Assembly: GCF_900167525.1 (NCBI RefSeq) | Contig: NZ_FUZQ01000005.1 | Span: 248,001-312,000, forward strand | DNA length: 64,000 nt | From: Krasilnikoviella flava | GTDB taxonomy: Bacteria > Actinomycetota > Actinomycetes > Actinomycetales > Cellulomonadaceae | Direction of reading: 5' to 3' | Shown: one piece after another, positions 1 to 64,000 of the stretch | Position numbering within the stretch: the stretch's first letter is position 1 | Layout: each line of letters opens with the position of its first letter | Program-made: the position numbers and the translations under genes | The notes under the pieces: generated by a model | Databases searched by the model: none | The model's input: only the letters and a program-made list of their open reading frames with translations | What the model was told of the DNA's origin: nothing

Positions 1-2
1 GC

Positions 3-590
3 GAGTCGGCGCAGGTGATCGGCACGACGGAGCTGGCGGCCCGGCAGCTCGCGTCGCGGGCCCGGCGCAGGGTCGCGGCCCGGCAGGACGCTGCGGCGGA
101 GGGCCGGGCGGTCCGGCCCGACCCGCACGCCCAGGAGCTGGTGCGGCGGTTCATCGCGGCGACCGAGGAGGGCGACGTCGATGCCCTGGTGGAGCTGCTC
201 GCGGACGACGTGGCGCTCACCGGCGACAGCGGGGGCAACGTCCCGGTGGGGCTGGCGGTGTCGCGCCCGGTCTCGGGGAACGTGGCGGTCGCCCGGCTGC
301 TGTCGGGGTTCGCCCGCCGGTCCGCGCCGGCGCGCATCGAGGCAGCCGTGGTCAACGGCGGGCCGGGCATGATCGCGTACGCCGACGCGTCCGTGGGCGG
401 CGGCGTCATCGGCACGTACGCCCTGCAGGTCGCGGACGGCCGCATCACACGGATCGACGGGGTCATCAACCCGGAGAAGCTGCGACACCTGGCGCCGCTG
501 GCCGACCTGGAGGCCGTGGCCGCCGCGCTCAAGGGCGCGGGGCGGCGCCGTCGGGCCGCGCAGGCTCCCGACGTCCCACCGTCACCTTGA
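3..590 (+). CDS. SigJ-like (ECF41-type) RNA polymerase sigma factor, C-terminal part
   Basis: The 5' end lies outside the window. The first visible residues (ARQLASRARRRV) match the end of sigma region 4, the helix that contacts the -35 element. About 40 residues later comes a SnoaL/NTF2-like domain (RFIAATEEGDVDALVELLADD onward), the C-terminal extension that defines ECF41 sigma factors and controls their activity in that family. The tail is Arg/Ala/Pro-rich. The 3' end overlaps the convergent transporter gene by 62 bases. The partner gene and target promoter are not visible. Family call is good; target genes unknown. Confidence 0.8.
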   Translation, partial: ESAQVIGTTELAARQLASRARRRVAARQDAAAEGRAVRPDPHAQELVRRFIAATEEGDVDALVELLADDVALTGDSGGNVPVGLAVSRPVSGNVAVARLLSGFARRSAPARIEAAVVNGGPGMIAYADASVGGGVIGTYALQVADGRITRIDGVINPEKLRHLAPLADLEAVAAALKGAGRRRRAAQAPDVPPSP

Positions 591-1995
591 GCATGAGCAG
601 CAGGCCGGCGAGGATCACCGCGACGATGCCGAGCGTGCCCCAGATGGTGGCGCCCGTGAGGGCGACCAGGAGCGTCCACATCGACGGGGCGAGGAACGAC
701 ACCGCGCGGCCGGTCGTCGCGTAGAGGCCGAAGATCTCCGACTCGCGACCGACCGGGGCGACCCGGGCGAGCAGCGAGCGGGACGCCGCCTGCGCGGGGC
801 CGACGAAGCACGTGAGGGCGAGGCCGGCCGCCCAGAACACGGCCGGCCCGAGCGGGTGCAGCCCCACCACGAGCAGGCCGCAGACCACGAGGCCGCTCAG
901 GGCGCCGACGATGACCGCCCGCGGGCCGAACCGGTCATCGAGCCGCCCGGCGAGGATCGTGCTCAGGCCGGCGAGCAGGTTGGCGGCGATGCCGAACACC
1001 ATCACGGCGTTGTCGCCGAACCGGAACGACACCGCGGCGATGACGGCGCCGAAGGTGAAGACGGCGGACAGCCCGTCGCGGTAGACGGCGCTCGCGAGCA
1101 GGAACCAGAACGTGGGCCGCTCGTGCCGGTAGAGGGCCCGGACGTCGCGCACGAGGACGGCGTACCCGGCGAAGAAACCGACCCGCGGGCGGTCGGTCGC
1201 GGGCGGGGCCTCGGGCACGTAGCGGAACAGCGGCCAGGCGAACGCGACGGCCCACAGGGCGCAGCCGAGGGCGATCACCCGGTAGGCGAGCCCGTCGTCG
1301 GTGGGCATGCCCCACCAGTCGAACGTCGTCGCGACCACGACGGCCACGAGCGCGACGATCCCGCCCAGGTATCCGAGCCCCCAGCCGAGGCCGGACACCC
1401 GGCCGACGGTGGCCCGCGTGGAGACCTGCACGAGCATGGCGTTGTAGTTCACGCCCGCGATCTCGCTCGCGACGCTGCCGAGGGAGACGAGGGCCGCGCC
1501 CAGCACGAACCACGCCGGGTCCGCGCGGACCGCGAACAGGGCGGCCATGCAGGCGACCATCAGCAGGGTCGCGCCGCCCACCCACGCCTTGCGGCGGCCC
1601 TCGACGTCGGCGCGGCGCCCCAGCACGGGCGCGAGCGCGGCGACGAGGAGGCCACCGATCGTGATCCACAGTCCCAGCCCGCTCGTGAGGCCGGCGAGGG
1701 CTCGCTCGTGCACCGGGTCCGTCGCCGGGAGGGCCGCCACCTCGGCCTGCAGGAAGTCGTCGCTGGTGAGGTACAGCGCCGTGAAGACGAACGTGACGAT
1801 CACCGTGTTGAACGGCTGCGTCGCCCAGTCCCACATCGCCCAGGAGACCACCTGACGTCGCGGCACCGGTGCCGCGGCGGCGGCCGGCGGCGTCGCGTCG
1901 TCGTGCCGGGAGCCGTGCGGCTGCGGGGTGCCGGGGGCGGCATGGGTGCCGGCACGGTGTCCGGTGGGGTCCGGCACTGCCGGGCGGTCGCTCAT
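529..1995 (-). CDS. MFS transporter, UMF1/Atg22-like
   Basis: The protein has 488 residues and about 12 hydrophobic segments. The conserved N-terminal stretch SWAMWDWATQPFNTVIVTF is typical of UMF1/Atg22-type major facilitator proteins, whose substrates are mostly unknown. The cytoplasmic N-terminus (about 50 residues) is Pro/Ala-rich. The start at 1995 was chosen because the open frame upstream of it is low-complexity shadow coding and membrane homology begins soon after. It is divergent from the hydrolase at 2081, with 85 bases between starts, and its last 62 bases overlap the sigma-factor gene on the other strand. Confidence 0.8.
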   Translation of the reverse strand: MSDRPAVPDPTGHRAGTHAAPGTPQPHGSRHDDATPPAAAAAPVPRRQVVSWAMWDWATQPFNTVIVTFVFTALYLTSDDFLQAEVAALPATDPVHERALAGLTSGLGLWITIGGLLVAALAPVLGRRADVEGRRKAWVGGATLLMVACMAALFAVRADPAWFVLGAALVSLGSVASEIAGVNYNAMLVQVSTRATVGRVSGLGWGLGYLGGIVALVAVVVATTFDWWGMPTDDGLAYRVIALGCALWAVAFAWPLFRYVPEAPPATDRPRVGFFAGYAVLVRDVRALYRHERPTFWFLLASAVYRDGLSAVFTFGAVIAAVSFRFGDNAVMVFGIAANLLAGLSTILAGRLDDRFGPRAVIVGALSGLVVCGLLVVGLHPLGPAVFWAAGLALTCFVGPAQAASRSLLARVAPVGRESEIFGLYATTGRAVSFLAPSMWTLLVALTGATIWGTLGIVAVILAGLLLMLKVTVGRREPARPDGAAPRP

Positions 1996-2068
1996 GAGGC
2001 TGCAGTCTGCCGGACGCCGGCGCCCGGCGGGAGGGGCGCGACCGCGCGCCGCGCTCCGGACCTGCGGA

Positions 2069-2074
2069 TACGAT
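2069..2074 (+). promoter_or_regulatory. -10 element for the hydrolase gene (leaderless layout)
   Basis: TACGAT is followed by 6 bases and then the GTG at 2081. A transcript starting 6-7 bases after a TAnnnT hexamer would begin at or next to the start codon. No clear -35 is seen. Confidence 0.5.
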
Positions 2075-2080
2075 CGCGAC

Positions 2081-3151
2081 GTGCACGACCCGGCCCCTCC
2101 ACCGCCCCGGCAGCCGACTGCCGCCGGCGCCTGGCGGGCCGACCGGCTCCTGGGTCCCGCGTTCGAGGAGCGGTCGCTCGGCGCCGCCACCCTGGTGCGG
2201 GCGGTCGACCGGCCCGACCGGCCCCGCGCCGTGGTGCTGCACGTGCACGGGTACAACGACTACTTCTTCCAGTCCCCTCTCGCGCAGGCGTTCCGTGCCG
2301 CGGGGTACACGTTCTGCGCCGTCGACCTGCGCCGGGCCGGGCGGTCGCTGCTCGACGGCGGCCCCGCCGCCCGCGACCCGCTGCCCCCGCACTACGTCGC
2401 GAGCCTGCGCGAGGCGGGCGCGGACCTGTCCGCCGCGGCGCGCGCCGCCCGGGCTCTCGAGCCCGGCCTGCCGCTCGTGGTGCACGCGCACTCCACGGGC
2501 GGGCTCACCGCCGCCCTCTGGGCGCACGCCTCGCGCCACGACCCGCAGCACCGGCCCGACCTGCTCGTGCTCGACTCCCCGTTCTTGTCCCTCAGCGGCA
2601 CGCGCCTGCAGGTCGCCGGCCGGTCGGCGGTGCTCGAGGTGCTCGGGCGGCGCCACCCGCTCGCCGTCGTCAGCGCCCACCCGTCCGTGTACGCCGCGCA
2701 CCAGCACGCCTCCCACGGTGGGCGGTGGGAGTTCGACACCACGCTCAAGCGCCCCGAAGGACTGCCGGCGCGCGCCGGCTGGCTGCGCACCGTGACCCGG
2801 GCGCAGGCCCGCCTGGCCCGCGGCCTCGCCGTGCCGGGCCCCGTGCTCGTCGCGCGCAGCGACTCCTCCGGCCCCGACCGACCGGACAACCCGCGCCTCG
2901 ACGCCCAGGACACCGTGCTCGACGTCGGGCGGATCGCCGCCCTCGCGCACCGCGTCGGGCCCGACGTGGCCGAGCTCGCCGTGCCGGGCGGCGTGCACGA
3001 CCTCGCGCTCTCCGCGGACGGGCCCCGGCGCGCCTACCTCGACGGCCTCCTGTCCTGGCTCGGCTCCCGGCTGCCGGGCGTCCAGGCCCCGGACGCCCGC
3101 AGCGATCGTCCCCGCGACGACCGACCCCGCGACGACGAGGAGCGACCATGA
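2081..3151 (+). CDS. Alpha/beta hydrolase (serine aminopeptidase S33 / monoacylglycerol lipase-like)
   Basis: The 356-residue protein has an oxyanion HG (residues 56-57), a nucleophile elbow HAHSTGG with Ser138, and a C-terminal PGGVHD motif carrying the likely catalytic His. This is the layout of S33/monoglyceride-lipase-type hydrolases. No signal peptide is seen, so it is probably cytoplasmic. GTG 2081 was chosen over the upstream ATG at 1928 because homology-like sequence starts after it and a TAnnnT box sits 6 bases before it. Its stop overlaps the next start (ATGA), so the two genes are probably co-translated, perhaps in glycerolipid breakdown. Substrate is inference. Confidence 0.75.
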   Translation: MHDPAPPPPRQPTAAGAWRADRLLGPAFEERSLGAATLVRAVDRPDRPRAVVLHVHGYNDYFFQSPLAQAFRAAGYTFCAVDLRRAGRSLLDGGPAARDPLPPHYVASLREAGADLSAAARAARALEPGLPLVVHAHSTGGLTAALWAHASRHDPQHRPDLLVLDSPFLSLSGTRLQVAGRSAVLEVLGRRHPLAVVSAHPSVYAAHQHASHGGRWEFDTTLKRPEGLPARAGWLRTVTRAQARLARGLAVPGPVLVARSDSSGPDRPDNPRLDAQDTVLDVGRIAALAHRVGPDVAELAVPGGVHDLALSADGPRRAYLDGLLSWLGSRLPGVQAPDARSDRPRDDRPRDDEERP

Positions 3152-3954
3152 GACCCGCACCCCCGCACCCCTACCTCGACCCGCGCGGGCCGGACGGCGC
3201 GCCCCTGGAGGTGGTCGCACTCGCGCACCGCGGGTTCTCCTACGGCAGGTCGAACCTGGAGAACTCGCTGGCGGCGTTCGGCGCGGCGGTGGACCTGGGT
3301 TTCCGGTACGTCGAGACCGACGCCCACGGCACCGCCGACGGCGTCGCCGTCGCCCTGCACGACGCGTCCCTCGACCGCACCACCGACGCGACGGGGCGGG
3401 TGGCCGAGCTGCCGTGGTCGGTGGTGCGGCACGCGCGCATCGGCGGCACGGAGCCGGTCCCTCGCCTGGACGAGGTCCTCGGCACGTGGCCCGACCTGCG
3501 CGTCAACATCGACGTCAAGGAGGACTCCGGGGTCGGGCCCACCGCGGACGCGATCGAGCGCACCGGCGCGCACGACCGCGTGTGCGTCACCTCGTTCGAC
3601 GTCGGCCGCCGCCGCGCGACCCTCGCCCGACTGTCCCGCCCGGTCACGACGTCGGCGGGCCGCCGCGAGGTGGTGGGCTTCCTGGCGGGTGCCCGCCTGC
3701 GGGCCGACGCGCTCGCCCGCCGGGCGCTGCGCGAGGTGGACGCCCTGCAGGTACCCGTCACCGAGGGCCGCGTGCGGGTGGTCGACGCCGTCTCCGTGGC
3801 GGCCGCGCACCGCGCCGGACGGCAGGTGCACGTGTGGACGATCAACACCCCCGGGGAGATGGGCCGGCTCCTGGACCTCGGCGTCGACGGGATCGTCACG
3901 GACCGCGCGGACCTGCTGCGCGACGTGCTCGTCGCTCGCGGCCTCTGGGGCTGA
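3148..3954 (+). CDS. Glycerophosphodiester phosphodiesterase
   Basis: The 268-residue TIM-barrel protein has the family signatures: AHRG at residues 26-29, E39 in NLENS, ETD at 56-58 with a following His, and LHDASLDRTTD with His71. The late WTIN/DGIVTDRAD motifs of the GDPD family are also present. It would hydrolyse glycerophosphodiesters to glycerol-3-phosphate and an alcohol. There is no signal peptide. The start overlaps the hydrolase stop by 4 bases (ATGA), and pairing with a lipase-like hydrolase fits phospholipid turnover. Confidence 0.88.
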   Translation: MRPAPPHPYLDPRGPDGAPLEVVALAHRGFSYGRSNLENSLAAFGAAVDLGFRYVETDAHGTADGVAVALHDASLDRTTDATGRVAELPWSVVRHARIGGTEPVPRLDEVLGTWPDLRVNIDVKEDSGVGPTADAIERTGAHDRVCVTSFDVGRRRATLARLSRPVTTSAGRREVVGFLAGARLRADALARRALREVDALQVPVTEGRVRVVDAVSVAAAHRAGRQVHVWTINTPGEMGRLLDLGVDGIVTDRADLLRDVLVARGLWG

Positions 3955-3970
3955 GCCGCCCGGGCGGCGG

Positions 3971-4729
3971 TCAGGCCCGGCCGGAGGCGGCGCTCACGAC
4001 CGTCGGTGCGCCGGTCCCCCCGATCCCTGTCCCGCCCACGGGCTCGACGCCCCAGGTGTCGCGCACCAGGTCGCGCCCGCTCGCGGTGAGCCGCAGCCCG
4101 CGGCCGCTCGACCGTGCCACCCACCCCGCCGCCAGGAACCGCGCGCCGACGGCCGCGCCGAGCGAGCCCGCCAGGTGCACCCGCCGCTCCGTCCAGTCGA
4201 GACAGGCCCGCGTCGTCGGGCGCCGGGCGGCCACGGCACCGTCGACATCGACGCCGAGACCGCGGAGGCCGTCGGCGCCGGCGCCGGTGAGCGCGAGGTC
4301 CTCGGGGTCGGCCAGCCAGCCCGCGGTCACCCAGGCCTCGGCGAGGCCGACGCCGAGCCGCCCGGCCAGGTGGTCGTAGCAGAACCGCGCCGCGGCCAGC
4401 CGGTCCGCCTCCCGGGTGCGGCGGAACCCCACCGCGGGCACCGGGACCGCCAGGGCGCCGAGGGCCTCCAGGGCGTCGGCCACCTCCGGCCCCGCGAGCG
4501 CGTAGTACCGGTGCCGCCCTCGGGCCCGGCCCGTCACGAGCCCGGCGGCGGCGAGTACCGCCAGGTGCTCCGACGCGGCGGGCGCCCCCACCCCGGCGGC
4601 CCGCGCCAGCTCGCCCGCCGGGCGCGCCGTGCCGTCCATGAGCAGGCCGACCATCGCCGAGCGCGCGGGCGCCGCCAGTGCCCGCCCGACGACCGTGAAG
4701 TCCCGGTCCCTTCCCGTGCTCGCGTCCAC
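3971..4729 (-). CDS. ArsR-family winged-helix transcriptional regulator
   Basis: The 252-residue protein has an N-terminal winged helix (about residues 10-85: GELARAAGVGAPAASEHLAVLAAAG... then a basic RARGRHRYYAL wing). The C-terminal 160 residues have no metal-binding Cys pair that I can see, so a metal sensor is unlikely. The GTG start lies 6 bases after a TAGGGT box. It is divergent from the ACT-domain gene, and a 24-base palindrome lies exactly midway between the two promoters, so autoregulation plus control of the neighbour is likely. The ligand may be an amino acid if the neighbour is a guide. Confidence 0.8.
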   Translation of the reverse strand: MDASTGRDRDFTVVGRALAAPARSAMVGLLMDGTARPAGELARAAGVGAPAASEHLAVLAAAGLVTGRARGRHRYYALAGPEVADALEALGALAVPVPAVGFRRTREADRLAAARFCYDHLAGRLGVGLAEAWVTAGWLADPEDLALTGAGADGLRGLGVDVDGAVAARRPTTRACLDWTERRVHLAGSLGAAVGARFLAAGWVARSSGRGLRLTASGRDLVRDTWGVEPVGGTGIGGTGAPTVVSAASGRA

Positions 4730-4735
4730 GTGCCG

Positions 4736-4741
4736 ACCCTA
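4736..4741 (-). promoter_or_regulatory. -10 element for the ArsR-type gene
   Basis: On the minus strand TAGGGT is followed by 6 bases and the GTG at 4729. The corresponding -35 position falls in the palindrome at 4750-4773. Confidence 0.55.
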
Positions 4742-4749
4742 CGGCGACG

Positions 4750-4773
4750 ACGGTTCGGCGCGCACCGAAACGT
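4750..4773. promoter_or_regulatory. 24-base palindrome, probable ArsR-type operator
   Basis: The sequence is symmetric at 20 of 24 positions, with TTCGG / CCGAA half-sites around a GC-rich centre. Its centre (4761.5) is also the midpoint between the two divergent -10 boxes (4736-4741 and 4782-4787), so one bound dimer would cover both -35 regions. Assignment to the adjacent regulator is inference from position. Confidence 0.6.
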
Positions 4774-4781
4774 CCCCGGCC

Positions 4782-4787
4782 TAGCGT
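4782..4787 (+). promoter_or_regulatory. -10 element for the ACT-domain gene
   Basis: TAGCGT is followed by 6 bases and then ATG 4794, a leaderless layout that mirrors the divergent gene. Confidence 0.55.
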
Positions 4788-4793
4788 CCCGGC

Positions 4794-8165
<3,372 letters not shown>

Positions 8166-8208
8166 GCCTGCGATTCTTCCACGCCTGCAGCCGGGGTCGG
8201 TCCGGTGG

Positions 8209-9096
8209 TCAGCGTGCGGACGCCGGGGCGTCGAGCACCCGGGCGAGCGCGGCGTCCATGGTCGCGACCGGGGCCGTGCGCCCGGTCATGAGCCGCACCT
8301 GCTCCACGGCCTGGTGCAGCAGCATCCGTTCGCCCCCGACGACCGTGCCGCCGGCGGCCGACCAGGCGGTCGAGAGCGCGGTGGGGCGCGGGTCGTAGAC
8401 GACGTCGAGCAGCACCCCGGCCGGGGTCCCGCCGTGCGCGGCGATCGCGGCGGCCACCGGGTCCGCCGCGTACGCGGGCATCGTCGAGACGACGACGTCG
8501 GCGTCCAGCAGCGCGCCGAGGGACGCCGACGCGTCCAGGACCTCGAAGCGCGGGGTCACCCCCATGCGGGCCGCGGCCTCCTGCAGCCCGGACGACCGGC
8601 CGAGCGAGCGCACCAGCACCCGCGGCGTCGTGCAGCCGAGCTCGCCGAGGGCGGCGAGGGTCGACGCCGCGGTGGCGCCGCCGCCGAGGACGACGGCCGA
8701 GGCCGCCCCGGCGTCCCGGCCGCGCCCCTGGACGGCGAAGCCCTCGCGCAGCGCGGTGACCAGGCCGTACACGTCCGTGTTGGTGCCCGTGAGGGTCACG
8801 CCGCACTGGGCGGGCGCCACCAGCACCGTGTTCACGGCGCCCACGGCGACCGCGAGCGGGTCCACGTGGTCCACCAGGTCGATGATCGCCTGCTTGAGCG
8901 GCATCGTGACGCTCAGGCCGGCCCAGGCGAGGTCCAGACCGCGCACCAGGTCCGGCAGGTCCGCCACGGTGGTGTCGATCGCGGAGTACTCCCAGCCCTC
9001 GAGGCCGAGAGCGTCGTACGCGGCGGTGTGCAGCACGGGCGAGAGGGAGTGTGCGACGGGGTGACCGAGCACCGCCGCACGTCGGGAGACGGTCAT
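8209..9096 (-). CDS. aroE: Shikimate dehydrogenase
   Basis: The 295-residue enzyme reduces 3-dehydroshikimate with NADPH. Visible are HSLSP (substrate-binding Ser pair), the catalytic Lys in VTMPLKQ, the Asp in GTNTDVYG, and a glycine-rich dinucleotide loop GGGATAAS. It starts one base after mltG ends, so the two are co-transcribed. The step between AroB and AroE (dehydroquinase) is not in the window. Confidence 0.93.
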
Positions 9097-9097
9097 G

Positions 9098-10249
9098 TCA
9101 GCCGGCGTTCTCCTCTTGCCACTTCTTCAGCTCGGCGCGGTACCTCTCGTGCTCCTCGTTGGTCGAGGAGAACTTGGTCTCGCCCGTGTCCAAGTTCACG
9201 GTGATCCAGAACAGCCAGTCACCGTCGGCGGGGTGCCCCACGGCGTCGATCGACGCGGCGCCCGGGTTCGCGATCGGGGTCGGCGGGAGGCCGACGTGCG
9301 CGTAGGTGGAGTACGGGTCGTCCGGGTTCCGCACGTCGTCCGAGGAGAGCTGGGTGCCCGGCTTGCCCAGGCCGTAGGCGCTCGTGGCGTCGATCTGGAG
9401 CGGCATGTCGCTGTCCAGCCGGTTCTCGATGGCCCGTGCCATCTTGGGGCGGTCCTCGTCGTGCTTCGCCTCGCGCTCGACGAGGGACGCCTTGATCAGG
9501 GTGGACTCCCAGTCCTCCTTGGCCACCCCCGCCGACTCGAGCTCCTTGGTGGTCTGCTTCACCATGTCCGTCAGCAGGCTCGTGGCGTCGTCGCCCGGCT
9601 GCACGCTGTACGTCTGGGGGAACAGCCAGCCCTCGGCATTGCCGTCCGCCTGCTTCGGCAGCCCGAAGGAGGCCGGGTCGTCCAACGCCTTCTCGAGCTC
9701 CTCCTTGGTGATGGTCGTCACCGACGGCACCCGCTCGACGATCTGCGCGACCGTGTACCCCTCGGGGATCGTCACGTTCGTCTGCAGCTTCTCGTTGCGC
9801 ACCAGCGCGGCGACCGCGTCCGAGGCCTTCATCTCGGCCTGCAGCTGGTAGGTGCCGGGCTGGATGCCCGCCGCAGCCGGGTTCTCGCCGAACGCCTGGG
9901 TGAACGCGCCGGTGCTGGCGACGACACCCGCGTCCAGCAACACGGTCGCCATCTGGTTGCCGGTGGCGCCCTCGGGGATCACGACCTCGACCGGGTCACC
10001 GCCCGGGCCCGGGTAGTCCTCGGCCTGGGACCCGATGAACGGGAGGCCGCCGACGAGGGAGTCCATCCGGTCCCACAGCAGGTAGGCGCCCGCCCCGACG
10101 AAGCCGAGCACCACGACCAGCACCACCGCGGTGCGCTGGCGACGCCGGCGCTTGCGCTTGGCGGCGGCCCTCCGGCTGGCGGCCGAGCGGCGCCGCGTGG
10201 GTGCCGCCGGCGCCTCCTGGAGGGCGGGGTGCTCGAAGAGGTCCGTCAC
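9098..10249 (-). CDS. mltG: Endolytic transglycosylase MltG
   Basis: The 383-residue protein has a short basic cytoplasmic N-terminus, one membrane segment (about residues 39-60) and an extracellular YceG domain with a LysM-like part and the catalytic Glu in SLVEREAKHDEDRP. MltG cuts nascent peptidoglycan strands at the membrane and so ends glycan synthesis. In actinobacteria it commonly sits between ruvX and aroE, as here. The 66-base gap to ruvX carries no obvious terminator. Confidence 0.93.
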   Translation of the reverse strand: MTDLFEHPALQEAPAAPTRRRSAASRRAAAKRKRRRRQRTAVVLVVVLGFVGAGAYLLWDRMDSLVGGLPFIGSQAEDYPGPGGDPVEVVIPEGATGNQMATVLLDAGVVASTGAFTQAFGENPAAAGIQPGTYQLQAEMKASDAVAALVRNEKLQTNVTIPEGYTVAQIVERVPSVTTITKEELEKALDDPASFGLPKQADGNAEGWLFPQTYSVQPGDDATSLLTDMVKQTTKELESAGVAKEDWESTLIKASLVEREAKHDEDRPKMARAIENRLDSDMPLQIDATSAYGLGKPGTQLSSDDVRNPDDPYSTYAHVGLPPTPIANPGAASIDAVGHPADGDWLFWITVNLDTGETKFSSTNEEHERYRAELKKWQEENAG

Positions 10250-10315
10250 GCCGAGTTCTTCCTTCTGGCTGGGCCTGGGGTGGGCTCGATGGTCGGGTGC
10301 TGCTGTCCGGGCAGG

Positions 10316-10855
10316 TCAGGCGCCCGGCGGCCGCTGCTCGACGAGCTCGCCGGCGCGCTCCCCCGCCGACCGCTCCACGTCGAGTGCAGATTGCAGAATG
10401 ATAACGGCTGCGGCCTGGTCGACGACAGACCGGTGGGTCTTGGTGCGTCGCCCGGCCGAGCGGAGCTGCGCGTGCGCGGTAACGGTCGTCATCCGCTCGT
10501 CCACCAGACGTACCTCGACGGGGGCGACCACGGCGGCGAGCCGGGCCGCGAAGTCCCGCGCGTCGGCGGTCGCCGCGCCCTCCGCGCCCGAGAGGTGGCG
10601 CGGCAGGCCGACGTAGACCACGGCGGCGAACCGCTCGTCCACCTCGGCCGCGATGCGCGCGACGTCCGCCGTCACCGCCGGCGCGCCGTCCGCGCCGGCG
10701 GGGACCTCCAGCACGCGCGGCACCGTCTCGACCGGCGTCGCGACGAGGCCGTCCGGGTCGCTGCCCGCCAACCCGATGCGCGCCTTGCCGACGTCGACCC
10801 CGAGCCGGGCGCCCCGCGGCAGCCCGCGGGGCTCCCCCGGCCCCGAAGCGGGCAT
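10316..10855 (-). CDS. ruvX: RuvX/YqgF-type Holliday junction resolvase
   Basis: This 179-residue RNase H-fold protein has the N-terminal GVDVGKARIGLAGSD motif with the first catalytic Asp, GLPRHLSGAEG, LVDERMTT with the Glu, and the C-terminal VDQAAAVIILQSALD with the last Asp. The family is linked to Holliday-junction processing and 16S rRNA maturation. An alternative GTG at 10861 would overlap the alaS stop as GTGA; the ATG at 10855 is only two codons later, so the choice hardly matters. Confidence 0.9.
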   Translation of the reverse strand: MPASGPGEPRGLPRGARLGVDVGKARIGLAGSDPDGLVATPVETVPRVLEVPAGADGAPAVTADVARIAAEVDERFAAVVYVGLPRHLSGAEGAATADARDFAARLAAVVAPVEVRLVDERMTTVTAHAQLRSAGRRTKTHRSVVDQAAAVIILQSALDVERSAGERAGELVEQRPPGA

Positions 10856-10857
10856 CG

Positions 10858-13569
<2,712 letters not shown>

Positions 13570-13623
13570 GGTGTCCTTCGATGTGTCGTGGTGACGGGTG
13601 TGACGGGCGGGCAGCCACCCGCC

Positions 13624-13654
13624 ACGGGCGGCCGTCCCCTATTCTCCCGCCCGT
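13624..13654 (-). promoter_or_regulatory. Hairpin between the DUF6167 gene and alaS
   Basis: ACGGGCGG and CCGCCCGT form an 8-base-pair stem around a 15-base loop, 55-85 bases before the alaS start. It could end the upstream operon or act in the alaS leader. There is no T-run. Confidence 0.35.
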
Positions 13655-13679
13655 CGGGGGATGGTCGGAACGGGATTTC

Positions 13680-14063
13680 TCAGAACGAGTAGCCGAGGTC
13701 TGCCTCGTCGGCGGCGATCTCCGCCTCCGGGTCCGGTGCGGGCGCCGCGTGCCGGGCGTGCCCGGGCCTGCCGTGGCGCAGGTCCGCGGGACGCAGCCCG
13801 CTCGCGCGCACGTCGTCCGGGTCCGGCTGCCCCTCGGCGAGGAGGGCGGCCGTGAGCTCGGCCTCCCGGGCGCTGCGCGCCTGCGTGAACTCGCGCCGGA
13901 ACGTGGCCACGTACGTCTCCGCCCGCCGCCCGGCGTCCTGCGCCGCGCGCCCCGCGCGGTCGACGACCGCCTCCGGCGCGTACTGCGCCACGATCTTGCG
14001 TCCGCGCTGGATGACGACCACGGTCACCGCGACGCCGACGCCCACCCAGAACAGCCGACGCAT
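13680..14063 (-). CDS. Small membrane-anchored protein, DUF6167 type
   Basis: The 127-residue protein has one N-terminal membrane segment (about residues 4-20), an Arg-rich amphipathic helix (VVDRAGRAAQDAGRRAETYVATFRRE region) and an acidic tail ending DEADLGYSF. It matches the small DUF6167 proteins found between alaS and rpsD in related actinobacteria. Its ATG overlaps the upstream DUF948 stop by one base (TGATG), so the two are translationally coupled. No function is known. Confidence 0.7.
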   Translation of the reverse strand: MRRLFWVGVGVAVTVVVIQRGRKIVAQYAPEAVVDRAGRAAQDAGRRAETYVATFRREFTQARSAREAELTAALLAEGQPDPDDVRASGLRPADLRHGRPGHARHAAPAPDPEAEIAADEADLGYSF

Positions 14064-14446
14064 CAGCGGGCCGCCTTCGAGGCGTCGTCGCGGCTCGAGC
14101 GCGACGCCCGGGCGAACGCCTGGCGCACGCCGTAGGAGAACGCCGCGACCTTGACCAACGGCCGGCCGAGCGTCGAGGCGTACAGGCCGGCCAGCGCCGA
14201 GACGTTCTCGCTCACCTGGGCGGCCGACGTCGTGATGGTGTCCACCTTGACCAGCTGGTCGTTCGTCGACGCCACCGTGGTGGCGGCCTCGTCGAGGATC
14301 GGCACCGAGTGCTCCGTGACCTCGCGGATGGAGCGCGTGGCCTCGTCGAGCACGCGTCCCAGCTTGACGAGCGGGATCGCGAGCAGGCCCACGAGCAGCA
14401 CGAACGCGACGGCCGCGATGAGCCCGGCCACGTCACCCATCGACAT
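14063..14446 (-). CDS. DUF948 domain-containing membrane protein
   Basis: The 127-residue protein opens with a membrane helix (GDVAGLIAAVAFVLLVGLLAIP), followed by a long helix of the DUF948 type (LGRVLDEATRSIREVTEHS...). Such proteins resemble the YoxC/chemotaxis-like coiled-coil membrane proteins of Gram-positives. A GAGGAGAG Shine-Dalgarno site precedes the ATG. It forms a two-gene unit with the following DUF6167-type gene. Cellular role unknown. Confidence 0.75.
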   Translation of the reverse strand: MSMGDVAGLIAAVAFVLLVGLLAIPLVKLGRVLDEATRSIREVTEHSVPILDEAATTVASTNDQLVKVDTITTSAAQVSENVSALAGLYASTLGRPLVKVAAFSYGVRQAFARASRSSRDDASKAAR

Positions 14447-14482
14447 CAGATCTCTCCTCGCACAGGCGTCAGACGGTCGGTC

Positions 14483-14502
14483 GTCACCCTATCCCGGGTG
14501 AC
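14483..14502 (-). promoter_or_regulatory. Promoter with palindrome upstream of the DUF948 gene
   Basis: TAGGGT on the minus strand (14486-14491) is a plausible -10. It lies inside GTCACCC-N6-GGGTGAC, a 7-base inverted repeat that could be an operator. The start codon is about 40 bases downstream. Confidence 0.4.
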
Positions 14503-14517
14503 CACCGGTGATACGGC

Positions 14518-14557
14518 GGACGCCCCGCCCCCCGCGCGAGCGGGTGACGGGGCGTCC
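14518..14557 (-). terminator. Hairpin terminator after rpsD
   Basis: A perfect 10-base-pair stem (GGACGCCCCG / CGGGGCGTCC) with a 20-base GC-rich loop begins about 20 bases after the rpsD stop. No T-run follows, as is common for actinobacterial terminators. Confidence 0.6.
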
Positions 14558-14575
14558 GGTACGGCGAGCGCGGGG

Positions 14576-15202
14576 TCAGCGCGCGTAGAACTCGACCACG
14601 AGCTGCACCTCGCAGGTCACGGGGACCTCGGCGCGCTTCGGCTTGCGGGTCAGCGTGGCCGACAGCTTCTCGAGGTTGACCTCGAGGTAGCCCGGGAGGG
14701 TCGGCAGGACGTCACGGTGCGCGCCCGCGGCGGCGACCTGGAACGGCGTGGTCGTCTGCGACTTCGGCTTGACCTGGATGGTCTGGCCCGGCTTCACGCG
14801 GAACGACGGACGGTCGACGATCTTGCCGTCCACCAGGATGTGACGGTGGGTCACGGCCTGGCGGGCCTGCAGGATGGTGCGGCCGAAGCCGGCGCGCAGC
14901 ACGAGCGCGTCGAGGCGCGTCTCGAGGTCCTCGACCATGACCTCACCGGTCAGGCCCGGGTGCTTGCGGGCGTTCTCGTAGACCTTGAGGAGCTGCTTCT
15001 CGCGAAGCATGTACTGGGCGCGCAGCCGCTGCTTCTCGCGGAGGCGGACCGCGTAGTCCGACTCGGTGCGACGACGGGCGCGGCCGTGCTCACCCGGGGG
15101 GTACGGGCGCTTCTCGAAGTGGCGGACGGCCTTGGGGGTCAGCGCGATGCCGAGCTTGCGGCTCAGGCGCACCTGGCGGCGCGACTTGGTGACAGCGGTC
15201 AC
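14576..15202 (-). CDS. rpsD: 30S ribosomal protein S4
   Basis: The 208-residue protein has the S4 N-terminal region ([28 protein letters not shown]) and the S4 RNA-binding domain ([14 protein letters not shown] through [13 protein letters not shown]). S4 nucleates 30S assembly. GTG 15202 was chosen because it gives the usual 208-residue length and has AGGAAG 5-10 bases upstream; the longer frame to 15250 adds unrelated residues. In this lineage rpsD stands alone, away from the other ribosomal protein genes. The 160-base leader could hold S4 autoregulation, but I see no specific structure. Confidence 0.96.
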
Positions 15203-15361
15203 TGTTGCTTCCTGTCCTGTGGTGATGGATGAGGTCACACCCGGTACCACCCACGGGGGAGGTCGGGTGCGGGACCAGCCGATGGAGCGTCCTGCACCAG
15301 TGGTGACGGAGCGCTCACGGGGCCGAGGTCCCAGGCGGTCGCCGGAAACGGCAACCGCAAT

Positions 15362-15367
15362 ATCTTA
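15362..15367 (-). promoter_or_regulatory. -10 element for rpsD
   Basis: TAAGAT on the minus strand in an AT-rich patch (rare in this window) between rarA and rpsD. It implies a leader of roughly 155 bases. No convincing -35 is seen. Confidence 0.5.
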
Positions 15368-15420
15368 CCGCATCCCACAGGGCCGCTTCCCGCGGTTGCC
15401 CGCTCACCGCTCCCCGGGTG

Positions 15421-16809
15421 TCACGCGTCGTCGAGGATCTGCCGGATCCGGTCGAGCCGGTCGGTGACCTGCTTCTCGAACCCGCGGTCGCTCGGCGCGT
15501 AGTAGCGCCGCCCGGCGAGCTCGTCCGGCAGGTACTGCTGCGCGGCGATGGCGTGCGGCGCGTCGTGCGCGTAGCGGTACCCCTTGCCGTGACCCAGGCC
15601 CTCCGCACCGGCATAGTGCGCGTCGCGCAGGTGCGGCGGCACCACGCCGACCTTACCGGCACGTACGTCCGCCAGCGCGGCGTCGATCCCCTGGTACGCC
15701 CGGTTGGACTTCGGGGCGGTCGCCAGGTGCACCACCGCCTCGGCCAGGACGATCCGCCCCTCGGGCATCCCGATGAGCTGCACGGCCTGCGCGGCCGCGA
15801 CCGCCGTCTGGAGCGCCGAAGGGTCGGCCATCCCGACGTCCTCCGCCGCGGAGATCACGAGCCGTCGCGCGATGAAGCGCGGGTCCTCGCCCGCTGCCAC
15901 CATGCGGGCCAGGTAGTGCAGGGCGGCGTCGACGTCCGAGCCGCGGATGGACTTGATGAACGCGGAGACGACGTCGTAGTGCTGGTCGCCGTCACGGTCG
16001 TACCGCACGGCGGCGACGTCGACGGCGCGCTCGACGGTGTCGAGGTCCACGGCCACCGTGTCGTCCGGTGCGCGGCCGGGGTCGGCGTCCGCGAGGGCCG
16101 CGCCGGCCGCCGCCTCGAGGATCGTCAGCGCCTTGCGTGCGTCGCCACCCGCCATCCGCACGAGCTGGTCCTCGGCGTCGTCCGCGAGCTCCACGGCGCC
16201 GTCCAGGCCCCGGTCGTCAGCGACGGCGCGGCGCACGAGGGCGCGCACGTCCCCGGAGGTGAGCGGCTTGAGCGTCAGGAGCAGGGACCGGCTCAGCAGC
16301 GGGGAGTTGACCGAGAACGACGGGTTCTCCGTGGTGGCGGCGACGAGCGTGACCCACCGGTTCTCGACGCTGGGGAGCAGGGCGTCCTGCTGCGTCTTGG
16401 AGAACCGGTGCACCTCGTCGATGAACAGCACGGTCTCCTCGCCGCCGGTCGCGAGGCGGCGGCGGGCGTCCTCGACGACCTGGCGCACCTCCTTGACGCC
16501 GGCGGTGACCGCGGAGAGCTCGACGAAGCGCCGCCCGGACACCGTCGCCACGAGGTACGCGAGGGTGGTCTTGCCCACCCCGGGCGGGCCCCAGAGGATC
16601 ACGGACCCCGGCGCGGCGCGGCGCGCCGACTCGTCGTCGGGCTCCACCAGCCGGCGCAGCGGCGAACCGGGCACGAGCAGGTGCGCCTGGCCCGCGACCT
16701 CGTCGAGGGTCGCCGGCCGCATGCGCACGGCCAGGGGGGCGCTGGGGCCGGCGCGGCCGGTCACCGGCGTGCCGCGGGTGCCGGTGAGCGCGGCGTCGAA
16801 CAGGTCCAT
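15421..16809 (-). CDS. rarA: Replication-associated recombination protein A (AAA ATPase)
   Basis: The 462-residue protein has an N-terminal region [16 protein letters not shown], Walker [10 protein letters not shown], Walker B FIDEVHRF, sensor ATTENPSF, and the C-terminal MgsA domain ([38 protein letters not shown]-like GYRYAHDAP). RarA/MgsA acts at stalled replication forks with single-strand binding protein. ATG 16809 was chosen over 16833. It lies 7 bases after TAGGCT, and the spacer holds GAGGAG, so either a leaderless or a Shine-Dalgarno start is possible. Confidence 0.93.
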
Positions 16810-16883
16810 GCTCCTCAGCCTACGGAGCGCCACCCACGCGCCCGGCCGTCCGCCCTCCCGCGATGCTGTGACGTGCCTCGCCC

Positions 16884-16889
16884 TAGGGT
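16884..16889 (+). promoter_or_regulatory. -10 element for the FAD monooxygenase gene
   Basis: TAGGGT is followed by 6 bases and the ATG at 16896, a leaderless layout. Confidence 0.55.
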
Positions 16890-16895
16890 GGGCGC

Positions 16896-18353
16896 ATGGA
16901 CGCCGACGTCGTGGTCGTCGGGGCCGGGCCCACCGGCCTGCTCCTGGCCGGAGACCTGGCCCTGGCCGGCGCGCGGGTGACCGTGGTCGAGAAGCGGCCG
17001 GCCGGCCTGAGCAACCTCACCCGCGCGTTCGCCGTGCACGCCCGCAGCCTCGAGACGCTCGACGCGCGAGGGCTGGCCGACGAGCTCGAGGCCACCGGCC
17101 GCCGCGTGCGTCGGATCCAGGTCTTCGGCCGGGTCGACGTACGTCTCGACCTGCTGCCCGGCCGGTTCCCGTTCGTGCTCGTCACCCCGCAGTACGAGGT
17201 GGAGCGCCTGCTGCGCCGCCGGGCGGAGGGGGCGGGGGCGGTCTTCCGGCACGGCGTGCGCGTCACCGGTCTGACCCAGGACGACGACGCGGTCACCCTC
17301 GCCGCCGTCGACGACACGATCGGCGGGACGGGCGGCGCCGACCTGCGGTGGCGGGCACCCTGGGTGGTCGGCACGGACGGCGTGCGCTCGACCGTGCGCC
17401 GGGCGGCGGGCCTCCCGTTCCCGGGTGAGACGGTGATCCGCGCGATGGTGCTGGCGGACGTGCGCCTCGCACGCCCACCCGAGGACGCGCTGACGGTGGC
17501 GTCGTCGGGCGGGGCGCTGGGCTTCCTGGCGCCCTTCGGCGACGACTGGTTCCGGTTCATCGGCTGGGACGAGGCTCTGGACCCCGGCGACGACGGGCCC
17601 GTCGGGCTCGACGAGGTCCGGGCCGTCGCGCGGGCCACGCTCGGCGACGACCACGGCATGCAGGAGCTGCGGTTCGCTACCCGGTTCGCGGCCGACGAGC
17701 GCCAGACCACCCGGTACCGGTCGGGCCGCGTGCTGCTGGCGGGCGACGCCGCGCACGTGCACAGCCCCGCGGGCGGCCTCGGCATGAACACGGGCCTGCA
17801 GGACGCCGCGAACCTGTCGTGGCGCCTCGCCGCGGTGCTGCGGGGCGCGGACGACACGGTGCTGGACGGGTACTCCGCGGAACGGCACCCGGTCGGAGCG
17901 CAGGTGCTGCGCACGAGCGGCACGATCCTGCGGCTCGCCACCCGCCGGGGGCCCGGCGCGTCCGTCCTGCGCGCGGCCGGCGCCACCCTTCTGGCCCGGG
18001 CGGCACCCGCGCGACGCCGCGCCGCGGCGACCGTCTCGGCACTCGGCGTGCGGTACCCGGCCCCTCCTGGTGCACACCCCGCAGCCGGGCGCCGGGTGCC
18101 GGACCTGCCCCTCGTGCCGGAGGGCGCGGGACGACGTCTCGCCCAAGCGTTGCGGGCGGGGCGCTTCGTGCTCGTCGCCCCGGCCGCGGGCCCACCGGCC
18201 GACATCCCGCTGGCAGGCGGCGAGCTCGCGGCGGTCGACCGGGTGGTCGTCCGCCGCGCGGACGGGCGCGACGCGACGCTCCTCGTGCGCCCGGACGGCT
18301 ACCTCGCCGACGCCCGGGCGCCCGGGGCGGTCACCGACGGCCGCGAGCAGTAG
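16896..18353 (+). CDS. FAD-dependent monooxygenase (PheA/TfdB type)
   Basis: The 485-residue class A flavoprotein monooxygenase has the N-terminal dinucleotide loop [19 protein letters not shown], the second FAD motif [21 protein letters not shown] and the following [15 protein letters not shown] helix typical of aromatic hydroxylases. It is expected to hydroxylate an aromatic or polyketide-like substrate with NAD(P)H and oxygen. The C-terminal 100 residues are Ala/Arg-rich and resemble the thioredoxin-like end of the family only weakly. No pathway genes are adjacent, so the substrate is unknown. Confidence 0.85.
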
Positions 18354-18394
18354 TCGCGCGGCGATGCCGCGAGCACGACGTCACGAGCGCCGCG

Positions 18395-19255
18395 TCAGGG
18401 GCGCGAGCTCTCGAACTCCTGGCCGAGCACGAAGCCGAGCTTCCGGTACACGCGCCGCGCGGCGACGTTGTGCGCGTACACGCCCAGCGTGACCATCGGG
18501 GCCTCGGCGAGCCCGGCGCGCATGGCCACGGCCGTCACCGCGACCGCGGCGCCCCGGCCCCGCCACGCGGGATCGGTCCCGATCGAGCCGAGCGACCACG
18601 GCCGACCGGGGACACGGCGCGACGCGCCCGCCACGGCCCGCACCACACCGTCGTCGTCCCGCCAGCCCCACCAGCGGGACCGCGGCTCGTCGACGGGGAG
18701 CTCGCCCTCTGGGTTCGCGACGGCGAGGCAGGCCGCCGCCGCGGCCCGCCCGGCGTCGTCGTGCAGCTCCTCGACCCGCTCCTCGCCGGCCCGGACGGCG
18801 GGCGGCGCCGTGGCCGCGTACCAGTCCCAGGCATCGAACGGGGCGTGGTCGAACGGCGCCGGCACGACGAGGCCGTCAGGGAGGTCGGCACCCGACACCG
18901 CCGCGTACGTGCCGCGCGGCATCGACGCCCGCACCACGGGACCCATCCCGCCGGGGCTCAGCTCCGCCTCGGCGGCGAGCAGGAGGCGTGCCGCGCCGGC
19001 CGCGCTGCCCACCCCCAGGAGGCTCACGCCGGCCGCGTCGTGGTCGACGGCGAGCGGGCGCCCACCGTCGATGCGCTCACGCCAGCGCAGCCGCACCACG
19101 AACGCGTCGTCGTCGTGCCAGGCATGACTGGCGTCCCACCCGCCGTGGGCGGTCTCGGCGACCACCACGGGGTGGTGCGCCCAACGCGCGGGCAGGCGCG
19201 CCCCGGCCACCTCGGTGACCGGGGCGAGCACGTGCCCGTCGAGGGCGAGGGTCAC
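18395..19255 (-). CDS. GNAT-family N-acetyltransferase
   Basis: The 286-residue protein has its GNAT domain in the last 120 residues. There the acetyl-CoA site is degenerate, as [15 protein letters not shown] with the Q/RxxGxG/A pattern, followed by [21 protein letters not shown], the usual strand and helix ending in the YxKLGF signature. The N-terminal half is a poorly conserved lobe, perhaps a decayed second GNAT fold. The GTG start overlaps the aspS stop (GTGA). The acceptor substrate is unknown. Confidence 0.78.
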
Positions 19256-21042
19256 GCCCCCGCGGCGGAGGCGACGGTGTCGTCCTGCGGGACGGCGTCG
19301 ACCCCGGCCTCCTTGCGCTGCTCCGTCGTGATCGGCGCGGGCGCGTCCGTGAGCGGGTCGTAGCCGCCGCCCGACTTCGGGAACGCGATGACGTCGCGGA
19401 TCGACGCCGACTTCGTCAGCAGCGACACGATGCGGTCCCAGCCGAACGCGATGCCGCCGTGCGGCGGGGCACCGAACTTGAAGGCGTCGAGGAGGAAGCC
19501 GAACTTCTCCTGCGCCTCGGCGGGACCGATGCCCATGACGTCGAAGACGCGCTCCTGCACGTCACGGCGGTGGATACGGATCGAGCCACCGCCGATCTCG
19601 TTGCCGTTGCAGACGATGTCGTAGGCGTAGGCCAGGGCGTTGCCGGGATTGGACTCGAAGTTGTCCAGCCACTCCGGCTTCGGCGACGTGAACGCGTGGT
19701 GCACGGCGGTCCACGCGGAGTGACCGAGGTCCACGTCATCGTCCTCGCCGGTCGGCTTGAACAGCGGCGCGTCCACGACCCAGACGAAAGCCCACGCGTC
19801 GTCGTCGACCTGCCCGGTGCGGTGCGCGATCTCGAGGCGGGCGGCGCCGAGCAGCGCGCGCGCCTCGGTGGTCCTGCCGGCCGCGAAGAACACGGCGTCG
19901 CCGGGCTGCGCGCCGGTGGCGGCGGCGAGGCCCTCCCGCTCGGCGTCGGAGAGGTTCTTGGCGACGGGGCCGCCCAGCGTGCCGTCCTCGCCGTAGGTGA
20001 CGTAGGCGAGGCCCTTGGCGCCGCGCTGCTTCGCCCACTCCTGCCAGGCGTCGAACTGGCGGCGCGGCTGCGAGGCGCCCCCGGTCATGACGACGGCACC
20101 CACGTACTCCGCCTGGAAGACGCGGAACGGGGTCTCGGCGAAGTAGTCCGTGAGCTCGACGAGCGGGTTGCCGAAGCGCAGGTCCGGCTTGTCCGTGCCG
20201 TACAGGCGCATCGCCTCGGCGTACGTCATGCGGGCGATCGGCGTGGGGATCTCGACGTCGACGAGCTTCCACAGGGCGACGAGGACCTGCTCGGCGAGCG
20301 CGATGACGTCGTCCTGGTCGACGAAGCTCAGCTCGACGTCCAGCTGCGTGAACTCGGGCTGGCGGTCGGCCCGGAAGTCCTCGTCGCGGTAGCAGCGGGC
20401 GATCTGGTAGTAGCGCTCCAGTCCGCCCACCATGAGGAGCTGCTTGAAGAGCTGCGGGCTCTGCGGAAGCGCGTACCAGGAGCCGGGCGCCAGGCGGGCC
20501 GGGACCAGGAAGTCGCGCGCACCCTCCGGCGTCGACCGCGTCAGCGTCGGCGTCTCGACCTCGACGAAGTCGTGCTCGTCGAGCACCCGGCGGGCGGCCT
20601 GGTTCGCCTTGGCGCGCAGGCGCAGGGCGTGCGCCGGCGCCGGGCGGCGGATGTCGAGGTAGCGGTGCTTGAGACGCGCCTCCTCGCCGATGACCTCGGT
20701 GTCCGCGAGCGCCGTGGACACCTGGAACGGCAGGGGCGCGGACTCGTTGAGCACGACGACGTCCTTCGCCACGACCTCGATCTCGCCCGTGGCGAGGTTG
20801 GGGTTGGCGTTGCCCTCGGGCCGTCGCCCGACCTCACCGGTGACCTGGAGCACGAACTCGGCCCGCAGCGGGTGCGCCACGGCCTCGTCGCGGATGACGA
20901 TCTGCGAGATCCCCGAGGCGTCGCGAAGATCGATGAAGGCCACTCCCCCGTGATCCCGGCGCCGATCGACCCACCCCGTGAGGGTGACGGTCTGACCGAT
21001 GTGCTCGGCCCGCAGTGAGCCGGCCGTGTGGGTGCGGAGCAC
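19252..21042 (-). CDS. aspS: Aspartate-tRNA ligase
   Basis: The 596-residue bacterial-type synthetase has an OB-fold anticodon domain ([23 protein letters not shown]), catalytic motifs including [20 protein letters not shown], the bacterial GAD insertion (about residues 300-420) and the motif 3 region [16 protein letters not shown] 21042 was chosen because AAAGGA lies just upstream and the frame before it is shadow sequence. It overlaps the downstream GNAT gene by 4 bases. Confidence 0.96.
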
Positions 21043-21157
21043 GGAGTGTTCCTTTCGAACGGGGTAGGGACGACACCGCCGGTGGCGGCGTTCAGGCACG
21101 CGAACGCGCCCGTGCGAGTCTAGTCGGTGGCCGGACCCCTTCAGCGAGGAGACTCCC

Positions 21158-21631
21158 ATGGCGCCACGCGTCGCCACCACGACCACCGTCGACCGCGAGG
21201 AGCTCTTGGAGGTGCTGCGGGCGCGCCGGCACGGCGTGCTCGTCACCACCCGGCGCGACGGGTCCCCACAGCTGAGCCCGGTGACGTTCGGGGTGGACGA
21301 CGCCGGCCGGGTCGTGGTGTCCACCTACCCGGACCGCGCGAAGGCGGTGAACCTGCGGCGGGACCCGCGGGCCTCGTTCCTCGCCCTCGGTGACGACTTC
21401 GACGACGCCTGGGTGCAGGTGGACGGGACGGCCGAGGTGATCGACGCGCCGGACTCGGTGGAGCCGCTGGTCGAGTACTACCGCGCCGCGGCGGGAAAGG
21501 AGCACCCGGACTGGGAGGAGTACCGCGAGGCGATGCTGCGCCAGGGCAAGAGCGTCGTGCGGATCACGGTCGGGCGGTGGGGCCCCGTCGCGACCGGCGG
21601 GTTCCCCGCGCGCCTGGTCGAGGACGCCTGA
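21158..21631 (+). CDS. PPOX-class FMN/F420-dependent oxidoreductase
   Basis: The 157-residue protein has the split beta-barrel pattern of pyridoxamine-5-phosphate-oxidase-like proteins: [21 protein letters not shown], then [22 protein letters not shown]. Actinobacterial members of this size mostly bind F420 and act in redox or detoxification reactions, but the cofactor cannot be fixed from sequence alone. GGAGACTCCC precedes the ATG as a ribosome site. It is divergent from aspS. Confidence 0.8.
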
Positions 21632-21706
21632 GCACGCCGGGGACCGCGCCTGAGAGCCTGGACACACTCGACGCACGGAAGCCTGCCTGGCCGTAGCGTC
21701 GACCCC

Positions 21707-22066
21707 ATGGCGACGTTGCCCGACCCGGTGTGGCCCGTGCTCGTGCTCGCAGTGATCTCGGCGGGCGACGCGCTGCTGTGCGTGAAGCCGGTGGCGTTCA
21801 TCGCGCAGTGCTTCCGCGACGTGAACTTCCCCGAGCGCTGGTGGTGGGTCACACCGTGGATCAAGGCCGCGGCCACCGCCGGGCTGATCGCGGGGCTCTG
21901 GGTGCCGTACCTCGGGCTGGTGACGTCCGTCTGCCTCGTCGTGTACTTCGCGCTCGCGCTCACCTTCCACGTGCGGGCACGGGACTTCGGGCGCAACTTC
22001 TTCGTCAACGCCACCGGCATGTTCCTGCTGTGCGTGTTCGTGCTGTGGTTCTCGTTCCTGCGCTGA
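21707..22066 (+). CDS. DoxX-like small integral membrane protein
   Basis: The 119-residue protein has four hydrophobic segments: PVWPVLVLAVISAGDALLCV, TPWIKAAATAGLIAGLW, VTSVCLVVYFALALTF and FFVNATGMFLLCVFVLWF. This matches the DoxX_2 family layout. It lies 75 bases after the PPOX gene on the same strand, so a shared transcript is possible. The role of this family is not established. Confidence 0.6.
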   Translation: MATLPDPVWPVLVLAVISAGDALLCVKPVAFIAQCFRDVNFPERWWWVTPWIKAAATAGLIAGLWVPYLGLVTSVCLVVYFALALTFHVRARDFGRNFFVNATGMFLLCVFVLWFSFLR

Positions 22067-22085
22067 CCCGCCGTGCACGGGCGGC
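22067..22085. terminator. Short palindrome between convergent genes
   Basis: CCGCCGTGCACGGGCGG is near-palindromic and fills the 19 bases between the DoxX-like and radical SAM stops. It could serve as a bidirectional terminator. Confidence 0.35.
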
Positions 22086-23228
22086 TCAGAAGAGCACCTG
22101 CTCGACGCCCCCGCCTGCCACCTCGAGCCCGCCGCCGTCCCGGGGCATCCCGGCCAGCGCGCCCGCCGGGTAGTCGCCCTCGTCGTGAGGACGCTGGTCG
22201 TGCGGTCGCAGCTCGTCGGGGAAGCGCCCGGTCGCGCCGGACCGGGAGCGGTGCCCGGACGAGCGGAAGCCGCGCTCGTCCAGCAGCGGCTCCACGCGGT
22301 CCCACAGCCACTGCCGATACGCCTCGAGGGCGTAGGTGCCACGGGCGAACACCCGCCCGTACCCGGCCACGGCGTGCGGGTGCTCGCGCTCCAGCCATTG
22401 GAGGTACCACTCGCGCGTGCCGGGCTTGAGGTGCAGCGGCACGACCGTGACCCCCGTCGCGCCCGCCTCGGCGACCGCGTCCAGAAGGCGGCGCAGGTGG
22501 TCGCGGGAGTCGGTGAGCCACGGCAGCACCGGGGCCACCATGACGCCGCAGGGCAGCCCGGCGGCCCGCACCGCGCGGATCAGGTCGAGCCGGGCGCGGG
22601 GCGTCGGTGTGCCCGGCTCGACCGCCTGCTGCAGCTCCTCGTCGCGGGGCGAGTCCGCGAAGGCGAGCGAGACCCCGATCCCCACCTCCACGCGCCGCGC
22701 TGCGTCGACGATCAGCGGCAGGTCGCGACGCAGGAGGGTGCCCTTGGTGAGGATCGAGAACGGTGTGCCGGAGTCCGCGAGCGCCCCGATGATGCCGGGC
22801 ATGAGCCGGTACCTGCCCTCCGCCCGCTGGTACGGGTCGGTGTTCGTGCCCAGCGCCACCGGCTCCCGCTTCCATGACGGCCTCGCCAGCTCCGCGCGCA
22901 GCACCGTGTCCACGTTCGTCTTCACCACGACCTGCGAGTCGAAGTCCCGGCCCGCGTCGAGGTCGAGGTACTCGTGGGTCGGGCGGGCGAAGCAATAACG
23001 GCACCCATGACTGCATCCGCGGTACGGGTTGACCGTCCACCCGAAGGGCATGCGCGAGGCGGTGGGCACCTTGGACAGCGCGCTCTTGGCCAGCACCTCG
23101 TGGAACGCCACGCCGGCGAACTCCGGTGTCCGCACGGTGCGCACGAGCCCGAGGCGCGCCAGCCCGGGCCGGTCGAGCCCGGGCAGCGCACCGTCGTCCG
23201 CGGAGACCGCCTGTCCATCCCATCTCAC
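22086..23228 (-). CDS. Rv2578c-family radical SAM protein
   Basis: The 380-residue protein carries the iron-sulfur signature GCSHGCRYCFAR (CxxxCxxC, about residues 71-79), after NPYRGC. The SplB-like core has VVKTNVDTVLRAEL, GTNTDPYQ, FSILTKGTL and MVAPVLPWLTD. Members resemble spore-photoproduct-lyase-like proteins, and Rv2578c has been linked to the mycobacterial LexA regulon. Here a perfect LexA box lies 9 bases before the GTG start, which supports a DNA-damage role. The reaction is unknown. Confidence 0.88.
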   Translation of the reverse strand: MRWDGQAVSADDGALPGLDRPGLARLGLVRTVRTPEFAGVAFHEVLAKSALSKVPTASRMPFGWTVNPYRGCSHGCRYCFARPTHEYLDLDAGRDFDSQVVVKTNVDTVLRAELARPSWKREPVALGTNTDPYQRAEGRYRLMPGIIGALADSGTPFSILTKGTLLRRDLPLIVDAARRVEVGIGVSLAFADSPRDEELQQAVEPGTPTPRARLDLIRAVRAAGLPCGVMVAPVLPWLTDSRDHLRRLLDAVAEAGATGVTVVPLHLKPGTREWYLQWLEREHPHAVAGYGRVFARGTYALEAYRQWLWDRVEPLLDERGFRSSGHRSRSGATGRFPDELRPHDQRPHDEGDYPAGALAGMPRDGGGLEVAGGGVEQVLF

Positions 23229-23236
23229 GCGCTCAT

Positions 23237-23252
23237 TCGAACATGCGTTCGA
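23237..23252 (-). promoter_or_regulatory. LexA (SOS) box of the radical SAM gene
   Basis: TCGAACATGCGTTCGA matches the actinobacterial LexA consensus TCGAAC-N4-GTTCGA at every fixed position. It ends 9 bases upstream of the GTG at 23228, placing it over the promoter or transcription start. Confidence 0.85.
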
Positions 23253-23282
23253 TGTGCGTGTCCAGCGCCGGCCGGCGCGGGC

Positions 23283-24353
23283 TCAGCCGCGGACGCGGGC
23301 GAGCGCGCGCCGTGCCCGCTCCCGCCACGGCAGCGGCCGGTCGCGCACCTCGGCGAGCAGCACCTCGACGGCGTCCAGGGCGGCGGCGGTCACCTGACGC
23401 GGCATCGGCACGTCGGGGTCGGTCCAGTCCTCGGCCGGCGCGACGGGCACGAGGTCGTCCAGGTCGCCGTGCACGGAGACGCCCCGACCCTCCAGCCAGG
23501 CGATCCACGTCGCGCTGAGCCCGGTCGTCCACGCGTGGTCGTCGGGGCCCAGCGTGATGGGCGCGGAGCGCCGGGGCGCGAGCGCGTCCCCCACCACGAT
23601 CCCGTCCACGATCGGCGAGAGCTCCCCGCCCCGCCGCGCGTCGTCGCCGAGCCGGCGGTTGAGCCGACGCAGCACCTGCGCCTCGGGCACGCCGACCGAC
23701 GTGTTCGCCCGCTCGGCCTCCCTCGGCGCCCATGCGGGGTCGACGTCGACCACGTCCAGGAACCGCAGCCACAGCAGGCCCCCGGAGCCACCCGGCGGCG
23801 GCGCCGTCACGACGTGCAGCCTGGACGCGGGCAGCCCCGCGCCCCACACGGTCAGGACGCGGGTCGGGTCGAAGGACTCGAGGAACGCCGAACGGCCCTC
23901 GCGGGCGCGGTCGAGAAAAGCGCGCAGGGTCGTGCGCGACCCGAACTTGAGCGTCTCCTGCCACCCGCTCGCGAGCTCGCGCGCGAGGTCGCGCGCGGTG
24001 AGCACCACGCGGACCTCCGCGCCCGTGGAGCCGAGGTCCGCGAGCGCGCGGGCCGCCTGGTCCGGGGTGGCCTTCGCCAGCACCTCGTGACTGACGACGA
24101 CGTCGCCCCGCGCCCGGCGCACCTGCCGCAGCAGGCGGTCCCAGGCACCCTCCACCCGTCCGCGGTCGACGCCGTGGTCGGTGCCGGTGAGGTCCAGCGC
24201 CGCCCAGTAGTGCAGCCGGGGCTCACCCAGCGCACCGGTGGGGTAGAGCACGCCGTGCCGTCGGAGCTCGCGGCGGTTCGCGTGCAGGCGCGACTGCAGG
24301 TAGGTCGTGCCTGACTTGGGCGTACCGACGTGCAGGAAGACTCGTCTCGGCAT
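23283..24353 (-). CDS. Sulfotransferase-like protein
   Basis: The 356-residue protein begins FLHVGTPKSGTTYLQSRLHANR, the 5'-phosphosulfate-binding loop of PAPS sulfotransferases with the catalytic-type Lys. A 3'-phosphate-like motif appears around LTARDLARELASGWQE (residues about 117-132). There are no membrane segments. The acceptor may be a cell-surface lipid or glycan, but nothing nearby fixes it. It lies 81 bases after the papain-like gene on the same strand, so they may be co-transcribed. Confidence 0.75.
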   Translation of the reverse strand: MPRRVFLHVGTPKSGTTYLQSRLHANRRELRRHGVLYPTGALGEPRLHYWAALDLTGTDHGVDRGRVEGAWDRLLRQVRRARGDVVVSHEVLAKATPDQAARALADLGSTGAEVRVVLTARDLARELASGWQETLKFGSRTTLRAFLDRAREGRSAFLESFDPTRVLTVWGAGLPASRLHVVTAPPPGGSGGLLWLRFLDVVDVDPAWAPREAERANTSVGVPEAQVLRRLNRRLGDDARRGGELSPIVDGIVVGDALAPRRSAPITLGPDDHAWTTGLSATWIAWLEGRGVSVHGDLDDLVPVAPAEDWTDPDVPMPRQVTAAALDAVEVLLAEVRDRPLPWRERARRALARVRG

Positions 24354-24434
24354 GACCTCAGCGTGGCACGCGGGCCTGGGCGCGCCCTGGACCCGTCGAG
24401 GAGCGACCGGCCCGGGTCGACGCCGGCCGGCACC

Positions 24435-25049
24435 TCACGAGGCCAGCGACACCCCCGGTCGCGCCAGGGTGAACAGCCCGCCGGCCCCCTGGAGCGCGAG
24501 CGCCGGTACAGGCGCCTGCGCGAGGTCCGCGGCGCGGTACCGCTTGAGGTCCCCGCGGAAGACGACCGTGCCCGGCAGGCTCAGCAGCGACTGCGGGCGC
24601 ACCTTCCAGCGCGGGACGCCCAGGTCGCACACCCCCGCGTCCCGCAGCACGTGGTAGACGAACTCCGAGCAGAAGAACCGCCGGTCGTCCTCGGACCCGC
24701 GGCCCAGCAGCCCGGTCACGAGGCCGGGGGCGTTGTAGGCGTACCGGTGGCCGTCGAGCAGGAACTCCGCGACGGACGCCCCCACGGCGTCCCGCTGCTG
24801 CGGGGTCACGGGGACCTCGATCACGACGCCCGGGAGGCGGTCCATCCCGCGGTAGAGGTCGTCGTCGAGCCGTTCCCGCTTGAAGCACCCGACGAAGGGG
24901 TTGGACGCCCGGCGGCGACCGAAGCTGAACATGAGCTCGAGGTCGGCGTCGAGCGCCAGGGCCGCGTGGGTGTACTCGTCCCGCGTCGCGAGGCGGATCG
25001 TCCGGGACAGGACGGTGCTGCTGCGGGACAGGACGACGTAGATGCTCAC
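24435..25049 (-). CDS. Permuted papain-like (NlpC/YiiX-type) hydrolase
   Basis: The 204-residue protein has a His in RDEYTHAALALD near residue 26 and a Cys in FFCSEFVYHVLRDAG near residue 125. This His-before-Cys order is that of circularly permuted papain-like enzymes (YiiX/C92 type, amidases or peptidases). No signal peptide is seen. GTG 25049 is preferred over GTG 25058 because TACGGT ends 7 bases before it, the layout seen at many starts here. Substrate unknown. Confidence 0.65.
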   Translation of the reverse strand: MSIYVVLSRSSTVLSRTIRLATRDEYTHAALALDADLELMFSFGRRRASNPFVGCFKRERLDDDLYRGMDRLPGVVIEVPVTPQQRDAVGASVAEFLLDGHRYAYNAPGLVTGLLGRGSEDDRRFFCSEFVYHVLRDAGVCDLGVPRWKVRPQSLLSLPGTVVFRGDLKRYRAADLAQAPVPALALQGAGGLFTLARPGVSLAS

Positions 25050-25056
25050 GGCGGTC

Positions 25057-25062
25057 ACCGTA
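25057..25062 (-). promoter_or_regulatory. -10 element for the papain-like gene
   Basis: TACGGT on the minus strand, 7 bases before GTG 25049. Confidence 0.45.
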
Positions 25063-25079
25063 CCGCCCCGAGGGCGTCG

Positions 25080-25129
25080 TCAGGCCAGGTCAGTCAGGAG
25101 ATCAGGGTGAATCTCAGGGAGGCCTCAGG
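25080..25129. promoter_or_regulatory. Cluster of five TCAGG direct repeats
   Basis: TCAGG occurs at 25080, 25094, 25102, 25114 and 25125. The last three are 11-12 bases apart, about one helical turn, as in direct-repeat sites of OmpR-family response regulators. The cluster sits between the divergent papain-like and VOC genes, immediately behind the papain-like promoter. No other gene lies in 25063-25239. Confidence 0.45.
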
Positions 25130-25239
25130 GTGTGCGGGGGACATCCCCCGCGAGATACCCCCCGATCAGTTCGGCCGGCACGCGCGGTCCACCCCGCAGG
25201 CCCGGGTCCGCCGGGCCGTCCCCCGCCCGAGGAGACCCC

Positions 25240-25623
25240 GTGATCACCGTGCACCGCGGCTTCAGCAGCTACTCCGTCGACGACCTCGACGCCGCCGAGG
25301 CGTTCTACCGCGACGTGCTGGGGCTCCGGGTGGGACGCACGCCCATGGGCCTGGAGCTGGACGTCACCGGCGGCGCCCCGGTCTTCGTCTACCCGAAGGG
25401 TGGCGCGCACCAGCCCGCGAGCCACACCGTGCTCAACCTCGTGGTGCCCGACGTCGCCGCCGCGGCGGCCGACCTGCACGCCGCCGGCGTCGAGCTGGTG
25501 CGCTACCCGGGGTTCGCGCAGGACGCCGACGGCGTCGTGCGCAGCGGCGACCCGCGCCAGGGCCCGACCATCGGATGGTTCCGCGACCCGGCGCGCAACG
25601 TCGTCGCGCTCATCGAGGAGTGA
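25240..25623 (+). CDS. VOC-family (glyoxalase/bleomycin-resistance) protein
   Basis: The 127-residue protein has the vicinal-oxygen-chelate pattern: FSSYSVDDLDAAEAFYRDVLGLRVG at the N-terminus, a middle strand VFVYPKGG, and the end GPTIGWFRDPARNVVALIEE with the C-terminal metal-ligand Glu region. GTG 25240 was chosen because GAGGAG lies 6 bases upstream and the longer frame adds Pro/Arg-rich shadow. The substrate is unknown. A TCAGG repeat cluster lies 110-160 bases upstream. Confidence 0.78.
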   Translation: MITVHRGFSSYSVDDLDAAEAFYRDVLGLRVGRTPMGLELDVTGGAPVFVYPKGGAHQPASHTVLNLVVPDVAAAAADLHAAGVELVRYPGFAQDADGVVRSGDPRQGPTIGWFRDPARNVVALIEE

Positions 25624-25702
25624 ACGACCGGCCCTCTCCCCGCGAGTGCGCGTTCCCCGGCCGGCGCCAGCAGGAACGTCGGCGGGGACGACGGTGCCCG
25701 GC

Positions 25703-27094
25703 TCACTCCGCGGCGGCCGGGACCACCCGCGGGAACAGGTCCTCGGCGGGCGGGGCCCAGGACGCGGCGTCGGCGTCCACCTGGTCGCCGGAGCGGATGT
25801 CCTTCACCTGGTCGGGCCCGACGGTCCCGTCCTCCTCCGCCTGTCCCGGGAACCACACGAACGGGATGCCGCGCCGGTCGGCGAACTTGATCTGCTTCCC
25901 GAACTTCGCCGCCGTCGGGGCGACGTCCGCCGGCACCCCGCGGGCGCGCAACGCGGCCGCCACCGCGTCGGAGCGGTCGCGGTGCGCCTCGTCAGTCACG
26001 GCGACCAGCACGGCGGTCGGGACGCCGCGGGTGGCGGTGACCAGGCCGGCGGACAGCAGCCGGGACACCAGCCGGGAGACACCGATCGACAGGCCGACAC
26101 CGGGATAGGTGTTCTTCCCGTCGGAGGCCAGGGTGTCGTAGCGGCCGCCCGAGCAGATCGAGCCGAGCTGCTCGTGCCCCACGAGCACGGTCTCGTAGAC
26201 GGACCCGGTGTAGTAGTCCAGCCCGCGCGCGATCTTGAGGTCCGCCACGACGACGCCCGGCGCCCGGCGGGCGGCCGCCTCGATCAGCGCGGCGAGCTCG
26301 CCCAGGCCGGTCTCGAGCAGCTCCGTCACCGCGTCGTAGGACGCCGCGAGCGCCCTGACCCGCTCGACGACGGCGACGTCCTCGCCGGAGATCGCGGCGA
26401 GCTCGAGGCAGCCCTTCGCCTGCTCGGGTGTCGCGCCCTGCTCGGCCCTCAGCAGCTCGGCGACGGCGTCCGGCCCGATCTTGTCGAGCTTGTCGACCTG
26501 CCGCAGCACGCCCTCGACGTCGTCGAGGCCGAGGCCGCGGTAGAAGCCCTCGGCGACCTTGCGGTTGTTCACCAGGATGCGGACCTCGGGCACGCCGACG
26601 TCGCGCAGGGCGCCGAGCGCCTCGGCCATGGCCAGCGGCAGCTCGACCTCGTAGTGGTACGGGAGCTCGCCCGCGCCGACGACGTCGATGTCGGCCTGGA
26701 CGAACTCGCGGAAGCGGCCGTCCTGGGGGCGCTCGCCGCGCCACACCTTCTGGATCTGGTAGCGCTTGAACGGGAAGGCGAGGCGGCCGGCGTTCTCGAG
26801 CACGTAGCGGGCGAACGGGACCGTGAGGTCGAAGTGCAGGCCCAGCTGCTTCTCGGACCGGTCGACAGCCGGCTCCCCGTCGGCGTCCTCCTGGAGCCGG
26901 CGCAGCACGTAGACCTCCTTGGAGGTCTCGCCCTTGCGCAACAGCTGGTCGAGCGGCTCGACGGCCCGCGTCTCGATACCGGCGAACCCGTGCAGCTCGA
27001 ACGTGCGGCGCAGCGTGTCCAGGACGTACTGCTCCACGACGCGACCGTCGGTGAGCCATTCGGGGAAGCCGGAGAGCGGGGTGGGGCGTGCCAT
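25703..27094 (-). CDS. hisS: Histidine-tRNA ligase
   Basis: The 463-residue class II synthetase has FDLTVPFARYV, motif 2 as RYQIQKVWRGERPQDGR, the histidine A region ARGLDYYTGSVYE, SGGRYD, and a C-terminal anticodon domain (VLVAVTDEAHRDRS...KFGKQIKFADRRG). ATG 27094 was chosen over the longer frame because MARPTPLSGFPEW is the usual start. It lies 54 bases after the interrupted metallo-hydrolase gene on the same strand. Confidence 0.95.
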   Translation of the reverse strand: MARPTPLSGFPEWLTDGRVVEQYVLDTLRRTFELHGFAGIETRAVEPLDQLLRKGETSKEVYVLRRLQEDADGEPAVDRSEKQLGLHFDLTVPFARYVLENAGRLAFPFKRYQIQKVWRGERPQDGRFREFVQADIDVVGAGELPYHYEVELPLAMAEALGALRDVGVPEVRILVNNRKVAEGFYRGLGLDDVEGVLRQVDKLDKIGPDAVAELLRAEQGATPEQAKGCLELAAISGEDVAVVERVRALAASYDAVTELLETGLGELAALIEAAARRAPGVVVADLKIARGLDYYTGSVYETVLVGHEQLGSICSGGRYDTLASDGKNTYPGVGLSIGVSRLVSRLLSAGLVTATRGVPTAVLVAVTDEAHRDRSDAVAAALRARGVPADVAPTAAKFGKQIKFADRRGIPFVWFPGQAEEDGTVGPDQVKDIRSGDQVDADAASWAPPAEDLFPRVVPAAAE

Positions 27095-27148
27095 GGGCCC
27101 CATCTTCCCAGACGACTGGAGCGCGTCGACCACCCGTCCCGCCGCCGG

Positions 27149-27916
27149 TCAGCGCAGGTACGGGTTGGTCGCGAGCTCCCGGCCGACGGTCGTGGTCGGG
27201 CCGTGCCCGGGGACGACGCTCAGGGCCGGGTCCAGCCGGCCCACCACGTCGCGCAGGGTCCGCGCCATCGTCGCGGCGTCCCCACCGGGCAGGTCGGTGC
27301 GCCCCACCCCGCCGGCGAACAGCACATCGCCCGCCAGGACCACGCCGTGGGAGCCGTCGGGGGTGCCGTCCCGGGAGACGCCCTGGGCGACGCCCTGGGC
27401 GACGCCCTGGGCGACGAGGAGCGTCGAGCCCTCCGTGTGGCCCGGCGCGTGCAGGGTTCGCAGCCGCACCGCGCCCGCGACGAGCTCACCGTCGCCGTCG
27501 TCCAGGTCCCGCACGACGACGGGCGCACGATAGTCCGCGGGCCTGCGGCCCGTGCCCGCGAGCGCCTGCGTCAGGGCCCCGCTGACGCCCGGGTCGCCGA
27601 CGTCCTGCCCCGGGGCCGCGAGGCCGAGCGAGCCGAACGGGTCCTCGAGCCGGTAGGCGTCGGCGGGATGGATACGCAGCGGCACGTCTTACCGCGCGCA
27701 GAGCGCCGCCGCGTCCCAGGTGTGGTCGACGTGGCCGTGGGTGGCGACGACGGCGCGCGGGACCAGGCCGCGCTCCCCGACCAGCCGCTCGACGGCGGGG
27801 GCGACGCCGGCGCCCGCGTCCACGACCACGCAGTCCGCGTCCCGCCCCGTCGGCCCGGCCACCACGACACAGCAGTTGGTGGCGAACACGGGGGCGACGA
27901 CGAGAAGGATCTGCAC
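27149..27916 (-). pseudogene. MBL-fold (glyoxalase II-like) hydrolase gene interrupted by an in-frame stop
   Basis: Two pieces lie in the same frame. Residues 1-75 (27916-27689) hold the metal motif ATHGHVDHTWDAA and end ALCAR-TAA. The remainder (27685-27149) begins GTG two codons later and carries APGHTEGS, GDVLFAGGVGRTDLPGGD and VPGHGP, the other metal ligands. Together they make one complete 255-codon gene. The stop occupies the place of a residue that is probably Tyr (TAC/TAT to TAA) before DVP. Either this is a recent nonsense mutation, a sequencing error, or translation restarts at GTG 27685 (or ATG, none nearer). A 12-base tandem repeat also expands a loop. Confidence 0.8.
27377..27412. 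repeat. Three tandem copies of a 12-base unit inside the MBL-fold gene
   Basis: GACGCCCTGGGC is repeated three times perfectly, with four more matching bases. It reads in frame as a repeated VAQG segment in the loop between the APGHTEGS and GDVLF motifs. Confidence 0.9.
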
Positions 27917-27992
27917 GGCGCCACGCTAGCGGCCCGCCCGGCGGGTCCGTCGGCGCGGAACGCCCTGCGGGTGTGACCTGCGTCCCGGCCTC

Positions 27993-27998
27993 TAGACT
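27993..27998 (+). promoter_or_regulatory. -10 element for the cyclophilin gene
   Basis: TAGACT in the 142-base gap between the MBL-fold gene and the cyclophilin. It implies a leader of about 55 bases. Confidence 0.5.
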
Positions 27999-28006
27999 GT
28001 CCTCCG

Positions 28007-28026
28007 CGCGCGGGAGTTCCCGCGCG
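28007..28026 (+). promoter_or_regulatory. Palindrome in the cyclophilin leader
   Basis: CGCGCGGGA and TCCCGCGCG are perfect inverted 9-base arms around GT. It lies just after the predicted transcription start, so it could be an operator or a leader hairpin. GAGGAGG follows as the ribosome site. Confidence 0.4.
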
Positions 28027-28058
28027 GTGACCGGGACGAGGCGAGGAGGTCCCCCACG

Positions 28059-28844
28059 GTGGCGGCCACCAAGCGCGAGCGGGATTACGCCCGCAAGCGG
28101 CAGGAGAAATGGGAGCAGCGGCGGGTGCAGGCGCGCGCCCGGCGGCAGCGGACGTTCGCGATCGTGGCGATCGTCGCGGTCCTGGCACTGGTCGGCGGCG
28201 GTCTCGTCGTCGCGAACCTCGGCACGGCGGGGAACCCGGCGGACACCCCGGCCGCGCTGGCCGCCGGCGACTGCCCCGCGGCCGAGACCGGCGCCCGCTC
28301 GGGCGGCGAGCGGCCTGACCCGTCGGCTGCCGAGGACCGCACGTGGACCGCGTCTCTCGACCTGTGCACCGGGGCCGGCGACTCGCAGGTCGTCGTGGAG
28401 CTGGACGGCGCCGCCGCCCCGCAGGCCGTCGCGAGCTTCGTGTCCCTCGCGAAGCAGGGGTACTTCGAGGGCACGTCCTGCCACCGCCTCACCACCTCGG
28501 GCATCTACGTGCTGCAGTGCGGCGACCCCACGGGGACCGGGACCGGTGACCCCGGCTACTCGTACGGCCCGATCGAGAACGCCCCGAAGGACGACGTGTA
28601 CCCCGCCGGGACCATCGCGATGGCCCGCCGAGGGGACGACGGCGAGTCGATGGGCTCGCAGTTCTTCATCGTGTACCAGGATTCGACCATCCCGTCCGAC
28701 AACGCGGGCGGGTACACGGTGCTCGGCACCGTCACGTCCGGCCTGGACGCCGTCCAGGCAGTCGCTGACGCGGGCGTCGAGGGAGGGGCCGGCGACGGCT
28801 CCCCCACGAGCCCCGTCATCATCGAAGGAGTGGAGACCCAGTGA
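28059..28844 (+). CDS. Membrane-anchored cyclophilin-type peptidyl-prolyl isomerase
   Basis: The 261-residue protein has a basic cytoplasmic N-terminus (residues 1-32), a membrane anchor (about 33-54), a spacer, and a cyclophilin domain from about residue 92. The domain shows VASFVSLAKQGYFEGTSCHRL, GTIAMARRGDDGESMGSQFFIVY and a late GYTVLGTV. It would catalyse proline isomerisation in extracytoplasmic proteins. The catalytic-region residues FF and Q look intact. Its stop overlaps the next start (GTGA). Confidence 0.88.
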   Translation: MAATKRERDYARKRQEKWEQRRVQARARRQRTFAIVAIVAVLALVGGGLVVANLGTAGNPADTPAALAAGDCPAAETGARSGGERPDPSAAEDRTWTASLDLCTGAGDSQVVVELDGAAAPQAVASFVSLAKQGYFEGTSCHRLTTSGIYVLQCGDPTGTGTGDPGYSYGPIENAPKDDVYPAGTIAMARRGDDGESMGSQFFIVYQDSTIPSDNAGGYTVLGTVTSGLDAVQAVADAGVEGGAGDGSPTSPVIIEGVETQ

Positions 28845-30532
28845 GCGAGAGCACCCCCGGCTCGACCGGCCCCGAGGAGACCCCGGCCGGCACCGAGGAG
28901 ACGGCCGAGACTCCATCGCAGACGACACCGGACGAGGCGGCACAGCCGACCCCGGACGCCGACGCTCCGGCAGACGAGGCACCGGCAGACGAGGCAGCAC
29001 CGACCGTCACGTCGGAGGCGCCTGTGGAGACCGTCCCCGCGGCGGACGATGCGGCGCCCGACCCCGCACCTGCTCCGGACCAGGTTGCCCCGGACGAGGC
29101 GAAGCCCGCGGCGCCGAAGCCGTCGGCCGTGCCGAAGCCGTCGCGGCTCGCGGGGGCCCCCAAGCCGTCCGCGCTGCGCCGCCCCGCCGCCCCGACCCCG
29201 GCGGACGTCCCGCCCGCCGAGCCCTCCACGACCCCCGCCGCTCCGGTGGTGCCGCCGGCCCTCGACGCCGCGGCGGCTGCCGCGGCCGAGGCGTTCGGGC
29301 GCGTGGACGACGACGGCACGGTCTACGTGCGCGAGTCGACCGGGGAGCGGCAGGTCGGGCAGTTTCCCGGGGTCTCCGCATCGGAGGCGATGAGCCTGTA
29401 CGTGCGGCGCTACCTCGACCTCGACGCCAAGGTCGCGCTCTTCGAGACCCGTCTCGACAGCGCCGACCTGTCGGTGCGCGAGATCGACCAGACCCTCACG
29501 AAGCTCGCGGAGGAGACCGGCGAGCCGGCCGCGGTCGGCGACCTGGACGCCCTGCGAGCCCGCGTCGACGGGCTGCGGTCGCACGCGGCGGAGCGTCGTG
29601 CGGCGCTCGAGCAGGAGCGCTCCGCCGCCAAGGCGGAGGCCGTCGCCGGTCGCACCTCGATCGTCGAGGCAGCCGAGAAGATCGCCGCCACCGACCCGGC
29701 GAAGATGCAGTGGCGCCCGGCCGGCGAGGAGCTTCGTGCACTCCTGGACCGCTGGAAGGAGGCGCAGCGCAGCGGGCCGCGCATCGACCGGCCCACCGAG
29801 GAGGCGCTCTGGAAGCGGTTCAGCCACGCCCGCACCGCGTTCGACCGCGAGCGTCGGCACTTCTTCGCCGACCTCGAGCAGCGCAACTCCTCCGCGAAGG
29901 CGGAGAAGGAGAAGCTGGTCGTGGACGCGGAGGCCCTGCAGACGAGCACCGACTGGGGCGCGACCGCCGCCGCGTACCGCGACCTCATGACGCGCTGGAA
30001 GGCCGCCGGACGGGCCAGCCGCAAGGACGACGACGCGCTGTGGGCCCGGTTCCGGGCGGCGCAGGACGCGTTCTTCGGTGCCCGCGACGCCGAGAACGCG
30101 GCGATCGACGAGGAGTACGCGCAGAACCTCGAGGTCAAGGAGGCGCTGCTCGTCGAGGCGGAGGCCCTGCTGCCCGTCTCGGACCTCGCCGCCGCGAAGG
30201 CGAAGCTGCGCGACCTCCAGGACCGCTGGGAAGAGGCCGGCAAGGTGCCGCGCGCGGACGTGCAGCGCGTCGAGGGCCGCATGCGCGCCGTCGAGACGGC
30301 GGTCCGGGGCGCCGAGCAGGCCCGCTGGGACCGCACCAACCCCGAGACCCGCGCGCGGGCCGAGGGTGCGGCGGCCCAGCTGGAGGCGGCGATCGAGGGG
30401 CTCGAGCGTGACCTCGCCGAGGCTCGCGAGTCGGGCGACGCACGCCGCGTCGAGGAGGCCGAGACGGCGCTCGCCGCACGGCGCACCTGGCTGGAGCAGG
30501 TCGTCCGTGCCGCGGAGGAGACCCGCGGCTGA
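28841..30532 (+). CDS. DUF349 domain protein
   Basis: The 563-residue protein has an acidic, Pro/Ala-rich N-terminus (about 1-145), probably disordered. After it come repeated helical DUF349 units of three-helix type, including RPAGEELRALLDRWKEAQRSG, AAYRDLMTRWKAAGRASRKDDDALW and KAKLRDLQDRWEEAGKVPR. The rest is mostly coiled coil. The function of this widespread actinobacterial protein is not known. Translation is coupled to the cyclophilin gene by a 4-base overlap. Confidence 0.82.
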   Translation: MSESTPGSTGPEETPAGTEETAETPSQTTPDEAAQPTPDADAPADEAPADEAAPTVTSEAPVETVPAADDAAPDPAPAPDQVAPDEAKPAAPKPSAVPKPSRLAGAPKPSALRRPAAPTPADVPPAEPSTTPAAPVVPPALDAAAAAAAEAFGRVDDDGTVYVRESTGERQVGQFPGVSASEAMSLYVRRYLDLDAKVALFETRLDSADLSVREIDQTLTKLAEETGEPAAVGDLDALRARVDGLRSHAAERRAALEQERSAAKAEAVAGRTSIVEAAEKIAATDPAKMQWRPAGEELRALLDRWKEAQRSGPRIDRPTEEALWKRFSHARTAFDRERRHFFADLEQRNSSAKAEKEKLVVDAEALQTSTDWGATAAAYRDLMTRWKAAGRASRKDDDALWARFRAAQDAFFGARDAENAAIDEEYAQNLEVKEALLVEAEALLPVSDLAAAKAKLRDLQDRWEEAGKVPRADVQRVEGRMRAVETAVRGAEQARWDRTNPETRARAEGAAAQLEAAIEGLERDLAEARESGDARRVEEAETALAARRTWLEQVVRAAEETRG

Positions 30533-30597
30533 CCCGCGCCGGACGTCGCGCACGCGCGGCGATCCACAGGCACGAGCCGGAGGGGCTCACGAGCGGA

Positions 30598-30603
30598 TAG
30601 GTT
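30598..30603 (+). promoter_or_regulatory. -10 element for the AbiEi-like gene
   Basis: TAGGTT followed by 7 bases and GTG 30611. Confidence 0.5.
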
Positions 30604-30610
30604 CCGCGTC

Positions 30611-31354
30611 GTGAGCCCCTTCGCCGTCCTCGCCACCGTGCCCGCCCCTCTGCCAGCCCTGCGCCGCACGGCGCGCGACCTCGCCCCGGCGCGAGCGCGC
30701 CGGCTCGGCGACCTGCTCGCCCCGGCCGCCCGGACCACAGGTCCCCTGGTGCACCCCGACGACGTCGGCGGCCGCGCCGCGTGGGACGTCCTGGTGGCCG
30801 ACGGCGCCCTCGAGGTCGTCCGCGGCGACACCGCGGTCGTCGCGGGAACCGCCGTGCCCCCGGCGCTGCGGGCCACGCTCCTGGCCGGCGCGCTGCCCAC
30901 GGGGGCCGTGATCGCCGGGCGCACCGCGGCATGGGTGCACGCCGGTCGCGCGGCGTGCGCCCGGCCCACCGACGGCCTCGACCTCACGTACCCGGCGGGC
31001 GGGCACCGGCCCGAGGTCTGGGGCGCCGGGCTCGTGTGGCAGGCACCGCTGCTGCGCGACGACACCGTGACCCTGGGCGGGGCGCGCGTCACCGCCCCGC
31101 TGCGGACGGTCGTGGACGTGGCGGTGCACGTCCCCGGTGACGACGACGCGGCCCTGCTCGCCCGCGTCGTCGCGGACGCCTGCGGTGTCCGTCTCCCCGA
31201 CGCGGCCGCGCTGCTGGAGCGCCGGGCGCGGGTCGTCGGCCGGCCACGGGCGCGCCGGGTGCTGGCCCGGGCCGCCCAGCTCCCCCAGCCGGGGGCGGCC
31301 CACGACCGCGCGACGGCGCCCGTCCTCCGTGCGCCGCCCGCCCCGCTGCCCTAG
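30611..31354 (+). CDS. Hypothetical protein, AbiEi-antitoxin-like layout
   Basis: The 247-residue Ala/Arg-rich protein has a possible N-terminal winged helix (LVHPDDVGGRAAWDVLVADGALEVVRGD) and a middle region ALPTGAVIAGRTAAWVHAG followed by a LGGARVTAPLRTVVDVAVHV segment. That order recalls the many actinobacterial proteins annotated as type IV toxin-antitoxin AbiEi-like. No toxin partner is adjacent; the next gene is ligD polymerase. The assignment is weak. Its TAG stop forms part of the next promoter. Confidence 0.5.
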   Translation: MSPFAVLATVPAPLPALRRTARDLAPARARRLGDLLAPAARTTGPLVHPDDVGGRAAWDVLVADGALEVVRGDTAVVAGTAVPPALRATLLAGALPTGAVIAGRTAAWVHAGRAACARPTDGLDLTYPAGGHRPEVWGAGLVWQAPLLRDDTVTLGGARVTAPLRTVVDVAVHVPGDDDAALLARVVADACGVRLPDAAALLERRARVVGRPRARRVLARAAQLPQPGAAHDRATAPVLRAPPAPLP

Positions 31355-31357
31355 GTT
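31352..31357 (+). promoter_or_regulatory. -10 element for the LigD polymerase gene, made with a stop codon
   Basis: TAGGTT starts with the TAG stop of the preceding gene and lies 7 bases before ATG 31365. Confidence 0.5.
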
Positions 31358-31364
31358 GAGCCGC

Positions 31365-32453
31365 ATGGCCTCCGCCGCACCCGCCGTCGAGCTCGACGCC
31401 GCTGGCCGCCCCGTGCGGGTCTCCAGCCCCGACCGCGTCGTCTTCCCCGAACAGCCCGGCCGGCCGGGCATCACCAAGCGCGAGCTCGTGGAGTACTTCC
31501 TGAGCGTCGGAGACGGGATCCTCGGGGCGCTCCTGCACCGCCCCACGACGCTCGAGCGGTGGCCCAAGGGCTGGTGGCCCGAGGCCGTGATGGCCACGCG
31601 CGCCGACAACCGCGGCGACGCCTTCTACCAGAAGCGCCTGCCCAAGGGTGCGCCGGACTGGGTCGAGACGGCGACCATCGCCTTCCCCAGCGGACGCACC
31701 GCCGACGAGGTGGCGCCCACCGAGCTCGCCGTCGTCGCGTGGGCCGCGAACCTCGGCACGATCACCTTCCACCCGTGGCCGGTGCGCCGCGACGACGTCG
31801 AGGCGGTGGACCAGCTGCGCATCGACCTCGACCCCCAGCCCGGCACCAGCTTCGACGACGCCGCGGCCGTGGCGCCCCATCTGCGCGACCTGCTCGCCGA
31901 GCTGGACCTCACCGGCTACCCGAAGACGTCGGGCGGGCGCGGCCTGCACGTCTTCGTGCCGCTCGCGCCGCGCTGGTCGTTCCAGCAGGCGCGGCGGGCC
32001 ACGATCGCGATCGGGCGCGAGCTGGAGCGCCGCCTCTCCGACCAGGTCACGACGAAGTGGTGGAAGGAGGAGCGGGGCGAGAAGATCTTCGTCGACTACA
32101 ACCAGATGGCGCGCGACCGCACCATCGCGTCCGCCTACTCCGTGCGAGCCAACAAGCGCGCCACCGTCTCCACCCCGCTGGAGTGGGACGAGGTGGGCGA
32201 GGCACACCCGGACGACTTCGACGTCACGACCGTTCCCGCGCGGTTCGCCGAGCGCGGCGACCTCTTCGCCGCCCTGCGCGCGGACCGCGACCCGGCCCTG
32301 GACTGCTCGCTCGACGCCGCGCTCGCGCTCGCCCGGCGCGACGAGGAGGAGCACGGCCTGGGCGACCTGCCCTACCCGCCGGAGTACCCCAAGATGCCGG
32401 GCGAGCCCAAGCGCGTGCAGCCCAGCCGGGACACCGACCGCAAACGCTCCTGA
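31365..32453 (+). CDS. LigD-type polymerase/primase (NHEJ)
   Basis: The 362-residue stand-alone POL domain has SSPDRVVFPEQPG, ITKRELVEYFLSVGD, RWPKGW, FYQKRLPKGAPDWVET and the metal-binding DLDPQPG pair. It also has KTSGGRGLHVFVPL, the nucleotide-binding His region, and VFVDYNQMARDRTIASAYS-like sequence. Such enzymes add ribonucleotides at broken DNA ends. The ligase partner is a separate convergent gene 630 bases away. No nuclease domain or Ku gene is in the window. Confidence 0.9.
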   Translation: MASAAPAVELDAAGRPVRVSSPDRVVFPEQPGRPGITKRELVEYFLSVGDGILGALLHRPTTLERWPKGWWPEAVMATRADNRGDAFYQKRLPKGAPDWVETATIAFPSGRTADEVAPTELAVVAWAANLGTITFHPWPVRRDDVEAVDQLRIDLDPQPGTSFDDAAAVAPHLRDLLAELDLTGYPKTSGGRGLHVFVPLAPRWSFQQARRATIAIGRELERRLSDQVTTKWWKEERGEKIFVDYNQMARDRTIASAYSVRANKRATVSTPLEWDEVGEAHPDDFDVTTVPARFAERGDLFAALRADRDPALDCSLDAALALARRDEEEHGLGDLPYPPEYPKMPGEPKRVQPSRDTDRKRS

Positions 32454-32471
32454 GGCACCCGCCTACGATCC

Positions 32472-33026
32472 TCACGGAAGGGTGTAGCGCAGGAAGACCG
32501 ACCCGTCGTCGAGCGGGACGCACTCGGCCCGGGTGAGGTCGGCCTGCATCCCGTCGGGCAGCAGCCGGAGCCCGCCGCCGGCGACGTGCGGCACCACGCG
32601 GACCGTCATCTCGTCGACGAGCCCGGCCCGCAGCGCCCCGGCGGCAGTCGTCGGCCCGGAGACCTCCACGACGCCGTCGGTCGCCGCCGCGATCTCGGCG
32701 AGGCGGTCCGGCGTGAGCCGCGGCTCGAACGTGGTGCGGGGCGCATCGACGGCGCCGAGGCTGTCTGAGCAGACGATCTTGTCGATCCCGCGCCAGATCT
32801 CGGCGAACTCGTCCGCGGCGTCGCTCTGTCCCGGCGCCCACGTGTCCCACACACGCATGGTGTCGAACATGTGCCGCCCGACGACGAAGGTCCGCACGTC
32901 CCGGACCCGGTCGTTGATGAACGCGTGGACGGCGTCGTCCGGGGCGCCCCAGTCGAAGTCGCCCGTCGCGTCGGCCACGTAGCCGTCGAGCGAACAGCTC
33001 ATCAGTCCGTACCTCAGTGTGCCCAT
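32472..33026 (-). CDS. Dihydrofolate reductase-family protein (RibD C-terminal type)
   Basis: The 184-residue protein has the RibD_C/DHFR-like fold pattern: LMSCSLDGYVADATGDFDW, a NADP-site-like TFVVGRHMFDTMRVW, the GVVEVSGPTTAAGALRAGLVDE segment and a final GGGLRLLPDG. It is related to bacterial yyaP-type reductases rather than true folate reductase. ATG 33026 with GGGGAG upstream was preferred. It sits between the two LigD genes but no functional link is visible. Confidence 0.75.
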   Translation of the reverse strand: MGTLRYGLMSCSLDGYVADATGDFDWGAPDDAVHAFINDRVRDVRTFVVGRHMFDTMRVWDTWAPGQSDAADEFAEIWRGIDKIVCSDSLGAVDAPRTTFEPRLTPDRLAEIAAATDGVVEVSGPTTAAGALRAGLVDEMTVRVVPHVAGGGLRLLPDGMQADLTRAECVPLDDGSVFLRYTLP

Positions 33027-33083
33027 GCTCCCCAGACCTCCCTCGCGACCTCGACTCATCGGCCGGCGACCCGCCGCCCCGGG

Positions 33084-34253
33084 TCAGGCCGTCCCCGGCG
33101 CCCCCGGCAGAAGGCCCGCCAGGTCGTAGCCGACCGGCTCCTCGAGCTGGGCGTACGTGCACGACGACGGCTCGCGGTCGGGCCGCCAGCGCTTGAACTG
33201 CGCCGTGTGCCGGAACCGGGTGCCCTCCATGTGGTCGTACCCGACCTCCAGCACCCGTTCCGCCCGCAGGGGCGTGAACGACAGGTCCTTCCCGGCGCTC
33301 CACCGCGACTGCGCGCCCGGGCGCCGCTCCCCCGCGCCGCCGTCGGCGGCCGCCGGGTCCTGCCAGTCGGCCCACGGGTGCGCGGCGGCGGCGTCGGTGC
33401 CGGGCTCGACGACGAGCGGGGCGAGCTCGGCGTGCAGCGCCGCCCGCCGGGCCGCCGGGAACGACGCGGAGACCCCGACGAACTGGAGACGGCCGGGGTC
33501 GCGACCGGAGGGCCCGTCGCCGTCGTACAGCCCGAGCAGCAGCGAGCCGATCAGCGGTTGCTCGGGCGTCGAGGTCTTGTGCAGGCGGAAGCCGGCGAGG
33601 ACGACGTCGGCCGTCCGGGCGTGCTTGATCTTCAGCAGGGCGCGCTTGTTCGGCTGGTACGGGTCGTCGAGCCGCTTGGCCACCACACCGTCGAGACCAG
33701 CCCCTTCGAAGGTCCGGAACCAGCCGCGCGCGACCGCGGCGTCCTGGGTACGGGGCGTGGCGTGCACCTGCGGCCCGTCGAGGCCGAGCCCGTCGAGCGC
33801 GGCGAGGCGGTCGCGCAGCGGCCGACCGGACAGGTCGTCGTCGCCGAGGGCGAGGACGTCGAAGACGACGAGGCTGGCCGGCGTCTCCGACGCGAGCAGG
33901 CGCACCCGTGACTCGGCGGGGTGGATCCGCTGCCCCAGCGCGTCGAAGTCCAGGTGCGCCGCCGCTCCGTCCGCGCCGTCCCCGGGCCGCGCCACGACGA
34001 TCTCGCCGTCGACCACGCAGCGCTCCGGCAGCGCCGCGCGCACCGCGTCGACCACGTCCGGGAAGTAGCGCTGCATGGGCCGGGCGTTGCGGGAGTCGAT
34101 CCGCACCTCGTCGCCGTCGCGGAACACGAGCGCCCGGAAGCCGTCCCACTTCGGCTCGTACACCCAGGTGGCACCGTCGTCGGGCTGGTCGGGCACGTCC
34201 GGCACCGACTTGGCGAGCATGGGCAGCACCGGCGGCGAGAGCGGCAGCGTCAT
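33084..34253 (-). CDS. ATP-dependent DNA ligase (LigD-type)
   Basis: The 389-residue enzyme has the ligase nucleotidyl-transfer motif YEPKWDGFRALVFRD with Lys about residue 35, VVDGEIVV (motif III), FDVLALG and GLDGVVAKRLD (motif IV), and LLKIKHARTADVVL (motif V). An OB domain follows, ending in the GTRFRHTAQFKRWRPDREPSSC stretch usual in LigD-type ligases. ATG 34253 lies 7 bases after a TAGGTT box. It probably seals ends extended by the nearby polymerase. Confidence 0.9.
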   Translation of the reverse strand: MTLPLSPPVLPMLAKSVPDVPDQPDDGATWVYEPKWDGFRALVFRDGDEVRIDSRNARPMQRYFPDVVDAVRAALPERCVVDGEIVVARPGDGADGAAAHLDFDALGQRIHPAESRVRLLASETPASLVVFDVLALGDDDLSGRPLRDRLAALDGLGLDGPQVHATPRTQDAAVARGWFRTFEGAGLDGVVAKRLDDPYQPNKRALLKIKHARTADVVLAGFRLHKTSTPEQPLIGSLLLGLYDGDGPSGRDPGRLQFVGVSASFPAARRAALHAELAPLVVEPGTDAAAAHPWADWQDPAAADGGAGERRPGAQSRWSAGKDLSFTPLRAERVLEVGYDHMEGTRFRHTAQFKRWRPDREPSSCTYAQLEEPVGYDLAGLLPGAPGTA

Positions 34254-34260
34254 GCTGGCG

Positions 34261-34266
34261 AACCTA
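34261..34266 (-). promoter_or_regulatory. -10 element for the DNA ligase gene, made with a stop codon
   Basis: TAGGTT on the minus strand begins with the TAG stop of the upstream deazaflavin oxidoreductase gene and lies 7 bases before ATG 34253. Confidence 0.5.
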
Positions 34267-34662
34267 CTCCGGGAGGGGGTCGAGCACCTCCGCGCGACGG
34301 GCACGGTCGGCCTCGAGCTGCACCCGGACGGTCACCTTCCCGGCCTCGTCCCGGTGCGCGACACCGTGTCCCTGGCGCTCGTCGCCGTCGAGCTCGACCG
34401 TCAGCGGCGCGCCCTCGCCCAGGAAGTTGCGCCACCAGCTCTTGGCGTCGGGCATACCCACCCCGATGACGACCTCGTCGCCCCGGCGGCGGAACCCGAC
34501 GGGGATCGCGAAGGCGCGGCCCGACCGTCGCCCGGTGTACCGGACGATCGTGAGCGTACGACGAAGCGGGCCGCCCCAGCGGGGCGAGCGGCGCCAGGCG
34601 AGCACCCCCCTGTTGAACCTGGTGACGAAGCGGCGGGCGCGGGGCGAGGCCAGGCTCGGCAT
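34264..34662 (-). CDS. Nitroreductase-family deazaflavin-dependent oxidoreductase (DUF385)
   Basis: The 132-residue protein has the F420-binding-type split barrel: LTIVRYTGRRSGRAFAIPVGFRRRGDEVVIGVGMPDAKSWWRNF with the conserved R(T/S)GR and WWRNL-like motifs. Related proteins (Ddn type) use reduced F420 to reduce quinones or nitro compounds. GGGAG lies 8 bases before the ATG. The stop is part of the ligase promoter. Physiological substrate unknown. Confidence 0.8.
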   Translation of the reverse strand: MPSLASPRARRFVTRFNRGVLAWRRSPRWGGPLRRTLTIVRYTGRRSGRAFAIPVGFRRRGDEVVIGVGMPDAKSWWRNFLGEGAPLTVELDGDERQGHGVAHRDEAGKVTVRVQLEADRARRAEVLDPLPE

Positions 34663-34747
34663 GCGATTTTCTCCCTGAGGTGCGGCGTGGACGCCGGACT
34701 GCGGCGCGTCACGCTCACGCCGGTTCCCCGCGGGTTGGTAGCGGCGC

Positions 34748-37099
34748 TCAGGCGCCCGCCGACTCCTGGTGCACGTCGGCGGCCTTCGTCCCCGTGATGC
34801 GGTAGACGTCGAAGACGCCGTCCACCTTGCGCACCGCCGTGAGCACCTGCTGCAGGTGCCCGGGCTCCGCCATCTCGAAGACGAACTTCGACAGGGCGAT
34901 CCGGTCGGACGACGTCGAGACGGACGCCGACAGGATGTTGACGTGGTAATCCGACAGCACCTTCGTGACGTCGGAGAGCAGGCGCGAGCGGTCGAGCGCC
35001 TCGACCTGGATCTGCACCAGGAACATCGTGTTGGCGCCGGTCGTCCAGCCGACGTCCACCATGCGCTCGGGCTGGGCCTTGCTCAGCTGCTCGGCGTTCG
35101 CGCAGTCGGCGCGGTGCACGCTCACTCCCGCCCCACGGGTGACGAACCCGACGATGGAGTCGCCGGGCACCGGGGTACAGCACTTGGCGAGCTTGACCCA
35201 GATGTCCTCGACGCCCTTGACCACGACGCCCGGGTCGCCCGTGCGGGTGCGGCGTGAGGGCCGGCCGGGGCTGGCGACCTCAGCGGCGTCCTCCTCGGTA
35301 CCTTCCTCCCCGCCCAGGGACTTGACCAGCATGTCGACGACGTGCGGCGCAGACACGTGGCCCTCACCCACCGCGGCGTACAGCGCCGAGACGTCGGCGT
35401 AGCGCATGTCGTTCGCCAGGCCGACCAGCGCCTCGTGGCTGAGCAGGCGCTGGATCGGCAGGTTCTGCTTGCGCATCGCCTTGGTGATGGCGTCCTTGCC
35501 CTGCTCGATCGCCTCCTCGCGGCGCTCCTTGGTGAACCACTGGCGGATCTTGTTCCGGGCGCGCGGCGACTTCACGAACGCGAGCCAGTCGCGCGACGGG
35601 CCCGCCGACTCCGCCTTCGACGTGAGGATGTCGACCGTGTCGCCGTTCTGCAGCGTCGAGTCCAGCGGCACGAGCCGCCCGTTGACGCGTGCGCCCATCG
35701 TGCGGTGCCCGACCTCGGTGTGCACGGAGTACGCGAAGTCGACCGGCGTCGCGTCGGCGGGCAGCGCCATCACCTCGCCCTTCGGGGTGAAGACGTAGAC
35801 CTCCGCGCCGCCGATCTCGTAGCGCAGCGAGTCGAGGAACTCGCTCGGGTCGGCGGTCTCGCGCTGCCAGTCCACGAGCTGACGCAGCCACGCCATGTCG
35901 TTGGCCCGCGGGTCGTCCGTCGTGGTCTTCCCGGCGGGCGCCATCTGCTTGTACTTCCAGTGCGCGGCGACGCCGTACTCGGCGCGGCGGTGCATGTCGT
36001 GGGTGCGGATCTGGATCTCGACGGGCTTGCCGCCCGGACCCACGACCGTCGTGTGCAGCGACTGGTACATGTTGAACTTCGGCATCGCGATGTAGTCCTT
36101 GAACCGGCCCGGGACCGGGTTCCAGCGCGCGTGGAGCGCGCCGAGCACCGCGTAGCAGTCCCGCACCGTGTCCACGAGGACGCGCGTGCCGACGAGGTCG
36201 TAGATCTCCGCGAAGTCGTGGCCGCGCACGATCATCTTCTGGTAGATCGAGTAGTAGTGCTTGGGGCGGCCCGTGACCGTCGCCTTGATCTTGGCGCTGC
36301 GCAGGTCGGCGGAGATCTGCTCGCGCACCACCGACAGGTACTCCTCGCGGGCCGGGGCGCGCTCGGCCACGAGGTGCACGATCTCGTCGTACACCTTCGG
36401 GTACAGGGTCTGGAAGGACAGGTCCTCCAGCTCCCACTTGATCGTGTTCATGCCCAGCCGGTGCGCCAGCGGGGCGTAGATCTCCAGCGTCTCGCGCGCC
36501 TTGCGCTGCGCCGAGTTCCCCGACACGTACTTCCAGGTGCGGGCGTTGTGCAGCCGGTCCGCGAGCTTGATGACGAGCACCCGGATGTCCTTGGCCATCG
36601 CGACGACCATCTTGCGCACGGTCTCGGCCTGGGCGGCGTCGCCGTACGTCACCTTGTCCAGCTTGGTGACGCCGTCGACGAGCATGGCGATCTCCTCGCC
36701 GTACTCGCGGGTCAGCTCGTCGAGCCCGTAGTCGGTGTCCTCGACGGTGTCGTGCAGCAGCGCCGCCGCCAGCGTCGCGCCGTCGAAGCCCAGCTCCGCG
36801 AGGATGGTCGCCACGGCGACCGGGTGCGTGATGTACGGGTCGCCGGACTTGCGCTCCTGGCCCCGGTGACACCGCTCCGCGGTCGCGTACGCGCGCTCGA
36901 GCACGGACAGGTCGGACTTCGGGTGGTTGGTGCGGACGGCCTGCAGCACCGGCTCCAGGGCGGGCGTCGTGGGCGGGGCGCCCCGCACCCCCAGCCGGAC
37001 CAGCCGGTTGCGCACGCGGAGGCCGGAGCCGCCGCCCCGTCCCGACGCCGCGGGCCCCGGTGTCGCGTCGGCGCGCGCGACCTTGGTCTCGTCGCTCAT
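34748..37099 (-). CDS. relA: Bifunctional (p)ppGpp synthetase/hydrolase RelA/SpoT
   Basis: The 783-residue Rel protein has an HD hydrolase domain ([14 protein letters not shown], about residue 115), the synthetase domain ([55 protein letters not shown]), a TGS domain ([28 protein letters not shown]) and a C-terminal ACT domain. Both catalytic domains look complete, so it should make and degrade the stringent alarmone. AAGGAGG lies 6 bases before the ATG. It follows apt in the secDF-apt-relA order. Confidence 0.96.
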
Positions 37100-37152
37100 C
37101 TGCGCCTCCTTCCGCATCCACCGCGGGGTCGCCGTCGGCCGGGACGGCAAGT

Positions 37153-37752
37153 CTACGACTCCACGCGGAGCAGAGCCTCGACCGCCCGGCCGGTCAGCCT
37201 GTCGCGTCCGCCCAGGCCGGCGAGCTCGAGCAGGAACGCCAGGGCGACCACCTGGCCGCCCGACCGCTCCACCAGCTCGGCCGCCGCCCGCGCCGTGCCG
37301 CCGGTCGCGAGCACGTCGTCGACCAGAAGAACACGCGCGCCCGCCTCGAGTGTTCCCGTGCGCAGCTCGATCGCAGCGGAGCCGTACTCGAGGTCGTAGG
37401 ACACCCGCTCCACCGGGGGCGGCAGCTTGCCCGCCTTGCGCAGCGGCAGGAAGCCGACGCCGAGGCGGGTCGCCAGCGGCGCGCCCAGCAGGAAGCCGCG
37501 CGCCTCCATGCCCGCGACGACGTCCACGCCGCCGTCCGCGTCCACCAGCCCGGCGAACGCCTCTACGACGTCCCCCAGGGCCGGCCCGTCCGCCAGCAGC
37601 GGGGTGATGTCGCGGAAGACGACGGGCGGGTGCGGGTAGTCCGGCACGTCCCGGATCAGCGCGCGGATCTCCGCCGCGCGCTCGGCGCCGAGCCCCCGCA
37701 GCCCGTCGACGACGATGTCGTCCGCCGGCTCCAGGCCGGTCCTCTCGTCCAT
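37153..37752 (-). CDS. apt: Adenine phosphoribosyltransferase
   Basis: The 199-residue enzyme salvages adenine to AMP with PRPP. Signatures are [18 protein letters not shown] (hood region), [14 protein letters not shown] and the PRPP loop [20 protein letters not shown] 37752 is used; the GTG nine bases upstream is also in frame. It lies 16 bases after secF. Confidence 0.94.
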
Positions 37753-37768
37753 CGTGACCACCCCCGGC

Positions 37769-38863
37769 TCAGCCGCGCTTGCGGCGCGGCTGGGCACGGT
37801 TGCCCTGGTGCTGGCCCGGGATCAGCTGGGCGGAGCCCGTCGTGTACGCGGCGACCTCGGCCTCGTGTCCGCCCTCGGCGACCAGGCCCGCCCGCTCCTC
37901 GAGGACCGCCTTCGTGTGCGCGCCGATCCGCGGCTCCCGCTCGCGCAGGGAGACGTCGAGCGGCGTCGCCAGGAAGAGCGACGAGGCCGCCCCGACGGCG
38001 ATACCGACGAACAGCGACAGCGACAGGTCCCGCAGCGTGCCCGCGCCCAGCAGGAACGCACCCACGAAGAGGATGCTCGCCACGGGGAGCAGCGCCACGA
38101 CCGAGGTGTTGATCGACCGCACCAGGGTCTGGTTCACCGCGAGGTTGGCGCGCTCGGCGTAGGTGCTGCGCGTCTGCGTGAGCACGTCCGCCGTGTTCTC
38201 GCGCACCTTGTCGAACACGACCATCTTGTCGTACAGCGAGAAGCCGAGGATGGTCAGGAAGCCGATGATCGTGGAGGGCGTGACCTCCCAGCCGATCGCC
38301 GCGTACACGCCGGCCGAGATCAGCAGGTCGGCGAGCATCGCGACGATCGCCGCGACGGACATCCGCCAGGCACGGAAGTACACGGCCATGAACAGCGCAG
38401 CGGCCACGATGAACACTACGGTGCCCCACAGTGCCCGCATCGAGACGCCGGCACCCCACGTCGGTCCGACGAACGACGTCGTCACCGCGGACTCGTCCAC
38501 GTCGTACGCACCGGCAAGACCGGTGACGATCTCGGCCTCCTGCGCCTCGGACACCTCCTCGGTCTGCACGCGCACCGACGAGCCGCCCACGATCGCCACG
38601 CGGGGCTCCTCGTCCGGGAGCACCTCGTGCACGACGTCGATGGCCACCTGCTGCTCGGTCGAGGTCACGTTGTTGACCGTGAACTCCGTGCCGCCACGGA
38701 AGTCGATGCCGAGGGTGAGTCCCTTGATCAGGATCACGGCGATCGAGGCGATCGCGAGGATGCCCACGACCGTGAACCAGCGCCGACGGCGCTGCACGAT
38801 CGGGTACGACCGGCGGCCCGTGTACAGGTCGTTGCCCCACTGGGCGAAATGCATGCCGGCCAT
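37769..38863 (-). CDS. secF: Protein translocase subunit SecF
   Basis: The 364-residue membrane protein has six membrane segments. After the first comes GIDFRGGTEFTV, the SecF signature, and later GFSLYDKMVVFDKVREN, the conserved cytoplasmic/TM4 motif. With SecD it uses the proton gradient to help finish protein export. The C-terminal 60 residues are hydrophilic. Its ATG overlaps the secD stop by one base. Confidence 0.95.
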   Translation of the reverse strand: MAGMHFAQWGNDLYTGRRSYPIVQRRRRWFTVVGILAIASIAVILIKGLTLGIDFRGGTEFTVNNVTSTEQQVAIDVVHEVLPDEEPRVAIVGGSSVRVQTEEVSEAQEAEIVTGLAGAYDVDESAVTTSFVGPTWGAGVSMRALWGTVVFIVAAALFMAVYFRAWRMSVAAIVAMLADLLISAGVYAAIGWEVTPSTIIGFLTILGFSLYDKMVVFDKVRENTADVLTQTRSTYAERANLAVNQTLVRSINTSVVALLPVASILFVGAFLLGAGTLRDLSLSLFVGIAVGAASSLFLATPLDVSLREREPRIGAHTKAVLEERAGLVAEGGHEAEVAAYTTGSAQLIPGQHQGNRAQPRRKRG

Positions 38864-40968
38864 CAGCGGCTCTCCTCGTTCTCACCGGTCGCCGAGGGCG
38901 ACGTCCCGTCGTCCGGCCCCACGTCGGGTCCTGTGTCCGGCTGCTCGGTGGCCGCTGCCCGGCGCTCGGCCGCGCGACGCTCGGCGATTGTGAGCCGGCG
39001 CCCGGAGGCGTCGGTCACGGGGGCTGCGGGCGCCGACCGCGCACCGCTGTGCACCGGCTCCGCGGCCTCGCGGCCGCTCGGGGCATCCGCCTCGACCGGC
39101 GCTGGGGCCTGCTCGGCGACGCCGCCCCCGCTCGCGGAGCCGGCCAGGGCGGGCTCCGGCGTCCGCACCCGCCCGGCGCCCACGTACCGCGGTCCGGAGC
39201 CCGCGCGCAGCCGCTCGGGCGACAGGCCCGACCAGAGGTGGCCGTCGCGGAAGAACGGGATCTTGGTGATGACCTCCATCATCGGGTGCGTGAACCAGAA
39301 CACGACCGCAACGTCGATGATCGTCGTCAGGCCCAGCGTGAACGCGAAGCCCTGCACGCCGCCGACGGCGAGGAAGTACAGGATGACGGCGGAGATCAGG
39401 TTGACGGCCTTGGCCGCCAGCACGGTGCGCCGCGCGCGGGCCCAGCCACGCTCGACGGCGTAGGCCAGAGTTCTCCCGTCGCGCAGCTCGTCACGGATGC
39501 GTTCGAAGTACACGATGAACGAGTCCGCGGTGAAGCCGATCGCGACGATCAGGCCGGCGACGCCCGCGAGCGAGAGCCGGTAGCCCATCCCCCAGGAGAG
39601 CAGGGCGATCGACACGTAGGTGATCACCCCGGCGACCACGAGCGACGCGACGGTCAGCAGGCCCAGCGTGCGGTACTGCATGAGGGAGTACACGACGACC
39701 AGTGCCAGGCCGATGAGGCCGGCGATCATGCCGTTGCGCAGCTGCTCGGAGCCGAGGGTCGCGGAGATGACCTCCTGGCTCTCCACCGTGTACTGCACCG
39801 GCAGCGCGCCGAAGCTCAGCTGGTTGGCCAGCGTGGCCGCGGTGTCGCGGGTGAACGAGCCGGAGATCGTCGCCTGCCCGTTGGAGATGATGACGCCCGG
39901 GTCCAGGGACGGCGCCGAGACGACCAGGCCGTCGAGGACGATGGCGAACTGGTTGCGCGGGGGCTCGAGACCCTGCAGACGGGTCGTGGTCTCGCGGAAC
40001 TCCTTCGTACCCACGGCGTCGAAGTTGAGGAAGACGCCCCAGTCGTTGGTGGTGGTGCCGTTCGCCCCCGGGACGAGGCCGGAGCTGGCCGAGGAGATGT
40101 GGACCCCGTCCACCTCCATCGGGCCGAGGATGTACTTCATCCCGTCGCCCTCGCCGCAGGTGACCAGCGGCTTGTCCGGGTCGTCCCCGCCGCCGCCCTT
40201 GAGGTTGGCGGGGTCGGTGCAGTCGAGCTGCTCGAACTGCTGCTGGATCTCCGGCGTGATCTGCGCCAGGTCGCTCGGGTCCGAGGCCGCGGCGGCGTCG
40301 TCTTCCGGCGTCGCCGACGGGGACGGGGCGGCGCCGTCGCCGGACGTCGCCGTCGCGGTCGGCGTCGCCGACGGGTCGGTGTCCGTGTCGACGGACAGCG
40401 GAGCACCGGCGCTCTTGCCGCTCGGGCTGGTGTCGGCCTCGTCGGCCTTCTCGCCGTCGCCCGCGGCGTCGTCGGCAGGTGCGTCGTCGGCCGCGTCACC
40501 GGCGTCGGTGCTCGGCGAGGCGGACGGCTCGGGCGTCGGCGTCCCGGCGGCGTACGTCAGCACCGGGCGGAAGCGCATCTGGGCGGGCTGCGAGATGAGG
40601 TCGATGGTCTCCTGCGACACCTCACCGGGGATCCCGACGACGATGTTCTGGGAGCCCTGGGCGGTGATCTCCGCCTCGGAGACGCCCGAGGAGTCGATGC
40701 GCTGCCGGATGACGTTGATCGACTCGTCGATCGTCTCCGACGTGACCTGGGACCCGTCGGTGGTGTCCGCCTTCAGGATCAGCTGCGTGCCGCCCTGCAG
40801 GTCGAGCGCCAGGCCCGGTGCCCAGCTCGCGCCGTCCGGGTTGGTCTCCGACTTGGCGTCGGTGAAGACGCCGATGCCGAGGGCGAGGAACGGCAGGACG
40901 ATCGTCAGGATCGTGAAGACCACGAGGGTGCGTACCGGACGCGACCGCTTCGTGCGTGAGTTCGCCAA
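38863..40968 (-). CDS. secD: Protein translocase subunit SecD
   Basis: The 701-residue protein is longer than usual. It has TM1 at residues about 14-35, then GLALDLQGGTQLILKAD, the P1 domain, and five more membrane segments, with GFTADSFIVYFERIRDELRDG as the SecD/SecF motif. About 95 residues inside P1 (about 140-235) are acidic, Thr/Ser/Ala/Pro-rich low complexity, and a 110-residue tail follows the last membrane segment. The start codon appears to be TTG (40966-40968), with GGAAGAG upstream. Confidence 0.94.
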   Translation of the reverse strand: MANSRTKRSRPVRTLVVFTILTIVLPFLALGIGVFTDAKSETNPDGASWAPGLALDLQGGTQLILKADTTDGSQVTSETIDESINVIRQRIDSSGVSEAEITAQGSQNIVVGIPGEVSQETIDLISQPAQMRFRPVLTYAAGTPTPEPSASPSTDAGDAADDAPADDAAGDGEKADEADTSPSGKSAGAPLSVDTDTDPSATPTATATSGDGAAPSPSATPEDDAAAASDPSDLAQITPEIQQQFEQLDCTDPANLKGGGGDDPDKPLVTCGEGDGMKYILGPMEVDGVHISSASSGLVPGANGTTTNDWGVFLNFDAVGTKEFRETTTRLQGLEPPRNQFAIVLDGLVVSAPSLDPGVIISNGQATISGSFTRDTAATLANQLSFGALPVQYTVESQEVISATLGSEQLRNGMIAGLIGLALVVVYSLMQYRTLGLLTVASLVVAGVITYVSIALLSWGMGYRLSLAGVAGLIVAIGFTADSFIVYFERIRDELRDGRTLAYAVERGWARARRTVLAAKAVNLISAVILYFLAVGGVQGFAFTLGLTTIIDVAVVFWFTHPMMEVITKIPFFRDGHLWSGLSPERLRAGSGPRYVGAGRVRTPEPALAGSASGGGVAEQAPAPVEADAPSGREAAEPVHSGARSAPAAPVTDASGRRLTIAERRAAERRAAATEQPDTGPDVGPDDGTSPSATGENEESR

Positions 40969-41016
40969 CTTCTGTCTCTTCCCGTCTGCGCGTCGTCGGA
41001 GTGCCGACGCGTGATG

Positions 41017-41045
41017 GCGCCGGCCGGGATCACCCCGACCGGCGC
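41017..41045 (-). promoter_or_regulatory. Hairpin between yajC and secD
   Basis: GCGCCGG/CCGGCGC and inner CGGG/CCCG arms form a strong stem in the 125-base gap. It may attenuate or process the yajC-secDF message; no T-run follows. Confidence 0.4.
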
Positions 41046-41093
41046 GGTGTCAGTCGAGCGGGCGAGGCCGCCCGCCGTCCCCTGTCACTGCTG

Positions 41094-41537
41094 TCACTTG
41101 GTGGCGCTGCCTGCCTCGCCCTCGTCACGACGCTGCTGGTCCCGGTACTCCCGCTGTGCGGTGTCCAGGCTCGACAGGTCGTCGGGGACGTCGACGTGAG
41201 CGTCGCCGGAGGTGATCGTACCGGTCTCGGCGGAGTCGGTTGTGACGTCGGTCTCGTCGGTCGCGAGGGCGGCCTCGTCGGCCGGCGTGTCGATGCGCTT
41301 GGCGATGGCCGCGCGCAGCCAGCGGGTCTGCGATCCGGGGGTCGACTCGATGGTGACGGTGTCGTTCGCCTCGTCGACCTCCACGACCGTGCCGAACAGG
41401 CCCGAACCGGTCATGACCTCCTGGCCCGGCTCGAGCTGCGACCGGAACTCGGCCTGCTGCTTCTGCTGCTTGCGCGTCCGCTGGCTCATGAAGAACATGA
41501 GGCCGGCGAGGACCACGAAGAGGATGATGAGTTCCAC
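41094..41537 (-). CDS. yajC: Preprotein translocase subunit YajC
   Basis: The 147-residue protein has an N-terminal membrane helix (LIILFVVLAGLMFFM), RTRKQQKQQAEFRSQLEPGQEVMTGSGLFGTV and the downstream beta region. It accompanies SecDF. GTG 41537 was chosen for the membrane start and the AAGGA 8 bases before it. The acidic C-terminal 50 residues exceed the usual domain. Confidence 0.92.
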   Translation of the reverse strand: MELIILFVVLAGLMFFMSQRTRKQQKQQAEFRSQLEPGQEVMTGSGLFGTVVEVDEANDTVTIESTPGSQTRWLRAAIAKRIDTPADEAALATDETDVTTDSAETGTITSGDAHVDVPDDLSSLDTAQREYRDQQRRDEGEAGSATK

Positions 41538-41715
41538 GGAGCGTCCTTGTCTGTCGCTGTCCGGCGGTCGTTGACGACGGCCGGGGTCGGGCACGCCGGT
41601 CGGCGCACCGCGCACAGGCGATGCCTGTCGGCGAACCTGTGCGTACGGGCCCCAACGAGCACGGCACCCGTCGAGTTCCGCACTCGGGCCGTCGACGGCC
41701 CGAGGTGATCCCAGT

Positions 41716-42810
41716 CTACTGGGGTGTGCCCGCGTCGCCGTCGGCCCCGTCGAAAAGGGTCCCGCCGAGCGGCGCGCCCCACGCCCCGGGCGGCGGTTCC
41801 AGGCCCAGGTGCTCCCACGCCGCCTGCGTCGCGACGCGGCCGCGCGGCGTGCGGCCCAGCAGGCCTTCGCGGACGAGGTACGGCTCGGCGACGGTCTCGA
41901 CCGTGTCCGGCTCCTCCCCCACGGTCATCGCCAGGGTGCTCAGACCCACCGGCCCGCCACCGAACCGTCGGCACACCGCCGCCAGCACGGCCCGGTCCAG
42001 GCGGTCGAGCCCGATCGGGTCGACCTCGTAGACCTCCAGCGCGGCGCGTGCGGCCTTCAGGTCGAGCCGGCCGTCCCCGCGCACCTGCGCCCAGTCGCGC
42101 ACGCGGCGCAGCAGGCGGTTCGCGATGCGCGGGGTGCCCCGGGAGCGCCCGGCGATCTCGTGGGCTGCGGCGTGCTGGATGTCCACGCCCATCAGGCCGG
42201 CCGAGCGCGTGATGACCCGCTCCAGCTCGGCGGCGTCGTAGAAGTCGAGGTGCCCGGTGAAGCCGAAGCGGTCGCGCAGCGGCGCGGGCAGCAGCCCGGA
42301 CCGCGTCGTCGCCCCCACCACCGTGAACGGCGGCAGCGCCAGCGGGATCGCGCTGGCGCCGGCACCCTTGCCGACCACGACGTCGACCCGGAAGTCCTCC
42401 ATCGCCACGTACAGCAGCTCCTCCGCCGGCCGGGCCAGGCGGTGGATCTCGTCGATGAACAGCACCTCGCCCTCCTCGAGGGAAGACAGGACGGCCGCCA
42501 GGTCGCCCGCGTGCTGGATCGCCGGGCCGCTGGTGACGCGCAGCGACGTGCCGAGCTCCGCGGCGATGATCATCGCGAGCGTCGTCTTGCCGAGCCCCGG
42601 AGGCCCGGACAGCAGCACGTGGTCGGGGGACGCGTCGCGGGCGAGCGCCGCCTGCAGCACCAGCGAGAGCTGGTCGCGCACCACGCGCTGGCCCACGAAC
42701 TCGTCGAGCTTCTTGGGCCGCAGCGCCGCCTCGGCCGCGCGCTCGACGTCGTCGGCGGACGACGTCACGAGCCGCTCGCCGCCGTATTCCGGCTCCACCG
42801 GCTCAGCCAC
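41716..42810 (-). CDS. ruvB: Holliday junction branch migration ATPase RuvB
   Basis: The 364-residue AAA+ motor has [14 protein letters not shown], Walker [14 protein letters not shown], Walker [10 protein letters not shown], sensor GATTRSGLL, the arginine finger region [14 protein letters not shown] and the C-terminal winged helix [12 protein letters not shown] start overlaps ruvA by 8 bases. With RuvA it drives branch migration during recombinational repair. Confidence 0.97.
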
Positions 42811-43432
42811 GGCGGCCGCCGAGCGATCGCAGGGCCGCCCGCAACGTCGCTGCCACGTCGATCGCCCCGTCGCCGTCGCTCCGGTCCGCGAGCACCTGCT
42901 CGACCGTGTCCTGCGCGACCTTCGTCGCCCAGCCCAGTCCCACGAGCGCCTCGACCACCTGGTCGCGCGCGGGGTCGCCGCCGTGCGTGGGCGCGACGTC
43001 GGGCACGGCGTCGTCGGCGCCCGCGACCCCGGGGGCGCCCAGCTTCCCGCTGAGCTCGAGCACCAGGCGCTGCGCGCTCTTGGGGCCGACGCCGGGGATG
43101 CGGCGCAGCGCGGCGAGGTCCTCGGCCGCGACGGCGCGGCGCAGCGCGTCGGGGGTCAGCACGGCGAGCATGGCCAAGGCGATACGGGGGCCGACGCCCG
43201 AGACCGACTGCGCGGTCTCGAAGACCTCCCGCTCGTCGGCCTCCGCGAACCCGAACACCGTCATCGAGTCCTCGCGGACGACGAGCGTGGTGTGCAGCTG
43301 CGCCCGCTCCCCCACCCGCAGCCCCGCGAGGGTGCCGGGGGTCGCGTGGACGAGGTAGCCGACCCCGCCGACGTCGAGCACGGCCCGCTCCAGCGTCACA
43401 TGCGTGACCGTGCCGGTCAGAGAGGCGATCAC
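42803..43432 (-). CDS. ruvA: Holliday junction branch migration protein RuvA
   Basis: The 209-residue protein has the N-terminal OB fold ([29 protein letters not shown]), the tandem helix-hairpin-helix region ([31 protein letters not shown]) and the C-terminal domain that binds RuvB. AAAGGA precedes the GTG. The 129 bases upstream contain a near-perfect LexA box, so ruvAB can be induced apart from ruvC. Confidence 0.95.
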
Positions 43433-43461
43433 CGTCGTCCTTTCGTCGGGCGGGCCTTCGG

Positions 43462-43477
43462 TCGAACACCCGTACGA
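43462..43477 (-). promoter_or_regulatory. LexA (SOS) box of ruvA
   Basis: TCGAACACCCGTACGA differs from TCGAAC-N4-GTTCGA at one position only. It lies 30 bases before the ruvA start and just downstream of a TACAGT -10 (43484-43489), so bound LexA would sit on the transcription start. Confidence 0.7.
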
Positions 43478-43483
43478 GGCGTC

Positions 43484-43489
43484 ACTGTA
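43484..43489 (-). promoter_or_regulatory. -10 element for ruvA
   Basis: TACAGT on the minus strand, 52-57 bases before the GTG, adjoining the LexA box. Confidence 0.5.
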
Positions 43490-43561
43490 ACAACCGGCGC
43501 CGACGCCGCCGGGCGCGACACGAGCGCCGGCTCGCGATCGCCGTCGACGTCGCCCGTCCGG

Positions 43562-44152
43562 TCAGCGAGAGGTCCGGGACGGCGCTCCGCGGTGCTTGCC
43601 CCGACGTGCGCTCTGCTCCGCCGCCGCCCATGCCCGCTGTGCGGGGGTGAGCTCGTGGCGCTCGCCACCCTGCAGGGCGCCCGCCGGGCGCCACAGGTGC
43701 GTCACCGCCAGGGCGAGCGCGTCCGCGGCGTCGGCGGGCCGCGGCAGGTCGTCGAGACCGAGGATCCGGGCGATCATGCGCTGCACCTGCTCCTTGCCCG
43801 CCCGGCCGGAGCCCGTCACGGCGGCCTTCACCTCGCTGGGCGTGTGCATGGCGACGGGGATCCCGCGCCGCGCGGCCGCGACCATCGCCAGCCCGGCCAC
43901 CTGGGCCGTGCCCATGACGGTGCCCAGGTTGTGCTGGGCGAAGACCCGCTCGACGGCCACGACGTCGGGGACGTGGCGGTCCAGCCACTCGTCGAGCCCG
44001 GAGGCGACGTGCAGGAGCCGCAGGTCGATGCTCGTGGCAGGGTCGCTGCCGACCACGCCCACGTCGACCAGTCGCGCGCGCCGGCCGGGCAACGAGTCCA
44101 CGACCCCGACACCGCACCGGGTCAGCCCCGGGTCCACCCCCAGCACGCGCAC
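43562..44152 (-). CDS. ruvC: Crossover junction endodeoxyribonuclease RuvC
   Basis: The 196-residue nuclease has [14 protein letters not shown] (first Asp), [24 protein letters not shown] (Glu region), [21 protein letters not shown] and [12 protein letters not shown] (late Asp and His region). It cuts Holliday junctions after RuvAB. GTG start, 47 bases after yebC. The 40-residue basic tail is longer than in E. coli. Confidence 0.95.
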
Positions 44153-44199
44153 GTCGTCACCCTCTCACGCCGTGGGCCGATGACGTCCGAGGCGCACGG

Positions 44200-44958
44200 T
44201 CACTCCTCGTCGAGCGCCGCCATGACCTCGTCGGAGGCGTCGAAGTTCGCGTAGACGTTCTGCACGTCGTCGCTGTCCTCGAGCGCGTCGATGAGGCGCA
44301 GGATCTTGCGCGCGCCCTCGACGTCGACCTCGACCTCCATGGACGGGTGCCAGATGGAGTCGGCCGAGTCGTACTCGATGCCCGCCTCCTGGATGGCGGT
44401 GCGCACCGCGACGAGGTCGGTGGCCTCGCAGAGGACCTCGATGGCGTCGCCCTCGTCGCTGACGTCCTCGGCGCCGGCGTCGAGCGCCGCGAGCATGACG
44501 TCGTCCTCGGTCACGCCGTCGGCCTTGGGCACGACGACGAGGCCCTTGCGGGAGAACAGGTACGACACGGAACCCGGGTCGGCCAGGTTGCCGCCGTTGC
44601 GGCTGAACGCGAGGCGGACCTCGGAGGCGGCCCGGTTCTTGTTGTCCGTGAGGCACTCGACGAGGACCGCGATGCCGTTCGCGCCGTAGCCCTCGTACAT
44701 GATCGTCTGGTAGTCGACGGCGTCGGCGCCCTCGCCGGAGCCGCGCTTGAGCGCGCGGTCGATGTTGTCGTTCGGGACCGACGACTTCTTCGCCTTCTGG
44801 ACGGCGTCGAACAGCGTGGGGTTGCCCGCCAGGTCACCGCCCCCGGTGCGCGCGGCGACCTCGATGTTCTTGATCAGCTTCGCGAAGAGCTTGCCGCGCT
44901 TGGCGTCGATCGCGGCCTTCTTGTGCTTGGTCGTGGCCCACTTGGAGTGACCTGACAT
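44200..44958 (-). CDS. YebC/PmpR-family protein
   Basis: The 252-residue protein has [37 protein letters not shown], the diagnostic N-terminus, then [14 protein letters not shown] and [22 protein letters not shown]. The family includes transcription regulators and, more recently, proteins that help ribosomes at proline stretches. In actinobacteria it sits between pdxT and ruvC, as here. AGGAAG precedes the ATG; pdxT ends 7 bases upstream. Confidence 0.95.
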
Positions 44959-44965
44959 GCGCTTC

Positions 44966-45610
44966 CTAACTCCTTCGCGATGCTTGGACGATCCGGACGA
45001 ACAACCCGTGCAGTCGCGCGTCCCCCGTGATCTCCGGGTGGAACGCGGTGGCGAGCAGCCGTCCCTGACGTGCTGCGACGATCTTACCGGCGGCCGGCCC
45101 CACCGCGGATCCGTCCGCCCAGCGGTCGGGGATCCGGGAGAGCACCTCGACGCCCGGGCCCGCCTCCTCCACCCACGGGGCGCGGATGAACGCGGTGCGC
45201 ACCGGGCGCCCGCCTGGGACGTCGGAGACCCCCGCCACCTGCAGGTCCGCCTCGAAGGAGTCCACCTGGCGGCCGAACGCGTTGCGACGCACGACGACGT
45301 CCATGCCGCCGAGCGTGCGCTGGTCGGCCGTGCCGCCCTCGATGCGGTCGGCGAGCAGGATCATGCCCGCGCACGAGCCGAACACGGGCAGCCCTTCGCC
45401 GATGAGGCCCCGCAGCGGGTCGGCCAGCTCGAAGAGCCGCAGCAGCTTGTCGATCGTCGTCGACTCCCCGCCGGGCAGGACGAGCCCGTCCACCGCGTCG
45501 AGCTCGGCGGGGCGGCGCACCGCCACGGCACGCGCCCCTGCCTGCTCGAGGGCCGCGGCATGCTCGCGCACGTCGCCCTGCAGGGCGAGGACGCCGATCG
45601 TCGTGGTCAC
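44966..45610 (-). CDS. pdxT: Pyridoxal 5'-phosphate synthase glutaminase subunit PdxT
   Basis: The 214-residue glutaminase feeds ammonia to PdxS. It has LVLPGGEST (oxyanion), FGSCAGMIL with the catalytic Cys, [13 protein letters not shown] and ATAFHPEIT with the His-Glu pair. GTG start lies 6 bases after TACACT, so it has its own promoter. Its partner pdxS is 6 kb upstream, separated by the accessory block at 45.6-51.9 kb. Confidence 0.95.
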
Positions 45611-45616
45611 CGGGGC

Positions 45617-45622
45617 AGTGTA
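45617..45622 (-). promoter_or_regulatory. -10 element for pdxT
   Basis: TACACT on the minus strand, 6 bases before GTG 45610; leaderless layout. Confidence 0.55.
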
Positions 45623-45652
45623 GGGCCCCGGGTCTGCCCGCCCGGCGGCCGC

Positions 45653-46549
45653 TCAGCTGCACGTGCCGATCAGGCCCAGGGCGATGCTGTAGGTGCGGGG
45701 GTCCGACGGCACCGACGTCCAGACGACGCCGCCCGTGAAGACCCGCTCGGCGCGCACCCGTGCCGAGGCGTTCGCCGCGACGCCGGTCACCTGGTAGGTC
45801 GTGGTGCCCGCCGGGACCTGCACCGTGGCGGGTGTGGCTGCAGGGCCGAAGGTGAACTGGTACCGGCTCGCGCTGGGCACCGCCGTCCAGTTGAAGGTGA
45901 CGGACACCAGACCGAGCGCGCCGCACGAGAGAGCGGGGGCGGGGACGGTCCCCGCGCTCACCGCACCGCTCACGACGGTGCCCGTGTCGGTCCACGCCGT
46001 GCCCCCGAGCGACGCCGCGAGCGCCACGGACACGCCGCCCGCCTGCCCCTGCACCGTCGACGGTGCCGACGCGGAGAGCGCGACCGTCACGCACAGCGCG
46101 GCCGTCCCGCCCGCGGGGATGGTCGTGGAGGTGCCGTTGCCCGCGCCGCACCCGGTCCCGGTGTCGGCGGCGCCGAACGACGCGCTGGTGGTGAACGACG
46201 TGCCCAGGCTCCCGGTCCGCGTCGGAGTGACGGTCACCGTCGTCGGCCGCGAGCCGCCGTTGCGCACCGTGATGATCTCGGAGTCCCCGGACCCCGGCAC
46301 GGCCCCGGTGAGCCCCAGTGCGGGCGCCGTGACGCTGCCGCCGCGACCGACGAGCTCGTTGCCGAGGCCGACGACCTGGACGTCGACCGTGCCGGCCCGG
46401 ACGGCTGCGGTCGGGGCCGTCGCCGTGGCCTCGCCCTGCCACCAGGCCCACGCGACCCCGCCGCCCGCGAGCACGCCGACGAGCGCCACCACCGCCAGGA
46501 CCGCGACCCGGCGCATCCGCGCAGGGCGCCGGCCGGACCGTTCAGCCAC
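45653..46549 (-). CDS. Secreted protein with alternate-type signal peptide and Fn3-like end
   Basis: The 298-residue protein has a basic N-terminus and a hydrophobic segment (about 14-36), followed by WAWWQGEATATAPTAAVRAGTVDV. This resembles the W-(x)n-TATAP-AG-T/L pattern after the signal peptides of SipW-processed proteins. The rest is Thr/Ser/Gly-rich beta sequence, with a C-terminal 90-residue part (SVTFNWTAVPSASRYQFTF...) like a fibronectin type III fold. It is the last gene of a four-gene cluster and overlaps the LPRTG gene by 8 bases. Probably a surface or matrix component; function unknown. Confidence 0.6.
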   Translation of the reverse strand: MAERSGRRPARMRRVAVLAVVALVGVLAGGGVAWAWWQGEATATAPTAAVRAGTVDVQVVGLGNELVGRGGSVTAPALGLTGAVPGSGDSEIITVRNGGSRPTTVTVTPTRTGSLGTSFTTSASFGAADTGTGCGAGNGTSTTIPAGGTAALCVTVALSASAPSTVQGQAGGVSVALAASLGGTAWTDTGTVVSGAVSAGTVPAPALSCGALGLVSVTFNWTAVPSASRYQFTFGPAATPATVQVPAGTTTYQVTGVAANASARVRAERVFTGGVVWTSVPSDPRTYSIALGLIGTCS

Positions 46550-47273
46550 GGCGTCCCTCCCTCGCCGCGACCGCCCACCGCAGCAGCGCGCCCAGCAGGA
46601 CCGCGCCGGCCGCGACCAGGAGCGGCACCGCCGGGGACCCGCCGGTGCGCGGGAGGACGGCGGCGCGCGCGCCGTCGCCCGGCGCCGGCTCGTCGCGCGG
46701 GCGCTCGCCCGCTGCCGGCTGTTCGCCCACGAGGGTCACCACGACGTCGAGGGGCACGGTCGCGCCCTGGGTGTCGTCGCCCGCCGACGCGGCGAGGGTC
46801 ACCTCGAGCGCCACCGGGAGCACCTCGGACTCGGCGAGCCGTACGGGCACCGGCCGCCCGGCGGCCGTCCACGGGTCGCCGCCGGGTCGCACCCGGACGC
46901 GCAGGGCGCGGGCGAGCGCCCCGGCGGCGTCGCCCGCCCCCGCCCCCAGGGCCACGGCCACCTGGCCGCTGGCCGTGCCGCGCCTGTCGTTGCGCACCAG
47001 CAGCACCGAGCTCCGCGTCTCCCCCGGCACCCACGGCGAGGCCTCGAACAGCGCCACCTCCAGGTCGTCCGACCACCTGCGGCCGTCCACGCTGAGCGCG
47101 ACGCCCCCGTCGGGGTCCCCTCCCGCGGACGGGACGGCACCGGCTGCGGCCGGGGCCACCGGGAGGAGGAACGCGCCCGAGGCCACGACCGCGGCCAGGG
47201 TCCGCGCGGACGTCGCCCCGCGCCCGCGATGACGGGGCCGCGGCGGGGACGGGACTGCGCGCGCCGCGCTCAC
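46542..47273 (-). CDS. LPXTG-type cell-wall anchored protein
   Basis: The 243-residue protein has a long basic N-terminal region and signal peptide (cleavage likely after about residue 45), a beta-rich middle (VRNDRRGTASGQVAV... LEVTLAASAGD) and a complete sortase signal: LPRTG (207-211), hydrophobic segment (about 216-234) and basic tail REGRRG. No sortase gene is in the window. The GTG start overlaps the signal peptidase stop (GTGA), placing it in the same operon. Confidence 0.72.
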   Translation of the reverse strand: MSAARAVPSPPRPRHRGRGATSARTLAAVVASGAFLLPVAPAAAGAVPSAGGDPDGGVALSVDGRRWSDDLEVALFEASPWVPGETRSSVLLVRNDRRGTASGQVAVALGAGAGDAAGALARALRVRVRPGGDPWTAAGRPVPVRLAESEVLPVALEVTLAASAGDDTQGATVPLDVVVTLVGEQPAAGERPRDEPAPGDGARAAVLPRTGGSPAVPLLVAAGAVLLGALLRWAVAAREGRRG

Positions 47274-47923
47274 CGCACCGGCTCCCGGTCCGAGGTGGGC
47301 ACCGTGGGACTCGTCGCGCCGGGCGGCGACTCCTGCTCAGGCCACCAGGTCTCCAGGCCCGGCGACGGCTCCTCTCCCTTCCGGGAGCGCCGCTCCCGGA
47401 CCTCCCCCGCGACGAGCCACCCGGCGTACCCGAGCAGGAGGACGGCCGCGGCGGTCGTGATCGCCTGCCGCAGCTGCGGCGACCCCAGGCCCATGACGCG
47501 TCCGAGCTGCGGCACGGCGTACCAGAGCACGCCCCGCACCTGCACGGCGCGCACCGGCCGGGGGTCGGCGACCTCGTTGGCGTCGCCCCGCGTCACCAGG
47601 GTGCGCTCGCCGTCGGCCGTCGTGCCGAGCCCGACGACGCGATGGGTCACGACCGTCGGGTCGCCGGAGCGCAGCTGGTAGGTGACCACGTCTCCGGTCG
47701 CGATCTCGTCGGGGGCGACGGGGCGCACGACGACGAGCGTCCCGACGGCCAGCGCCGGGCTCATCGAGCCCGTGGCCACCCCGTACGGGACGCCGCCACC
47801 CAGGCGCGGGACCACGACGACGAGCAGCAGCGCGCCGCCGGCGACCAGCAGGACGAGCCCGGCGAGCACCCGCCCGAGGACGCGCCGCGCGCTGCGGACC
47901 GGCCGCGTGGGTGCCGGGTCCAC
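47270..47923 (-). CDS. Signal peptidase I, SipW type
   Basis: The 217-residue protein has a membrane helix (about 18-38), the catalytic Ser53 in ATGSMSPAL, and His94 in VTHRVVG in the place where ordinary bacterial enzymes have Lys. That Ser-His arrangement defines SipW/ER-type signal peptidases. A conserved RGDAN follows, and a second membrane helix lies at about 155-172. It is flanked by two proteins with alternate-type signal peptides, which are its likely substrates. Confidence 0.85.
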   Translation of the reverse strand: MDPAPTRPVRSARRVLGRVLAGLVLLVAGGALLLVVVVPRLGGGVPYGVATGSMSPALAVGTLVVVRPVAPDEIATGDVVTYQLRSGDPTVVTHRVVGLGTTADGERTLVTRGDANEVADPRPVRAVQVRGVLWYAVPQLGRVMGLGSPQLRQAITTAAAVLLLGYAGWLVAGEVRERRSRKGEEPSPGLETWWPEQESPPGATSPTVPTSDREPVR

Positions 47924-47930
47924 GGCGGGC

Positions 47931-48473
47931 TCAGGGCGTGGGGACGACGTGCGCCTGCGTGACCTGCACCGTCACGTCGTCGAGCGCGGCCGTCAGCCCC
48001 TGGGTGTCGTTCGTCGCGGCCGTGTCGAAGGCGGCCTCGAGGTTCACGACGAGCGAGTCCGTCTCGCCGACCGGGACGGGATCGGTGAGCGGGAGCGTCA
48101 GCGTCTCATCCCCCAGGGTCGCCGAGGTCAGGCTCAGGTCGAGAGCGCCGGTGAGGGCGTTCTCCGCGGTCCACGTCGGAGAGGAGACCGTGATCTCGCC
48201 GAGCGCGAGGTGGTCGCCGGTGCCCCCGATCGCCAGGGAGCAGGTGGTCGTGACCGTGTCGCCCGGCACGATGCCGTCCGTCACGGCGCCGCCTCCGTCG
48301 AGGGTCCACTCCCCGCACGCGCCGTCGCTCATCGTCAGTGTCCCCGCGGTGACGTCCGGCCCGGTGGCCGTCCCCTGCGCGGTCCAGTAGGCGATCGTCT
48401 GGGCCCCGCCGACCAGCAGGACGGCGGCACCTCCCACAGCGATCGCGGCCTTCGTCAGTCGGTTCACGTCCAT
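47931..48473 (-). CDS. TasA/CalY-like protein with alternate-type (SipW) signal peptide
   Basis: The 180-residue protein starts NRLTKAAIAVGGAAVLLVGG then AQTIAYWTAQGTATGPDVTAGTL, matching the alternate signal peptide family found next to SipW in actinobacteria. The mature part is acidic, Thr-rich beta sequence of about 145 residues. In Bacillus such proteins form biofilm fibres; here that role is inference. ATG 48473 is used, but GTG 48467 has better spacing to the G-run upstream. It heads the four-gene cluster. Confidence 0.75.
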   Translation of the reverse strand: MDVNRLTKAAIAVGGAAVLLVGGAQTIAYWTAQGTATGPDVTAGTLTMSDGACGEWTLDGGGAVTDGIVPGDTVTTTCSLAIGGTGDHLALGEITVSSPTWTAENALTGALDLSLTSATLGDETLTLPLTDPVPVGETDSLVVNLEAAFDTAATNDTQGLTAALDDVTVQVTQAHVVPTP

Positions 48474-48510
48474 GCCCCCCCGGGTCTGTCGCGCGCCCGC
48501 ACGCCGATGT

Positions 48511-48528
48511 GCGTGACGCGTCTCACGC
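48511..48528 (-). promoter_or_regulatory. CRP/GlxR-like palindrome upstream of the TasA-like cluster
   Basis: GCGTGA-N6-TCACGC contains the GTGA-N6-TCAC core of CRP-family sites. It lies 38-55 bases before the TasA-like start. Confidence 0.45.
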
Positions 48529-48569
48529 CGACGGTAACCAACGGATGCCCTGGGCGCGCGTCGTGCGCG

Positions 48570-48634
48570 CAGGGTCAGCGGGCAGGGTCAGCGGGCAGGG
48601 TCAGCGGGCAGGGTCAGCGGGCAGGGTCAGCGGG
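48570..48634. repeat. Five perfect tandem copies of a 13-base unit
   Basis: CAGGGTCAGCGGG is repeated five times without mismatch, followed by a partial unit. The array covers the stop codon of the NUDIX gene and fills part of the upstream region of the TasA-like cluster. As 13 is not a multiple of three, each strand of the array offers a TGA in all frames on the minus strand. Confidence 0.95.
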
Positions 48635-49202
48635 CAGCGGTGCCCAGCTCCTCAGGGTCGGAGGGCTCGTCGTCGTGCTGGGTGCCGAGGTGGCGCACGG
48701 TGCCGTCCCACCCGCGGACGAGGGCGTCGACGACGTCCGGCAGGACGGTCGGGAACACCTCGCGCGTCTCGGCCCGCAGCTCTGCGACGGTCAGCCAGCG
48801 CATCTCGTCGAGCACGTCCCGCTCCTCAGGGGTCCACCCGGCGTCCGTCGGCTCGTGGCCGCCGTCCACGCGGGCGAGGAAGAAGACCTCCTGCTGCCGG
48901 CACGTCTCCGCGAAGAAGTGGAAGAACGCGTCGCGGGTCAGGACGGGGCCCACGAGGTCGTCGGGCGCGAGCACGAGTCCCGCCTCCTCGCGCAGCTCGC
49001 GCAGCGCGGCGTCGACCTCGCTCTCGCCGGCGTCGATGCCGCCGCCGACGGTGAACCACCACGACCGCTCGGGCTGGTCGGCGTCGTGCCCGCGCACCAG
49101 GAGCACCCGGTCCGCGTCGTCGAGCACGATGACGCGCGCGGCGCGCCGTTGGCGCAGCCCGTCCGGCCCTACCGCCCAGTCGTCCCCGAGGGCGGGGGTC
49201 AC
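48627..49202 (-). CDS. NUDIX hydrolase
   Basis: The 191-residue protein has the Nudix box GGGIDAGESEVDAALRELREEAGL, preceded by VIVLDDADRVLLVRGHD. The family cleaves nucleoside-diphosphate-linked compounds; the substrate is not clear. GTG 49202 was chosen because the Nudix fold starts soon after and it overlaps (GTGA) the stop of a pdxS-derived peptide frame. The stop codon lies within the 13-base repeat array. Confidence 0.83.
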   Translation of the reverse strand: MTPALGDDWAVGPDGLRQRRAARVIVLDDADRVLLVRGHDADQPERSWWFTVGGGIDAGESEVDAALRELREEAGLVLAPDDLVGPVLTRDAFFHFFAETCRQQEVFFLARVDGGHEPTDAGWTPEERDVLDEMRWLTVAELRAETREVFPTVLPDVVDALVRGWDGTVRHLGTQHDDEPSDPEELGTAAR

Positions 49203-49288
49203 CAGCCCCGCTCCGCCAGGCGCACGGGCGCCGGCTCGGCCTCGACGACGATGCCGTGGTTCACGGCTGACGGGGAACGTGCATCCAT
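49199..49288 (-). pseudogene. pdxS 3'-end remnant, now a 29-codon leader frame before the NUDIX gene
   Basis: The last 18 codons read [18 protein letters not shown], identical to the PdxS C-terminus except one residue, and end in TGA. At base level 48 of 57 positions match pdxS (51859-51915). After the shared 21-base core, differences within the coding codons are all synonymous. Upstream it reads in frame to ATG 49288, which lies 7 bases after TACCAT. It could be translated and coupled to NUDIX, but as PdxS it is only a tail. Confidence 0.8.
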
Positions 49289-49295
49289 GGTGCCC

Positions 49296-49301
49296 ATGGT
49301 A
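49296..49301 (-). promoter_or_regulatory. -10 element before the pdxS remnant/NUDIX unit
   Basis: TACCAT on the minus strand, 7 bases before ATG 49288; leaderless layout. Confidence 0.45.
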
Positions 49302-49327
49302 GCCACGGGACCAAGGGAGCCCCGCTC

Positions 49328-51844
49328 TCACCGGCGAGGCTTCACTCGCTTGGTCGGGAGGGCGGTGAGTGGATCCTCCGGCCACGGATGGCGAGGGTAG
49401 CGGGCTCGCAGGTCGGCTCGGACCCGGGGATAGCCCTGCCTCCAGAAGGAGGCGAGATCGCTCGTGATCGCGACCGGACGTCGTGCGGGCGACAGCAGGT
49501 GCAGGACGACCGGGACACGACCGTCCGCGACGGCCGGAGTCACGGTCCAGCCGAAGACCTCCTGCAGCTTCACTGCAAGGACCGGCGGCTCGACACCGTC
49601 GTACGCGAGTCGGACCTCGGAGCCCGACGGGACCTGGAGCCGTTCCGGTGCCAGTTCACCGAACCGGGCTGCCGTGGGCCAAGGCAGGAGTCGCCGGAGC
49701 GCCGATGCCACGTCGATGCGGGCAAGATCGCGCGAGCCTCGCACCGAGGCGAGCTCGGTACCCAGCCATCCGTCGAGATCGGCCAGCAGCGCCTCGTCGT
49801 CGACCGCAGGCCACGGGGCCCCGAGGTGGGCGTGACAGAACGCGAGCCGCTCCCGCAGGGCGAGTGCTGCCTCTGGCCAGCGCAGCACGGACAGTCCGCT
49901 GCGCCGGACACCGTCGCGGACGGCCGCTTGGAGGAGCAGCCGGTCGGGGTTCGCCAGCGGGACGTCGCCCAGCACTATCGCGCCGAGCGCCTCGACACGC
50001 CGCGTCACGATCCGGCCGTCGTCCCAGCGGATCTGGTCGGTGGTCGACACGAGGTCGCCTGCGATGTCTCGCGCGGTCCGCTCATCGATCGGCGCCGCGG
50101 CACGGATCCTGGCGTCGGCGCGACCGGGAGCCCGGTCAGCGACCGCGATCGCCAGCCAGGTCGTGTTCCGCAACGGCGAGTGCAGATCCAGCGCGGCACC
50201 CGTACCACCCGACATCTGGTACGTCGCCGAGTCGGTCCCCCGGGCCCGCGCGATCCGATCCGGGTACGCCAGCCCCGCCACGATCCCCACCGCGAGATCG
50301 TCCGGTACTCCGTGCGCCCCACGCCCACCCGACGGGCCGCCGGTCGTCGTTCCTCGGCCGAGGCGCTTCGTCTCTTCTCGCCAGCGGGCCGTCGCGCCGC
50401 GGTCCTCACCACGGCGGAGGGCCCGCAGGCGGGCCGGCAGATCATCGCCGACGTTGCGGCCCACGTCGTCCGAGAGCATCGCGACGATCTCGCGTGCCCG
50501 GTCGGCGCCGACCCGCGGGGCCCCGTCCAGCAGCGCACGCGCCAGGCGAGGATGCGCCCCGATCGCCCTCATCCGCCGGCCCCGCTCGGTGATCCGGCCG
50601 CCGTCGTCCAGGGCATCGATGCGGCGCAGCAGCTCGGTGGCCGCGGTCATCGCCGGCGCCGGCGGCGCCTCGAGCAACGTCAGACCGGCACCAGCAGGGG
50701 CACCCCACGCCGCGAGGTCGAGGGCGAAGGCTGCCAGGTCGGCGATCGCGATCTCCGGCGCCGCATGATCGTCGAGACGCGCGTGGTCGGTGACGGACCA
50801 GCACCGATAGACCCGGCCGGGCGCCTCCCGCCCGGCGCGACCTGCTCGTTGGTCGGCCGACGATCTCGAGACCCGGCAGGTGACCAACGTCCCGAGACCA
50901 CGGGACTGATCGGTCCGCGGCTCCCGGGCAAGACCCGCGTCGACCACGACCCTGACCCCGGGCACGGTCAGCGAGCTCTCCGCCACCGACGTCGTCACCA
51001 CGATCCGACGCACGGCGGACGGCGCCAACGCGCGCTCCTGTTCGGCCCTCGACTGGCGACCGAACAACGGCAGGACATTCTGACCGGCCAACCGGCGAGT
51101 CATGCCGTTGATCTCGGCCTCCCCCGGGACGAACACGAGGATGTCGCCGTCGTTCTCCGTCAGTGCGCGCCGGACGACGGTCGCGACATGATCCAGCAGG
51201 CGCGGGTCGACGCGACCACCGGGAAGCAGCGGCGTGGGCAACGGTGGTGGAGCCCACTCGGTCGCCACGTCGAACAGCGCGGCGGACGCCGTGATCACGG
51301 GTGCGGGTACGTCCGCGCCGAGTGCGCGGCTCAGCCTGGCCGTGTCCGCCGTGGCCGAGGTCGCGACGATGGCCAGGTCGTCCCGAAGATTCGCCCGGAT
51401 GTCGACGCAGAGCGCGAGCAGCAGGTCGGCATCCAGGTGCCGCTCGTGGCACTCGTCGATCACGATCGCCGTGACACCTGGCAGCTCCGGGTCCTGCTGC
51501 AGCCGTCGCACGAGGAGCCCTGTCGTCACCACCTCGACGCGGAGTCCCTTGCCGCCGGTGCGCTCACCTCGCATCGCGTAGCCGATCCGCTGTCCGAGCG
51601 GCTCGCCTGCCAGCATCGCCAGCCGGGTCGCAGCCGCGCGGGTAGCCATCCGTCGCGGCTCGGCGACGATGATCGTGCCCCCGAGCGCGTCGCCCAGAGC
51701 AAGCGGCAACAAGGAGGTCTTCCCTGACCCTGGCGGCGCGACCAGCACCGCGGCGCCGCGGGACCGCACCGCATCGACGGTGGCAGGCAGGACCGCCCGG
51801 ACAGGCAGATCCGCACCTGGCACCGACGGTTCAGGCAGCAGCAC
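49328..51844 (-). CDS. hrpB: ATP-dependent helicase HrpB
   Basis: The 838-residue DEAH-type helicase has Walker A APPGSGKTSLLPLALG, the DECHERH box, SATAD (motif III), VFVPGEAEI, TTSVAESSLTVPGV and QRAGRAGREAPGRVYR (motif VI), then the HA2-like and HrpB C-terminal domains. The length is right for full HrpB, whose RNA role is poorly known. GTG start, 14 bases after pdxS. Rough counts on three lines give 67-73% GC against 77-82% in two neighbouring lines, and the gene lies between duplicated pdxS ends, so acquisition is likely. Confidence 0.9.
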   Translation of the reverse strand: MLLPEPSVPGADLPVRAVLPATVDAVRSRGAAVLVAPPGSGKTSLLPLALGDALGGTIIVAEPRRMATRAAATRLAMLAGEPLGQRIGYAMRGERTGGKGLRVEVVTTGLLVRRLQQDPELPGVTAIVIDECHERHLDADLLLALCVDIRANLRDDLAIVATSATADTARLSRALGADVPAPVITASAALFDVATEWAPPPLPTPLLPGGRVDPRLLDHVATVVRRALTENDGDILVFVPGEAEINGMTRRLAGQNVLPLFGRQSRAEQERALAPSAVRRIVVTTSVAESSLTVPGVRVVVDAGLAREPRTDQSRGLGTLVTCRVSRSSADQRAGRAGREAPGRVYRCWSVTDHARLDDHAAPEIAIADLAAFALDLAAWGAPAGAGLTLLEAPPAPAMTAATELLRRIDALDDGGRITERGRRMRAIGAHPRLARALLDGAPRVGADRAREIVAMLSDDVGRNVGDDLPARLRALRRGEDRGATARWREETKRLGRGTTTGGPSGGRGAHGVPDDLAVGIVAGLAYPDRIARARGTDSATYQMSGGTGAALDLHSPLRNTTWLAIAVADRAPGRADARIRAAAPIDERTARDIAGDLVSTTDQIRWDDGRIVTRRVEALGAIVLGDVPLANPDRLLLQAAVRDGVRRSGLSVLRWPEAALALRERLAFCHAHLGAPWPAVDDEALLADLDGWLGTELASVRGSRDLARIDVASALRRLLPWPTAARFGELAPERLQVPSGSEVRLAYDGVEPPVLAVKLQEVFGWTVTPAVADGRVPVVLHLLSPARRPVAITSDLASFWRQGYPRVRADLRARYPRHPWPEDPLTALPTKRVKPRR

Positions 51845-51858
51845 GCCTCGCCTTCGGT

Positions 51859-52776
51859 CTACCAGCCGCGCTCGGCCAACCGCACAGGCGCCGGCTCGGC
51901 CTCGACGTTGATGCCGACCATGGCCTCGCCCAGACCGCGGGAGACCTTGGCGACGACGTCGGGGTCGTCGTGGAACGTGGTGGCCTGCACGATCGCCTTG
52001 GCACGCGCGACGGGGTCGCCCGACTTGAAGATGCCGGAACCCACGAACACGCCCTCGGCGCCCAGCTGCATCATCATCGCCGCGTCCGCCGGGGTGGCGA
52101 TCCCGCCCGCGGTGAACAGCACGACAGGCAGCTTCCCGGCTCGCGCCACCTCGGCGACCAGCTCGTACGGGGCCTGCAGCTCCTTGGCGGCGACGAACAG
52201 CTCGTCCTCCGGGAGCGACGTCAGCCGGCGGATCTGGCCGCGGATCTGGCGCATGTGCGTGGTCGCGTTCGAGACGTCGCCGGTGCCGGCCTCGCCCTTC
52301 GAGCGGATCATCGCGGCGCCCTCGGTGATGCGGCGCAGCGCCTCACCGAGGTTGGTCGCCCCGCACACGAACGGCACGGTGAACTGCCACTTGTCGATGT
52401 GGTTGGCGTAGTCGGCGGGGGTCAGCACCTCCGACTCGTCGATGTAGTCGACGCCCAGGGACTGCAGCACCTGCGCCTCGACGAAGTGCCCGATGCGCGC
52501 CTTCGCCATCACGGGGATCGAGACGGCGTCGATGATGCCGTCGATCATGTCGGGGTCGCTCATGCGGGCGACGCCGCCCTGCGAGCGGATGTCGGCCGGC
52601 ACCCGTTCCAGGGCCATGACGGCGACGGCGCCGGCGTCCTCGGCGATCTTCGCCTGCTCGGGCGTGACGACGTCCATGATGACGCCGCCCTTGAGCATCT
52701 CGGCCATGCCGCGCTTGACGCGGGCCGTGCCCACCTCACCCGCGGTGATCTGGCCGTTGCCGGTGGTCTCGCTCAA
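51859..52776 (-). CDS. pdxS: Pyridoxal 5'-phosphate synthase lyase subunit PdxS
   Basis: The 305-residue TIM-barrel enzyme makes PLP from ribose 5-phosphate, glyceraldehyde 3-phosphate and ammonia. Signatures are [21 protein letters not shown], the catalytic Lys in [21 protein letters not shown] and the C-terminal tail [14 protein letters not shown]. The start seems to be TTG 52776 with GAGG upstream. The last ten codons use CCT, CGG, TTG and TAG, unlike the diverged copy at 49199-49255, suggesting that this 3' end came with hrpB. Confidence 0.95.
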
Positions 52777-52846
52777 TGCAACCTCGCTCGTGTCGCGGCC
52801 GGAGGCGTGACCGCTGTCACGCCACTTCCCATCCTACGGTCGGTGT

Positions 52847-53434
52847 TCACGACCCGGTGAGCCCTGCCGGCATCTGGTCGTCCAGCTCGACCGTGCGCGG
52901 CAGCGCCGCGTGCCCGGACAGGCGCAGCAGGCGCACGTACCAGGTGCGCCGGGCCCGGCGGGCCTGCGCCACGGCCTCGTTGTGGAACCGGCGCGCGAGC
53001 TGCGCCCGGTACCAGGCCGCGCCGAGCTGGCCGACGAGGTCGGCCCCTGCGGACGTCGCGCGCAGCTCACGCAGCGCCTCGTCGTCGCCGAGCGCGGAGC
53101 GCAGCGTCGCGGACAGGTCGCTCTCCGCGCGCTCACGGTCCTGGCCCATGCCGACGAGCGCGAGCTCCGCGCCCGGGGTCACCGGGGGCCCGACGTCCTC
53201 CACGACGGCGAACGCAGCGTCGGCGACCAGCACCGCCCCGGCCGGGTCGAGCAGGCCCGAGGACGCCAGGTCGATGGACGCGCCGGCGCGCCGCGCGAGC
53301 TGGGCCTGCAGGGCGATGCGCGACGCGACGACCTTGCGGTGCAGGCGGTCGAGGCGCGACGCCGAGATCCAGGCGAGCCAGACCACGACCGCCGCGACGA
53401 CGAGGACGACGAGCGCGAGCTCCGACCAGGTCAT
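52847..53434 (-). CDS. Membrane-anchored LemA-like protein
   Basis: The 195-residue protein has an N-terminal membrane helix (LALVVLVVAAVVVWLAWI), then a helical region SRLDRLHRKVVASRIALQAQLARRAGA and an end RFHNEAVAQARRARRTWYVRLLRL. This resembles the LemA pattern (paired helices and a late YNxAVxxYN-like motif). The ATG overlaps the pimA stop (ATGA), so it is the last gene of the PIM-lipid operon. Function unknown. Confidence 0.5.
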   Translation of the reverse strand: MTWSELALVVLVVAAVVVWLAWISASRLDRLHRKVVASRIALQAQLARRAGASIDLASSGLLDPAGAVLVADAAFAVVEDVGPPVTPGAELALVGMGQDRERAESDLSATLRSALGDDEALRELRATSAGADLVGQLGAAWYRAQLARRFHNEAVAQARRARRTWYVRLLRLSGHAALPRTVELDDQMPAGLTGS

Positions 53435-54672
53435 GCGCCCTCACCCCCCGCGGCGCGCCGGGTGCGCAACCAGCCGACGGCGCTCTCCGTCCGCGACGGG
53501 GCGACCGGGGAGCCCAGCGCCTCCCCCGCGGCGACGGCCATCTCGTACACCGCCAGGACCTGCGCGGTCACTGCCGACCAGTCGAACCGGCGCACGAACG
53601 CGGTGGCCCGCTCGCGCCGCTCCCGGGTGCCCGCGGGGTCGTCGAGGGCCGCGAGGACCGCGCGGGCCAGGTCGTCGGGCTCACCGGTCCGGAACAGACG
53701 CCCCGCGCCCCCCTCGTCGAGCACCCGGCGGAACGCGCCCAGGTCGCTGGCCACCACGCCCGCGCCGGCGCTCATCGCCTCGACGAGCACGATGCCGAAG
53801 CTCTCGCCGCCCGTCTGCGGCGCCACGTACAGGTCCGCCGACGCGAGCAGCGACGCCTTGTCCTCGTCGCTCACGCCGCCGAGGAACTCGAACGACCCGG
53901 CGTGCGGGCCGAGCGCCTCGAGAGCCGCGTCCCGGCCGTCGTCGCCCTTGCCCGCCACGAGGAAGCGCGCGCCGGGGAGGCGCTCCAGCACCCGCGGGGC
54001 GGCGGAGGCCAGGACCTCCAGCCCCTTGCGGGGCTCGTCGAGGCGGCCGAGGAACGCGATCGTGGGCGCCTCGGGCGTGCCGCGCCACCGGTCGTCCGGC
54101 TCGGCCGCGGCGAAGGTGTCCACGTACACGCCGTTGGGGATGACGACGGCGTCGCCGCCCATGTGGTCGACCAGCGTGCGGCGCGCGTCCTCGGAGACCG
54201 CGATCCGCGCCGCGATCTTCTCCAGCGACTGGCGCAGCAGGGGGTACGCGACCTGCAGCGCACGCGACCGCTCCTGGGACGTGTGGAACGTGGCCACGAC
54301 GGGCCCCTCGGCCAGCCACAGGGCGAGCATCGACAGGCTGGGCACCATCGGCTCGTGCACGTGCACGACGTCGAACCGGCCCGCCTCGATCCACCGCCGC
54401 ACCCTGGAGGCGGCCCGCGGGCCGAACGTCAGCCGCGCCACCGAGCCGTTGTAACGCACGGGGATCGCCCGGCCCGCCGCCGTGACGACCTCCGGGACCG
54501 GCGTGTCGTCGTCGGCCGGGGCGAGCACGGACACCTCGTGCCCCGCGCGCTGCAGCGCCTGCGCGAGGTCGCGGATGTGGAACTGCACGCCGCCGGGGGC
54601 GTCGAACGAATAGGGGCACACGATCCCGACGCGCAGGGGGCGCGACGGCGCGGCCACGGGCGCCGCGCTCAT
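53431..54672 (-). CDS. pimA: Phosphatidyl-myo-inositol alpha-mannosyltransferase PimA
   Basis: The 413-residue GT4-family enzyme has RVGIVCPYSFDAPGGVQFHIRDLAQAL, the GGVQ loop that binds phosphatidylinositol, VVHVHEPMVPSLS, PNGVYVD and the EX7E region GESFGIVLVEAMSAG. It adds the first mannose to phosphatidylinositol from GDP-mannose at the inner membrane face. The ATG overlaps the acyltransferase stop by 4 bases, in the order pgsA-acyltransferase-pimA. Confidence 0.93.
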   Translation of the reverse strand: MSAAPVAAPSRPLRVGIVCPYSFDAPGGVQFHIRDLAQALQRAGHEVSVLAPADDDTPVPEVVTAAGRAIPVRYNGSVARLTFGPRAASRVRRWIEAGRFDVVHVHEPMVPSLSMLALWLAEGPVVATFHTSQERSRALQVAYPLLRQSLEKIAARIAVSEDARRTLVDHMGGDAVVIPNGVYVDTFAAAEPDDRWRGTPEAPTIAFLGRLDEPRKGLEVLASAAPRVLERLPGARFLVAGKGDDGRDAALEALGPHAGSFEFLGGVSDEDKASLLASADLYVAPQTGGESFGIVLVEAMSAGAGVVASDLGAFRRVLDEGGAGRLFRTGEPDDLARAVLAALDDPAGTRERRERATAFVRRFDWSAVTAQVLAVYEMAVAAGEALGSPVAPSRTESAVGWLRTRRAAGGEGA

Positions 54673-55631
54673 CCCTCGCCCGCCTCGGCGTTGGTGCGGG
54701 CGTACCGCTCGGCATCGAGGTCGTCGACGAAGACGCGCTGCAGCATGTGCCAGTCCTCGGTGGACTCCTGCAGCGTGCGCGCGACGGCGTCCACCCAGCC
54801 CTGGGTCATGCGCGCGACGCGCTCCTTGCGGTGCAGGCCCGAGTCGTCGGGCACCGGGACCGCCGGGTAGAACCGGATCACGATGCCCCACGGCGTCCCC
54901 GCGGCGCGCCGGCGCTCGCCGGTCAGACGCTCGTACGCGATGCCGGCCGGGATCAGCGGCACCTTGGCGACCAGCGCCAGCGCCGCCGGGCCGGCGGCCG
55001 CGCGCGCCCGGTGGCCGCACAGGTCCACCTCGACGCCGGACGACGTGAGGTCGCGGTCCGCGAGCAGCGGGATGATGCAGCCGCCCCTCGTGGCGCCGCG
55101 CACCAGGTTGCGGAAGACGTCGGCGTCGCCGAGCGGCAGCACGTCGATGCCGATGGAGCGCCGGAACTCGACGAACTCGACGAACAGCTGCTCCGGCTTC
55201 AGCCGCTCGGCCACGGTGAGCACCGGAGCGATGTGCGGGGTCGCGTACGCGCCCGCCAGGTCCCAGTTGCCCAGGTGGGCGAGGGCGAGCGAGACCCCCT
55301 GCCCGTCGGCGACCGGGCCCGCCACGTGCTCGTAGCCGTCGACGCGCACCCGCGCGGCGACCTGCTCGGGCGTCGCGCCCTGCAGGGTGAACGCCTCCCG
55401 GAAGTACCGCATGTACGAGCGCATGCCGGCGCGTGTCAGCCGGCGCAGCTCGGGGCCGTCCAGGTCGGGCCGCACCCGCGCGTAGTTCGCCTCGAGCCGG
55501 CGCACCCCCTCGGTGCGCCGCAGCCAGGTGACGTCCGCGACGGCGGTGAACGCCGCACGCAGCACCGGCTCCGGGATCTTCGGCGCGTGGCGCCACGCGA
55601 ACGTGTACAGGCGGGCGACGTCGATCCGCAT
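54669..55631 (-). CDS. Phosphatidylinositol mannoside acyltransferase
   Basis: The 320-residue protein belongs to the LpxL/HtrB-like acyltransferases, with the HX4D motif in ALAHLGNWDLAG and a second region GGCIIPLLADRDLTSSGVEVDLCG. In this operon position it is the PatA-type enzyme that acylates PIM. The start overlaps the pgsA stop by one base. No clear membrane helix, as expected for the peripheral family. Confidence 0.9.
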   Translation of the reverse strand: MRIDVARLYTFAWRHAPKIPEPVLRAAFTAVADVTWLRRTEGVRRLEANYARVRPDLDGPELRRLTRAGMRSYMRYFREAFTLQGATPEQVAARVRVDGYEHVAGPVADGQGVSLALAHLGNWDLAGAYATPHIAPVLTVAERLKPEQLFVEFVEFRRSIGIDVLPLGDADVFRNLVRGATRGGCIIPLLADRDLTSSGVEVDLCGHRARAAAGPAALALVAKVPLIPAGIAYERLTGERRRAAGTPWGIVIRFYPAVPVPDDSGLHRKERVARMTQGWVDAVARTLQESTEDWHMLQRVFVDDLDAERYARTNAEAGEG

Positions 55632-56287
55632 CAGGCCTCCGTGTCGGTGCTGTCAGGACGGGGCGGGACGGCCCCCGCCGGTGCGAGCTGCCTTCGCACC
55701 GTCGCGACCCGCTGCACCACCGTGACGAGGCTCGCGACGGCGAGCAACGTGAGCATGACCTCGGCGACGACCATCGGCACCCCGACCTGGGTGACCACGA
55801 CCGCGAGGAGGGCGACCAGCAGCCGGTCGCTGCGCTCGGCGATCCCGACCGCCGCGCTGGCCCCGACGCTCTCCGCCCGCGCCCGTGCGTAGGGCACGAC
55901 GGAGCCGAGCACGAGGCAGGCCAGCGACGCCACCACGCCCCACGTGGCGTACGGGAGGTCGGGGTGCAGCACGAACCACAGGGTGATGCCCGCGAACACC
56001 GCACCGTCCGACACCCGGTCCAGGGTCGAGTCGAGGAACGCCCCCCAGGGCCCCGAACGCCCCGACAGGCGCGCCATGACGCCGTCGAGCGAGTCGGTGA
56101 GGACGAACAGGCCGATGAGGAGTCCGCCGAGGAGCACGTGGCCGGTGGGCAGCAGTGTGAGCGCCAGGACGGACACCACCACGGTCCCGGCGATCGTCAC
56201 CGCGTCCGGCGACACGCCCCAGCCCAGGAGCAGCCGCGCCAGCGGGGTGAACAGGCGCTGCATCGCCGCGCGGAGCCCGCCGAGCAT
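55631..56287 (-). CDS. pgsA: Phosphatidylinositol phosphate synthase (CDP-alcohol phosphatidyltransferase)
   Basis: The 218-residue protein has about six membrane segments and the CDP-alcohol motif DSLDGVMARLSGRSGPWGAF-LDSTLDRVSD (DGxxAR-x8-GxxxD-xxxD). In actinobacteria this member joins CDP-diacylglycerol to inositol 1-phosphate, the first step toward PIM. ATG 56287 was chosen over 56326 because it overlaps the HIT stop by one base. pgsA is used here in its actinobacterial (PIP synthase) sense. Confidence 0.9.
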   Translation of the reverse strand: MLGGLRAAMQRLFTPLARLLLGWGVSPDAVTIAGTVVVSVLALTLLPTGHVLLGGLLIGLFVLTDSLDGVMARLSGRSGPWGAFLDSTLDRVSDGAVFAGITLWFVLHPDLPYATWGVVASLACLVLGSVVPYARARAESVGASAAVGIAERSDRLLVALLAVVVTQVGVPMVVAEVMLTLLAVASLVTVVQRVATVRRQLAPAGAVPPRPDSTDTEA

Positions 56288-56880
56288 CAGCGGCCTCCCT
56301 CGGACGTGGCCCCGCCCGACGGCCACGCCGCGGCGAGGCGGGCGCGCGTGTCGGACAGCAGCTCCGGCAGCGCCTTGGTCTGGCCGACGACGGGCAGGAA
56401 GTTCGCGTCACCGAGCCAGCGCGGCACCACGTGCTGGTGCAGGTGCGCGGCGATGCCGGCGCCCGCGACCTCACCCTGGTTCATGCCGATGTTGTAGCCC
56501 GCCGGGGCGTAGACCGCGCCGAGAGTGCGCACCGCGGTCTGGGTCATGGCGGCCAGCTCGACCGTCTCGGGCTCCGTGAGCTCCACGTAACCCGACACGT
56601 GCCGGTACGGCAGCACCATGAGGTGCCCGGAGTTGTACGGGTACAGGTTCAGCACCACGTAGCACTCCTCCCCGCGGGCGACGACGAGGCCCTCCTCGTC
56701 GTCGCCGGCGGGGATGCGGCAGAACGGGCACTGCGCCACCGACCCGTCGGCCGGCTTGTCCTGCCCGCCGATGTAGACCATGCGGTGCGGCGTCCACAAG
56801 CGCTGCAGCCCGTCCTCGGGCGGGCCGAACTCGCCCGCGCCCGCCGTCGTCGGGCCGTGCTCCGCGTCGTTCCCCGACAT
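56287..56880 (-). CDS. HIT-family hydrolase/phosphorylase
   Basis: The 197-residue protein has CPFCRIPAGDDEEGLVVARG, suggesting a zinc Cys pair, LNLYPYNSGHLMVLPYRHV and the histidine triad HLHQHVVPRW. Related actinobacterial proteins are diadenosine-tetraphosphate phosphorylases or HIT hydrolases. The N-terminal 40 residues are an extension. It lies 10 bases after thrS, the usual order thrS-HIT-pgsA. Confidence 0.88.
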   Translation of the reverse strand: MSGNDAEHGPTTAGAGEFGPPEDGLQRLWTPHRMVYIGGQDKPADGSVAQCPFCRIPAGDDEEGLVVARGEECYVVLNLYPYNSGHLMVLPYRHVSGYVELTEPETVELAAMTQTAVRTLGAVYAPAGYNIGMNQGEVAGAGIAAHLHQHVVPRWLGDANFLPVVGQTKALPELLSDTRARLAAAWPSGGATSEGGR

Positions 56881-56890
56881 GCCCGCCCGC

Positions 56891-58906
56891 TCAGACCTGG
56901 GCGCGGTCGCGCACCGCGGCGACGATGCGCTCGATCGCGTCGGCGACGGGCACCCCGTTCTCCTGGGTGCCGTCGCGGAACCGGAACGACACGGCCCCCG
57001 CCTCGACGTCGTCCCCGCCCGCGATGAGGACGAACGGCACCTTCTCCTTGGACGCGTTGCGGATCTTCTTGCCGAACCGGTCGTCGGACAGGTCGGTCTC
57101 GGCGCGGATCCCGCGCGCCGCGAGCTGGGCCACGACGTCCTTGAGGTAGTCGTCGAAGGCCTCGGCGACGGGGACAGCGAGCACCTGGACGGGTGCGAGC
57201 CAGGCCGGGAACAGCCCCGCGTAGTGCTCGATCAGCACGCCCATGAACCGTTCGATCGAGCCGAACTTGGCCGAGTGGATCATCACCGGCTGCTGCTTGG
57301 TGCCGTCGGCCGCGGTGTACTCCAGGCCGAACCCCTGGGGCTGGTTGAAGTCGTACTGGACCGTGCCCATCTGCCAGGTGCGGCCGATCGCGTCCTTGGT
57401 CTGGACCGAGATCTTGGGGCCGTAGAACGCGGCGCCGCCCGGGTCGGCGACCAGCTCGAGGCCGGAGGAGACCGCGACCTCCTCGAGCACCGCGGTGGCC
57501 TTGGCCCAGTCCTCGTCGGTGCCGACGAACTTGTCCGTCTTCTTGTCGTCCCGCGTCGACAGCTCCAGGTAGAAGTCGTCGAGCCCGAAGTCGCGCAGCA
57601 CCGACAGCATGAAGTCCAGCAGGTGCTTGACCTCCGCGGGGGCCTGCTCCGGCGTGACGTAGGAGTGGGAGTCGTCCTGGGTCAGGCCGCGCACGCGCGT
57701 CAGCCCCTGGACCACGCCGGACTTCTCGTACCGGTACACCGAACCGAACTCGAAGAGGCGGATGGGCAGCTCGCGGTAGGAGCGCCCCCGGCTGGAGAAG
57801 ATCAGGTTGTGCATCGGGCAGTTCATCGCCTTGAGGCGATAGCGCCCGTGGTCCCCGACGTCCTCGAGGTCGAGCGCCGGGAACATCGTGTCGCCGTAGT
57901 ACGGCAGGTGACCCGACGTGTAGAACAGCTCTTCCTTGGTGATGTGCGGCGTGCCGACGTAGGAGAAGCCCTCCTCGATGTGGCGCTGGCGGACGTAGTC
58001 CTCCATCACCCGCTTGATCACCCCGCCCTTGGGGTGGAACAGCGGCAGGCCCGAGCCGACCTCGTCGTGGAACGAGAACAGGTCCATCTCGGCGCCGATG
58101 CGACGGTGGTCGCGGCGCTCGGCCTCGGCCAGGCGCTCGAGATACGCCTTGAGCTCGTCCTTGCTGGGCCACGCGGTGCCGTAGACCCGCTGCAGCATCG
58201 GGTTCTTCTCGCTGCCGCGCCAGTACGCCGCGGCGTTGCGCATCAGCTGCACACCGTTGCCGATCAGCTTCGTGCTGGGCAGGTGCGGCCCGCGGCACAG
58301 GTCCTTCCAGACCACGGTCTCGCTCTCGCGGCCGGCACCCCGGACGTTGTCGTAGATGGTCAGCTCGCCGGCGCCCACCTCGACCGAGCTGCCGTCGTCG
58401 TCCGACGAGCCGCCCTTGAGGCCGATGAGCTCCAGCTTGTACGGCTCGTCGGCCAGCTCCGCGCGGGCCTCGTCCTCCGTCACGACGCGGCGCCGGAAGG
58501 TCTGCCCCTCCCGGATGATCCGCGCCATCGCCTTGTCGAGGGACTTGAGGTCCTCGGGGGTGAACGGCGTGGCGACGTCGAAGTCGTAGTAGAAGCCGTC
58601 GGTCACGGGCGGGCCGATGCCGAGCTTTGCGTCCGGGTTCACCTGCTGCACGGCCTGGGCCAGGACGTGCGCCGCGCTGTGGCGCAGCACGGCGAGGCCG
58701 TCGGGCGAGCCGATCGTCACGGGCTCGACGACGGTACCGGGCGCCAGGTCGCGCGAGAGGTCGAGCAGCTCGCCCGCGACGCGCATCACGACGACGTCCT
58801 TGCGGTCGGCGAACAGCTCCGTGCCCGTCGTCGGCGTCTGCACCGTCACCGTGTCCTGGTCGGCGTCGTCGGGGTTCGGTGGCATCGGCGAGGCGACGTC
58901 GGACAC
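56891..58906 (-). CDS. thrS: Threonine-tRNA ligase
   Basis: The 671-residue synthetase has an N-terminal TGS domain, the editing domain with [18 protein letters not shown], the catalytic core with zinc ligands in [36 protein letters not shown] and [13 protein letters not shown], and the C-terminal anticodon domain. GTG start with AAGGAG 7 bases upstream. A 114-base leader holds two hairpins. Confidence 0.96.
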
Positions 58907-58993
58907 GTGCTGCTCCTTGCGGGTCGTGAGCGCTGCGGTCGAGCAGGGGCAGCGCCTGGGCGGGACCGCCCGGGGCAGGCGCTCCGGGCACGG

Positions 58994-59027
58994 TCGTGGG
59001 GCGCCACCCTGGGGTGACGCCCCACGA
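58994..59027 (-). promoter_or_regulatory. Strong inverted repeat at the 5' end of the thrS transcript
   Basis: TCGTGGGGCG and CGCCCCACGA are perfect 10-base arms; inside them ACCC/GGGT pair again. The element adjoins the -10 box TACGAT (59027-59032, minus), so it is either a leader hairpin or an operator. A second hairpin, GGGCGG-GA-CCGCCC, lies at about 58957-58970. I find no T-box sequence. Confidence 0.55.
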
Positions 59028-59032
59028 TCGTA
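59027..59032 (-). promoter_or_regulatory. -10 element for thrS
   Basis: TACGAT on the minus strand, giving a leader of roughly 114 bases. Confidence 0.5.
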
Positions 59033-59090
59033 CTCATCCGTCGGGCCCGGGCCCGCGCCACGCGCCGCCGGGCGGACGCGGGCGACCCGG

Positions 59091-59306
59091 TCAGGCGCCG
59101 GGGCCGCCGCCGGGCCGGGCGGCGGGACCGTCGTCGTTGCGCTTCTTGGCCTCCGCGGCCGCCTTGTCGACGTAGCCGTCCACGTTGTCCGGCGTCGCCT
59201 TCTTGACCTGCTCCGCGGCCTTGTCGATGTTCTCGTCGGTGGCGAGCTCCTTGGCCTTCTCCTTGGCCTTGTCGAACAGTCCGCCCAGACCTGAGCTCTC
59301 GCTCAT
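59091..59306 (-). CDS. Small MT0933/Rv0909-antitoxin-like protein
   Basis: The 71-residue charged helical protein ([45 protein letters not shown]) resembles the Rv0909/MT0933 antitoxin family. No toxin gene is adjacent, so the antitoxin role is doubtful, and a CsbD-like stress protein is possible. GGAGGGGG precedes ATG 59306. A consensus CRP-type palindrome lies about 125 bases upstream in the 249-base divergent gap. Confidence 0.6.
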
Positions 59307-59430
59307 GCTGTTCCCCCTCCGGTGCCGGCCGGCCCTGTGCCGACCGACCGTCGTCCAGACCACCACGGCCACCACGCACGCGCGACCGGGAGGCACCGGC
59401 CGGCTGCCGGACCGTCGCCCCGAGAACTCT

Positions 59431-59446
59431 TGTGAAGGACTTCACA
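59431..59446. promoter_or_regulatory. Perfect CRP/GlxR-type palindrome
   Basis: TGTGAAGGACTTCACA fits TGTGA-N6-TCACA exactly; the arms extend to 9 bases each side (59429-59448). Its centre is about 53 bases before the predicted start of the membrane-protein transcript. No other structure was seen in 59307-59555. Confidence 0.65.
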
Positions 59447-59479
59447 AGGATCGACGGCGCAGGTCAGGCGGTGTGGTCT

Positions 59480-59485
59480 TACCAT
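59480..59485 (+). promoter_or_regulatory. -10 element for the membrane-protein gene
   Basis: TACCAT about 70 bases before ATG 59556, downstream of the CRP-like site. Confidence 0.45.
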
Positions 59486-59555
59486 AGAGACGGCGCCGGA
59501 CCCGGAGCCACCAGCACCCGGCCGCACACCACGCGACCCGGACCCGGAGGGGACC

Positions 59556-60053
59556 ATGACCACCACCCGCACCACGCAGCGACCGGTTCGCATCGTCGGA
59601 CTCGTCGCGCTGATCGCCGGCATCCTGATGATCGGTGCCGGAGCCGCCACCTGGGCCACCGTGGGCTCCCAGCTCGCCGCCCAGGACATCGCCGTCTCCG
59701 AGGACGCCGCGTTCCTCGGCGGGGCGACGGTGGACGGGCCCCTCACCGCCTACGCCCAGGCACAGGTCATCGACAAGCACGCGCTCGAGGCCACCGGCGG
59801 CCAGACGTACGCCCAGCTCGAGCAGGACGACCCGCTGCGGGCCACCGCGATGAACGCCTCGTTCCTGCGGGCGTCGCTGTTCACGTCTGTCGTCGCGTAC
59901 GGCGTGAGCGCTCTCGTCATGGGCCTCGGCGTCCTGTTCGGCCTCATGGGCTGGTCGCTGCGCCGCCTCGCCGTCGAGCCCGCCGTCGCCACCACCACGG
60001 TCCCGGCCACCACCGCGACCCCGGCACGCGGCCGGCTCAACCCGGCGGTCTGA
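59556..60053 (+). CDS. Two-helix membrane protein of unknown function
   Basis: The 165-residue protein has membrane segments at about 13-37 (VGLVALIAGILMIGAGAATWATV) and about 110-135 (SVVAYGVSALVMGLGVLFGLMGW), with a 70-residue extracellular loop. Similar actinobacterial proteins are often labelled aromatic ring-opening dioxygenase LigA, but no dioxygenase motif is present. Its promoter region carries a consensus CRP-type palindrome. Confidence 0.7.
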   Translation: MTTTRTTQRPVRIVGLVALIAGILMIGAGAATWATVGSQLAAQDIAVSEDAAFLGGATVDGPLTAYAQAQVIDKHALEATGGQTYAQLEQDDPLRATAMNASFLRASLFTSVVAYGVSALVMGLGVLFGLMGWSLRRLAVEPAVATTTVPATTATPARGRLNPAV

Positions 60054-60143
60054 CACCGCCTCGCCCACGGCCCGCCCTCCCGGCACCCAGGGACGGCGGG
60101 CCGTCGTGCGCCGCGGGACGGCCTGCGCGCCCGGCGCCCGGGC

Positions 60144-60956
60144 ATGAGCCACCATGGACACGTGCCCGCCGCCCCGCCGCCCGACTCCCCCGACTACCCG
60201 GCCGCCGCACGGACCGCGCCGAGCATGACGGCGCTCGACGCCCACCTGGTCGGGTGCCGCGCGTGCCCGCGCCTCGTCGCCTGGCGCGAGGACGTCGCCC
60301 GCGAGCGCCGCGCCGCGTTCCGCGACGAGGACTACTGGGGGCGTCCGGTCCCGGGGTTCGGGGACCCCGCCGCCCGCGTCGTCGTGGTGGGCCTCGCCCC
60401 GGCCGCGCACGGCGCGAACCGCACGGGGCGGATGTTCACCGGCGACCGCAGCGGCGACTTCCTGTTCGCCGCCATGCACCGCACGGGATTCGCCAACCAG
60501 CCGACGTCGGTCGCGGCCGACGACGGCCTGGAGCTGCGCGGGATCCGCGTGACCGCACCCGTGCGCTGCGCCCCGCCGGCCAACAAGCCCACGCCCGAGG
60601 AACGCCGTCGGTGCGCGCCCTACCTGGCGCGCGAGCTGGAGCTCGTCGGCTCCGGCGTCCGCGTGGCCGTCGCCCTCGGCGGCATCGGCTGGCAGGCGCT
60701 CCTCACGACGCTCGCCGAGCAGGGCTGGGAGGTGCCGCGCCCGCGTCCGGCGTTCGCGCACGGGGCGGAGGTGACCCTCGCGCGGTCGGGCCCCGGCGAC
60801 GACGGCGTCACGGAGGCCGCCGGCGCCGCCGCCGCGCCCACCCTCACGGTGCTCGGCTGCTTCCACGTGTCGCAGCAGAACACCTTCACCGGCCGCCTCA
60901 CGCCCCCCATGCTCGACGCGGTCCTGCTGCGCGCCCGTGAGCTCGCCCGCGGCTGA
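60144..60956 (+). CDS. Uracil-DNA glycosylase, family 5 (UdgB type)
   Basis: The 270-residue enzyme has four likely iron-sulfur Cys, including CRACPRL, the catalytic-region motif GLAPAAHGANRTGRMFTGDRSG and the second motif CFHVSQQNTFTGRLT. Family 5 enzymes remove uracil and other deaminated bases. ATG 60144 is used; GTG 60162 is an alternative start that would drop a His-rich hexapeptide. Confidence 0.92.
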   Translation: MSHHGHVPAAPPPDSPDYPAAARTAPSMTALDAHLVGCRACPRLVAWREDVARERRAAFRDEDYWGRPVPGFGDPAARVVVVGLAPAAHGANRTGRMFTGDRSGDFLFAAMHRTGFANQPTSVAADDGLELRGIRVTAPVRCAPPANKPTPEERRRCAPYLARELELVGSGVRVAVALGGIGWQALLTTLAEQGWEVPRPRPAFAHGAEVTLARSGPGDDGVTEAAGAAAAPTLTVLGCFHVSQQNTFTGRLTPPMLDAVLLRARELARG

Positions 60957-61008
60957 GCGCGATCTCCCGGCGGCAGGAAATGACGGGTGCCGTGTGGGTG
61001 GGCCCGGA

Positions 61009-61014
61009 TACTGT
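61009..61014 (+). promoter_or_regulatory. -10 element for the kinase-DinB gene
   Basis: TACTGT, 6 bases before ATG 61021; leaderless layout. Confidence 0.55.
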
Positions 61015-61020
61015 CGCCCG

Positions 61021-62106
61021 ATGACCGTGACCCTCCTCACCGGACCGCCTGGCGCAGGGAAGACGACCGTGGCCGTGCTGCTCGCCGCGGACGCCGAGCG
61101 GCCCACCGTGACCCTCACCACCGACACGTTCTACCGGTCGATCAGCACCGGTTTCGTGCCGCCCTACCTCGCCGGGTCGCAACGGCAGAACGAGGTCGTC
61201 GCCGACGCGATCGTCGCGGCGACGACCGCGTACGCCCGCGGCGGCTACGACGTCGTGCTCGACGGGGTCGTCGGGCCGTGGTTCCTGCCCCGGTTCCGCG
61301 CCGCCGCGGCGCGCGAGGACTGGGACCTCGCGTACGTCGTCCTGCGCCCGGGCCTCGACGCGACGCTCGCCCGCGCCACGGGCCGGGCCGATGCCGAGCT
61401 GCGCGACCCCGCGGCCGTGCGCAGCATGCACGCCGCGTTCGCCGACCTCGGCGAGCTGGAGCCGCACGCCCGCGACACCACCGACGAGGAGCCCGCCGCC
61501 ACGGCGACCGCGGTCCGCGCCGCTCTCGACGACGGCGCGTTCCGGCTCCCCACGCCCGCTCCGGAGGCCGAGGAGGACCGGCGCGTCGACCCGCCGCTGC
61601 GTGCCGACGAGCTCACCACGCTGCGCGCGTTCCTCGACTTCCACCGTGACACGCTGCGATGGAAGACGGCCGGGCTGACGGCCGAGCAGCTGAACGCCGT
61701 GCACCCGCCGAGCAGCCTGACGCTCGGCGGCCTGCTCAAGCACCTCGCCCTGGTCGAGACGGACTGGTTCGCGGTGAAGCTGGACGGCGACACCGCCATG
61801 GCGCCGTTCGACACGGCGGACTGGGACGCCGACCGCGACTGGGAGTTCCACTCCGCGGCCGACGACTCCCCGGAGGAACTGCGGGCGCTGCTCGACGCCG
61901 CCGTCGCCGACTCCGACCGCCGCGTCGACGCGGCCGTGGCCGCGGGCGAGGGCCTGGACCGGCTCAGCCGCACGGAGTCGAACCGCCCAGGCGAGGGGGC
62001 CTTCAGCCTGCGGTGGATCCTGGTGCACATGATCGAGGAGTACGCGCGGCACAACGGGCAGGTCGACCTGATCCGCGAGGCCATCGACGGCGCGACCGGC
62101 GAGTGA
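61021..62106 (+). CDS. P-loop kinase fused to a DinB/DUF664 domain
   Basis: The 361-residue protein joins two folds. Residues 1-165 form a P-loop kinase like chloramphenicol phosphotransferase or AAA_33 proteins (TLLTGPPGAGKTTVAVLLA; VVLDGVVGPWFLPRF; VLRPGLDATLARATGR). Residues about 195-361 form a DinB-like four-helix bundle of DUF664 type (LRWKTAGLTAEQLNAV; SLTLGGLLKHLALVETDWF; LRWILVHMIEEYARHNGQVDLIRE) with the spaced His residues that bind metal. DinB domains often act with mycothiol. A combined detoxification role is inference. Confidence 0.85.
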   Translation: MTVTLLTGPPGAGKTTVAVLLAADAERPTVTLTTDTFYRSISTGFVPPYLAGSQRQNEVVADAIVAATTAYARGGYDVVLDGVVGPWFLPRFRAAAAREDWDLAYVVLRPGLDATLARATGRADAELRDPAAVRSMHAAFADLGELEPHARDTTDEEPAATATAVRAALDDGAFRLPTPAPEAEEDRRVDPPLRADELTTLRAFLDFHRDTLRWKTAGLTAEQLNAVHPPSSLTLGGLLKHLALVETDWFAVKLDGDTAMAPFDTADWDADRDWEFHSAADDSPEELRALLDAAVADSDRRVDAAVAAGEGLDRLSRTESNRPGEGAFSLRWILVHMIEEYARHNGQVDLIREAIDGATGE

Positions 62107-62117
62107 CCGCCGTCCGG

Positions 62118-63440
62118 TCAACCGGCCGGCACGTGGTCGGCGTCCCGCCGGGGAGCCAGCACGTAGTGCTCCACGACGTAGCCGACCGAGGCAGCCAGCA
62201 GCACGATCGGCGCCATCGCGGGCGCTGACGGCCCGATCAGGAGCACCACGAGCACGGCCGCGGAGATCGGGAACGGCAGGGTGGCCGCGGTCGCGGCGGC
62301 CATGCCCGCCGCGAGCGCCGGCACCGCCCCGAACCCCGGGAGCCCCCCGACGAGGACCCCGGCCGCCGCCCCGAGGAGCACCGCCGGGAAGATCGGGCCA
62401 CCGCGCAGGGAACCGAGCGAGATCCCGTAGCCCAGCCCCTTGAGGAGCAGCAGGGCGGCGAGCGCGCCGAGGCCCCAGGCCTCGGGGTCGGCGGCCAACG
62501 TGCCGAGGAGCGCCTGCCCGGAGAGCGCGACGTCCTCCGGGGAGCGCCCGGTCAGGAGGGCGTACGCCGACGCGCAGACCCCCACGGCGAGCGCGCCGAC
62601 CACGGCCGTCCAGAAGGGCCGGGTCGCCGCCTGACGGGCCACGGCGAAGCCCAGCCCGTGCACGAGCCGCATGCCGACCGCGACCAGCACCGCCAGCGGG
62701 ACCGTCCACACGATGTCGAGCACGTCGAGACGAGCGGGGACGTCGAGGTCGGGAAGGGTCAGGGAGGAGATCTCCAACCCGGTCCAGCTGCCGACCCCGG
62801 TGAAGACGAGCGCACCGATGCCCGACGACAGCACGCTCGGCAGCACGGCGCGTACGAGCGCCTGTCCTGCGACGCCGGACACGGCGGTCGCCTCGACGAC
62901 GAACACCGCACCCACGACGGGGCTGCCGAAGATCGCGGAGACCGCGGCCGCCGCACCGGCCAGGGCGAGCACGTGGCGGGCCGGGTCGCCGAGCGAGGCG
63001 CCCCATGGCCGCACCAGGATCAGCGCGACGGCCGAACCGAGCATGAGCAGCGGCCCCTCCGGGCCCAGGACCACGCCGAGCGGCAGGCCGGCCAGCGCCG
63101 CGAGCAGGACGCCGGGCACGTACGACGCCGGGACGGGGCCCATGCTCAACCCCTTGACGGGGACGTGCCCGCCGTGGCCCGGCAGCGACCGGACCGCGAG
63201 CCCGACCACCACGCCGGCGACGGCGAGCCACGGGAGCGGCCACCACCACGGCACGTCCGAGAACCCCCACGCCTGCGGCAGCTCCTCCCACACCGCGTGC
63301 GTGAGCCCGTGCAGGAGCGCGAGGAAGGCGAACGCCACCACCGAGACGACGACGCCGAGGACCGCCGACGTACCGAGGAGCGCGACGTACGGACGCCACG
63401 TCGGGGTCTGCGCTACCTCCTGCGGTGCTGCTCCTGCCAC
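62118..63440 (-). CDS. ClC-family chloride channel/transporter
   Basis: The 440-residue protein has about 11 hydrophobic helices and the ClC filter regions. These are LPGHGGHVPVKG in the place of GSGIP, LGPEGPLLMLGS with the gating Glu128, and FGSPVVGAVFVVEATAVSG. In the last, the second Glu of the usual EE pair (proton pathway in H+/Cl- exchangers) is Ala184. That fits a channel or an uncoupled carrier. GTG start. The ion carried is inferred. Confidence 0.85.
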   Translation of the reverse strand: MAGAAPQEVAQTPTWRPYVALLGTSAVLGVVVSVVAFAFLALLHGLTHAVWEELPQAWGFSDVPWWWPLPWLAVAGVVVGLAVRSLPGHGGHVPVKGLSMGPVPASYVPGVLLAALAGLPLGVVLGPEGPLLMLGSAVALILVRPWGASLGDPARHVLALAGAAAAVSAIFGSPVVGAVFVVEATAVSGVAGQALVRAVLPSVLSSGIGALVFTGVGSWTGLEISSLTLPDLDVPARLDVLDIVWTVPLAVLVAVGMRLVHGLGFAVARQAATRPFWTAVVGALAVGVCASAYALLTGRSPEDVALSGQALLGTLAADPEAWGLGALAALLLLKGLGYGISLGSLRGGPIFPAVLLGAAAGVLVGGLPGFGAVPALAAGMAAATAATLPFPISAAVLVVLLIGPSAPAMAPIVLLAASVGYVVEHYVLAPRRDADHVPAG

Positions 63441-63543
63441 GGCATCTCCTCGTCGCGCGCTCGATGGGTGCGTACGCCCGCTCGCGCCGCGGGGCGGGCC
63501 CGGACATCCGTGTGTGCCCGCACCCGCCCCGCGCGCGGAATGC

Positions 63544-63906
63544 TCAGCCGAGCAGCTTGGCCTTGGCGGCCGCGAACTCGGCGTCGGACAGGACGCCGGC
63601 CGCCTTCAGGTCACCGAGCTGCTTGAGCTGCGAGATGAGGTCGTCCTCGGCGGGAGCTGCCGTCACCTGCGCCTGCTGCTGGGCCTGCAGCTGCGCCTGC
63701 TGCTGGGCGTACGCCTGCTGCTGCGCCAGCTGGGCCTGCTGCTCCTGCTGGGCGTTGTACTGGTCGGCGGCGTAGCGCTGCTCGTCGCGGGACGTGGCAC
63801 GGCGGTTCATCGCCCGGCTCGTCGCGTTCGCGGTGCCGGTGATCACGGCCGTGCGTGCCATCGTGCCGATCAGGCCGGGTCGGCCCATCCGTCGCATGGG
63901 GGGCAT
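63544..63906 (-). CDS. SHOCT-domain protein with Gln-rich centre
   Basis: The 120-residue protein has a basic N-terminal region that may touch the membrane (GLIGTMARTAVITGTANATS), a Gln/Ala-rich middle (residues about 52-82) and a C-terminal SHOCT helix pair (DLISQLKQLGDLKAAGVLSDAEFAAAKAKLLG). SHOCT segments usually mediate oligomer or protein contacts. It starts one base after the stop of the next gene upstream, so they are co-transcribed. Confidence 0.8.
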   Translation of the reverse strand: MPPMRRMGRPGLIGTMARTAVITGTANATSRAMNRRATSRDEQRYAADQYNAQQEQQAQLAQQQAYAQQQAQLQAQQQAQVTAAPAEDDLISQLKQLGDLKAAGVLSDAEFAAAKAKLLG

Positions 63907-63907
63907 C

Positions 63908-64000
63908 TCAGTTCTCCTCCTCGATCTCGGCCGCGAGGGCCTCGAGCGCTGCCGGCGGCACCTGGGTCCAGTCGAGCACCTGTCCGCCGGCGCCGCGCAC
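63908..64000 (-). CDS. C-terminal end of a hypothetical protein (5' part outside window)
   Basis: Only the last 30 codons are visible, reading VLDWTQVPPAALEALAAE then an acidic end EEEN and TGA. The frame is open to the window edge and precedes the SHOCT gene by one base, which suggests a real co-transcribed gene. Too little remains to name a family. Confidence 0.6.
   Translation of the reverse strand: MRGAGGQVLDWTQVPPAALEALAAEIEEEN

What the first reader, a model, noticed from the sequence alone, without database searches (positions are those of the whole stretch)
49199..51915. hrpB lies between two diverged copies of the pdxS 3' end
The intact pdxS end (51859-51915) and a remnant (49199-49255) match at 48 of 57 bases and share a 21-base identical core. 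They encode the same 18-residue tail except one residue. After the core, the coding codons differ only synonymously (CCT/CCC, CGG/CGC, TTG/CTG, GCC/GCG, CGC/CGG), and the stops are TAG and TGA. Both ends therefore evolved as working pdxS termini in different lineages. The remnant abuts the NUDIX gene and looks ancestral, so about 2.66 kb with hrpB was inserted and brought a replacement pdxS tail. This is how elements that target gene 3' ends behave, yet no integrase is visible.
Basis: partly seen in the sequence, partly recalled or inferred. Interest (0 to 1): 0.75.

Follow-up and report, generated by a model that had tools for sequence, protein, structure and literature searches.

The report
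Fossil insertion site in vitamin-B6 gene
In a soil actinobacterium a helicase gene sits between a vitamin-B6 gene and a leftover copy of that gene's tail; relatives indicate that this gene's end is a recurrent docking site for swappable blocks of genes.

Summary
In detail: the last 57 bases of pdxS match the remnant at 48 of 57 (17 of 18 residues; best other 57-mer in the window, 34). The genus is Isoptericola. In 7 of 18 held genomes pdxS ends in TGGTGA overlapping the NUDIX GTG; in 8 of 18 hrpB lies between. Four relatives carry decayed versions of the remnant, so the insertion is older than this strain and the remnant is a fossil inside a 29-codon mini-ORF. The wider family explains it. In Promicromonospora- and Myceligenerans-like genomes the DNA after pdxS is an array of units of 0.5-7.4 kb, separated by further pdxS tail copies that mostly stand behind a shared 14-base arm (CAATCTTGGACCAC). 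An exact copy lies 45.7 kb after pdxS in another family. The window remnant keeps 10 of 14 arm bases in register. Units (toxin-antitoxin and other genes) recur in different places and genera. hrpB crosses genera at rpoB-level identity and has foreign codon usage here. The pdxS 3' end is therefore a recurrent, tail-swapping integration site. No recombinase was found in the island parts examined, so how units move is unknown.

The parts
51859..52776 (-). pdxS (pyridoxal 5'-phosphate synthase, SOR/SNZ family), stop TAG
   Evidence: ORF; PF01680 E=1.1e-107
51859..51915 (-). intact pdxS 3' end, the attL-like copy of the docking site
   Evidence: 48 of 57 bases shared with the remnant; the same segment is the repeated unit in relatives
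49328..51844 (-). hrpB helicase gene (838 aa), starting 14 bases after the pdxS stop; GC3 83.3 against 92.1-98.0 for seven other genes of the window
   Evidence: PF08482 HrpB_C E=2.4e-50; GC3; cross-genus identity
49199..49255 (-). remnant copy of the pdxS 3' end, the attR-like relic; its TGA overlaps the NUDIX GTG
49256..49269 (-). arm relic CAGCCGTGAACCAC, 10 of 14 to the arm CAATCTTGGACCAC found before tail copies in other genera
   Evidence: arm consensus; shuffled-arm control
49199..49288 (-). 29-codon mini-[32 protein letters not shown] that contains the remnant and stops on the NUDIX start
   Evidence: counterparts in G010, G011, G009, G002
49289..49301 (-). leaderless-type promoter signal: TACCAT, then 7 bases, then the ATG at 49288
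   Evidence: TANNNT-N7-ATG in 11 of 11 Isoptericola genomes with an insert
48627..49202 (-). NUDIX hydrolase gene, the ancestral neighbour of pdxS
   Evidence: PF00293 E=5.7e-22; direct pdxS overlap in 7 of 18 genomes

Best explanation
The pdxS 3' end is an integration site for mobile gene units in Promicromonosporaceae-type actinobacteria. A unit carries its own copy of the pdxS tail (about 57 bases from the codons GIN to the stop, often followed by a terminator-like hairpin). On entering within the tail it leaves pdxS with the incoming tail, and the old tail is pushed to the far side, behind the unit's arm CAATCTTGGACCAC. Repeated entry builds arrays. In the window hrpB lies in such a unit, or in the residue of several, between the live tail (attL) and the fossil tail (attR) that still touches NUDIX. 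The NUDIX gene, cut off from the pdxS promoter, is read from a leaderless promoter through a mini-ORF made of the fossil tail. Shown: the repeats, the arm, unit sharing, hrpB transfer between genera, the ancestral junction. Inferred: that entry is by recombination at a short core (about GGCATCAACGTCGA), that the recombinase acts in trans or has been lost, and that the mini-ORF couples translation to NUDIX.
For: Direct pdxS-NUDIX overlap in 7 of 18 Isoptericola genomes and in other genera. Tail copies downstream of pdxS were found first by protein search without using the arm: 12 rows, 11 distinct after dropping one record held twice; 8 of the 11 carry the arm, and the 3 that lie at NUDIX (G000, G063, G082 at 5039) carry it in part (G000) or not. 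With the arm in the pattern: 17 sites in 9 of 221 family genomes and 0 reversed-control hits; 15 of the 17 are on the pdxS contig, downstream on the same strand (pdxS places), and two (G019) are on another contig. The arm with up to 2 mismatches has 27 rows (three records held twice) in 731,578 bases against a mean of 1.75 for 20 shuffled arms. In an order-wide draw 2 of 396 genomes match, one of them (G453) of another family, exact over 28 bases and 45.7 kb after pdxS. Units are shared between genera: the HTH/peptidase unit is 94.6% identical over 2,681 bases between G031 (g15) and G135 (g7), while rpoB of G031 is 88.2 and 88.6% identical to two other g7 genomes. Tail type disagrees with the pdxS body tree in g7, and G047 keeps the type VDEIPEPH at its copy while its pdxS now ends VEEEPAPV. 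hrpB DNA identity G000-G063 is 90.3% against rpoB 89.1%. Pairs G003/G008, G005/G013 and G012/G007 differ in state although rpoB and NUDIX (G005/G013 only 92/87) keep them together.
Against: No recombinase: no PF00589 hit lies in the islands of nine array genomes or between pdxS and the site in G453, and none of 47 island proteins scanned matches a recombinase or transposase family. Only tyrosine integrases were sought genome-wide; serine recombinases were tested only through that sample and a motif scan without positive control. No match to the site in viral contigs or phages; in the plasmid collection two records match 36-37% of the query at 80%, one of them an intact pdxS. In Isoptericola no arm site within 3 mismatches exists, and the tail match is weak in G009 (31 of 48, next best 29). 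A further tail copy in G019 (L269 near 5502) lacks the arm. Along the arrays the likeness of copies to the own pdxS tail does not fall steadily with distance (G135: 55, 41, 52, 47 of 57; G031: 43, 48, 45), so growth from the pdxS end is not proved. The arm conservation is partly by selection, because the 17 sites were picked with the arm in the pattern. RecA-type recombination between tails is not excluded.
Confidence: 0.72

Rival explanations
1. Homologous recombination only: conserved pdxS and downstream genes let foreign fragments recombine in, carrying neighbours such as hrpB; the tail copies are by-products and later serve as homology for RecA.
For: No recombinase in the islands. Tail plus what follows gives tens of bases of homology. 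Isoptericola pairs differ in state while NUDIX stays with the rpoB pairing.
Against: The same arm precedes tails of unrelated units and is identical in another family. The tail swap in G047 confines the crossover to about 14 bases (GGCATCAACGTCGA), if the old copy was the former pdxS tail.
Confidence: 0.2
2. Single ancient illegitimate insertion of hrpB in Isoptericola with a duplicated tail, then vertical decay and several losses; the arrays in other genera are unrelated.
For: Eight of 18 genomes share hrpB at this place and remnants decay to different degrees. hrpB of G000 and G010 are sisters.
Against: hrpB is as similar between genera as rpoB; its GC3 in the window is foreign; the window relic shows the arm of the other genera at 10 of 14; insert against direct state changes at least 4 times on the rpoB tree.
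Confidence: 0.07
3. The remnant is kept because it is a functional leader peptide coupled to NUDIX, and its likeness to pdxS reflects gene conversion rather than age.
For: The GTGA overlap with a mini-ORF is kept in 7 of 11 Isoptericola genomes with an insert and a TANNNT-N7-ATG signal in 11 of 11. The residue type of the remnant (EA or EE) agrees with the own pdxS tail in 5 of 5 genomes (by eye), a small sample.
Against: The peptide sequence is not conserved in G010, G009, G002 or G011, and G001, G005, G012 and G014 have no such mini-ORF. It does not explain the arm. It is compatible with the best explanation.
Confidence: 0.2

Closest known systems
Dehalococcoides ssrA genomic islands (PMC3146451; passages seen)
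   Same: Many tandem islands downstream of one gene, each bounded by a repeat of that gene's 3' end, with a conserved 15-base motif just upstream of the repeat that does not align with the gene; 15 islands have no integration module.
   Different: The target there is tmRNA, the repeat 20 bases, and 16 islands carry an integration module with a CcrB-like integrase. Here the target is a protein gene, the tail is swapped, and no recombinase was found.
Cis-mobilizable elements and tandem accretion (for example the review PMC5704250; search listings only)
   Same: Units with attachment sites but no integration genes, stacked at one locus (definition as quoted in PMC3146451).
   Different: No partner element encoding the integrase was found at pdxS; units are as short as 0.5 kb.
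Integron gene cassettes (recalled, not from a call)
   Same: Arrays of short units, each next to a recombination site in one direction; toxin-antitoxin cargo.
   Different: No tyrosine recombinase near the arrays, the site is a coding tail rather than attC, and gene orientation varies.

Membership tests
Integrative elements targeting a gene 3' end | Direct repeat of the gene 3' end at the far boundary | tested here: met
   Window 48 of 57; 17 sites in 9 of 221 genomes
Integrative elements targeting a gene 3' end | Empty site in relatives | tested here: met
   pdxS TGGTGA overlapping NUDIX in 7 of 18 Isoptericola genomes
Integrative elements targeting a gene 3' end | Own site-specific recombinase in the element | tested here: not met
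   No PF00589 hit in the islands of 9 array genomes or of G453; none of 47 island proteins scanned matches a recombinase family; serine recombinases were not sought genome-wide
Cis-mobilizable elements / tandem accretion | Several units without recombinase at one site, each bounded by attachment-like repeats | tested here: met
   G135 has four and G031 three copies downstream of pdxS
Cis-mobilizable elements / tandem accretion | Mobilised in trans by a related integrase | not testable with these tools
   No candidate integrase identified; needs experiment
Integron cassette array | Integron integrase adjacent and palindromic attC sites | tested here: not met
   No tyrosine recombinase near the arrays; the shared repeat is a coding tail behind an arm

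The most novel reading that the evidence does not exclude
A previously undescribed cassette-capture system of actinobacteria: the pdxS coding tail, flanked by an arm (and in G453 by a second, inverted arm 65-68 bases after the stop), works as a recombination site for short units with toxin-antitoxin and defence-like genes, moved in trans by a recombinase encoded elsewhere, with each capture rewriting the C-terminus of PdxS. The window is a fossil of it.
Probability: 0.3. Interest if true: 0.8.

Novelty: new variant of a known kind. Interest (0 to 1): 0.6.

Why it matters
It names a specific, testable docking site for gene exchange between genera, suggests that a core metabolic protein has its C-terminus swapped by mobile units, and explains an otherwise odd separation of pdxS from its neighbour NUDIX. 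Finding the enzyme would tell whether integrase-less arrays are driven in trans.

Tried and rejected
Rejected: remnant as chance; insertion private to this strain. The first tail search was too strict and suggested that G000 alone has a remnant; the decayed copies were seen. The first rpoB tree mixed reading frames, had a branch of length 10 and was discarded. The first NUDIX tree had two wrong rows (G009, G011) and was redone. The window arm count was off by one base (5 of 14) and was recounted (10 of 14). The first integrase listing was cut by the tool and was repeated on nine genomes with a full list. No phage or viral-contig carrier was found and only two partial plasmid-collection hits. 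Paper searches: pdxS with genomic island and integrase (3 papers), pdxS with attachment site (15 papers, 10 listed), pyridoxal biosynthesis with integration hotspot (0), Promicromonospora with gene cassette (2), Isoptericola with horizontal gene transfer and genomic island (2); judged by titles and abstract starts, none deals with pdxS as an integration site. The library holds open-licence papers only. The motif scan for recombinases (144 sequences, no hit) had no positive control and is not relied on.
Full report
Observation. The window carries pdxS (51859-52776), hrpB (49328-51844) and a NUDIX gene (48627-49202), all on the minus strand. The last 57 bases of pdxS and 49199-49255 agree at 48 positions with a 21-base identical run, against at most 34 for any other 57-mer of the window. 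The two translations differ in one of 18 residues. The TGA of the remnant overlaps the GTG start of NUDIX.

Genus. The window's genus group g1 contains a contig (G007) of the same length as the Isoptericola halotolerans record NZ_PVTX01000010.1, so g1 is taken to be Isoptericola. All 18 held genomes of g1, the window's own included, were compared at pdxS. In seven (G004, G007, G008, G013, G015, G016, G017) pdxS ends TGGTGA and the NUDIX gene starts on that GTG. In eight (G000, G001, G002, G003, G005, G009, G010, G011) hrpB lies between, in G002, G009 and G011 with 1.7-1.9 kb of further genes. Three (G006, G012, G014) have other genes there. In other genera, for example G044, G050, G102, Actinotalea solisilvae and Rarobacter, NUDIX likewise begins within some tens of bases of the pdxS match and the pdxS stop reads TGGTGA.

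The remnant is older than the strain. G010, G011, G009 and G002 carry, at the same place, a mini-ORF that ends in a decayed pdxS tail and stops on the NUDIX GTG. Over 48 bases the match of remnant to own pdxS tail is 41, 36, 39, 31 and 39 in G000, G010, G011, G009 and G002; no other 48-mer of the locus reaches it, though in G009 only just (31 against 29). All 11 genomes with an insert have TANNNT, seven bases and ATG before the mini-ORF or NUDIX start, against about 0.02 expected per 150 bases (the stretches searched had been looked at before). Such signals are described for leaderless genes in actinobacteria (search listing, titles and abstract starts only). In 7 of the 11 the GTGA overlap survives, and in 4 NUDIX starts at its own ATG. 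I infer that NUDIX, cut off from pdxS, is now read from this promoter and that the fossil tail serves as a coupled leader.

hrpB moves between genera. The hrpB type seen here (81-92% identical proteins) also occurs in g7, g15 and g3; in g7 and g15 it lies downstream of pdxS on the same strand, in g3 (G019) on another contig. The usual type of the family is near 53-60%. DNA identity between G000 and G063 (g7) is 90.3%, as high as rpoB (89.1%), while hrpB of G001 and G005 in the same genus is farther (80.0 and 82.4%). Against a very recent import stands that G000 and G010 are sisters on the hrpB tree (100/100). On the rpoB tree the presence of hrpB at pdxS changes at least five times and insert against direct at least four times (17 of the 18 Isoptericola, because no rpoB was found in G016). 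GC3 of hrpB in the window is 83.3 against 92.1-98.0 for seven other genes, the lowest of 27 hrpB genes compared.

The wider system. In g7 and g15 the pdxS tail recurs downstream of pdxS (12 rows, of which Myceligenerans indicum and G053 are one record), and in g3 on a separate contig. Eight of the 11 distinct copies are preceded by a shared arm, consensus CAATCTTGGACCAC. The three copies that touch NUDIX are decayed, and of these the window copy keeps 10 of 14 arm bases. A scan with arm plus core gave 17 sites in 9 of 221 family genomes, none in a reversed control; one more tail copy in G019 has no arm. In an order-wide draw 2 of 396 genomes matched: G031, already known, and G453 of another family, exact over 28 bases and 45.7 kb downstream of its pdxS on the same strand. 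There an inverted copy of the arm stands 65-68 bases after the stop, at both pdxS and the distant copy. The column information is 1.86 bits in the arm against 0.2-0.3 in the 40 bases before it; the sites were chosen with the arm, so this overstates it.

Units. Between copies lie units of 546 to 7,432 bases in eight of the nine array genomes (G019 is split over contigs and was not measured), and 45.65 kb in G453. Cargo includes a ribbon-helix-helix/PemK-MazF pair, helix-turn-helix with an IrrE-like peptidase, an AAA_14-DUF4143 ATPase, an Abi_2 protein, a CHAT protein, a helicase with a nuclease-like domain, a HINT pretoxin, and in G453 an OLD-like AAA protein and DUF4238. The same unit appears in different places: the MazF pair is in the first unit after pdxS in G082, G130 and G135 but in the fourth in G031, and the helix-turn-helix unit of G031 and G135 is 94.6% identical over 2,681 bases and ends with the tail in both. 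In g7 the tail types VEEEPAPV and VDEIPEPH are intermixed on the tree of the pdxS body, and G047 keeps the other type at its copy: the tail appears to be replaced as a block.

Mechanism. A unit entering within the tail explains the live and the old tail, the arm only at the far side, and the arrays. Many tails are followed by a strong hairpin. The likeness of copies to the own pdxS tail does not fall steadily with distance, so growth from the pdxS end is plausible but not proved. What drives entry is open. No tyrosine recombinase lies in the islands of the nine array genomes or in that of G453, and none of 47 island proteins scanned matches a recombinase or transposase family. A trans-acting enzyme, a lost enzyme or RecA remain. 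The nearest published case, of which I saw passages, is the tandem ssrA islands of Dehalococcoides (PMC3146451), which also have a 15-base motif upstream of each repeat and islands without integration module.

Verdict. The finding is real and points to a recurrent integration site; in the window itself it is a fossil. Kind: new variant of tandem islands at a gene 3' end.

Noticed in passing
48569-48637: About five head-to-tail copies of a 13-base unit (GCAGGGTCAGCGG) lie just after the NUDIX stop; the close relative G010 has a 41-base gap there.
   Followed up: no
51845-51858: The window has only 14 bases between pdxS and hrpB, whereas G010 has 80 with a short hairpin and a TANNNT-like signal before hrpB; hrpB here may now be read through from pdxS.
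   Followed up: partly
44966-48473: In the window, G006, G007 and G010 a SipW-like/signal-peptidase cluster follows NUDIX (pdxT not seen in G010, contig end), whereas in 9 of 18 Isoptericola genomes pdxT begins within about 135 bases of the NUDIX match.
   Followed up: no
L249:1059-10235: Island of Myceligenerans indicum carries a phosphorylase-domain protein, a 676-aa protein without Pfam match and two DUF4143-type ATPases (the second by DNA likeness to that of G047), possibly a defence cluster.
   Followed up: partly
L288, L289, L286 (G453): 45.7 kb between pdxS and the exact tail copy: many genes that look metabolic and, towards the copy, an OLD-like AAA protein and DUF4238; arm copies in opposite direction stand at its two ends.
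   Followed up: partly
remnants of G000, G010, G009, G011, G002: Remnant and own pdxS tail agree in residue type (EA or EE) in five of five genomes (by eye), a hint of gene conversion between the two copies; too few to conclude.
   Followed up: no
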